Part shown: piece after piece, positions 1-35,067 of the stretch
Position numbering within the stretch: position 1 is the stretch's first letter
Layout: every line of letters begins with the position of its first letter
Assembly (NCBI GenBank): GCA_012729815.1
Contig: JAAYCJ010000101.1
Location: 1-35,067 of the forward strand
Direction of reading: 5' to 3'
DNA from: Phycisphaerae bacterium
GTDB lineage: Bacteria > Planctomycetota > Phycisphaerae > JAAYCJ01
DNA: 35,067 nt
Translations under genes and position numbers: made by a program
The notes under the pieces: generated by a model
What the model saw: only the letters and a program-made list of their open reading frames with translations
Told to the model about the DNA's origin: nothing
Database searches by the model: none

Positions 1-2
1 AA

Positions 3-82
3 AAGGGGACATTCTACTTTTCGGCGACCTTGCCGCGGCCAAGGATGGGGAGTACCACCGCCAAAAAGTAGAATGTCCCCTT
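3..82. repeat. REP-like long inverted repeat
   Basis: Positions 3-21 and 64-82 are near-perfect reverse complements (arm AAGGGGACATTCTACTTTT), separated by about 42 bases. The pattern of a GGGGAC-N-CTTTT arm facing its complement is typical of dispersed REP/RAYT-type palindromes in bacterial genomes. No transposase lies beside it in the window. It could also fold as a large hairpin in RNA, but nothing in the window shows it being transcribed. Confidence 0.6.
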
Positions 83-90
83 CTTCACCC

Positions 91-119
91 TTGCCAAGAA
101 TGACGGCTCACTGTATCAT
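91..119 (+). promoter_or_regulatory. Sigma70-type promoter of the GntR-family regulator
   Basis: TTGCCA at 91-96 and TATCAT at 114-119 are separated by 17 bases, matching five of six consensus bases in each box. The predicted transcription start is near 126, about 32 bases before the start codon at 158, and directly abuts the palindrome at 127-139. Confidence 0.55.
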
Positions 120-139
120 GCCATTAGATACATTGTATC
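112..139. promoter_or_regulatory. Candidate operator for autoregulation of the GntR-family regulator
   Basis: A perfect palindrome GATACA-T-TGTATC occupies 127-139, and a third half-site TGTATC lies at 112-117, overlapping the -10 box. A palindrome covering the -10 and transcription start next to a GntR/LacI-type gene is the usual arrangement for autorepression. The binding protein is inferred from adjacency only. Confidence 0.5.
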
Positions 140-157
140 GGTTTTCAGGCGGATGTC

Positions 158-1255
158 ATGGCGATCGCGACGAGTGGTGGAACCAAGTATGAGCGGTTGG
201 CGGCGAGGGTGGAGGCTGAGATTCGCCGTGGAGGGTATCGGCCGGGCCAGGCGTTGCCGTCGATTCGGAGTCTGATGTCGAGCGACGGGCTGAGCATGGC
301 CACGGTGGTCAAGGGGTTGGGCGAACTGGAGAGGCGAGGGCTGATCCATCGGATGCAGGGGCGGGGGTATTTCGTATCGGACCGACACCGGCCGCACCCG
401 GAACTGGCCCAGATCGCCCTGCTGACGCCGGCCCTGGCGGGCGACACCAATACCTACGTCAAGGGCTTAAGCAAAGTGTTCGGCGGCAGCGAACGGTTCT
501 CGTTGGCAACGTATTCGACCCACTCGGACCTCAAGCAGTACCAGGAACTGATCTATCGAATGGCGAAGGTGCGACCAGCCGGCGCGGTGGTGACGGCGGT
601 GCCGCGAACCCTGATGGAACTGGATTACGGTCCGCTGTTCGACGCGGGGATTCCCGTGGTGGCGATCGGCCGCGACCATCAGGATCTGCCGTGCGACCGG
701 ATCGACTACCACGGCGGTAACAGCGGTCCGAAGCTGGTGCCGCACCTGCTGGAGCGCGGGGCGAAGGGATTCGCGGTGTTCATGGTCATGCACGGCAGCG
801 ATCCGACCCGGCAGGAGTTACTTTCGGGCATTCAGAACGCGCTGGCGGCGGAGGGGATCGACCTGCCGAATGAGAGGGTGTTCACGTTTCGCGCCCCCCA
901 CGGCTGGATGAATCCGCCGAACCCGTGCATCGACGCCCAGGAGGAGATGCGCCGCATTCTGGGCGGCGGCCGATCATTCGACACGCTGATCTGCTGTCAC
1001 GACTACTCGGCATGGGGCGCATTGCTGGCCATTCTGGAGGCGGGGATCAAGGTGCCGAGCGAACTGCGGGTGGCTTCGGCGGCCCGCGGCGGCGTCAGTG
1101 GCCTGGCGCTAATGAAAGTGACGACGATCGAAGTGTACATGGAGCAGCAGTCGGAGACGGCTGGGCGGTTGCTGCTTCGGCGGATCGAGGGATACAACGG
1201 ACCGCCGGAGGTGCACTATGTGGCGGGCGACCTGGTGATCGGGGAAACGACGTGA
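158..1255 (+). CDS. GntR-family transcriptional regulator with LacI-type sugar-sensing domain
   Basis: This is a 365-residue regulator. Residues 1-75 form a GntR winged helix: the helix-turn-helix region reads PSIRSLMSSDGLSMATV and is followed by the wing LIHRMQGRGYFVSD. Residues 85-365 resemble the periplasmic-binding-protein-like effector domain of LacI/GntR hybrids, with alternating strand and helix segments such as IALLTPAL, AGAVVTAVP and GIPVVAIGRD. Such proteins usually bind a sugar and release DNA. It heads a glycan-degradation locus and has a palindromic operator over its own promoter, so it probably controls itself and the downstream genes. It is followed after 43 bases by a pseudopilin gene. 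The family call is firm; the effector and target sites are inferred. Confidence 0.85.
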   Translation: MAIATSGGTKYERLAARVEAEIRRGGYRPGQALPSIRSLMSSDGLSMATVVKGLGELERRGLIHRMQGRGYFVSDRHRPHPELAQIALLTPALAGDTNTYVKGLSKVFGGSERFSLATYSTHSDLKQYQELIYRMAKVRPAGAVVTAVPRTLMELDYGPLFDAGIPVVAIGRDHQDLPCDRIDYHGGNSGPKLVPHLLERGAKGFAVFMVMHGSDPTRQELLSGIQNALAAEGIDLPNERVFTFRAPHGWMNPPNPCIDAQEEMRRILGGGRSFDTLICCHDYSAWGALLAILEAGIKVPSELRVASAARGGVSGLALMKVTTIEVYMEQQSETAGRLLLRRIEGYNGPPEVHYVAGDLVIGETT

Positions 1256-1257
1256 GG

Positions 1258-1283
1258 AATTGTTGATTGATGATTGCTGATTT
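1258..1283. repeat. Degenerate 7-bp tandem repeat (AATCNNN type), minus orientation
   Basis: Read on the minus strand this is AATCAGC-AATCATC-AATCAAC-AATT, a seven-base period with an invariant AATC core. The same period appears at 1326-1358 and 34024-34055. It fills most of the gap between the regulator and the first pseudopilin gene. Confidence 0.6.
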
Positions 1284-1298
1284 GGAAAGAACACGAAC

Positions 1299-2027
1299 AT
1301 GAGACGCCAAACTGTGCTTTCCGCAGATCCGAAATCCGCAATTCGAAATCCGAAATCCTTCACCTTGATCGAACTTCTGGTGGTGGTGGCGATCATCGCC
1401 GTGCTGGTGGCGATCCTGCTGCCGGCGCTGAGCGAGGCGCGGGAACGGGCCAAGGACATGACCTGCACCTCGAATCTGCGGCAGATCGGCGTGGGGATGC
1501 TGCAGTACCTCGATGAGCACAACGACCATTTTCCATTCACGTGCCAGTCGCCGTTTCAGGGCCGGCCGGACGACCCGTACCACATGCCGAACCTGCAGGT
1601 GTGCCTCGAGGCGTGGTTTCCGCGAAACGAGGACTTCATCTGCGGGAACCGCCCGTGGTGGCCGGGCGAGGCGGCGGCGTTGAACAAGCCGTGGAAACGA
1701 AATCGAATCTGGGGCTGTCCGAACGATCATCTGAATGTGGATTATTTCAAGGTCTACGGATCGAGCTACATCTATATCTCGGAATTCGTCGGTTGGCCGG
1801 CGAGCCAGGATCCCCGTGACAATCCGTTCTGGTGTCGCAACTACTGCTATCACCGCTCCGGTGAAGTGGGCGAGCCGAGTCGGGCGATCTTTGTGAACGA
1901 CTGCAAGGGCTCGCCTCCGTACCCGCACTCCGGCGGGCGGTACAACAACGGGCTGTGCGTGGACGGTCACGTGGAGACCGGGCCGGGCCTGGCGTTCAAC
2001 CAGACGATGCAGTGGAGGTTCGAGTAG
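1299..2027 (+). CDS. Prepilin-type pseudopilin (DUF1559-like, H-X-DG type)
   Basis: This 242-residue protein carries a type IV prepilin N-terminal methylation motif: [19 protein letters not shown] at about residues 19-38, with Phe at the cleavage site and Glu at +5, followed by a hydrophobic helix and the [13 protein letters not shown] segment. The C-terminal region has a variant of the H-X9-DG motif ([17 protein letters not shown], with 11 residues between His and Asp-Gly). Planctomycetes encode many such proteins; they are thought to be pseudopilins of type II-like or pilus-like assemblies, but their role is not settled. GGAAAG at 1284-1289 gives a good ribosome binding site 9 bases before the ATG. 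The leader before the cleavage site is largely encoded by a heptamer repeat. The residue before the cleavage site is Ser rather than the usual Gly. Confidence 0.8.
1326..1358. repeat. Degenerate 7-bp tandem repeat inside the pseudopilin leader
   Basis: GATCCGA-AATCCGC-AATTCGA-AATCCGA-AATCC is a seven-base repeat with an AATC core. It is in the coding frame of the pseudopilin at 1299-2027 and encodes about eleven residues (around [11 protein letters not shown]) just before the prepilin cleavage site. The same repeat family occurs in non-coding DNA at 1258-1283 and 34024-34055. Confidence 0.65.
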
Positions 2028-2054
2028 ACCGAGGCCGATGTGTGGAGAAGTCAC

Positions 2055-2753
2055 ATGATTAGAACCAAGGCCTTTACACTGATTGAGCTCCTGGTGGTGG
2101 TGGCGATCATCGCCGTGCTGGTGGCGATCCTGCTGCCGGCGCTGAGTCACGCGCGGGACCAAGCGGAGATGATCGCGTGCCTGAACGTTCAGAAGCAGAT
2201 GGCAACCGCGACCGTGCTGTATATGAATGAATACGGCGGTTACCTGCCCATGCCGATCAAGTTCAATAGTAGCGGGGTTGAGAACTACTGGCCCGGTCTT
2301 CTGGGCGAATGCCTTCCCAGCGGTATTCCACAGGACCCGGGAGCGGTGGGCGAGAAGGACCCGCGATGAGGCCACGAGATCGGCGGATACGGGATGAACT
2401 CATACTGGATCGAGCGGAACACGAACTACGCGGAGAACAAGGATCATCATCCATCAGAAGTAACCGACCACTCGAAGGAAGTGGTGTACTGCTGCAATCG
2501 AGGCATGTGGTCGGTCGGGCCGCTGCTGGACATTTACGAGCCTTCGGTCCACCCGGGGTTCTGGGGCGGCGGTGACGATTTGGACGCGTGCCGCCCGCGA
2601 ATGGCGGCGAGGCATCTGGACAGTTCGAACGTGGTGTTTCTGGACATGCACGCCGAGCACATCTCGTTCGATCTGGCCAAAGACTGGTCGGAATCGTGGA
2701 TCGCCTGGAATTACTGGCCGGCCCCCTACTGCTGGCTGCCCGAGTGGGATTGA
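2055..2753 (+). pseudogene. Second pseudopilin gene interrupted by an in-frame TGA
   Basis: The frame starting at ATG 2055 (GGAG at 2044-2047, 7 bases upstream; a GTG at 2040 is the alternative) encodes [13 protein letters not shown] and the same hydrophobic helix as the preceding gene. It stops at TGA 2367-2369 (codon 105). The same frame then continues without a break to 2753, through GHEIGGYGMNSYW and an H-X-DG-like C-terminal region (SSNVVFLDMHAEHI). With the stop read through the product would be 232 residues, close to the 242 of its neighbour, so this is one gene with a single nonsense codon. It may be a true pseudogene, a readthrough or a base error. The downstream part has an internal ATG at 2394 but no clear ribosome binding site. 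Confidence 0.75.
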
Positions 2754-2813
2754 CGCAGGATTCGTATTTCACCTGACGGTTTTGCCAACCTGTTCCAACG
2801 ATGGAGTTTCTTT

Positions 2814-5800
2814 ATGAACGGTCCCGAGCGAAGTCCGTGCGCCGTGCGGCCCAGTGCGTCGTCGAGAGTTCGCCATGCGTCGCGTCTGTTCGGTCTGCTG
2901 GCGGCGATGGTCGCTCTTGCGGGTCATGCAAATGGCGATCAGGCCACGCCCGACCTGGAGTATCTGCTGGTCCGGCCGACGGAGTTGCCGGGATTGAATC
3001 TCGGCTGGGAGTTTCCCGGGGCTTCTGGACGGGTCGAGACGGCCGACGACCCGCAGCGCGGGCCGTGCCACCGGGTGCACTACGATTTGTCCAAAGGCGG
3101 GCGCTACGTGCGGATGGAGGCTGCGTGTCCGCCTGCGGACGTGTGGGCGATACGGTTTGCCCTTCGCCGGCCGACGGACGCGGGCCAGATGTTCTTCGCC
3201 ATTCGCGATGCGACGGACCAGTACTTCCGCGGGGCGATCGAGGTCAAGGGGCCGGACTGGCAGGAGATGGAAATCCCGCTGACCGAGGAACGGTTCTCAG
3301 CCCATCACGGCGGGGCGAACGACGGACGAATCCATCGTCCGGTGCGAGTGGTATGCATCGAAATGGAGGCGCCGGAAAAGGTCGGCGAGTTTGTCGTCGA
3401 TGAGCTTCGGGCCGTGCTGGACGATCCGGCCAAACCGCCGGTGCCGCGGGTATTCATTCAGCCCGATCCGCCCGGCGGCGTGGCGTTTCTCAACGAGAAG
3501 GCCGTCTATAAGCTCGTCTTGGACAACCGGCTGTCCGTGGCTCGGAATTTGGCCTTTCTGGTGACCGCCGACGATCAGGATGGAAAGCGTCTCTACGCCA
3601 AGCGGCACACGCTGGAAGCCGAGGCGTTCGGGATTGCGGAGCGATCTTTCGATCTGGAAACCAAGAGCCTCGGGTATCAGTTGATTGCCGCGATCGCGGA
3701 GGGCAAAGACTCCGCCGAGGGCGGCGGAGCTACACTGGAGATTCAGAGCGGTCTGGCGGTGGTGGTCGAGCCGCAGCGGTATCACCAGGCCGATCCGGAG
3801 AGCTTCTTCGCCGTCCATCAGGACAAGGGGCTGCTGGAGACGGCGTGCCGACTCGGCGCGAAGGCGGTGATGTGGTCGTCGAACTGGCTGTGGACCGAGC
3901 CGGTGCCGGGCCGGTACGTCTGGGCGGATGAGTATCTGGAGCAGTGCGAAAAACTCGGGCTGGGAATGGTAATCAAGTTCAATCACTTTACGCCGTCGTG
4001 GGCGATCTGGCACGACGCGCCGCGTCCGGAGCTTCAGCCGTTCATCGCCCCGGAGCATCTGGCGAGTTTCGGCAAGTGGGTGGGCGAAACCGTCAAGCGG
4101 TACAAGGGCCGGCTGCAGGCGGTCGAGTTCATCAACGAGCCCGACCTGGGCTACTGGCAAGGAGCGAATCTCGACCTTGAGACGGCGGTCGATATGTACG
4201 TCAAGACGCTGGAGGCGGGCTATGCCGCGGTCAAGGCGGTCGATCCGAACCTCTGCGTCTGGGGCGTGGGGGTCAGCAGCTACGACCAGGGAACGGGCTT
4301 CCGGTTTACCGAGGCGGTGCTGGACAAGGCGGCTGGGGCGTTCGACCACGTGGGCAGCCATCCGTACCCCTGGAGCCACTACATCGGCAATGGGCGGATG
4401 GCCCAGGACGCTGAGGAAGGCGAGATGGCGGGAAAATGCCGGACCACCCTCGATCTGCTCGAGAAGTACGGCAAGCCGCGGACGATGTCCATCGGCGAAC
4501 TCGGCTGGGCGCTGCACCTCTCGGAACCGCCGCTGGGGCCGGATTCGATCGCGTTTGCCGAAATGATGAGCCAGGCGCACATCATCGCCCGGTCGGTCGA
4601 GGAACTGCGGCAGGTCTATTGGTTCACGATGGACGCGCACGACGAGGGCGGCTACTGGTATGGCCTGCTGCGCGGATGGCCCGATCCGCTCTACCCGCTG
4701 CCCGCAGCCTGCGCGTACGCGACGTGCGCCGCGATGATCGACCACACCAGGCCGGCAGGTCCGCTGGCGATGAATCCGACGATCCGGGCGTGGCGGTTCG
4801 ACCGGACGGACGCCGATCTGTCGGTGTTCGCCCTCTGGGCGACCGATGAGGAGATGGAAATCCTCGCGAAGCTGCCCGAGTCGGCCAAGGTGATCGATTC
4901 CTACGGACGCAGCCTCGACGTCGCGAACGGCAAGGGGTTCGCCCTGTCCGGGCTGCCGGTCTACATTGCGACTCCGCAAGCCGATGCCGATCGCACCGTG
5001 GCCGCCCTGGAGGGTGCGCAGACCAAAGCCTCGCGCGATCTGCGGATCAGCCGTCCGCGGCTGGTCTCGGACCGCCTGATCGAGGCGACGGTCACGAACT
5101 ACACGAATAAGCCGATCAAGGCCAAGGTGAGTTTCAGCCAGGCCGCAAAGGAATATCTGGTCAACCCCGGACAAGAGGCGCTGCGACTGGCCGTCACCCC
5201 CCTACCGGACGATCCCGCAGCCAAGCCTGTTCCATTGGTTCTGGAATGGGAAGGCGGCCGGGACCAAGCCGACGTACGGGTCGATCTGGCTCCGATCGTC
5301 GATCTCCGCAGCGACGGATCATACGAAGAGAAAATCGCACGCCTTCGAGCGACGCCGCCGTTGACCCGGACCGAGCGGACGGCGGTATTGCCGTCGGACC
5401 CGACCATCCCGTGGAGCGGACCAGCCGACCTGGGCCTCAAAACCTGGTTCGGTGGAGATGATCAGGCCCTCTACATCGCTGTCGAGATAACCGACGACCT
5501 GCACTGCGTCCCATTTACCGATGAGGGCTACTGGCAGTCGGACAGCCTGCAACTGGGGATCGATCCGCACAACGACTCGACGGCCAACTACGATGAGAAC
5601 GATACCGAACTGGGCTTTGCCGGAGCGACGGACGGCGAACCCGCAGCCCGGATATCCGCCCCCGTTCCCGGCCCGCTGGCCTGCAAGCATCTGAAGATCG
5701 AGCGGGACGAGACGGCCAAGACAACCCGCTACCAAGCCGTCATCGGCTGGGACATCGTGCTGGGCAAAAACGCGGGCGACCCGCGGGGCACGGTGATGGC

Positions 5801-5918
5801 GATCAACCTGATCGCCAATGACAACGACGGCCAGGGGCGGGCCTGCTGGATCGGCCTGACCCCCGGAATCGGCGAGGAAAAGCGACCCGCGCAGTACCTT
5901 CGTTTTGTCGTGCGATAA
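2814..5918 (+). CDS. Secreted clan GH-A glycoside hydrolase with CBM9-like C-terminal domain
   Basis: This 1034-residue protein starts with a long basic leader and a signal peptide (hydrophobic stretch LFGLLAAMVALAGHANG, residues 25-41, cleavage likely after Gly41). Residues 45-200 look like a beta-sandwich. A TIM-barrel hydrolase of clan GH-A (GH5/GH39/GH42-like) spans about residues 320-640, with the acid/base Glu442 in FINEPDLGYW and the nucleophile Glu562 in SIGELGW. Residues from about 850 to 1034 match the CBM9-like family seen at the end of many bacterial glycan hydrolases (ALYIAVEITDD, SDSLQLGID, ELGFAG, DETAKTTRYQAVIGW). GGAG at 2803-2806 sits 7 bases before the ATG. The substrate is not evident. 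Its closest relative in the window in overall layout is the gene at 18083-20950. Confidence 0.8.
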   Translation: MNGPERSPCAVRPSASSRVRHASRLFGLLAAMVALAGHANGDQATPDLEYLLVRPTELPGLNLGWEFPGASGRVETADDPQRGPCHRVHYDLSKGGRYVRMEAACPPADVWAIRFALRRPTDAGQMFFAIRDATDQYFRGAIEVKGPDWQEMEIPLTEERFSAHHGGANDGRIHRPVRVVCIEMEAPEKVGEFVVDELRAVLDDPAKPPVPRVFIQPDPPGGVAFLNEKAVYKLVLDNRLSVARNLAFLVTADDQDGKRLYAKRHTLEAEAFGIAERSFDLETKSLGYQLIAAIAEGKDSAEGGGATLEIQSGLAVVVEPQRYHQADPESFFAVHQDKGLLETACRLGAKAVMWSSNWLWTEPVPGRYVWADEYLEQCEKLGLGMVIKFNHFTPSWAIWHDAPRPELQPFIAPEHLASFGKWVGETVKRYKGRLQAVEFINEPDLGYWQGANLDLETAVDMYVKTLEAGYAAVKAVDPNLCVWGVGVSSYDQGTGFRFTEAVLDKAAGAFDHVGSHPYPWSHYIGNGRMAQDAEEGEMAGKCRTTLDLLEKYGKPRTMSIGELGWALHLSEPPLGPDSIAFAEMMSQAHIIARSVEELRQVYWFTMDAHDEGGYWYGLLRGWPDPLYPLPAACAYATCAAMIDHTRPAGPLAMNPTIRAWRFDRTDADLSVFALWATDEEMEILAKLPESAKVIDSYGRSLDVANGKGFALSGLPVYIATPQADADRTVAALEGAQTKASRDLRISRPRLVSDRLIEATVTNYTNKPIKAKVSFSQAAKEYLVNPGQEALRLAVTPLPDDPAAKPVPLVLEWEGGRDQADVRVDLAPIVDLRSDGSYEEKIARLRATPPLTRTERTAVLPSDPTIPWSGPADLGLKTWFGGDDQALYIAVEITDDLHCVPFTDEGYWQSDSLQLGIDPHNDSTANYDENDTELGFAGATDGEPAARISAPVPGPLACKHLKIERDETAKTTRYQAVIGWDIVLGKNAGDPRGTVMAINLIANDNDGQGRACWIGLTPGIGEEKRPAQYLRFVVR

Positions 5919-5934
5919 ACCGCCAAGAAAGCTG

Positions 5935-5962
5935 TTGACAAACATGCGGGGCATGATAAAAC
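5935..5962 (+). promoter_or_regulatory. Promoter of the tandem GH2 operon
   Basis: A perfect -35 box TTGACA lies at 5935-5940, just after the upstream stop codon. A weaker -10 (TAAAAC at 5957-5962, 16-base spacing; GATAAA at 5955-5960 is the alternative) follows. The predicted start of transcription, near 5969, falls at the edge of the palindrome at 5971-5989. Confidence 0.5.
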
Positions 5963-5970
5963 CGTGCAGA

Positions 5971-5989
5971 ATTGTTAACAGTTAACAAT
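5971..5989. promoter_or_regulatory. Perfect 19-bp palindromic operator
   Basis: ATTGTTAACAGTTAACAAT is a perfect inverted repeat of 9-base arms around a central A, immediately downstream of the promoter and 16 bases before the ATG at 6006. Its form (TTAAC and GTTAA half-sites with odd symmetry) resembles LacI-family operators. It differs from the GATACA/TGTATC palindrome in front of the regulator at 158, so a different or second regulator may act here. Confidence 0.65.
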
Positions 5990-6005
5990 CATGGAGACCT
6001 CTCGC

Positions 6006-9000
6006 ATGCAATCCCTCAACGGCACTTGGAAGCTGGCACTCGATTCGAAGAACATCGGTCGTCAGGAACAGTGGTTCGCAGCGGTTCGACCGGAAGCCCA
6101 GGACGCCCCGGTTCCGGGGATCATCCAACAGGTGTTTCCGGACTGCTACGGCGTGGCTTGGTACTGGCGGACGTTCACACCACAGCAGAATGCCGGTAGC
6201 GACGAGCGATACTTGCTTTCATTCAATGCCGTTGACTATATCGCCGACGTGTGGGTCAACGGCCAGCCGGTCGGCGGCCATGAGGGCAGCGAGACGCCGT
6301 TCGTGCTGGACGTGACCGGGGCGATTGAGCCGGGACAGGAGAACCTGCTGGCGGTGCGGGTGCTGAACCCGACGGACGACCCGATCGACGGGGTCAAGCT
6401 GGCGGAGATCCCCCACCGCAACAAGGAAGCCCGCGAGTACATGCCGGGCCGGTCGTATAACGTCGGCGGGATCATCGACCGCGTGACGCTGACGGCGGCG
6501 CCGGCGGTGCGGATCACGGATATCTTCGCCCGGCCGCAGTGCAGCGACGGGTCGATCCCGGTCACGGTGACGGTGCACAACGACACCGGCAAACCGGTTG
6601 AGGGTCAACTCGCCGCTGTGGTCGGGCAGGCCGCGGGCGGATCGACGCTGACCGAGGCGGCTGTCTCGGGCCGGTTCGATCCGGGCGACAGCACGCACGA
6701 GCTGGTCCTGAAGCTCGATGAGTTCGAGCGGTGGGACCTGGACAACCCGGCGCTGTACCGGGTCGAGGTGGAACTGACGGCCGGCGACGGACGGTTCGTC
6801 CACAGCCGGATGGTGCGCTGCGGGTTCCGCGAGCTTTGCATCAAGGACGGCTACTTCCACCTGAACGGGCGGCGGATCTTTCTGAAATCGACGCACACGG
6901 GCAACCACTTCCCGATCGCCCAGATCAGACCGGTCGACCCGGACCTGATGCGGCGGGACTGCATCATGCTCAAGGCCAGCGGCTACAACTGCATACGGTT
7001 CATCGCGGGAATGAGCCTGGCTGAGCAGATGGACTTCTGCGACGAACTGGGGCTGATGGTGTATGAGGAGTGCCTGGCCGGCTGGTGTCTGGCGGATTCG
7101 CCGGATATGAAGCGGCGGTTCGACCTGTCGGTGCGGGAGATGGTGCTGCGGGACCGGAATCACCCGTCGATCACGATCTGGGGCCTGCTGAACGAGACGC
7201 CGGACGGCCCGGTCTTCCGCCACGCGGTCGATACGCTGGGCCTGGTCCGATCGCTCGACAATACGCGGCTGGTCCTGCTGGCCAGCGGGCGGTGGGATTG
7301 CCAGCCGTCCATCGGGTCGGTGAGCAACCCCGGCAGCGACACGTGGCAGTACGAGTGGGGCATCGAGGGCCCCAACGCCAAAGCCGTCATCAACACGTGG
7401 GACTTGAATCACGGTGGGTACTTCGACAAGATGGGCGACGCCCACGCCTACCCGGCTGTGCCGCACCCGCCGGTGACGATCAACTTCCTCAAGAACCTCG
7501 GCAAGGACACCAAGCCGGTGTTCCTCTCGGAGTACGGCATCGGCAGCATGCTGAACGTGATCCGCGGAACGCGGAAGTATGAAGAATGGGGCGCAAGGCC
7601 CGACCTCTCGGACGCCACCCTGTTCCGCACGATGGCCGAGAAGCTGGAGAACGACTGGAAGCGGTGGGGACTCGAGGGCACGTACGCGTTCACCGAGCAC
7701 CTGCTGCACGACAGCGAGGCGCTTCACGCCCGGTGGCGCAGCCTGGGATTCGACCTGATCCGCTGCAACCCGAAGATCTGCGGGTTCAACCTGACGGGTA
7801 TCCTGGATCACGGGATCACCGGCGAAGGGGCGTGGCGGTTCTGGCGGGAATGGAAGCCGGGGATCTGCGACGTCCTGTCCGACGGCTGGGCCCCGCTGCG
7901 GTGGTGCCTGTTCGTCGATCCGATGCACGGGTACGCGGGCCGGCGGTTCAAGATCGAGGTGCACCTGGCCAATGAGGGCGTTTTGGGCGCGGGCGAGTAT
8001 CCGGTGCGTCTGGCGGTTCAGGGGCCCAAGGGCAAGGTATGGGAGAAGCGCCTGACGTTGACGATCGCCAAGCCGCCCAAGGGACAGGAGCCGCCGCTGG
8101 CCATGCCGGTGTTCTGCGAGGAGGTGGAACTCTCCGGTCCGGCGGGCGAGTACCTGCTGGCCGCGGAGATGGAGCACGGCGGCGCGCCGACAGCCGGGCG
8201 CAAGACGTTCTTCATCAGCGATCCGGCGTCACTGCCCAAGGTGGACAAAGCGGTCACCTTGTTCGGTGTCGATGAGCGGGTCGAGGAGTGGCTCAAGTCG
8301 CGGGGCGTAAAAGTCCGGCGGATGGGCAAAACGCGGAGTACCGAAAAGCAGGTGATCCTCGTGGGCAGCTCGCCGTCGCTTCAGAAGGATGAGGCGGGCT
8401 GGCGAAAGCTGTTGGACCTGATCGCCCGCGGTTCGGTGGCGGTATTCGCCTATCCCGACTGCTTCGCCCGCGGCGAGGAGAACCAGAAGGTCGGCAAGCT
8501 GGAGCGCAAGTGCGCGTTCAAGACGTCGGTGCGAACGTTCCCGGTCGAGAACGCAGCGGAGGAGGAATGGGAAGTCTTCTCCAACGAATACTGGGACGGG
8601 ATCCACTACCTGATCTCCGAGCTGCCGAACGACACCTACAAGGTGGAGCTGGGCTTCTGCGAAGGGTATCAGCCGACGTTGGACATGCGGGTATTCAACG
8701 TGGAGATCAACGGCAAGCGCGTTCTGGAAGATTTCGACATCGTCAAAGAGGCCGGCGGATGGAAGCGGGCGTTGACGCGATCGTTCGACGTGCCTTCGCG
8801 CAAGGGCGAGATCGAGATCAAGTTCGGACACGTCAAAAGCGCGCCGTCGCTGTGCCGGCTGCGGGTCTACAACGGCAAAGGCAAACTGGTGGTCGAGGAC
8901 GCCGCGGTGGTACAGGGCAGGAACACCACCTACTGGCTGCCGCTGCAGAAGTGCGGCCAGGTGCAGCGGTTCGCCGACTGGCTGTACCACAAGGAGTGCG

Positions 9001-9377
9001 TGGCCAAGCGGCACCCGGTCTTCGACGGGATCAAGGGGCCGGGCATCATGGACTGGGACTACTACGGCCCGGTGATCTCGAACCGGCTGCTGGTGGATCA
9101 GGACGAGCCGGAGGAAGTGCTGGCGGCGGCGTTCGCCACCGGCTACGCCACACCCGGCGGATACGCCTCGGGCATCATGATGGCCGTCCACCGGTTCGGA
9201 CACGGACGATTCATACTCAACACGTTCAACATTCTGGAGAACGTGGACAGCAGTCCCGCAGCGGACCGGCTGACGGTGAACCTGCTGAACTACGCCGCCG
9301 GCCTGGCGGAAGGGAAGCTGGAAGAACTGCCGCGAAACTTCGACGAGACGCTCAAGGCGCTCGGATACACGCAGTAG
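6006..9377 (+). CDS. GH2-family glycoside hydrolase with nested malectin-like domain
   Basis: This 1123-residue cytoplasmic enzyme (no signal peptide) has the GH2 order: N-terminal jelly roll (residues 1-165, with YLLSFNAVDYIADVWVNGQPVGGHEG), Ig-like domain (about 170-280) and TIM barrel (about 285-600). Acid/base Glu397 is in WGLLNET and nucleophile Glu509 in FLSEYGIGS. The C-terminal part contains a malectin-like sugar-binding module (about 863-965) set inside a Rossmann-like domain (about 750-830 and 1000-1100; HPVFDGI). I chose ATG 6006 over the in-frame ATG at 5991: GGAG at 5993-5996 is 9 bases upstream of 6006, and the resulting N-terminus (MQSLNGTWKLALDSKN) aligns with that of the paralogue at 9429. 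GH2 covers beta-galactosidases, beta-glucuronidases and beta-mannosidases; specificity is not clear. Confidence 0.85.
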   Translation: MQSLNGTWKLALDSKNIGRQEQWFAAVRPEAQDAPVPGIIQQVFPDCYGVAWYWRTFTPQQNAGSDERYLLSFNAVDYIADVWVNGQPVGGHEGSETPFVLDVTGAIEPGQENLLAVRVLNPTDDPIDGVKLAEIPHRNKEAREYMPGRSYNVGGIIDRVTLTAAPAVRITDIFARPQCSDGSIPVTVTVHNDTGKPVEGQLAAVVGQAAGGSTLTEAAVSGRFDPGDSTHELVLKLDEFERWDLDNPALYRVEVELTAGDGRFVHSRMVRCGFRELCIKDGYFHLNGRRIFLKSTHTGNHFPIAQIRPVDPDLMRRDCIMLKASGYNCIRFIAGMSLAEQMDFCDELGLMVYEECLAGWCLADSPDMKRRFDLSVREMVLRDRNHPSITIWGLLNETPDGPVFRHAVDTLGLVRSLDNTRLVLLASGRWDCQPSIGSVSNPGSDTWQYEWGIEGPNAKAVINTWDLNHGGYFDKMGDAHAYPAVPHPPVTINFLKNLGKDTKPVFLSEYGIGSMLNVIRGTRKYEEWGARPDLSDATLFRTMAEKLENDWKRWGLEGTYAFTEHLLHDSEALHARWRSLGFDLIRCNPKICGFNLTGILDHGITGEGAWRFWREWKPGICDVLSDGWAPLRWCLFVDPMHGYAGRRFKIEVHLANEGVLGAGEYPVRLAVQGPKGKVWEKRLTLTIAKPPKGQEPPLAMPVFCEEVELSGPAGEYLLAAEMEHGGAPTAGRKTFFISDPASLPKVDKAVTLFGVDERVEEWLKSRGVKVRRMGKTRSTEKQVILVGSSPSLQKDEAGWRKLLDLIARGSVAVFAYPDCFARGEENQKVGKLERKCAFKTSVRTFPVENAAEEEWEVFSNEYWDGIHYLISELPNDTYKVELGFCEGYQPTLDMRVFNVEINGKRVLEDFDIVKEAGGWKRALTRSFDVPSRKGEIEIKFGHVKSAPSLCRLRVYNGKGKLVVEDAAVVQGRNTTYWLPLQKCGQVQRFADWLYHKECVAKRHPVFDGIKGPGIMDWDYYGPVISNRLLVDQDEPEEVLAAAFATGYATPGGYASGIMMAVHRFGHGRFILNTFNILENVDSSPAADRLTVNLLNYAAGLAEGKLEELPRNFDETLKALGYTQ

Positions 9378-9428
9378 AGAGAACAACTCGGAATAAGACC
9401 CGCTGGTCGCCAGAAAGGCGGTGCAGGC

Positions 9429-12400
9429 GTGATACAGACGCTCAGTAACGGCTGGAAGCTGACGGTCGATCCGCGGAATGTCGGGCGGGAGGAGCGATGG
9501 GCTGCGACCGTTCGGCCGGAGGCGCAGGATGCGCCGGTGCCGGGAATCATCCAGCAGGTGGTTCCGGGATACCACGGCGTGGTGTGGTACTGGACGCGAT
9601 TTCGCCCGGTGCGGAAGGCCGCCGAGCACGAGCGGTATCTGCTGGCCTTCGGCGCCGTCGACTACCTGTCCCAGGTGTACGTCAACGGCGTGGAGATCGG
9701 CGGACACGAGGGCGGCGAAACGCCGTTCGTGCTCGACGCGACGGCGGCCATCAAACCGGACGCCCAGAACCTGCTGGCGGTGCGGGTGCTCAATCCGATG
9801 GAAGAGCCGATCGACGGGGTCAAGCTCAGCGAAATCCCCCACCGCAACAATCCGAGCGGGCCGCCACAGCCTGGAGCGGGAATGAATACCGGCGGGATTA
9901 TCGAGACGGTGCATCTGGAGATCGCTCCGGCGGTGCGGATCACGGACATCTTCGCCAGGCCCGACGCCAGGACCGGGCGGATCGACGCGACGGTGACGGT
10001 GGTCAACCAGAGCGGATCGGAGGTCTCAGCGGCGCTGGCGATGATCGTCGGACCGGCGGCGGGCGGCGAGATAGAGGATGCGACGAGCGACAACGTCGCG
10101 TGCCCGCCGGGCGAGAGTATCCACGAACTGCACGTGACCATTCGCGAGCCGCGGCTGTGGGACATCGACGACCCGCAGTTGTACCGTGTGACGGCAAGCC
10201 TGACGGCGGGGCCATACCGCCACGACCGAACGGTCCGGTGCGGGTTCCGCGATTTCCGGGTCGAGGATGGTTTCTTTCGGCTCAACGGCCGGCGGATCTT
10301 CCTGAAATCGACGCACACCGGCAATCACTTTCCGATCGGCCAGATCGTGCCGCCGAACCGGGACCAGATGCGGCGTGACTTTATCATGGCCAAGGCGGCC
10401 GGCTACAACATGGTGCGGTTCATCGCGGGCTTGGCCCATCCGGAGCAGCTCGACTTCTGCGACGAGATCGGTTTGATGGTCTACGAGGAGTCGAAGGCGG
10501 GCTGGCTGTTGGCGGATTCGCCGCACATGCGCCAGCGGTACGATGCGTCGACGCGCGAGATGATCGTGCGGGACCGCAACCATCCGTGCGTGACGATCTG
10601 GGGCATGCTCAACGAGACGTGGCCGGGCCGGGTGTTCAACCACGCCGTCGAGGCGCTGGAGATGGTCCGAGAGTTGGACGAAACGCGTCTCGTGCTGCTC
10701 AACAGCGGACGCTTCGATCACCAACCCAATATCGGATCGGCCGCGAACCCCGGCAGCCGCCGGTGGCAATACCTCTGGGGCGATGAGGGCGAGGGCAAGC
10801 CAACCGACACGACTCCGGAAAACTACTACCGCCACATGGGTGAGATCCACATCTATCCGCCGCTGCCGCACCCGCGAGAAACGATCGACCTGATCCGCGG
10901 GCTTGGCCAGGTCAACAAGCCGATCTTCTTCTCGGAGTACGGCCTGGCCAGCGTGATGAACGTGATCGACGAAATCCGCCGTTACCAGCAGGTCGGAGCG
11001 AGAACCGACCTGGAGGACGCGACGTTGATCCGTTCGATGGCTGAGCGGTTCGAAGCCGACTGGCGGCGATGGGAATTCGACAGTACCTGCGCGTTTCCCG
11101 AGCATCTGCTGCGGGCCAGCCAGGAAAAGCACTTCAAGCTTCGCCGGCTGGGCTTTGACATGATCCGCTCGAACCCCGGAATCTGCGGCTACAACCTGAC
11201 CGGCATGCTGGACCACGGCTTTTCGGGCGAGGGCGTCTGGACGTACTGGCGGGAATGGAAGCCCGGCTGCGCCGACGCGATGACCGACGGCTGGGCCGAC
11301 CTGCGATGGTGCCTGTTCGTCACGCCGCAGCACGTGACGGCGGGCAAGCCATTTACCGTCGAAGCCGTGCTGGCTAACGAGGACGTGCTTGGACCGGGAA
11401 CGTATCCGGCGCGGTTCCGCATTTTGGGAGACGACGGGATCGTCTGGGAGAAGTCCGCCGACGTGACGATACCGCAGCCGCCGGCGGGCAAGGACGGGCC
11501 GCTCGCTGTGCCGGCGATCAAGGAGCAGGTAACGCTGGACGTGCCGGCGGGCCAGTACCTGCTGGCGGCGGAACTGGAACACGGCGGCGCGCCGCGAGGC
11601 GATCGGCTGGAGTTCCCCGTCTCGGTCGAACCGGATCGCTCGAAGGTCAAGCGGCGGGTTCGGGTCTGGGGACTTGACGAGAGGATAGTGCGATGGCTGG
11701 AGGAGCGTAACGTAGCGTGCCAACCGTTCGACGGCCGACCCTCGAAGCAGCGGGAAGTGATACTCGTTGGGCAGTCGGATGCGATGCACGACGACGTCAA
11801 AGGCTGGCGGCGGTTGGCCGAGGCGACGGCCCGCGGCGGCTGCGCGGTGTTCCTGTCACCCGCGGCGTTTGTGAGAATACTGGAGAAACCGAGAGTCGGA
11901 CGGTTCGCTCGCGAGGGCCATCACGGAATCTCCAACCGGCAGTTCGAGGTCGCCAACGTCTCGCCGGAGGAACACGCGGTCTTCGCGAAGGAGTTCTACG
12001 GCAACCTGGTCTGGCGGTGGTCGGATGTGCCCGAGGGCGAGTACACGATCGAGCTGGGTTTCTGCGAAGGATACGTCGGCACACCCGACGAGCGAGTCTT
12101 CCACGTCGCGATCAACGGCCGGAGAGTCCTGGAGGACTTCGACATCGTCAAGGAGGCGGGCGGACCGCGCCTTGCTGTATTGCGAACGTTCAAATGCACA
12201 GCCGACAAAGGCCAGGTCGAGATAAAACTCCTGACCGGGCGGGCCAACGGGCCGTCGGTCAGTCGGCTGAGAATCTACGACAGCCAAGGCCGCTTGATCC
12301 TGGAGGACACGCCGGCGACGGTGCGGACCGACCCCACGGGCTGGTTGCCGCTGGCGAACAAGGGCACGTGCGGCTGCCCGCACGGCGACGACCTCTACCA

Positions 12401-12797
12401 CAAGGAAACCGCCGGCAAGCACCACGCGGTCTTCGACGGCCTCCAGACCGGCGGCATGCTCGAGTGGGACTACTGGGGACCGGTGATCAGCCACCTGCTG
12501 TTCGACGGCCAGGACAAACCGGACGAGGTGATGGCGGCGGGATTCGGCCCGGGCAAACCGATCCCCACCGGCTACCTCTCGGGCACCGTCCTCTCTTCGC
12601 ATCGGTTCGGCGAGGGACGGTTCTATCTCAACGCGTTCCGCATTCTCGAAAACCTGGGCAGCCATCCGGTCGCCAACCGGCTGCTGCTCAACCTGATCGA
12701 CCAGGCAGCGGCATGGTCTACCGGTCCAGCCGCCGCATTGTCCGAGGGCTTCGAACAAACACTGAGAACCATTGGCTATGCAAAGGAACCGTCATGA
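9429..12797 (+). CDS. GH2-family glycoside hydrolase, tandem paralogue
   Basis: This 1122-residue protein is a full-length tandem paralogue of the gene before it, with the same domain order: jelly roll, Ig-like, TIM barrel, then a malectin-like module (about 861-961) within a Rossmann-like domain (about 743-830 and 999-1094). Acid/base Glu396 is in WGMLNET and nucleophile Glu503 in FFSEYGLAS. It starts with GTG at 9429, with AAAGG about 10 bases upstream, and has no signal peptide. Its stop overlaps the next start (ATGA at 12794-12797), which points to translational coupling. Both copies keep the catalytic residues, so the duplication probably broadened substrate or linkage range rather than leaving a relic. 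Confidence 0.85.
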   Translation: MIQTLSNGWKLTVDPRNVGREERWAATVRPEAQDAPVPGIIQQVVPGYHGVVWYWTRFRPVRKAAEHERYLLAFGAVDYLSQVYVNGVEIGGHEGGETPFVLDATAAIKPDAQNLLAVRVLNPMEEPIDGVKLSEIPHRNNPSGPPQPGAGMNTGGIIETVHLEIAPAVRITDIFARPDARTGRIDATVTVVNQSGSEVSAALAMIVGPAAGGEIEDATSDNVACPPGESIHELHVTIREPRLWDIDDPQLYRVTASLTAGPYRHDRTVRCGFRDFRVEDGFFRLNGRRIFLKSTHTGNHFPIGQIVPPNRDQMRRDFIMAKAAGYNMVRFIAGLAHPEQLDFCDEIGLMVYEESKAGWLLADSPHMRQRYDASTREMIVRDRNHPCVTIWGMLNETWPGRVFNHAVEALEMVRELDETRLVLLNSGRFDHQPNIGSAANPGSRRWQYLWGDEGEGKPTDTTPENYYRHMGEIHIYPPLPHPRETIDLIRGLGQVNKPIFFSEYGLASVMNVIDEIRRYQQVGARTDLEDATLIRSMAERFEADWRRWEFDSTCAFPEHLLRASQEKHFKLRRLGFDMIRSNPGICGYNLTGMLDHGFSGEGVWTYWREWKPGCADAMTDGWADLRWCLFVTPQHVTAGKPFTVEAVLANEDVLGPGTYPARFRILGDDGIVWEKSADVTIPQPPAGKDGPLAVPAIKEQVTLDVPAGQYLLAAELEHGGAPRGDRLEFPVSVEPDRSKVKRRVRVWGLDERIVRWLEERNVACQPFDGRPSKQREVILVGQSDAMHDDVKGWRRLAEATARGGCAVFLSPAAFVRILEKPRVGRFAREGHHGISNRQFEVANVSPEEHAVFAKEFYGNLVWRWSDVPEGEYTIELGFCEGYVGTPDERVFHVAINGRRVLEDFDIVKEAGGPRLAVLRTFKCTADKGQVEIKLLTGRANGPSVSRLRIYDSQGRLILEDTPATVRTDPTGWLPLANKGTCGCPHGDDLYHKETAGKHHAVFDGLQTGGMLEWDYWGPVISHLLFDGQDKPDEVMAAGFGPGKPIPTGYLSGTVLSSHRFGEGRFYLNAFRILENLGSHPVANRLLLNLIDQAAAWSTGPAAALSEGFEQTLRTIGYAKEPS

Positions 12798-13919
12798 GCG
12801 CGCCGAAGTTCGACATTCTGGAGATTCCGTGGGAGTTGGTGGCCCGCGGCAGACAGAAGCTGCGCAAGGTCTGGGCGAGGGAAGACCTGGACCTGCACGA
12901 TCCCGGATTGCTGGTCTCGTGGGATCGGCCGCCGGACGGACTGAACGGGACCGCCGCCCGCCGCATCCGCGACGCGGAACTGGACGTCCGCTGCCAGTTG
13001 AACCACATCCGGGCCGAGATCGAACACCTCGAGGCCGGGCCGGAAATCGGCACCGTGTCAACCAACATGCCGAGCTTCAACATGGTGCACTTCGGCACCG
13101 GCCCTCTGGCCACGGCGTTCGGCGCCAAATGGATCGTCCGCGAGGACGATCAGCCGTTCTTCGAACCGGCCGTCCACACGCCGCAGGAAGTGATGAACCT
13201 GACCAAACCCGACCTGCACCGCGACGGCATCCTGCCGCTGATCCTCGAGCGGATCGACTACTATAACGACGCAAACCCAAGGCAAGGTGCCGCAGACCCC
13301 GTGCGACACCGCCGGGCCGTGGTCCATCGCCACCCAGATCTGGCACTACGAGGACATGCTCGAAGCCATCTGCACCGCGCCGGAAGCCGTGCACTACCTG
13401 CTGGACCTCGTGACCGACTGCATCATCGAGTTCTACAATATCCAGGAGACGCGGATCGCCCGGTGGAGCGGCGCGCACGTCTCGTTTCCCTGGCCGTGGT
13501 ATCCCAAGGGAATCGGACTCGGCGACGACTGCATGGTCACCGTCTCGCCCGCCCTGTGGGAAGAGTTCTTCCTGCCTTACAACAACCGTCTTGCCCGGGA
13601 GTACGGCGGGGCGTTCTACCACTGCTGCATGACCTACGACAACCACCTGATGTCCCTGACCAAGACCGAAGGCTTTATGGGATTCGACGCCGTGCCGACC
13701 TATAACCGGATCGAAAAGATCGACGAGGCCCTGGCCGGACGCGGAGCCTGGACGTGGACCGTCGGCGGACGGCACATGGGCGTCGGCCCCGCCCAGATGG
13801 CGCGGACGCTCGAGTACATCCAACGCTTTCGCGGTCGCGTGGGCCTGTTCCTCGGAACCGACGGAAAGGACCGGGCCGAAGCCATCGACTCGGGCAAGCG
13901 TCTGCTGGATTCCCTCTAG
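12794..13919 (+). pseudogene. UroD-like (uroporphyrinogen decarboxylase superfamily) protein, frameshifted
   Basis: The reading frame begins at ATG 12794 (MSAPKFDILEIPWELVARGRQ), with AAAGGAA at 12782-12788. It runs in one frame to about 13278 and continues in the next frame to the TAG at 13917-13919. Removing one A from the AA at 13279-13280 restores a continuous product of about 374 residues across NDANPGKVPQTPCDTAG. The repaired protein resembles the UroD/corrinoid-methyltransferase barrel family (GPWSIATQIWHYEDMLEAI, then APEAVHYLLDLVTD) found in planctomycete glycan loci, distinct from heme-pathway HemE. Function is unknown; a role in methyl transfer or removal is only a guess from superfamily. 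It is either a recent pseudogene or a base error, since both halves look intact. Confidence 0.7.
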
Positions 13920-14003
13920 CGCGGGAAGATAACCCTGATACACGACAATCGAACAATCGAGCTTTCCGCGGAGCACATCGCAGCCAGAGACCGCCGGCGG
14001 CGG

Positions 14004-15620
14004 ATGGTGTTCAATTTCGACACCGGCTGGGGCGGCGATCCGGAGCTGGACGGATCCGACATTCACGCATGGCTCGAAAAGTGGTTCGAGCGATTCCGAG
14101 GCGACCCGCAGAGCCAGCTCGATACGATCTCGTGGTGCTGGTCCGAGGGCGGCTGGGCGCCGTACCCCGGCAGCACGGTCCTGCCCGTCTATGAGGGATA
14201 TCGCAAGTGGATCGACGCGGGCGTCGACCCGGTGCGGATCTCGCTGGACGAGTCGAAGCAGCGCGGCCTGGAGAACTGGTTCTCGTACCGGATCAACACC
14301 GAGAACGACTTTGTGGGTCTGGCCGGCTGGTCAGTGCGGACTCCCACCATGGAGACCCACCCACAGTGGCTGCGGCCCTCCATGTGGCCGCAGTGGAAGG
14401 TCTACAACTTCGATATCCCGCAGGTCCGGGCGTACAAGCTGGGGATCATCCGCGAGGCGGTTCAGCGGTACGACTTCGACGGCTTCGAGATCGATTGGCG
14501 GGCGGGCGGCGGATGGGCCCTGCCGCAAGGCTGGCGCTGGGACAAGCGGCGGGCCCTGACCGAGTTCATGCGGTCGGTGAGACGGATGACCCTGGAGGAG
14601 GAGCGCACGCGGAATCGGCCGGTCCTGCTGATCGCCCGCGTGGGCGATTGCGTCGAAGGCTGCCGCCTTGACGGGTTCGACGTCGAAGCCTGGGCCAAGG
14701 AAGGTCTGGTGGACATTCTGGTCGTCGGAGGCCGGTCGATCGACGTCGACATTGCCGGGTTCCGCCAGGCGACCGAGGGCACGGGAGTCCGGATCATCCC
14801 GTTCAACGACGACTGCCACGCGTCCAACGGCTATACCCAGCCGCCGATCGAGGTGTTCCGCGGGCAGTTCGCCAACTGGTGGAACCAGAAGCCGGACGGG
14901 GTCTGCACGTTCAACTTCTTCGCACCGTGGGCCCCGAACGGCGGCGAGCACTGCTACCGGCAGGTCTGGCGAGAACTGGGCAGTCCCGAGACGCTGCGGC
15001 TCAAAGACAAGACTTTCGTGGTGCAGCGGCGGTTCGGCGAGGGCGGGATCGACATCGCCCGGATGGGGAACTACCTGGGCACCAACCGTTTCGCCCAACT
15101 GCCGGCGAAGCTGGCAAACGACGGCGATCTCGATACGTCGGTGTTCCTGACCGTCGGCGACGACGTGGCCCAGGATGCCGCCCATATCGAGGAGTTGACG
15201 TTGCGGCTGGTGCTTTCCGACCCGTCGGCCGCCCAACTGCCGGCGGAGGCGCGCATCGCTCCGGAACCGTTCATCGCCTGGGATGCGTATCCCAAGCAGG
15301 ATCTGTTCCCGCCGGCCAAAGGAATCGAGGACGTTCTTGAGGTCACGTTCAACGGCGTGGCCCTGGCCCGCGGGCGGGTGGCGTTCGGCACTTCCCGCTT
15401 CGGTTGCGACGACATCCGGCACCCGTTTGTGGCGTTTGACGTGAACCCCGACTGGGTCGCCCTCGGTCGGAACATCGTCGGCGTGCGCCTGAAGGGTGCC
15501 GATCGGGCAGGCCAGCAAGAGATGTCGATCGAGAAGGTGGAGTTACACATTCGGTATAGAGACGACCATGCCGGCATTTCGCCGGTTCCGTCACAAAAGG
15601 AACAAAGGAATACCTCATGA
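14004..15620 (+). CDS. GHL10-like glycoside hydrolase family protein
   Basis: This 538-residue protein has a TIM-barrel-like N-terminal region (residues 1-330). The conserved segment YDFDGFEIDWR places Glu162 and Asp164 at a barrel-strand end, as in GHL10/DUF187-type putative glycosidases. A C-terminal beta-rich region (about 390-520) follows. No signal peptide is visible. The start is uncertain: the same frame is open without a stop back to the preceding gene, and the upstream codons (TIELSAEHIAARDRRRR) look coding. A CTG at 13935 preceded by GGGAAG at 13923-13928 could be the true start. The stop overlaps the next ATG (ATGA, 15617-15620). Assignment rests on fold-level resemblance, so catalytic activity is probable rather than shown. 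Confidence 0.6.
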   Translation: MVFNFDTGWGGDPELDGSDIHAWLEKWFERFRGDPQSQLDTISWCWSEGGWAPYPGSTVLPVYEGYRKWIDAGVDPVRISLDESKQRGLENWFSYRINTENDFVGLAGWSVRTPTMETHPQWLRPSMWPQWKVYNFDIPQVRAYKLGIIREAVQRYDFDGFEIDWRAGGGWALPQGWRWDKRRALTEFMRSVRRMTLEEERTRNRPVLLIARVGDCVEGCRLDGFDVEAWAKEGLVDILVVGGRSIDVDIAGFRQATEGTGVRIIPFNDDCHASNGYTQPPIEVFRGQFANWWNQKPDGVCTFNFFAPWAPNGGEHCYRQVWRELGSPETLRLKDKTFVVQRRFGEGGIDIARMGNYLGTNRFAQLPAKLANDGDLDTSVFLTVGDDVAQDAAHIEELTLRLVLSDPSAAQLPAEARIAPEPFIAWDAYPKQDLFPPAKGIEDVLEVTFNGVALARGRVAFGTSRFGCDDIRHPFVAFDVNPDWVALGRNIVGVRLKGADRAGQQEMSIEKVELHIRYRDDHAGISPVPSQKEQRNTS

Positions 15621-18049
15621 CCAAGCCAACGTCACAGGAAATGTCGATGACGCGGCAGTGGGCCCAGGCGAAGCTCGGGGTTTCGTTGAACGAGGCAACG
15701 GAATCGACCGGCAGCCTCACCGCGGTGCACCAGAACTGGCACATCTGCCACAAGAACCGCTCGATCGAGAACACCCCGCTCCAGATCGGCCGCAAAAAGT
15801 TCGCCCGCGGCCTCGCAACCCACACGGTCAGCGAAATCATCGTGCGCCTGCCCTCAGCGGGCAAGACGTTCACCGCGAAAATCGGCCGCGACCAGAACTT
15901 CATGGTCGCCCACGAACGCACCGACATCGCGTTCGTGGTCGAGGTCGAAGGCAAAGAGGTCTTTCGGTCGCAGGCCTTCTGCGGCGGCGAACCACCGGTG
16001 GCGATCTCGGCCCCGCTCAAGGGCGCCCGCCAGTTCGTGCTCCGGGTGGTCGGACAGGCCGATTTCGGCCACGGCGACTGGGCCGAGGCCCGCGTGGAGC
16101 TCAAGAACGGCAAGAAACTCTGGCTCGACGAACTGCCGTTCTCAGGCCTGACGCCGGACCTCTCGGAACAACCGCCGTTCTCGTTCACCTACGGCGGCGA
16201 GCCCTCCGAAAAGCTGCTCGGCCAGTGGCAGCGGCAGACCAAAATCGAAACGCCGGACGCGACTCGCACGCGCCAGACGACAACCTGGCGCGACCCGCGC
16301 AGCGGCCTGCTCGTAACGTGCGAGGCAACGGCGTACTCCAACTTCCCCGCAACCGAGTACGTCCTGTACTTCAAGAACACCGGCCCTAAAGACACGCCGA
16401 TCCTGGAAAACGTTCGAACGCTGGATGCGCGGTTCTCCCGGGCGGGCGCCGAAGCCGAGATGACGCTCTTCCGCTCGCGCGGCAGCGACTGCAAGGTCGA
16501 TGATTTCGAGCCGATCGAGCAGAAGCTCGAACCGAAGCAGGAGGTGACGGTGGGCGGCGTCAACGGCCGCTCGTCGACGGCGACCCTGCCGTTCCTGAAC
16601 GTGCGAACACCGGCCAACGGAGTGATGCTCGGGGTCGGCTGGAGCGGCCAATGGACGGCGACGCTGCGGCGGGATGAAAAAACGAATCTCGATGTCCAGG
16701 CCGGACTGGAACGGGTGCATACGGTCCTTCAGCCGGGCGAGAAGATCCGCATGCCGCGAATGCTCCTGTTGTTCTGGCAGGGCGAGGCGATGCGCGGCCA
16801 CAACCTCCTGCGGCAGTTCATCCTGGCCCATCACACGCCGCAGCCGGGCGGCCGGCAACTGCGTTCGCCGATCGCCCACGGGAACTGGGGCATGCTCCAC
16901 GTGAACGAGCACCTCAAGCGTATCCGGGCCATGCTGGACCACAACATCCCGTTCGAATACTACTGGATCGACGCCGGCTGGTACGGGGCGTGCCGCCAGG
17001 TGCAGGACTGGTGGAATCAAGCGGGCAACTGGTTCATCAACCGCGACCTGTATCCCGACGGCTTCCGCCCAATCAGCGATCTGCTGCACAAGCACGGCAA
17101 GAAGTTCCTGCTATGGTTCGACCCGGAACGGGCCTATCGCGGAAGCCAGATCCATCGCGAGCATCCCGAGTGGGTGGTCGATCTGGGCGAACAGGAACCG
17201 GTCATGCTGGTTAACCTGGGGATCGACGAAGCGAGACGCTGGGTCACCGACCACATCTCCAGGATGATCGAGGACGAGGGCATCGACATCTACCGCCACG
17301 ACTCGAACATCGACCCGCTGCCGTATTGGAACAAGATTGAGACGCCCGACCGCGTCGGCATGGCCGAGATCCGCCACATCGAGGGCCTCTACGCGTTCTG
17401 GGATGCGCTGCTGGAACGGCACCCGAACCTGGTCATCGACAACTGCTGCAGCGGCGGGCGGCGGATCGATCTGGAAACCACCGGGCGGAGCATTCCGCTC
17501 TGGCAGAGCGACTTGCAGTGCTGCCCGTGGTACAACCCGATGGGCAGTCAGACCCAGAACCTGGGCCTCTCGCACTGGGTCCCGCTCCACAGCACCGGGG
17601 CCAACCGCGTCGGCGACGAGTACGACTTCCGCAGCGCGGTGGCCAGCGGCTTCGTGTGCAACTGGGCGGGCCTCGGCGATGCGGGCTTTCCGTACGCCGA
17701 GATGAAACGGCTGATGGAAGAGGTCTTCGTCATCCGCGACTACCACTACGGCGACCTCTACCCGCTGACCTCGTGCGTGGTCGGCGATGAGGTCTGGCTC
17801 GCCTACCAGCTCGACCGGCCGGACCTCAAGTCAGGGATCGTCCTGGCGTTCCGGCGCAAGGATTGCCCGTATCCGGCTCTGTCGGTGCAATTCCGCAGCC
17901 TCAAGGCCGCGGCGCGGTATAAAATCAGTTACTCGAACGGGGCCAAAAGCATCACCCGTTCCGGCCGCCAGCTCATGGAGCAAGGGCTGGAAATCCGCCT
18001 GGACCAACGGCCCTGCTCGGTCCTGATCCGTTACGCCCAGGTCAAATAG
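15617..18049 (+). CDS. GH36 alpha-galactosidase-like enzyme with N-terminal NPCBM domain
   Basis: Residues about 10-160 of this 810-residue protein resemble an NPCBM carbohydrate-binding module (FARGLATHTVSEIIVRLP, FTAKIGRDQNF). The rest is a clan GH-D barrel: YYWIDAGWYG, then IDIYRHDSNIDP with nucleophile Asp562, then IDNCCSGGRRIDLE, then LWQSDLQ with acid/base Asp632. These match the GH36 alpha-galactosidase pattern; members also act on alpha-N-acetylgalactosaminides and related sugars. There is no signal peptide. Translation is coupled to the previous gene by an ATGA overlap, with AAAGGAA at 15604-15610. The gene at 20970-22946 on the other strand is a paralogue without the NPCBM domain. 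Confidence 0.85.
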   Translation: MTKPTSQEMSMTRQWAQAKLGVSLNEATESTGSLTAVHQNWHICHKNRSIENTPLQIGRKKFARGLATHTVSEIIVRLPSAGKTFTAKIGRDQNFMVAHERTDIAFVVEVEGKEVFRSQAFCGGEPPVAISAPLKGARQFVLRVVGQADFGHGDWAEARVELKNGKKLWLDELPFSGLTPDLSEQPPFSFTYGGEPSEKLLGQWQRQTKIETPDATRTRQTTTWRDPRSGLLVTCEATAYSNFPATEYVLYFKNTGPKDTPILENVRTLDARFSRAGAEAEMTLFRSRGSDCKVDDFEPIEQKLEPKQEVTVGGVNGRSSTATLPFLNVRTPANGVMLGVGWSGQWTATLRRDEKTNLDVQAGLERVHTVLQPGEKIRMPRMLLLFWQGEAMRGHNLLRQFILAHHTPQPGGRQLRSPIAHGNWGMLHVNEHLKRIRAMLDHNIPFEYYWIDAGWYGACRQVQDWWNQAGNWFINRDLYPDGFRPISDLLHKHGKKFLLWFDPERAYRGSQIHREHPEWVVDLGEQEPVMLVNLGIDEARRWVTDHISRMIEDEGIDIYRHDSNIDPLPYWNKIETPDRVGMAEIRHIEGLYAFWDALLERHPNLVIDNCCSGGRRIDLETTGRSIPLWQSDLQCCPWYNPMGSQTQNLGLSHWVPLHSTGANRVGDEYDFRSAVASGFVCNWAGLGDAGFPYAEMKRLMEEVFVIRDYHYGDLYPLTSCVVGDEVWLAYQLDRPDLKSGIVLAFRRKDCPYPALSVQFRSLKAAARYKISYSNGAKSITRSGRQLMEQGLEIRLDQRPCSVLIRYAQVK

Positions 18050-18082
18050 GTCCCAAATAAACCCGATTTTCCGGAGGATGCC

Positions 18083-20950
18083 ATGAAACGCTTGCTGCTC
18101 GCGGCGGTCGTTTTCGCCTGCGCCGCTTCGGCGTCGGCCCAATGGTCGGATGTCACGTACGATCTGAACGCGGGCGAGGAAAGCCGCGTCTACGGCCCCG
18201 ACCGGCACTACACGTCGGTCCGCCCGAAAGACGGGCAGTGGACCTTCTCAGCCGGCCTGGGCAACCACCCCGCAAGCCTGGAGGACGGGCGGATCGAAGT
18301 GCATTCGGCATCCGTCGTGCAGTTCGGCAAGTACAACGCCGCCTCCGGCAACGCCGGCCGCAGCAGCCACGTGACGTTCAAGGTGCGGCTCTCGGAACCG
18401 ATCAGCGGCGCGACATGGCGGATCGGCACCATCGGCCGGAACGTCAGCGCGGGAGCAAAACTCGCCGCCCGGTACAGCACTGATGGCGAGCACTGGACCG
18501 ACGCCTACGTCTGTCCAGCCGGAGGATCCGGCAACGTGCCGGTCCCTGACCAGGCCCTGCGGTTCGACTCCCCGACCACCGCCCTGTACTTCGGCTGGTA
18601 TGCCGACGTGCCGGAGGGCCAGACCGGCTGGTGGCTGATCGGAAGCACCGGAGAATTCACGTTCGCGCCGGCCAAACAAAACGCGACGCCGGCCGCCGCG
18701 CCCGTGGCCGGCGAGGATATCGACCTCCAGGGCCCGCGTTTCATCCCGAACGAGTTCTTCGGAACCACCACGCACGTCAACTCCGAGGGCACGATGCGGT
18801 TGCTGGATGAGCTGAACATCCGGACGGTGTCGATCAACTTCCGCTGGCCGGTTCTGGAGTTCGGCCGCGGAGAATACGCGTGGTCCAAAGAACGCGATTT
18901 CGGCAAGGGCAACTGGGTCATCGACAGCGCCGATCTGGGCGTGGAACACGGACTCGACCAGGTTCCGATGATCGACCAGCCGCCGGCGTGGGCGACGGGC
19001 GAAAACGGCACCTATCCCAACGACGAATCGGTCGAGGCGTTCGAGGAGTTCTGCTATCAGATCGCCACGCACTACAAAGGCAAGATCAGATACTGGATAG
19101 CCAACAATGAACCCGACATGGCCATCTGGAAAGACCGGTTCATCGTCTTCCTCAAGGCGATGCACAGCGGGATCAAGCGGGCCGACCCGGAAAACAAGGT
19201 CCTGCTCGCGGGTTTCGCGGGCGTCGAATCGCAGCAGCTCGAAGCCGTCTACCGACTCGGCGGCAAGGACTACTTCGACATCCTGACCTCGCACCCCTAC
19301 ACCCGCCCGCTGCCGCCGGAGGCCGGACTCCTCGAGCGGATGGAGGCCAACTACCGCGTGATGAAAAAGTACGGCGACGACAAGCCGATCTGGATCACCG
19401 AAATGGGCTGGAACGGCGTCGAAGCCGACACCCTCGAATACTGCCGTCACCAGTGGCCGGACCACCGGGCCTATTCCTGCACCGAAGAGGAACAGGCGCG
19501 GTACCTGGCCCGCGGGCACCTGCTGGCCGCGACCATGCCGTGGGTCGAACGCTTCTTCTTCTTCCACCTCCATCAGGAGCACCCCTACGACCAGGCCCTG
19601 CCCGGCGCGGACGGCTACATGGGCCTGTTCAGTCCGTGGATCGACGGAAACGTCCGGCCGAAGGAGGCGTGGTTCGCGGTCAAGACGGTCATCGCGATAC
19701 TCAACGAGGCCAACTACGTCGGCCAGATCGATATGGGCTCGCGAATCTGGGCCCTGATGTTCGAACGCGACAACGAAACCACGTTTGCGATCTGGAGCCT
19801 CGATGACGGCGTGACGCTGACCGTCGATGACGGCTCGGCGATCAAGACCGTGACGGGCATGGTGGGCACGCCGGTGCTGGCACTCGACGGCAAGCTGCCG
19901 GTTTCGGGTCGGCCGATCTACGTCAAGACCGACCGGGCCGATCGCGAGGCGTTCGCCGACAAGCTTCGCAACGCGACGATCGAGGGGGGAAAGGTGTTCG
20001 AACTGGCGGTCGGACTGGACATGGAACGGACCGAGGCGGCCACACCGTGCATCGACGTGCGGCTGACCAACGTCGGCAATGCAACGCAAAAAACCCCAGC
20101 CGTGTTCGTCGAGGTCGAAGAGCCGTGGCAGACCAAGACGGAGAAGGTCGCCGACGGCCACTCCCTCGCCGCCGGCGAGGAAGGCGTCTATCCGATCGAA
20201 CTCTCCGGGCCGCGGACCGGCGGTGAGGTCGTCTTGCGGGCCAAAGCCCACTTCTTCCACGGCGAACGGTTCCTGCGCGACGAGCGAACTATCCGCTACG
20301 TGACCGCCGGCGCCGTGCCAGCCGGATTCAAAGCCGACGGCGACCTGGCCGAGTGGGCCGATGCCACGCCGGTGGCCATCGGCGAGGTCCAGGATCAGCG
20401 GGACATGCCCGGCTGGGCCGGACCGGATGACTGCTCCGGCCGATGGTATGCCGCTTGGGACCAGGACAACCTCTACTTCGCCGCCGCGATCCGCGACAAC
20501 GTCCACGTCCAAAAGACAGATACCGTACATGCGGGCGACATCTGGCGGTCGGACTCGATCCAACTGGCGATCGACGCCGCCGGCGACGCCAAGCCATCGT
20601 CCAACGTGCCGCAATACGACAACGTCAACGACTACGAACTCGGCTTCGCCCTCGGCGCCGAAGGCCCGCTGGACTGGATCTGGGTGAGCCCGGGCGATCA
20701 GCCGGGCCAAGCGAACTTCAAACAACTGGCCGTGGTCCGCGACGAGACGGCGAAGGTCACCTACTATGAAGCCGCGATCCCGTGGTCCATCCTGAAACTG
20801 CCCGGTTCGCCCGAAGGCCGATGGATCGGCTTCAACGTGCTCGTCAACGACGACGACGGCGAAAGCCGTCGCGGCTGGATCAACTGGGCCCCGGGCATCG
20901 GAAACTGGAAAGACCCAAGCCTGTTCCCCAAAATGCGGATGGTTAAATAG
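18083..20950 (+). CDS. Secreted clan GH-A glycoside hydrolase with CBM9-like C-terminal domain
   Basis: This 955-residue protein has a clean signal peptide (MKRLLLAAVVFACAASASA, cleavage after residue 19) and GGAGG at 18073-18077, 5 bases before the ATG. Residues 20-205 form a beta-sandwich-like region. A GH-A barrel (GH39/GH5-like) spans about 215-600, with acid/base Glu343 in ANNEPD and nucleophile Glu440 in ITEMGW. An Ig-like segment and a CBM9-like domain (about 760-955: NLYFAAAIRDN, SDSIQLAID, DETAKVTYYEAAIPW) follow. It shares this plan with the gene at 2814-5918, so the locus encodes two exported enzymes of similar build. They would act outside the cytoplasm before the GH2 and GH36 enzymes. 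Confidence 0.8.
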   Translation: MKRLLLAAVVFACAASASAQWSDVTYDLNAGEESRVYGPDRHYTSVRPKDGQWTFSAGLGNHPASLEDGRIEVHSASVVQFGKYNAASGNAGRSSHVTFKVRLSEPISGATWRIGTIGRNVSAGAKLAARYSTDGEHWTDAYVCPAGGSGNVPVPDQALRFDSPTTALYFGWYADVPEGQTGWWLIGSTGEFTFAPAKQNATPAAAPVAGEDIDLQGPRFIPNEFFGTTTHVNSEGTMRLLDELNIRTVSINFRWPVLEFGRGEYAWSKERDFGKGNWVIDSADLGVEHGLDQVPMIDQPPAWATGENGTYPNDESVEAFEEFCYQIATHYKGKIRYWIANNEPDMAIWKDRFIVFLKAMHSGIKRADPENKVLLAGFAGVESQQLEAVYRLGGKDYFDILTSHPYTRPLPPEAGLLERMEANYRVMKKYGDDKPIWITEMGWNGVEADTLEYCRHQWPDHRAYSCTEEEQARYLARGHLLAATMPWVERFFFFHLHQEHPYDQALPGADGYMGLFSPWIDGNVRPKEAWFAVKTVIAILNEANYVGQIDMGSRIWALMFERDNETTFAIWSLDDGVTLTVDDGSAIKTVTGMVGTPVLALDGKLPVSGRPIYVKTDRADREAFADKLRNATIEGGKVFELAVGLDMERTEAATPCIDVRLTNVGNATQKTPAVFVEVEEPWQTKTEKVADGHSLAAGEEGVYPIELSGPRTGGEVVLRAKAHFFHGERFLRDERTIRYVTAGAVPAGFKADGDLAEWADATPVAIGEVQDQRDMPGWAGPDDCSGRWYAAWDQDNLYFAAAIRDNVHVQKTDTVHAGDIWRSDSIQLAIDAAGDAKPSSNVPQYDNVNDYELGFALGAEGPLDWIWVSPGDQPGQANFKQLAVVRDETAKVTYYEAAIPWSILKLPGSPEGRWIGFNVLVNDDDGESRRGWINWAPGIGNWKDPSLFPKMRMVK

Positions 20951-20969
20951 CGCAGCCGTCGGCGCACGC

Positions 20970-22946
20970 TCAGTCGGCCTTCTTGTACCTGATGATGCCG
21001 GCCGCCGGGCACTCCTTGAGCGCGACCTGAACGCCCTCGATCATCAGGTCGCCGCCCGACATGCGCGTGACCGTTCCCGTATCAGGATCGGTCACGTCAT
21101 AGTCCGCCTCAGCCGTCAAACCGCGCAACCGGCAGCGAAGCGTCTCCTCGCGGCATTGCTCCCGGCGAAACGCCTGCACGACGCCCTCGCCCAGATCGGG
21201 CCGGTCAAACTGCCAGGCCAGCCATCTATCCGCGTCGAGACTGTACGGCGTAAGCGGATAATAATCGCCGGTAAAACACCGGCGAACGGCAAGATATTCT
21301 CTGAGAATGCGCCGAAAGACATCGACGTCGATCCGCTCGCGCACGTCCGCCGGTTTGCCGCCCGCCCACGTCAGCACCATGGCCGGAGCATAGCCGCTGC
21401 GCAGGGCGTACGGGCCGAAACGGGCGGACAGCGGCACCGCCGCCGCGTGCAACGGAAGCCACAACGACAGGCCATACGTCATCCCCTGGCTCGACGCCGG
21501 GTCGAACTCATGGCTGGCCTGGCTGTCCGAACGCCAGAGGATGGCGCTGCGCTTGATCGTCTCCAGATCGAGCTTCCGGCCGCCGCAGCCGCAGTTGTCG
21601 ATCAGCAGATCCGGATCGCGCTCCAGCAGCCCGTCCCAAAAGGCGTAAAAGCCTTCATTGTAGCGAATCTGCTTCATCCCCAGACGGTCGGGATCGCTGC
21701 TCCGTGGCCAGATGTGCGTACCGTCGACGCGAAAGACGTCGATGCCGTACTCGGCGATGATCCGGGCGTAATAGTCGATCATGAAGGCGTTGACCTCCGG
21801 ATCGCCGTGATCGAGGCCGTAGAACACCTGGTCGCCGAAAATCTTGTCAGAGAACGGCTCGCCGACCCACTCGGGATGGTCCCTGGCGATATCCACGCCG
21901 GGATACACGCTGTTGGGCACGAACCACAGCAGGAACTTCATGCCGTGCTGCCGGGCGGCGTCGGAAACGGGCCGAATGCCGTCGGGAAACAGGTCCGGGT
22001 TAGGCTTGCGATCGGACTGGTGCGCAGCCCACTCGCCGTCGGCCTCGCCGCACCACTTCGCATCCATCCAGTAGCAGTCGACCGGCAGATCGTTCTGGAC
22101 ATACCACTCCATGTCCGCGATATGCCCCGCGGCGTTCATCCAGTTGCCCCACACGCAATGGGCGATCAATCCCTCAAACGGCCTGCCGCCCGGACGCGGC
22201 GAGTAGTATTCCAACAGCAATCGCCGCCACCGGTTGTGGGCGTCGATGCGATCGCCGCTCCAGAACAATACGAGCACGCGAGGCGAGCGAATCTTCTCGC
22301 CGGGCCGGAGCTTCAGATGCAGACCGTCCATCCCGTCACGGATACGGACCCCGCCCTCCGAAACGCGGGCAAACTCAGCCGTCCAGGGCCCCGTCCACCC
22401 CAAAGCGGCGATCAGGCCCTCGCTTCCCGTCTGGAGATTGAAAAACGGCATAGATTCGACGGAGGGGCTTCCGCTTGGCTCGTCGCCCGATGTGCATGTG
22501 TGCCAGCCATGGGAGTGCAGATTGACCGTCTGACCGGGCTGAATGGGCGTGGCAAGCGGCTGATAGTCGCCAAACTCGCCCGCGCTGCCTTTGGCATGGT
22601 GAAGGACCGGACCCTCACTCCCAGCGTCGGTCGCCAAATCGATCGATTTCAGGCCTTCCAGAACGAGGGTGTCATCTTTTCCAACGTTCTCGAAATGAAC
22701 GATCCACTCCACGGCCGCCCAATCGGCATACTCGATGCCCTCGCAGATGACCCGCAGGCCGCTCCGCGGGTCGGTCCACGTTCGCATATGGCGAACACGC
22801 CCGTCGTCGATGCGATTGCTATCGACCCCATGAGGCCACGCGGCCAAACACTCAGCGGATGACCGGTTGCCATAAACGAACGAAAACGGGAGCGACGCCG
22901 CTTGGCCGCGCAGCCCATCCACGACCCGACTCTGTATCGTGTGCAT
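20970..22946 (-). CDS. GH36 alpha-galactosidase-like enzyme
   Basis: This 658-residue protein on the minus strand is a GH36-type barrel without the NPCBM domain. It carries CYWMDAKWCG, IDVFRVDGTHIWP with nucleophile Asp408, LIDNCGCGGRKLDLE, and LWRSDSQ with acid/base Asp474. It lacks a signal peptide. Minus-strand GAGGA lies about 10 bases upstream of the ATG. Its 3' end converges on the GH-A gene with only 19 bases between them and no visible terminator hairpin. The catalytic pair is intact, so it probably hydrolyses an alpha-galactoside-type linkage in the same glycan; exact specificity is open. Confidence 0.85.
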   Translation of the reverse strand: MHTIQSRVVDGLRGQAASLPFSFVYGNRSSAECLAAWPHGVDSNRIDDGRVRHMRTWTDPRSGLRVICEGIEYADWAAVEWIVHFENVGKDDTLVLEGLKSIDLATDAGSEGPVLHHAKGSAGEFGDYQPLATPIQPGQTVNLHSHGWHTCTSGDEPSGSPSVESMPFFNLQTGSEGLIAALGWTGPWTAEFARVSEGGVRIRDGMDGLHLKLRPGEKIRSPRVLVLFWSGDRIDAHNRWRRLLLEYYSPRPGGRPFEGLIAHCVWGNWMNAAGHIADMEWYVQNDLPVDCYWMDAKWCGEADGEWAAHQSDRKPNPDLFPDGIRPVSDAARQHGMKFLLWFVPNSVYPGVDIARDHPEWVGEPFSDKIFGDQVFYGLDHGDPEVNAFMIDYYARIIAEYGIDVFRVDGTHIWPRSSDPDRLGMKQIRYNEGFYAFWDGLLERDPDLLIDNCGCGGRKLDLETIKRSAILWRSDSQASHEFDPASSQGMTYGLSLWLPLHAAAVPLSARFGPYALRSGYAPAMVLTWAGGKPADVRERIDVDVFRRILREYLAVRRCFTGDYYPLTPYSLDADRWLAWQFDRPDLGEGVVQAFRREQCREETLRCRLRGLTAEADYDVTDPDTGTVTRMSGGDLMIEGVQVALKECPAAGIIRYKKAD

Positions 22947-22973
22947 GTCAATTGATCCTCAACATCCCGTGGT

Positions 22974-23002
22974 ATGATCGGGACATCCGCGGAGTACGTC
23001 AA
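22974..23002 (-). promoter_or_regulatory. Candidate promoter of the minus-strand GH36 gene
   Basis: On the minus strand TTGACG (22997-23002) and GATCAT (22974-22979) are separated by 17 bases, placing transcription start about 20 bases before the start codon. The -10 box is weak. Confidence 0.35.
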
Positions 23003-23014
23003 GAGGCTGGAATT

Positions 23015-23035
23015 CGCCGGGCGAGAAACCCGGCG
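23015..23035. other. Hairpin in the divergent intergenic region
   Basis: CGCCGGG (23015-23021) and CCCGGCG (23029-23035) form a perfect 7-bp stem with a 7-base loop, without a following T-run. It lies upstream of both divergent genes. It may be a regulator site or a fortuitous GC stem. Nothing else recognisable was seen between 22947 and 23191 apart from this and the candidate GH36 promoter. Confidence 0.4.
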
Positions 23036-23191
23036 ATGATCGCCGAACGCCATCAGGTGGCAAATCGACGATCGTGAGAAAACACTGGAATCTCCCTTAG
23101 AAATAATAGCCAGTAGTGGCCGACTGGTCGCGCTGAGGCGAAAACGCTTTTCCGTCGTCTGAAGACAACGAACCGTCGGAAGGAGCAGATC

Positions 23192-26100
23192 ATGTCTGGC
23201 CGATCCCGGAGTCCTCTGGCTGTGGTTGGAGTGTGTCTTCTGTTGACGTGGTTCATCGGCACGTGGATCCCCGGCTGCGGAGGGCCCGGTCTCGAAGACC
23301 CCAATGACACCGTCGAGAAGCTCTTTCCAGCCAAGGATGTCGAAACGGTTCGCAACGCCGCCGTCGCGTTCGACGAACTGCTCAAGACCAACTCGCGTGA
23401 GGCGGCCCGCACCGCCCTCGTCCAGAAACTCCTGAATGAGGACGAAAACGTCGACTCCGCCCAGCTGTTCGAGGACGGCTACAGCATCTACATCGAATTT
23501 AAGGACGGCTGCGCCGGCATCGTCGATACCACCGACCATGCCGCCTTGCTCGAACGCGCCGACGAACCCGATAACGGGCCCTGGACCCAGTCCGACGCCG
23601 TTGCCAAGCACGCCGATGCCGGATCGCCCGGAGCCAGGTCGCCGACCGCCGATCGCCGCTTCGCCGCCAAGTCCAGCGACGGCCTGGATCTCCAGACTCC
23701 CGGCTCGCGCACCGTCAAGATCATCGACGCCGCCGGCGTCACCACGCCCTACTGCAAGATCATCGCCCAGAACGCCCGTCAGATGCTCCTCGACCGCGGG
23801 TGGGACGAGAACGATATCTCGCTCAAAACCCGGACCGACACCAGCGTGACTCCGCAGGATTTCTTCCAGCTTAACGACGCCGGAATCGTCATCCTCATCG
23901 GGCACACCTACCACGGGACCTCAAAAAAGACCGGCCAGATGATGTACTTCTTCCAGTGCTGTGCGAACGCGGACTTCACCGGCGTCGACGGCGCCCAAGC
24001 CCAGGCCCTCTATGAGAAGATGCGCGACGAAAAGAAACTCCTCGTCACCACCGCCACCGATGATGCAACCGGCGAACAGGGCGAGCAACTGGTTTTCCGC
24101 AGCGACGCGTTTGGAGAAAACTTCGCCGGCAACTTCCCCAACAGCTACGTGCACCTGGTCTCCTGCTCTTCCTGGCAGTACCGCGACGAATTCAAGCAGG
24201 CCGGCTGCGGCAGCTTCACCGGATGGGACGGCCGCGAGATCTGGCGCGACGGTTGCGACGGTCTCCTCGGTTCGCTGTTCGCCATGATGCACCCCGATGG
24301 GGCCATGACCGACGCACAGGCCCACGCCGCCATCGCCGAATGGGGCTACGGCGTCAGCCATCCTGATCCGCAGCCCTCCATTCTCATGCAGGAGCCCGGC
24401 GAGAAGGCCTTCTACCTGCCCGCCTGGCTCCAAGCCGAGGTGGATATCTCCACCCTGCCCGAGGAGACCGACAAGCTCGTCGTCGAGATCGCCTACAGCG
24501 ATGACTGTCCGCCCGAAACCTTCGAGTTCTCCCTCGCCGAGCTGGAGGCCGACGACGGCACGATCGATCTGGGCGACGTGTTTCCGGTCGATGCGACGAT
24601 GACCCTCAAGGCCCTGGACGCCGAAGACGCCCTGCTTAAAACACGCGACATGCTGGTCGCCTTCGAATGCGGCAGAAACGAGGAGGAACTGGCCTTCTGC
24701 CTCGGAGATCTCGACCTGATGTTGGGAGCCTACCCTGCCGAAGGCGACGGCGCCGTCCACCACATCGACGTGTCCTTCGACTATGCCAGCGACGAACTGA
24801 CCGACCCAGCCGCGGTCCAGGTGACGCCAAGCGACGAGTCGATCACCGCCTGGACCAGGCTGGAGGCCGGCGCCGGAGCCCTGACCACCACAGCCTACAA
24901 TGCCGTCGGCGAAATCGTCGGACGCAGCGAAACCGTCCTGTCGGTCGATTGCGGCGAAAACGTCCAGGACGTCTGCTACGGCTGGATCAAGGTCCAGGCC
25001 GACGAACTGCCGCCGGATGCCGAGCGGGTGGACATCCAAGCCGACGGCGGAGCGGCCGGAGACCTCACGGGTACGTTCGCTCCGGGCGAAGCGGTCTACC
25101 TCTACGGATACGACGTTGGCGACACCGTGGAGATCGACGCCGACGTCTTCGGGGCGTACGATTCGGACCTGGGCTCCGATTCGACCACCGTCACGATTGT
25201 CTGCGGCGAGAACCTTGCCGTCGTCGGGGTCTATCAGTACGGCATCGCCATGTCCGCCGACACCGAGGAGATCCCCGCCGACGGAACCACCGCTGCGACC
25301 GTCACCGCCACCCTCCGCAAGTGGGCCGAAGGCGACGTCCTGGCCCCCACCGGCGACCCGATCCCCGGCAAACAGGTCGAGTTCTTCACCGATTTCGGCG
25401 ACCTCGCCGAGCCCACCACTGCCACCTCCGGCGCCGACGGCAAAGCCACCGTCCAACTGACCGGAACCGCCAACGGCATCGCCTGCGTCGGCGCCGCCGT
25501 CACCGCCGACCTCGTCGAATCGAACAACCGGGCCGTCGTCGCCATCGGACAGGTCGTCCGCATCCTCCCCGAGGAAATCACCATCAACTACGACCAGATC
25601 GCCGAAATGACCGCCGACGTCAGGCCCACCCCGGCCGAGGACACCCATATCGTCTACTACTGGAGGATTAAGTCCTCCTTCGGACACCTCAACGGCGGGA
25701 CCCCCGACGCCTTCCACGAATTCGTCGAGACCGACCAGCCCGCCTGCGTCTACCGCCCTCGCGGAAACGGTGAGGCCGTGGACGCCAACCGCCAGATCCT
25801 CGAACTCACCGCCTTCCGCGTCGAAAACGGCAACCGTACCCTCCTGGGTACCGCCCAGGCCAAAATCGCCGTCGTCGCACCCACCAGCATCGAACTCCCC
25901 GTCGCCTACTTCGAGTGGCAGGGGACCGAGCCCGCTGGTCAGGAGCAGATGTACTGGATCAACGCCGGGTGGACCTGGGATCCCATGCCCAAAGCCGTCC
26001 AGTACGACATCATGCTCCATACCAACGGCAACGATCCCGACGGCGTGCCCGATGATGGCGACGTCTGGGTTAAGACCGGCGATGAGTACAGCGACACTGA

Positions 26101-26251
26101 GGACTACTACTACATCAACTACCCGCGAAGCAAGAAGTTCCACATCGGTCCCGGATGGGGCAGCGTGCAGGAGGAGATGCAGACCCCCTACGACTACATC
26201 ACCAACCGCACCGCCGGATGGACTATCACGGTCAAACCGAGATATGAATAG
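23192..26251 (+). CDS. Large lipoprotein with possible clan-CD peptidase fold and Ig-like (Big_1) modules
   Basis: This 1019-residue protein has a signal sequence ending in IPGC, with Cys29 as the likely lipidation site, although Pro at -2 is unusual for a lipobox. Residues 170-400 contain VILIGHTYHG (His238 or His241) and, later, VHLVSCSSWQY (Cys325). A hydrophobic strand before His-Gly and another before Cys is the pattern of clan-CD peptidases (caspase, gingipain, clostripain). Residues about 410-680 hold three related beta modules marked by CGRN/CGEN. Residues about 681-788 match a bacterial Ig-like group 1 domain (ADGTTAATVTATL). The C-terminus is rich in aromatic residues. A GGAAGGAG ribosome binding site precedes the ATG. 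Function is unknown; an envelope-anchored peptidase or adhesin is the best guess. Confidence 0.6.
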   Translation: MSGRSRSPLAVVGVCLLLTWFIGTWIPGCGGPGLEDPNDTVEKLFPAKDVETVRNAAVAFDELLKTNSREAARTALVQKLLNEDENVDSAQLFEDGYSIYIEFKDGCAGIVDTTDHAALLERADEPDNGPWTQSDAVAKHADAGSPGARSPTADRRFAAKSSDGLDLQTPGSRTVKIIDAAGVTTPYCKIIAQNARQMLLDRGWDENDISLKTRTDTSVTPQDFFQLNDAGIVILIGHTYHGTSKKTGQMMYFFQCCANADFTGVDGAQAQALYEKMRDEKKLLVTTATDDATGEQGEQLVFRSDAFGENFAGNFPNSYVHLVSCSSWQYRDEFKQAGCGSFTGWDGREIWRDGCDGLLGSLFAMMHPDGAMTDAQAHAAIAEWGYGVSHPDPQPSILMQEPGEKAFYLPAWLQAEVDISTLPEETDKLVVEIAYSDDCPPETFEFSLAELEADDGTIDLGDVFPVDATMTLKALDAEDALLKTRDMLVAFECGRNEEELAFCLGDLDLMLGAYPAEGDGAVHHIDVSFDYASDELTDPAAVQVTPSDESITAWTRLEAGAGALTTTAYNAVGEIVGRSETVLSVDCGENVQDVCYGWIKVQADELPPDAERVDIQADGGAAGDLTGTFAPGEAVYLYGYDVGDTVEIDADVFGAYDSDLGSDSTTVTIVCGENLAVVGVYQYGIAMSADTEEIPADGTTAATVTATLRKWAEGDVLAPTGDPIPGKQVEFFTDFGDLAEPTTATSGADGKATVQLTGTANGIACVGAAVTADLVESNNRAVVAIGQVVRILPEEITINYDQIAEMTADVRPTPAEDTHIVYYWRIKSSFGHLNGGTPDAFHEFVETDQPACVYRPRGNGEAVDANRQILELTAFRVENGNRTLLGTAQAKIAVVAPTSIELPVAYFEWQGTEPAGQEQMYWINAGWTWDPMPKAVQYDIMLHTNGNDPDGVPDDGDVWVKTGDEYSDTEDYYYINYPRSKKFHIGPGWGSVQEEMQTPYDYITNRTAGWTITVKPRYE

Positions 26252-26342
26252 GCCTCGTCAGCGACGCGGACGCACGGTGCCCCTCCCGCAGGCCCTGCGA
26301 CCCGATCCTGCCGCAGCACGATCGTCACGGCCGGCAGCCCGC

Positions 26343-26798
26343 TCAGTAATCGAGGGTCAGGATCCGACCGCTCGTGAAGCTGAAAAAAACGTCCTTGTCA
26401 GCCAGCCTCACGCCTTCGCCGAGGTCGCTCTCGCGCCTGCCCGCGGCCCTGAGGCAGGTCGGACAGACCATCAGGATCGCCCCGTTGCGACGAAGAGTCT
26501 GAAGCTTCTCTCGCAGCCGGCCGTAAGGCTGGACCTGGAAATTCGGCGCATCTCTCAGCAACACCCTCACGCCCTCCAGATCCGCATAGACCAGAACCGG
26601 CCGATCCGCACTCATGATCTCAGCCATCTGCAGGGCCATCAGCACGGCGCGGGAGTTGTCCAGCCCCTTGCTCAAATGGATGAACACCCCGTCGCCCCCC
26701 ACCGGCTGAGTCGTCTGGGCGACGCCCTGGTAAACCGCCACTCCGATCGCCAGCACGGCGACCGCGCCGATCAGTTGGATTCTTCTCGCCTTGCCCAT
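26343..26798 (-). CDS. DsrE-like periplasmic protein
   Basis: This 151-residue protein has an N-terminal hydrophobic segment (residues 7-27) that is a signal peptide or anchor, then a DsrE/DsrF-like alpha/beta fold. Features are VFIHLSKGLDNSRAVLMALQMA, VLVYADLEGVRVLL, and MVCPTCLRAAG with two cysteines in a CxxC arrangement. Members of this superfamily handle sulfur or act as small periplasmic proteins of unknown role. AAAGGAG lies 7 bases before the ATG on the minus strand. It diverges from the hypF-like gene, and their promoters sit close together. Confidence 0.7.
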   Translation of the reverse strand: MGKARRIQLIGAVAVLAIGVAVYQGVAQTTQPVGGDGVFIHLSKGLDNSRAVLMALQMAEIMSADRPVLVYADLEGVRVLLRDAPNFQVQPYGRLREKLQTLRRNGAILMVCPTCLRAAGRRESDLGEGVRLADKDVFFSFTSGRILTLDY

Positions 26799-26866
26799 CG
26801 CGTCGCTCCTTTAATTACGGCAAACGTCAATGACCGGGCCGCCCCACAGCAGCCCCCCTGCCGCAG

Positions 26867-26894
26867 ATTATACCCGTTCGCCGCAAGGCGACAA
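26867..26894 (-). promoter_or_regulatory. Promoter of the DsrE-like gene
   Basis: A perfect minus-strand TATAAT occupies 26867-26872, with TTGTCG at 26889-26894 as the -35 box and 16-base spacing. Confidence 0.5.
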
Positions 26895-26901
26895 GCGCAG
26901 C

Positions 26902-26930
26902 TTGCCGGACCTTCGCATCGGCCGTACAAT
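26902..26930 (+). promoter_or_regulatory. Promoter of the hypF-hypD-like genes
   Basis: TTGCCG at 26902-26907 and TACAAT at 26925-26930 are separated by exactly 17 bases, about 42 bases upstream of the GTG at 26972. It is back to back with the minus-strand promoter at 26867-26894. Confidence 0.55.
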
Positions 26931-26971
26931 AGACTGGCTGAACCGGGTGGGCCGGTCGTTGCAGGAGTCGC

Positions 26972-28726
26972 GTGCGATCCCCAATGGCGGAAAACTCCGA
27001 GTGCATACCGACGCTGAGGCTGCTCGACCGCGGCGGCAGCGCGGTCGAAGGCGACCCGATCGCCCGGGCGGCCGGCATGCTCAGATCAGGCAACGTCCTG
27101 GCCGTCAAGGACCCGTGCGGATTCCACCTGATCTGCGACGCCGTTTCCACAACCGCGGTGCGGCGCCTGCGACAGTTGCTCCCCCGCCCCTACGCCCCGC
27201 TGGCCGTCATGGTCGCCAACACCGAAACCGCCGAGCGATGGTGCGAACTCGACGGCCATGAGCGCAGCCTCCTGGACGACCCGATCCGGCCGATCGTGAT
27301 CCTCCGACAGAAGCCCGCACAGACTGCTCTGCGCGACATCGCGCCGGGCCTCGATACACTGGGTGTGCGGCTGCCGTACGCACCGCACCATCACCGCCTG
27401 TTCGCCCAAGGACTTGCAGCGTTGGTCTACACGGGAGCCGGAATCGCCCACGACCGGGAGGCCCAGAACCGATTCCGCTGCCTCGTGGATGGCTTCCTGA
27501 CCCACGATCAGCCGCTTGAACGAAGCATGCCCGAAACGGTGCTTCAGCCGCGAAACGCGGGCCGCATGGTCCTGCGCCCCGGCCGCGGACTCTCCCCGCA
27601 AACCTTCGACCTTGGCCAAACCGCTCCGGACCCGATCCTGGCGGTGGGAACCGACAACAAGAACACGGTCGCCCTCGTCGAGGGCGGCCGCGCGGTGGTC
27701 AGCGAACAGATCGGCGATCTGGCCGACGACGCAGCCTTCGGAAGGTTCAAACAGGTCATCGCCGAGTTAACAGGATCTCTGAAACATCCTCCGCGATCCA
27801 TCGCCGCCGATCTGGATGGCGACGGCCGCGCCGCCCAATACGCCAACCAGCAACTCGAACTCGAAATGATCCAGGTCCAGCACCACCACGCCCACGCCGT
27901 CTCCTGCATGGTCGAACACGGCCTGAACGAACCGCTGATCGCCGTCGTCGCCGACGGAACGGGACTGGGACCGGACGGCACGCTGTGGGGCGGCGAACTC
28001 CTCCTGGCCGAACGCGCGGCGTTCCAGCGGCTCGGCCACCTCCAGTACTACCGCCTGCCGGGAGGGCGCACCGCCGCGAGGCAGACCTTCCGACCGGCCC
28101 TGGCATTGCTGCACCAGGTCTTCGGCGATCAGACGCTGACCCATCCGGTCGCAGCCGAGCTCTGCCCGGACCGCCGGATCCGCAAAGCCATTCTCGATAC
28201 GATCGTCCGCCAGATCGACTCCCCGCCGACCAGCAGCCTCGGCCGTCTCTTCGACGCCGCCGCGGCCATTACCGGCCTGGCGGGAGTCAACTACCACGCC
28301 GCCCACGGCCCGATGCTCCTCGAGGCCCAGGCCAACGGACGAACGGACGAAACCTACGGCTACGAACTGACTCGGCGCGACGGCCTGCTGATCCTGCAGC
28401 CGCAGAAGATCATCCGCCAAATGGCCGCCGATGTCGAATCCGCGACCGACCTGAGCCTGATCGCCGACCGCTTCCACAACGCCGTCGCCGCAATGCTGGC
28501 CGAAGCAACAGCGGTGCTGGCCAACGAGCGCAACTGCCGGCGGGTCGTGCTCTCCGGCGGATGCTTCGCCAACCGTTGCCTCAGCCGCCGCCTGCGGGAA
28601 AACCTCGAACGTTCCGGCCTAGAATGTTATGAACACCGCGAGATTCCCTGCTCCGCCGAGGGTATCTCGCTGGGCCAGGCCGCTTGTGCCGCGGCCCGTC
28701 GCATGGCGGATATGCACGATGATTGA
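26972..28726 (+). CDS. hypF: HypF-like carbamoyltransferase homologue lacking acylphosphatase and zinc-finger domains
   Basis: HypF normally has about 750 residues: acylphosphatase, zinc fingers, YrdC-like and Kae1-like domains. This 584-residue protein begins at the YrdC-like part (DPCGFHLICDA, LGVRLPYAPHHH). That domain looks degenerate: the usual TSGN is TGAG (154-157), HDRPIxRRxDDS is HDQPLERSMPET (from 178), and the basic residues of KxRPxKPLA are replaced (LPRPYAPLA). The Kae1-like domain (about 220-575) is well kept, with HHHAH (304-308), DGTGLGPDGTLWGGELLLA, SSLGRLFDAAAA and LSGGCFANRCLS. The start is GTG 26972 with AGGAG 4 bases upstream; ATG 26984 is possible. Normal HypF makes the thiocarbamate precursor of the hydrogenase CN ligands via HypE; that activity is doubtful here. 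A hypD-like gene follows. Confidence 0.8.
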   Translation: MRSPMAENSECIPTLRLLDRGGSAVEGDPIARAAGMLRSGNVLAVKDPCGFHLICDAVSTTAVRRLRQLLPRPYAPLAVMVANTETAERWCELDGHERSLLDDPIRPIVILRQKPAQTALRDIAPGLDTLGVRLPYAPHHHRLFAQGLAALVYTGAGIAHDREAQNRFRCLVDGFLTHDQPLERSMPETVLQPRNAGRMVLRPGRGLSPQTFDLGQTAPDPILAVGTDNKNTVALVEGGRAVVSEQIGDLADDAAFGRFKQVIAELTGSLKHPPRSIAADLDGDGRAAQYANQQLELEMIQVQHHHAHAVSCMVEHGLNEPLIAVVADGTGLGPDGTLWGGELLLAERAAFQRLGHLQYYRLPGGRTAARQTFRPALALLHQVFGDQTLTHPVAAELCPDRRIRKAILDTIVRQIDSPPTSSLGRLFDAAAAITGLAGVNYHAAHGPMLLEAQANGRTDETYGYELTRRDGLLILQPQKIIRQMAADVESATDLSLIADRFHNAVAAMLAEATAVLANERNCRRVVLSGGCFANRCLSRRLRENLERSGLECYEHREIPCSAEGISLGQAACAAARRMADMHDD

Positions 28727-28768
28727 CAAATCTCAACCGACAACCAACAGCCGGAAAGCGAGTCGCCG

Positions 28769-29854
28769 ATGCCCGATCTGATCGCCAAGGAAAAGAAGGT
28801 CCAAGCCGCCCTCGCCGATCTGGCCGCCGACGCCGCCAAACTCAACCGAACCGTGCGGATCATGGAGGTCGGCACAGGACACACCGTCGCCATCCAGCGG
28901 GCCGGCATCCGTGCCTTGCTGCCCGAAAACGTCAGACTCATCTCCGGCCCCGGATGCCCGATCTGCACCACCCCCACCGGATATATCGACGGCGCGATCG
29001 CCCTGGCCAAACGGCAGAACGTGCTGATCGCCACGTACGAGGATATGCTGCGGGTGCCCGGAACCGAATCCTCCCTCGCCCACGCCCGCGACGACGGCGC
29101 CCGCGTGCAAGCCGTCAGCTCCGCCTTCGAGGCGCATCTCCTGGCCAACCACAACCCCGACCAACCGGTCATCTTCGCCGCCGTCGGGTTCGAAGCCTCC
29201 GCGCCGACCACCGCCGACGTCCTGACCCGAGCCCGCAACGCGGACCTGCGGAACCTCTTCGTCCTCTCCGCCCACAAACTCATTGTGCCCGCGATGGAGC
29301 ACGTCGCAGCCGACAACGTCAACCGTATCGACGCCTTCCTCTGTCCGGGCAACCTCAGCGTCATGACCGGCTATCGGGCCTACGAACCCATCGTCGCCCG
29401 CCATCGCCGCCCCTGCGTGATCGCCGGTTTCGACCCGCCTCAGATCATCGAAGCCGTCGCCCGCATCGTCGCCCAACTCGCCGACAACGACGCCCGGGTC
29501 GAAAACGTCTACACCGCCGCCGTCGGGCCCGACGGCTACGCCCGGGCCTGGGAAATGATCGAACGGGTCTTCCGCGTCGAATCAGCCGAATGGCGAGGCT
29601 TCGGCACGATCCCCAACAGCGGCTTGGCAACCAACGACACCTACAAGCGTTTCGACGCCGCACAGGCCTTCGGCATCGACCTCCAGGGCACGGGCGAACG
29701 CCCCGGATGCCGCTGCGCCTACGTCATCACCGGCCACATCGATCCGCCCGAATGCCCCCTCTTCGGCCGCGCCTGCACGCCCGAACACCCCGTCGGCACC
29801 TGCATGGTCTCCACCGGCGGAGCCTGCCACGCCTGGTACAAATACCGCGGCTGA
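28769..29854 (+). CDS. hypD: HypD-like iron-sulfur protein lacking the conserved iron-binding cysteine
   Basis: This 361-residue protein has normal HypD length. HypD normally carries Fe(CN)2CO together with HypC during [NiFe]-hydrogenase maturation. The GPGCPIC motif (Cys63, Cys66) and the C-terminal [4Fe-4S] cysteines are intact (CRC, CPLFGRACTPEHPVGTCMVS, GGACHAWYKY). The N-terminal motif MEVCGGHTH reads MEVGTGHTV here: Gly35 stands at the site of Cys41 of E. coli HypD, 28 residues before the first CPIC cysteine exactly as in E. coli. That Cys is essential in hydrogenase maturation. The gene lies 42 bases after the hypF-like gene, with no room for hypC between, and no hypE or hydrogenase gene is in the window. 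Family call is firm; the loss suggests a different role. Confidence 0.85.
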   Translation: MPDLIAKEKKVQAALADLAADAAKLNRTVRIMEVGTGHTVAIQRAGIRALLPENVRLISGPGCPICTTPTGYIDGAIALAKRQNVLIATYEDMLRVPGTESSLAHARDDGARVQAVSSAFEAHLLANHNPDQPVIFAAVGFEASAPTTADVLTRARNADLRNLFVLSAHKLIVPAMEHVAADNVNRIDAFLCPGNLSVMTGYRAYEPIVARHRRPCVIAGFDPPQIIEAVARIVAQLADNDARVENVYTAAVGPDGYARAWEMIERVFRVESAEWRGFGTIPNSGLATNDTYKRFDAAQAFGIDLQGTGERPGCRCAYVITGHIDPPECPLFGRACTPEHPVGTCMVSTGGACHAWYKYRG

Positions 29855-29914
29855 CCGCCGTGCCGTCAGCCACAGGCCGCGCCGCTGCGATGTAGAACCC
29901 TCGCGTCCGCGACG

Positions 29915-30955
29915 CTACACGCCCATCAACGCCTTGCTGACCAGGTCCGCCACGCCCGCCTGATCGCTGTTCTTGCGAAGCCGCTCCAGCTTCTTCGCGT
30001 CGATCCGGTCGCAGCACGCGCTGAACCGCTTGAAGTTCCGAATGCTCCGGGCCACCGATTCGGCGTACTGCTTCTCGTTGTCCGTCCCGAACGGCTGAAC
30101 GTCAAAACCGATCAACCCGCGGTAGTTGTGCTGCTTGAGCACCCACACCGCCGAAAAACAGCCCATCACGTCCGCGTCGCCGAACGCGTAGTCCTGATCG
30201 AACGCCGGACGCGACTGGTCGTTCAGGTGCACGTGACCCAGCTTGCCCGCCGCCAGTCCCATCGACAGGTCCAGGGCGTAGCTCAACCCCGCCATCGTCG
30301 AGTGCGCCTTCTCCGGATTCAGCCCGACCCACTGGGCGTACTTCGGCTCCATCATCGAGATCAACCCCAGCGCGTCGCCCACCGTCCCGCCGTACATGTA
30401 GTTCCGCGGCTCGTTCGGCTTCGGCTCGAAGAGCACCGGAATCATCCGCTCCTCGCCGAACTGCGAAAGCCCGAACTCCACCAGCTCATTGAGCGCGTCC
30501 ACCATGTACTTCAAATGCGTGACGTGGTCCTTCGCGAACTCGTGGTCGAACCCAGCCGTGCCCACCCAGTAAACGTACACCTCCGCGTCGAGATCCTCGA
30601 TCCCAGCCGCCAGGTACTTCTTCGAAAAATCGATCGCCATCCGCCGAACCTTCGGATCGGGCGAATCGTACGCCCCGTTGATGAACTCCGGCCGCCGAAA
30701 CAGGTTCGCGGTCACCATGCCCGTCTTGAGCCCTTCCTTGTCGATCACCTTCCGAAACGCCCTCGCCTGGTCGGCCGGCAACTCCGTGTCGTGAAACTCC
30801 AAATGCGTCACGCCCGCCTTCCGCAACAGCGGTAGCTTCTTGGCCAAATCGATCGGCGCCCGCGTGCCCGACGTAAACCGCGACCCGCCGCCGTTGACGT
30901 TCCACTCGCCCGCCGCGAACGCCGAACCGAACTTGTGCTGAAACTTCGGAATCAT
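29915..30955 (-). CDS. Xylose isomerase family protein
   Basis: This 346-residue protein follows the xylose isomerase plan: catalytic His55 in THLEFHDTEL, EPKPNEPRNYMYGGTVGDAL (catalytic Lys and metal Glu), GLNPEKAHSTMAGL (metal Glu and His), FDQDYAFGDAD (metal Asp pair) and GFDVQP (metal Asp). The strand that reads HIDLN in typical enzymes is HVHLN here, so one metal-1 Asp appears to be His. It is shorter than usual (about 385-440). I place the start at ATG 30955, preceded by GGAGG at 7 bases. The frame stays open to 31117, but that extension covers the promoter and ribosome binding site of the divergent gene and does not resemble the family. It may isomerise xylose or another aldose released by the hydrolases. 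Confidence 0.75.
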   Translation of the reverse strand: MIPKFQHKFGSAFAAGEWNVNGGGSRFTSGTRAPIDLAKKLPLLRKAGVTHLEFHDTELPADQARAFRKVIDKEGLKTGMVTANLFRRPEFINGAYDSPDPKVRRMAIDFSKKYLAAGIEDLDAEVYVYWVGTAGFDHEFAKDHVTHLKYMVDALNELVEFGLSQFGEERMIPVLFEPKPNEPRNYMYGGTVGDALGLISMMEPKYAQWVGLNPEKAHSTMAGLSYALDLSMGLAAGKLGHVHLNDQSRPAFDQDYAFGDADVMGCFSAVWVLKQHNYRGLIGFDVQPFGTDNEKQYAESVARSIRNFKRFSACCDRIDAKKLERLRKNSDQAGVADLVSKALMGV

Positions 30956-31003
30956 GAACTTGCCTCCGTATGTCCGTTGATATTCCTGTCCGTCGATGGC
31001 ATT

Positions 31004-31032
31004 ACCATACCGCCGCCGCCCATCCCGGTCAA
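31004..31032 (-). promoter_or_regulatory. Candidate promoter of the xylose-isomerase-like gene
   Basis: Minus-strand TTGACC (31027-31032) and TATGGT (31004-31009) have 17-base spacing and lie about 50 bases before the start codon at 30955. Confidence 0.4.
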
Positions 31033-31061
31033 CTCCGCTCCGCCAAACCCGCCGATCTTCC

Positions 31062-31089
31062 TTGAATGCCCGACGCGGCGCGGTATCAT
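31062..31089 (+). promoter_or_regulatory. Promoter of the flavoprotein gene
   Basis: TTGAAT at 31062-31067 and TATCAT at 31084-31089 are separated by 16 bases, about 30 bases upstream of the ATG at 31121. Confidence 0.45.
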
Positions 31090-31120
31090 ACACCCAAGCC
31101 ACTTTTCGGGAGGACAATCA

Positions 31121-31708
31121 ATGGCCAAAAAGATCATCGTGCTCGCCGGCAGCCCGCGTAAGGATGGAAACACCAACACTGTCGTCCACTGGTTCGCCGA
31201 CGCGGCCCGCAAAGCCGGCGGACACGTCGACGTGATCGACACCTCAGCCCTCAACTACGCCGCCACCGGATGCACCGAGTGCATGGGCTGCCAGCGGTCC
31301 GACAAATTCGAATGCGTCATCGACGACCAGGCCTCCCCCGTCATCGCCCGAATCCCCGACTACGACGTCCTGGTCCTCGCCACCCCCGTCTTCTGGTTCG
31401 GACCCAGCGCCCAACTCAAACTGACCCTCGACCGGACCTTCGCCCTCATGAAATTTGACGACCAGAAAGGCCCCTACGGCCCCGGCAAACCCACCACCCT
31501 CTGCCTGATCGCCACCGCCGGCGGCGACCTCGAAGCCGGACTCAACCAGGTCGACGCCACCTTCCGCACCGCCGCCGTCTTCATGAAATGCCGTTACGAA
31601 TCGCTCCTGGTCCCGCTGGCTCCGCCCAACCCCACGGAACTCCAGGGCCGCGTCGACGTGAAAACCTCAGCCGCCGAACTCGGACGACGAATGGCCACCG
31701 AAGCTTGA
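31121..31708 (+). CDS. NADPH-dependent FMN reductase / iron-sulfur flavoprotein family
   Basis: This 195-residue protein has the flavodoxin-like start IIVLAGSPRKDGNTNT, whose SPRKxGNT loop binds the FMN phosphate. At about residue 50 a cysteine cluster (CTECMGCQRSDKFEC) has the compact spacing seen in iron-sulfur flavoproteins. The segment VLATPVFWFGPSAQLKLTLDR is the conserved NADPH-dependent FMN reductase motif. Likely role: electron transfer or reduction of quinones or other small molecules in the cytoplasm. GGGAGG at 31108-31113 supports ATG 31121; the frame is open further upstream, but that part overlaps the promoter. Confidence 0.8.
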   Translation: MAKKIIVLAGSPRKDGNTNTVVHWFADAARKAGGHVDVIDTSALNYAATGCTECMGCQRSDKFECVIDDQASPVIARIPDYDVLVLATPVFWFGPSAQLKLTLDRTFALMKFDDQKGPYGPGKPTTLCLIATAGGDLEAGLNQVDATFRTAAVFMKCRYESLLVPLAPPNPTELQGRVDVKTSAAELGRRMATEA

Positions 31709-31734
31709 CGCCCGGCGGCGAGCATAGCTATAAT
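31705..31734 (+). promoter_or_regulatory. Promoter of the lipoprotein genes
   Basis: TTGACG at 31705-31710 (overlapping the upstream stop codon) and a perfect TATAAT at 31729-31734, with 18-base spacing, lie about 40 bases before the ATG at 31773. Confidence 0.6.
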
Positions 31735-31772
31735 CGCCACAAAGTCCACACTCATAGCAGGTAGAGGCAACC

Positions 31773-32393
31773 ATGCAAAAAACAAACCGAATCGGCATCG
31801 GCTCGGGATGGCCAAACCTGGCCGCAACCGCCTTACTGACCGTCCTGATCGGCTGCAACGCCCAAACGCGGCGGTTCGAATCCGGTGGTCAGCCCATCGC
31901 CCCGGACAAACCCGTCGCCACCGCCCCAGCCGACCGCTCAATGACCGTCCTGCTCCCCGAAAAAATCGACGTCCTGCCCTTCACCAAACCCGCCAGCTTC
32001 GACGACGACGCCGTGCCCGACGGCCTCGAAGTCGTCCTGCGCCCCCTCGACGAACTCGGCGACCAGACCAAAGCCGTCGGTACCTTCCGCTTCGAAACCT
32101 ACGCCTTCCACAAGGCCAGCACCGACCCGCGCGGCCCGCGCCTGGGAATCTGGGAAGTCGACCTCAGCACCCCCGAAGCACAGAAGGAACACTGGGACGC
32201 CATCACCCGTACCTACCGATTCCGCCTCGGCTGGGCCGGCGAAAAAATCCAGCCGGGCAAGTACGTCCTCGAAGTCACCTACATCAGCCCCTGGGGCGAT
32301 CGCCTCAACGCCGTCCACGTCCTCGAGGCCCAGATGCCGCGAGGGCTGATCAAGGAACGGGTCGAGCAACGGCAGCGTCAAGGACTGTTCTAA
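31773..32393 (+). CDS. Lipoprotein of unknown function
   Basis: This 206-residue protein has a lipoprotein signal (AATALLTVLIGC, with lipidated Cys28), a Pro/Ala-rich linker and a globular domain with many beta strands (GLEVVLRPLDELGD, VGTFRFETYAFHK, GKYVLEVTYISPWGDRL). I do not recognise a catalytic motif. It probably sits in the outer or inner membrane facing the periplasm. It is followed after 27 bases by another small lipoprotein gene and then lpxB, which suggests an envelope-related operon. Confidence 0.7.
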   Translation: MQKTNRIGIGSGWPNLAATALLTVLIGCNAQTRRFESGGQPIAPDKPVATAPADRSMTVLLPEKIDVLPFTKPASFDDDAVPDGLEVVLRPLDELGDQTKAVGTFRFETYAFHKASTDPRGPRLGIWEVDLSTPEAQKEHWDAITRTYRFRLGWAGEKIQPGKYVLEVTYISPWGDRLNAVHVLEAQMPRGLIKERVEQRQRQGLF

Positions 32394-32420
32394 AAAGGGT
32401 TCTTTCAAGGAAGCACGCGA

Positions 32421-32726
32421 ATGAGTTACCGTCTGACCCCCCTGTTGGTGTTGTCCGTCGCACTGATCCTGATCGTCGGCTGCGAAAAGAAACTCACCCG
32501 CGACAACTGGGAGATGATCAAGATCGGCGCCTACGAAAAGGTCGACGTCGAAGACACCCTCGGCAAGCCCCAAACCAAGCCCTTCGACGACCTCTGGTGG
32601 TATCACGAAGGGTCGCGGGAGGCCAAAATCTACTTCGAAGCCGACGGCACCGTCAAAGCCAAAAAATGGCTCAACGCCAAGACCGGCGAAACCGCCGTCG
32701 TCCCCGAAGGCTGGATCGAAAAATAG
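32421..32726 (+). CDS. Small BamE/SmpA-like lipoprotein
   Basis: This 101-residue lipoprotein has the lipobox LIVGC (Cys21). The mature part reads NWEMIKIGAYEKVDVEDTLGKPQT, then WWYHEG, then AKIYFEADGTVKAKKW. This matches the BamE/SmpA-OmlA fold pattern: a 'G.....V...LG.P' helix pair followed by a Trp-Tyr strand and 'F..dGtV'. BamE helps assemble outer-membrane proteins, but many planctomycete lipoproteins share only the fold, so the role is inferred. Confidence 0.6.
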   Translation: MSYRLTPLLVLSVALILIVGCEKKLTRDNWEMIKIGAYEKVDVEDTLGKPQTKPFDDLWWYHEGSREAKIYFEADGTVKAKKWLNAKTGETAVVPEGWIEK

Positions 32727-32807
32727 AACGAACGCCCGGAGTGCGGGAACGAGCCGGGATGCACACATCAACGCGCGGCGAACCCCCGCGATCCAACGGG
32801 TAACCAC

Positions 32808-33968
32808 GTGATCATCGTCTCGGCTTTGGACAATTCCGGTCAGGCCCACGCAGCGGACCTGGTGCGGGCCCTGCGAACCCGACTCCCCCACGAGCAATTC
32901 GTCGGGGTCGGCGGCAAAGACCTTGCCGCCGCCGGTTGCCAACTCGTCCACGACATCTCCGAAACCTCAGCCATGCTCACCGGCGTGGTCGCCGCGACGA
33001 GCTGGGCCATACCCCTCTACCGCGAACTGATCCGACGAATGGCCCACGACGACGTCAAGCTGGTCATCCTCGTCGACAGCCCAACCTTCAACCTCCCGCT
33101 CGCCAAAGCCGCAAAAAAACGCGGCATCAAGACCCTCTACTACATCGCCCCGCAAGTCTGGGCCTGGGCCAAATTCCGCGTCCGACGCGTCCGCAAACGA
33201 GTCGACCGCCTCGCCGTCATCCTGCCCTTCGAGGAACCCTTCTTCCGCGAACACGGCATCGACGCCACCTTCGTCGGCCATCCCTTCATCCACCGCGTCC
33301 GCCAGACCCCGATCGACCCCCATCTCTCAGCCGAACTGGACTCCCTGCCCGGACCGCGAATCCTGCTCATGCCCGGCTCCCGACGCGGCGTCGTCGATCA
33401 ACTCCTCCCCGTCCAGCTTCGCCTCCTGCAGCGACTCTTCGACCGCTTTCCATCCGCCTCTGCCCAAATCGCCGCATGGCCCGGACTCACCGCCGAAATC
33501 GCCCATCAGGTCGACAAATCCGGCCTCGACGTCTCCCTCCGAAAGCTCTCCACCGCACCACACTCCGTCTCGGTCCTCGACGAGCACCGCGCAACCCTGA
33601 TCGCACGAACCGACCTCGCCCTCGTCGCCTCGGGCACCGCCACCCTCGAAGTCGCCTGGCATGGCCGGCCCATGATCGTCATGTACAACGCCTCCAAACT
33701 CATGTACCACGCCGTCGCCCGATGGCTCATCCGCACCAAACACCTCTCGCTCATCAACATCCTCGCCCAACAGCACGTCGTCCCCGAATTCATGCCCTAC
33801 ATCCGAGACGAAAACGAAGTCTTCGACACCGCCGCGTCACTCCTCGCCGACCCCGCCAAGGCCGAACAACTCGGCCGCCAACTCCGACAAACCCTCGCCC
33901 CCCTCGAAACCGACCGCGACCCAGCCGACAAAACCGCCGACCTCGCCCTCGACCTCATCAACCGCTGA
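32808..33968 (+). CDS. lpxB: Lipid-A-disaccharide synthase (LpxB)
   Basis: This 386-residue protein matches LpxB, the inner-membrane-associated glycosyltransferase that joins UDP-2,3-diacylglucosamine to lipid X in lipid A synthesis. Family features are VGVGGKDLAAAG, LVILVDSPTFNLPLAKAAK, LYYIAPQVWAWAKFRVRRV, LPFEEPFFREHGIDATFVGHP, ILLMPGSRRGVV and LVASGTATLEVAWHGRPMIVMY. The first motif, usually SAGExSGDxHGA, is altered (SALDNSGQAHAA). Start is GTG 32808 with only a weak upstream purine run. It points to an outer membrane with lipid A. Confidence 0.88.
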   Translation: MIIVSALDNSGQAHAADLVRALRTRLPHEQFVGVGGKDLAAAGCQLVHDISETSAMLTGVVAATSWAIPLYRELIRRMAHDDVKLVILVDSPTFNLPLAKAAKKRGIKTLYYIAPQVWAWAKFRVRRVRKRVDRLAVILPFEEPFFREHGIDATFVGHPFIHRVRQTPIDPHLSAELDSLPGPRILLMPGSRRGVVDQLLPVQLRLLQRLFDRFPSASAQIAAWPGLTAEIAHQVDKSGLDVSLRKLSTAPHSVSVLDEHRATLIARTDLALVASGTATLEVAWHGRPMIVMYNASKLMYHAVARWLIRTKHLSLINILAQQHVVPEFMPYIRDENEVFDTAASLLADPAKAEQLGRQLRQTLAPLETDRDPADKTADLALDLINR

Positions 33969-34023
33969 CCGGTCTCTTCGCACCCAAACCCTATACAGCA
34001 ACCCTTGTGGTTGACCTCCCCCA

Positions 34024-34055
34024 AATCAACAATCAGCAATCAGAAATCAGCAATT
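34024..34055. repeat. Degenerate 7-bp tandem repeat (AATCNNN type)
   Basis: AATCAAC-AATCAGC-AATCAGA-AATCAGC-AATT, a seven-base period, in the gap after lpxB. It is the same repeat family as at 1258-1283 (opposite orientation) and 1326-1358. Confidence 0.65.
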
Positions 34056-34066
34056 CCCCCTCGTCA

Positions 34067-34084
34067 TCCCCGCGCAGGCGGGGA
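34067..34084. repeat. REP-type palindrome
   Basis: TCCCCGC and GCGGGGA form a perfect 7-bp stem around GCAG, within the context TCATCCCCGC...GCGGGGACCCA that is typical of dispersed REP elements. It sits between the heptamer repeat and the longer repeat starting at 34094. Confidence 0.55.
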
Positions 34085-34093
34085 CCCACCCAC

Positions 34094-34182
34094 GTAGGGT
34101 GGATGTTCCTACATCCACCATCCCCCTCTCGCCGGCATCGCGAAATGGCCAGCTCGCGCTCCACGGGCACATGAACCCTGGC
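34094..34182. repeat. Interspersed palindromic repeat, copy A
   Basis: A segment of about 90 bases closely matches 34678-34770. It contains a 9-bp hairpin (GGTGGATGT-TCCT-ACATCCACC at 34098-34119) and a shared tail with GCGCTCCACG and ACATGAACCC. No coding frame is preserved, so this is probably a non-autonomous mobile or BIME-like repeat. Confidence 0.65.
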
Positions 34183-34232
34183 CAGCAACTTCTCATAAAA
34201 AACTCGCAGCATCGCTCCGCCACCTGACAGCC

Positions 34233-34238
34233 TATAAT
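34233..34238 (+). promoter_or_regulatory. -10 element upstream of the guanidine riboswitch
   Basis: A perfect TATAAT sits about 19 bases before the riboswitch aptamer, so transcription would start near 34245. No convincing -35 box is visible. Confidence 0.45.
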
Positions 34239-34256
34239 TGTAGCGCCGGTTCCGGC

Positions 34257-34297
34257 CCGGACGATGAGCGACGTACCCGGTTAAGACAAGACGACGC
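34257..34297 (+). promoter_or_regulatory. Guanidine-III riboswitch (ykkC-III)
   Basis: The 41-base segment matches the ykkC-III class as I recall it: CCGGACGA at 34257-34264, GTACCCGG at 34273-34280, then AAGACAAGACG and a closing ACGACGC at 34291-34297. GCGACGT (34268-34274) pairs with ACGACGC with one A-A mismatch, and the two CCGG blocks (34257-34260, 34277-34280) form the pseudoknot. The class senses free guanidine and switches on guanidine export or breakdown genes. Here it lies between a TATAAT and a Gdx/SugE exporter gene, with the AGGAG of that gene 17 bases after the aptamer, which is consistent with control of translation initiation. Confidence 0.9.
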
Positions 34298-34326
34298 ACA
34301 TGGCTTCTGAGGCAAGGAGTGTCACC

Positions 34327-34644
34327 ATGCCGTGGTTGTTGCTTGTCATCGCCGGCCTGATCGAAGCGGCCTGGGCCGTGGGGCTCACGTGCACCGAGGG
34401 CTTCACCAAACCCCTTCCATCCGTCCTGACCATCATGGGAATCGTCGTCAGCATGTACCTGCTCGCACTCGCGGCGCGGACACTGCCCATCGGCACAGCC
34501 TATGCCGTCTGGGTCGGCATCGGCGCTTTCGGCGCGGTCGTCCTCGGCATCGCGCTCCTCGGCGAGCCCGCCACGCCGGCGAGGCTCTTCTTCCTCTCGC
34601 TGTTGATGACCGCGATCATCGGCCTGAAACTCTCAACCCACTGA
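34327..34644 (+). CDS. sugE: Guanidinium exporter of the SMR family (Gdx/SugE)
   Basis: This 105-residue protein has the four membrane helices of the small multidrug resistance family, with the conserved membrane Glu in [14 protein letters not shown] and the Gdx-type sequence [11 protein letters not shown] and [12 protein letters not shown]. Gdx proteins export guanidinium in exchange for protons, as antiparallel dimers in the inner membrane. AGGAG at 34315-34319 supports ATG 34327; an in-frame ATG at 34300 would start at the edge of the riboswitch and lacks a ribosome binding site. The guanidine-III riboswitch upstream confirms the substrate prediction. Confidence 0.9.
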
Positions 34645-34677
34645 TGCCGATCTCCGCCAACTCCGCCCACAAGTCGT

Positions 34678-34796
34678 GTAGGGTGGATGTTCCTACATCC
34701 ACCTTTTCTCTCCGCCGCCGGTATCGCCAGATGGCGAGATCGCGCTCCACGAACACATGAACCCAATGGCGCATGTCCGAACATCCACCCTACGAC
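34678..34796. repeat. Interspersed palindromic repeat, copy B, with inverted flank
   Basis: Positions 34678-34770 repeat the element at 34094-34182, including the GGTGGATGT-TCCT-ACATCCACC hairpin (34682-34703). GAACATCCACCCTACGAC at 34779-34796 is the reverse complement of the left edge (near 34673-34692), giving the copy inverted ends about 120 bases apart. No gene is present between 34645 and 34856. Confidence 0.65.
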
Positions 34797-34856
34797 TGAC
34801 CGTTCCGGCAATGGCAGACGCGGTGTTCTGCACGGCATTGTCCTGATCGTGCGGTG

Positions 34857-35067
34857 CTAAATGGTTTTGATTCTCTCCGCCAATTCCAGGGTCTCGTCCG
34901 CCAGGGCTGAAATTCGCACTGAGGGATACCCAGCCACCGAGGTTTGCAGGGTGTCGTTGATCGGATCGGTCCATCGGGCGTCGATGCGGTCAACGCCGAA
35001 CGCGGCTCCGAAAACCGACCCGGCCGTCGCGCCGTTGCAGTCCGTGTCCAACGCCGCCTGAACCGCG
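34857..35067 (-). CDS. ADP-ribosylglycohydrolase family protein, C-terminal part (runs off the window)
   Basis: The minus-strand frame is open from the right edge to TAG at 34857. It reads AVQAALDTDCNGATAGSVFGAAFG near the edge, matching the ADP-ribosylglycohydrolase motif with the metal-binding Asp-Thr-Asp, and then RWTDPINDTLQTS and ISALADETLELAERI. Only about 69 C-terminal residues are visible. The family removes ADP-ribose or related groups using two Mg ions, but planctomycetes carry many members of unknown substrate. Confidence 0.75.
   Translation of the reverse strand, partial: AVQAALDTDCNGATAGSVFGAAFGVDRIDARWTDPINDTLQTSVAGYPSVRISALADETLELAERIKTI

Follow-up and report, generated by a model that had tools for sequence, protein, structure and literature searches.

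An orphan hypF-hypD pair without its catalytic residues in a Phycisphaerae genome, and its possible retention outside hydrogenase maturation

A Phycisphaerae bacterium has lost its NiFe hydrogenase together with four of the six genes that usually assist in its maturation, and the two that it kept, hypF and hypD, encode proteins in which the residues that perform the chemistry are gone and the other parts are as well preserved as in working relatives. The sequence evidence supports the conclusion that this pair would be unable to carry out hydrogenase maturation, because key residues are missing from both proteins and hypA, hypB, hypC, hypE and the NiFe large subunit are absent from the genome. 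Since the pattern of loss is selective, retention of the Kae1 fold and of the Fe-S/dithiol part after the loss of hydrogenase, for a role other than hydrogenase maturation, is favoured over early decay, at a probability that we place at about one half.

Genomic context, missing partners and ancestry

The pair was found in a window of 35,067 nucleotides (the whole stretch of DNA analysed), at the positions given in Table 1, which agree for both ORFs with those of the initial annotation. The two genes lie on the same strand, 42 bp apart, between a divergent DsrE-like gene (26343-26798, minus strand) and a convergent gene for a xylose-isomerase-like TIM-barrel protein (29915-31117, minus strand), and no new partner gene was evident beside them. 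Promoter-like consensus matches were found three times in the region against 0.3 expected, and between the HypF-like ORF and the DsrE-like gene they face both ways. By eye, the DsrE/DsrF-like protein carries a putative N-terminal membrane anchor, and elsewhere in the window a GntR/LacI-type regulator (158-1255), a prepilin-like protein (1299-2027) and large proteins that look like carbohydrate-active enzymes (2814-22946) were noticed. A 1019-aa protein (23192-26251) has a Big_1 domain according to Pfam, and its N-terminal half resembles, by eye, a secreted peptidase of the caspase/gingipain type.

Table 1. Positions, within the window, of the two genes and of the motifs discussed in the text
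Feature	Position	Strand	Remarks
Sigma-70-like promoter match TTGCCG-17-TACAAT	26902..26930	+	Upstream of the truncated HypF-like ORF; consensus match only
HypF-like CDS	26972..28726	+	584 aa, GTG start; alternative in-frame ATG at 26984
YrdC-like domain, residues 28-206	27053..27589	+	Signature motifs lost
KxRPxK position, reads LPRPYA	27179..27196	+	Both Lys lost; alignment
TSGN position, reads TGAG	27431..27442	+	Followed by a 6-residue deletion; alignment
DDS position, reads PET	27530..27538	+	Alignment
Kae1-like domain, residues 207-576	27590..28699	+	Pfam HypF_C and HypF_C_2; 4/36 near-invariant columns lost
HHHAH	27881..27895	+	Metal-ligand His H304 and H308 kept; alignment
Ala562 codon	28655..28657	+	Replaces the invariant metal-ligand Asp (E. 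coli D727); alignment
HypD-like CDS	28769..29854	+	361 aa; ORF with TIGR00075 and Pfam matches
Gly35 codon	28871..28873	+	Replaces the essential Cys41; MEVCGTHT reads MEVGTGHT; alignment
CPIC	28955..28966	+	Dithiol pair kept, C63 and C66; alignment
PGHVS motif, reads PGNLS	29345..29359	+	Alignment
Fe-S domain cysteines, C-terminal	29714..29827	+	C316, C329, C336 and C353 kept; alignment

The host genome, of which the window is contig C101, is a draft of 5.47 Mb in 367 contigs, estimated as 97.27% complete with 3.8% contamination. A genome-wide search returned exactly one HypF and one HypD homologue, and the second complete hyp set that the initial annotation had considered as a way in which its reading could fail was not found in this genome. 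No match was obtained there for the NiFe hydrogenase large subunit (PF00374), which was present in 19 of the 22 genomes searched, nor for hypC (PF01455) or hypA. Only distant paralogues were found for hypE (best about 93-94 bits, below the cut-off of 252) and for hypB (45 bits, below 121). These partner families were present in most of the relatives searched alongside. The pair is thus an orphan, and the search for hydrogenase, hypC and hypE that had been suggested earlier ended with all three absent.

One candidate for the missing HypE, on contig C100 (L070:11090-12112), was rejected, with 94 bits against the cut-off of 252, a ThiL score of 92 bits and no C-terminal Cys; this AIR-synthase-like protein stands between HypE, ThiL and SelD (94, 92 and 58 bits), and the hypE model gave comparably strong matches in the same-family sister genome (G017) and in another genome (G109). 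Beside it, an amidophosphoribosyltransferase-like protein (L070:12128-13699, minus strand) was 61-65% identical to proteins of some other families of the class and only 35-36% identical to its best own-family matches, as a different paralogue or a transferred gene would be. A third genome of the family (G007) keeps a weak HypA match without HypF or HypD, so a role apart from hydrogenase is possible for its HypA-like protein; the second HypA copy of the sister genome is of the same weak type.

The genes hypF, hypC, hypD and hypE form a cluster in many relatives within the class, where hypC and hypE flank hypD. At the host locus hypC and hypE are gone, relics of them were looked for within the window and not found, and hypF adjoins hypD. 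The sister genome has canonical hypF, hypC, hypD and hypE, with hypF on another contig than hypCDE. Trees placed both the HypF-like protein (SH-aLRT 99) and the HypD-like protein with the canonical proteins of this same-family genome, which, as judged from the sequences, establishes vertical inheritance of the pair from canonical hydrogenase-maturation genes rather than a foreign origin.

The distribution of this unusual HypD was surveyed with a DNA pattern in which the codon of Cys41 does not start with T, a pattern that is therefore blind to Ser (TCN), Tyr, Phe, Trp and Leu (TTR) at this position. Within the class, 397 genomes were scanned, 224 of them with a HypD match, and the Cys-less pattern occurred only in the window's own genome; it gave 0 matches in the species genomes of GTDB 220, a collection that may omit the host and near genomes and in which no close HypD relatives were confirmed. 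As controls, the Cys-less pattern recovered the window, its Cys version recovered canonical HypD loci, and a pattern of the same shape worked in the collection-wide scan. Searches of the open-licence literature turned up neither a HypD lacking Cys41 nor a pair of this kind. The initial annotation had spoken of a conserved alternative function, and here it went too far: since a single genome carries the Cys-less HypD, conservation of a new function cannot be shown.

Residue losses in the two proteins

In the HypF-like protein, Pfam recognised Sua5/YrdC (36-204), HypF_C (220-315) and HypF_C_2 (325-569), and the match to TIGR00143 reached 392 bits, below the cut-off of 466.1, over model positions 175-739 of 741. 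The HypF of the sister genome, of 785 aa, has the full domain set and scores 840 bits over the whole model. The acylphosphatase and zinc-finger domains were absent from the ORF and from the DNA upstream, where nothing of an N-terminal relic was found beyond a few residues. Of 69 near-invariant columns in an alignment with 32 relatives, E. coli among them, the protein has lost 19 (28%), 15 of these in the YrdC region (residues 1-206). Relative to E. coli, K243 is replaced by L70, K248 by A75, S322 by G155 and N324 by G157; P329 is deleted, R353 is replaced by Q, D360, D361 and S362 by P, E and T, and R373 by P. The catalytic motif KxR...SxN thus reads LPR...GAG. In the Kae1-like domain D328 is kept together with the two His, and at the second Asp not only D727 but also the next Gly (G728, now E) is changed. 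The related GdmN binds its metal through H133/H137/D156/D333, and the GdmN counterpart of the lost second Asp is an iron ligand (PMC9633730). With the fourth member of this set of two His and two Asp gone, the Kae1-like domain, read from its sequence, is not catalytically intact.

The HypD-like protein is a full-length member of its family (Pfam HypD at 12-360, 422 bits; TIGR00075, 393.8 bits against a cut-off of 192.8), which in an alignment with 52 relatives has lost 15 of 85 near-invariant columns (18%). Cys41, which is invariant in all 52, is replaced by Gly35, and the following G42 and T43 by T and G; further losses are T149 to A and T150 to S in GFETT, and H201 to N195 and V202 to L196 in PGHVS. 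HypD Cys41 has been described as an essential iron ligand, together with HypC Cys2, and Asp98 as essential (PMC12130793). The equivalent of D98 is retained as D92, and all fully conserved C-terminal cysteines and the CPxC pair are kept. No other Cys precedes the CPIC pair, so the essential Cys is lost and not shifted.

These alignments sustain most of what had been read from the DNA before: a HypF homologue without acylphosphatase and zinc-finger regions and with altered YrdC motifs (TSGN to TGAG, DDS to PET, loss of the basic residues of KxRPxK), a HypD homologue with Gly in place of the essential Cys and with CPIC and the C-terminal Fe-S cysteines kept, and an overall loss of residues needed for hydrogenase maturation, to which the genome-wide absence of partners adds. 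Catalytic residues at shifted positions, which would have spoken against this reading, were not found. The claim that HypF keeps its Kae1-like domain holds for the fold, as seen by Pfam, and fails for the active site.

Uneven loss, open frames and substitution rates

Canonical relatives have a median loss of 0 near-invariant columns and a maximum of 5.5% for HypF and 4.5% for HypD (same class), so the 28% and 18% observed in the window are beyond chance. The losses were distributed unevenly: 15/33 columns in YrdC and 12/56 in the Fe-binding domains of HypD (residues 1-230), against 4/36 in Kae1 and 3/29 in the Fe-S domain. The difference was significant for YrdC versus Kae1 (p 0.0025) and for YrdC and HypD 1-230 pooled versus Kae1 and Fe-S pooled (p 0.005). 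A second comparison, between the window and the functional sister, used the columns that at least 80% of relatives conserve. Losses in the window exceeded those in the sister in YrdC (28/70 versus 8/70, p 0.0002) and in HypD 1-230 (22/95 versus 8/95, p 0.009), and the two did not differ significantly in Kae1 (26/107 versus 18/107, p 0.24) or in the Fe-S domain (5/45 versus 4/45). Within HypD, losses were concentrated in the cleft motifs, a set chosen post hoc (10/28 versus 5/57 elsewhere, p 0.005). These results support a selective loss, in which, by sequence comparison, the Kae1 and HypD Fe-S domains have diverged about as much as in the functional sister.

Neither ORF contains a stop or a frameshift. 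In simulations of neutral substitution continued to the observed loss, a mean of 5.3 stops arose and both frames stayed open in 1 of 400 runs, indels uncounted; taken singly, HypD stayed open in 91 of 400 runs and Kae1 in 129 of 400. The terminal branches of the window proteins were longer than those of the sister, for HypD (1.05 versus 0.64) and for HypF (1.29 versus 0.57), in the latter for both YrdC (1.57 versus 0.60) and Kae1 (0.94 versus 0.50), with 0.29 versus 0.22 for AlaS, the rate control. PurF had been considered as the control and was dropped in favour of AlaS, because the copy on C100 and that of the family are different paralogues. The acceleration of the pair is real, though moderate, and would also be expected under relaxed selection. 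The codon-position GC of the pair was ordinary for the window, which is a weak test here. Single-sequence structure predictions of the two proteins gave mean pLDDT values of 38 and 37 and were excluded from the evidence.

It had been argued from the matched losses, adjacency and open frames of the two genes that they were kept for an alternative function, and that signs of relaxed selection, together with a second complete hyp set, would count against this. The selective loss and the open frames agree with that argument, and the failure to find a second genome with a Cys-less HypD and the damaged Kae1 active site do not; as to relaxed selection, the acceleration is present, accompanied by uneven constraint.

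Retention, decay and comparison with known systems

The serious rival is early decay, in which the hydrogenase was lost, hypA, hypB, hypC and hypE were deleted, and hypF and hypD now drift without function, no stop or frameshift having arisen yet. We consider it somewhat less probable than retention, and serious because the evidence comes from one genome only, several tests have small counts and the HypD cleft test was post hoc. Decay would readily explain that everything the pair could act with is gone, that HypF is truncated, that catalytic residues have been lost at all three remaining sites and that the terminal branches are accelerated; it also suits the finding that such a pair is kept in no other genome of those scanned and that the third genome of the family lacks both genes. 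However, drift should hit all domains alike, and this is at odds with the difference between YrdC and Kae1, with a Fe-S domain that equals the functional sister and with frames that neutral runs so rarely left open; the ordinary codon-position GC points the same way, weakly.

Two other explanations have little probability. Least probable is that the pair still performs a working step of hydrogenase maturation, its partners lying in the missing part of the genome and its altered residues being tolerated. The fragmented and incomplete state of the draft gives this some room, yet five partner families would have to be missing simultaneously, hypC and hypE are absent from the very locus where they flank hypD in relatives, and YrdC KxR...SxN has been lost as well as the HypD Cys described as essential (PMC12130793). 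Hardly more probable is an artefact of assembly or consensus errors or of a chimeric contig. A single fragmented draft invites the suspicion, and the three adjacent residue changes around Gly35 would be explained by a paired 3-base deletion and insertion; against it stand 34 separate losses across both genes with zero frameshifts, the grouping of both proteins with the same-family genome and a base composition like that of the rest of the contig.

Retention for another role thus has in its favour the orphan status, the ancestry, the uneven losses, the open frames, the kept cysteines and the promoter-like match, and against it the single genome, the longer terminal branches, the lost Kae1 ligand and the want of an evident partner gene. 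Under retention, the pair, inherited vertically from a canonical set of hydrogenase-maturation genes, would have outlasted the loss of NiFe hydrogenase with hypA, hypB, hypC and hypE from the lineage, and the hypF and hypD products would then have been kept as catalytically dead proteins. The HypF-like protein would no longer handle carbamoyl phosphate or make carbamoyl-AMP, would very probably no longer transfer carbamoyl groups, and would have kept the Kae1 nucleotide-binding fold; the HypD-like protein would have lost the Fe(CN)2CO cradle and kept the [4Fe-4S] domain and the CPxC dithiol. Most likely, the latter would serve in redox reactions through its [4Fe-4S] cluster and dithiol, the Kae1-like protein would be a partner or regulator that binds nucleotides, and neither would perform cyanide or carbamoyl chemistry. 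We infer from these sequences that the proteins are made, folded and cluster-carrying and have a role. That they form one two-protein system of dead enzymes outside hydrogen metabolism, in which a nucleotide-binding pseudoenzyme with the Kae1 fold accompanies a HypD that keeps its [4Fe-4S] and dithiol parts and has given up Fe(CN)2CO binding, is a more tentative proposal, to which we give somewhat less than even odds.

To our knowledge, the only role described for the iron-sulfur protein HypD is in the assembly of the hydrogenase cofactor. If the pair is retained, a HypD without its iron-binding Cys, HypC or hydrogenase would show the redox and Fe-S function separated from that of a scaffold, and we know of no earlier case in which HypD was put to use outside hydrogen metabolism. 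If decay is under way instead, the pair would record the sequence in which a maturation system of several genes collapses, with partner genes and active sites going first and folds last.

Among known systems, the HypF-like protein shares the order of YrdC and Kae1-like domains with HypF (TIGR00143, a class II carbamoyltransferase), and it is closest, with 47% identity, to the canonical HypF found in its own family. It differs from HypF in lacking the acylphosphatase, the zinc fingers, YrdC KxR...SxN, the Kae1 metal-ligand Asp and the HypE target. The HypD-like protein matches HypD (TIGR00075, the scaffold of Fe(CN)2CO assembly) over the full length and has CPxC, D98 and the C-terminal Fe-S cysteines in common with it, but not Cys41, the GFETT and PGHVS residues or the HypC partner. 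The class III O-carbamoyltransferases TobZ and GdmN use YrdC and Kae1-like domains outside hydrogenase maturation (PMC9633730, PMC9654439) and show that this architecture has been reused before; both of their active sites are intact and their domains stand in the opposite order, whereas the window protein has the HypF order and has lost its active sites. TsaB, the partner of TsaD, has a Kae1 fold whose truncated C-lobe does not support nucleotide or metal binding (PMC9654439) and, without being closely related to the window protein, is an earlier example of such a fold being kept in a partner protein.
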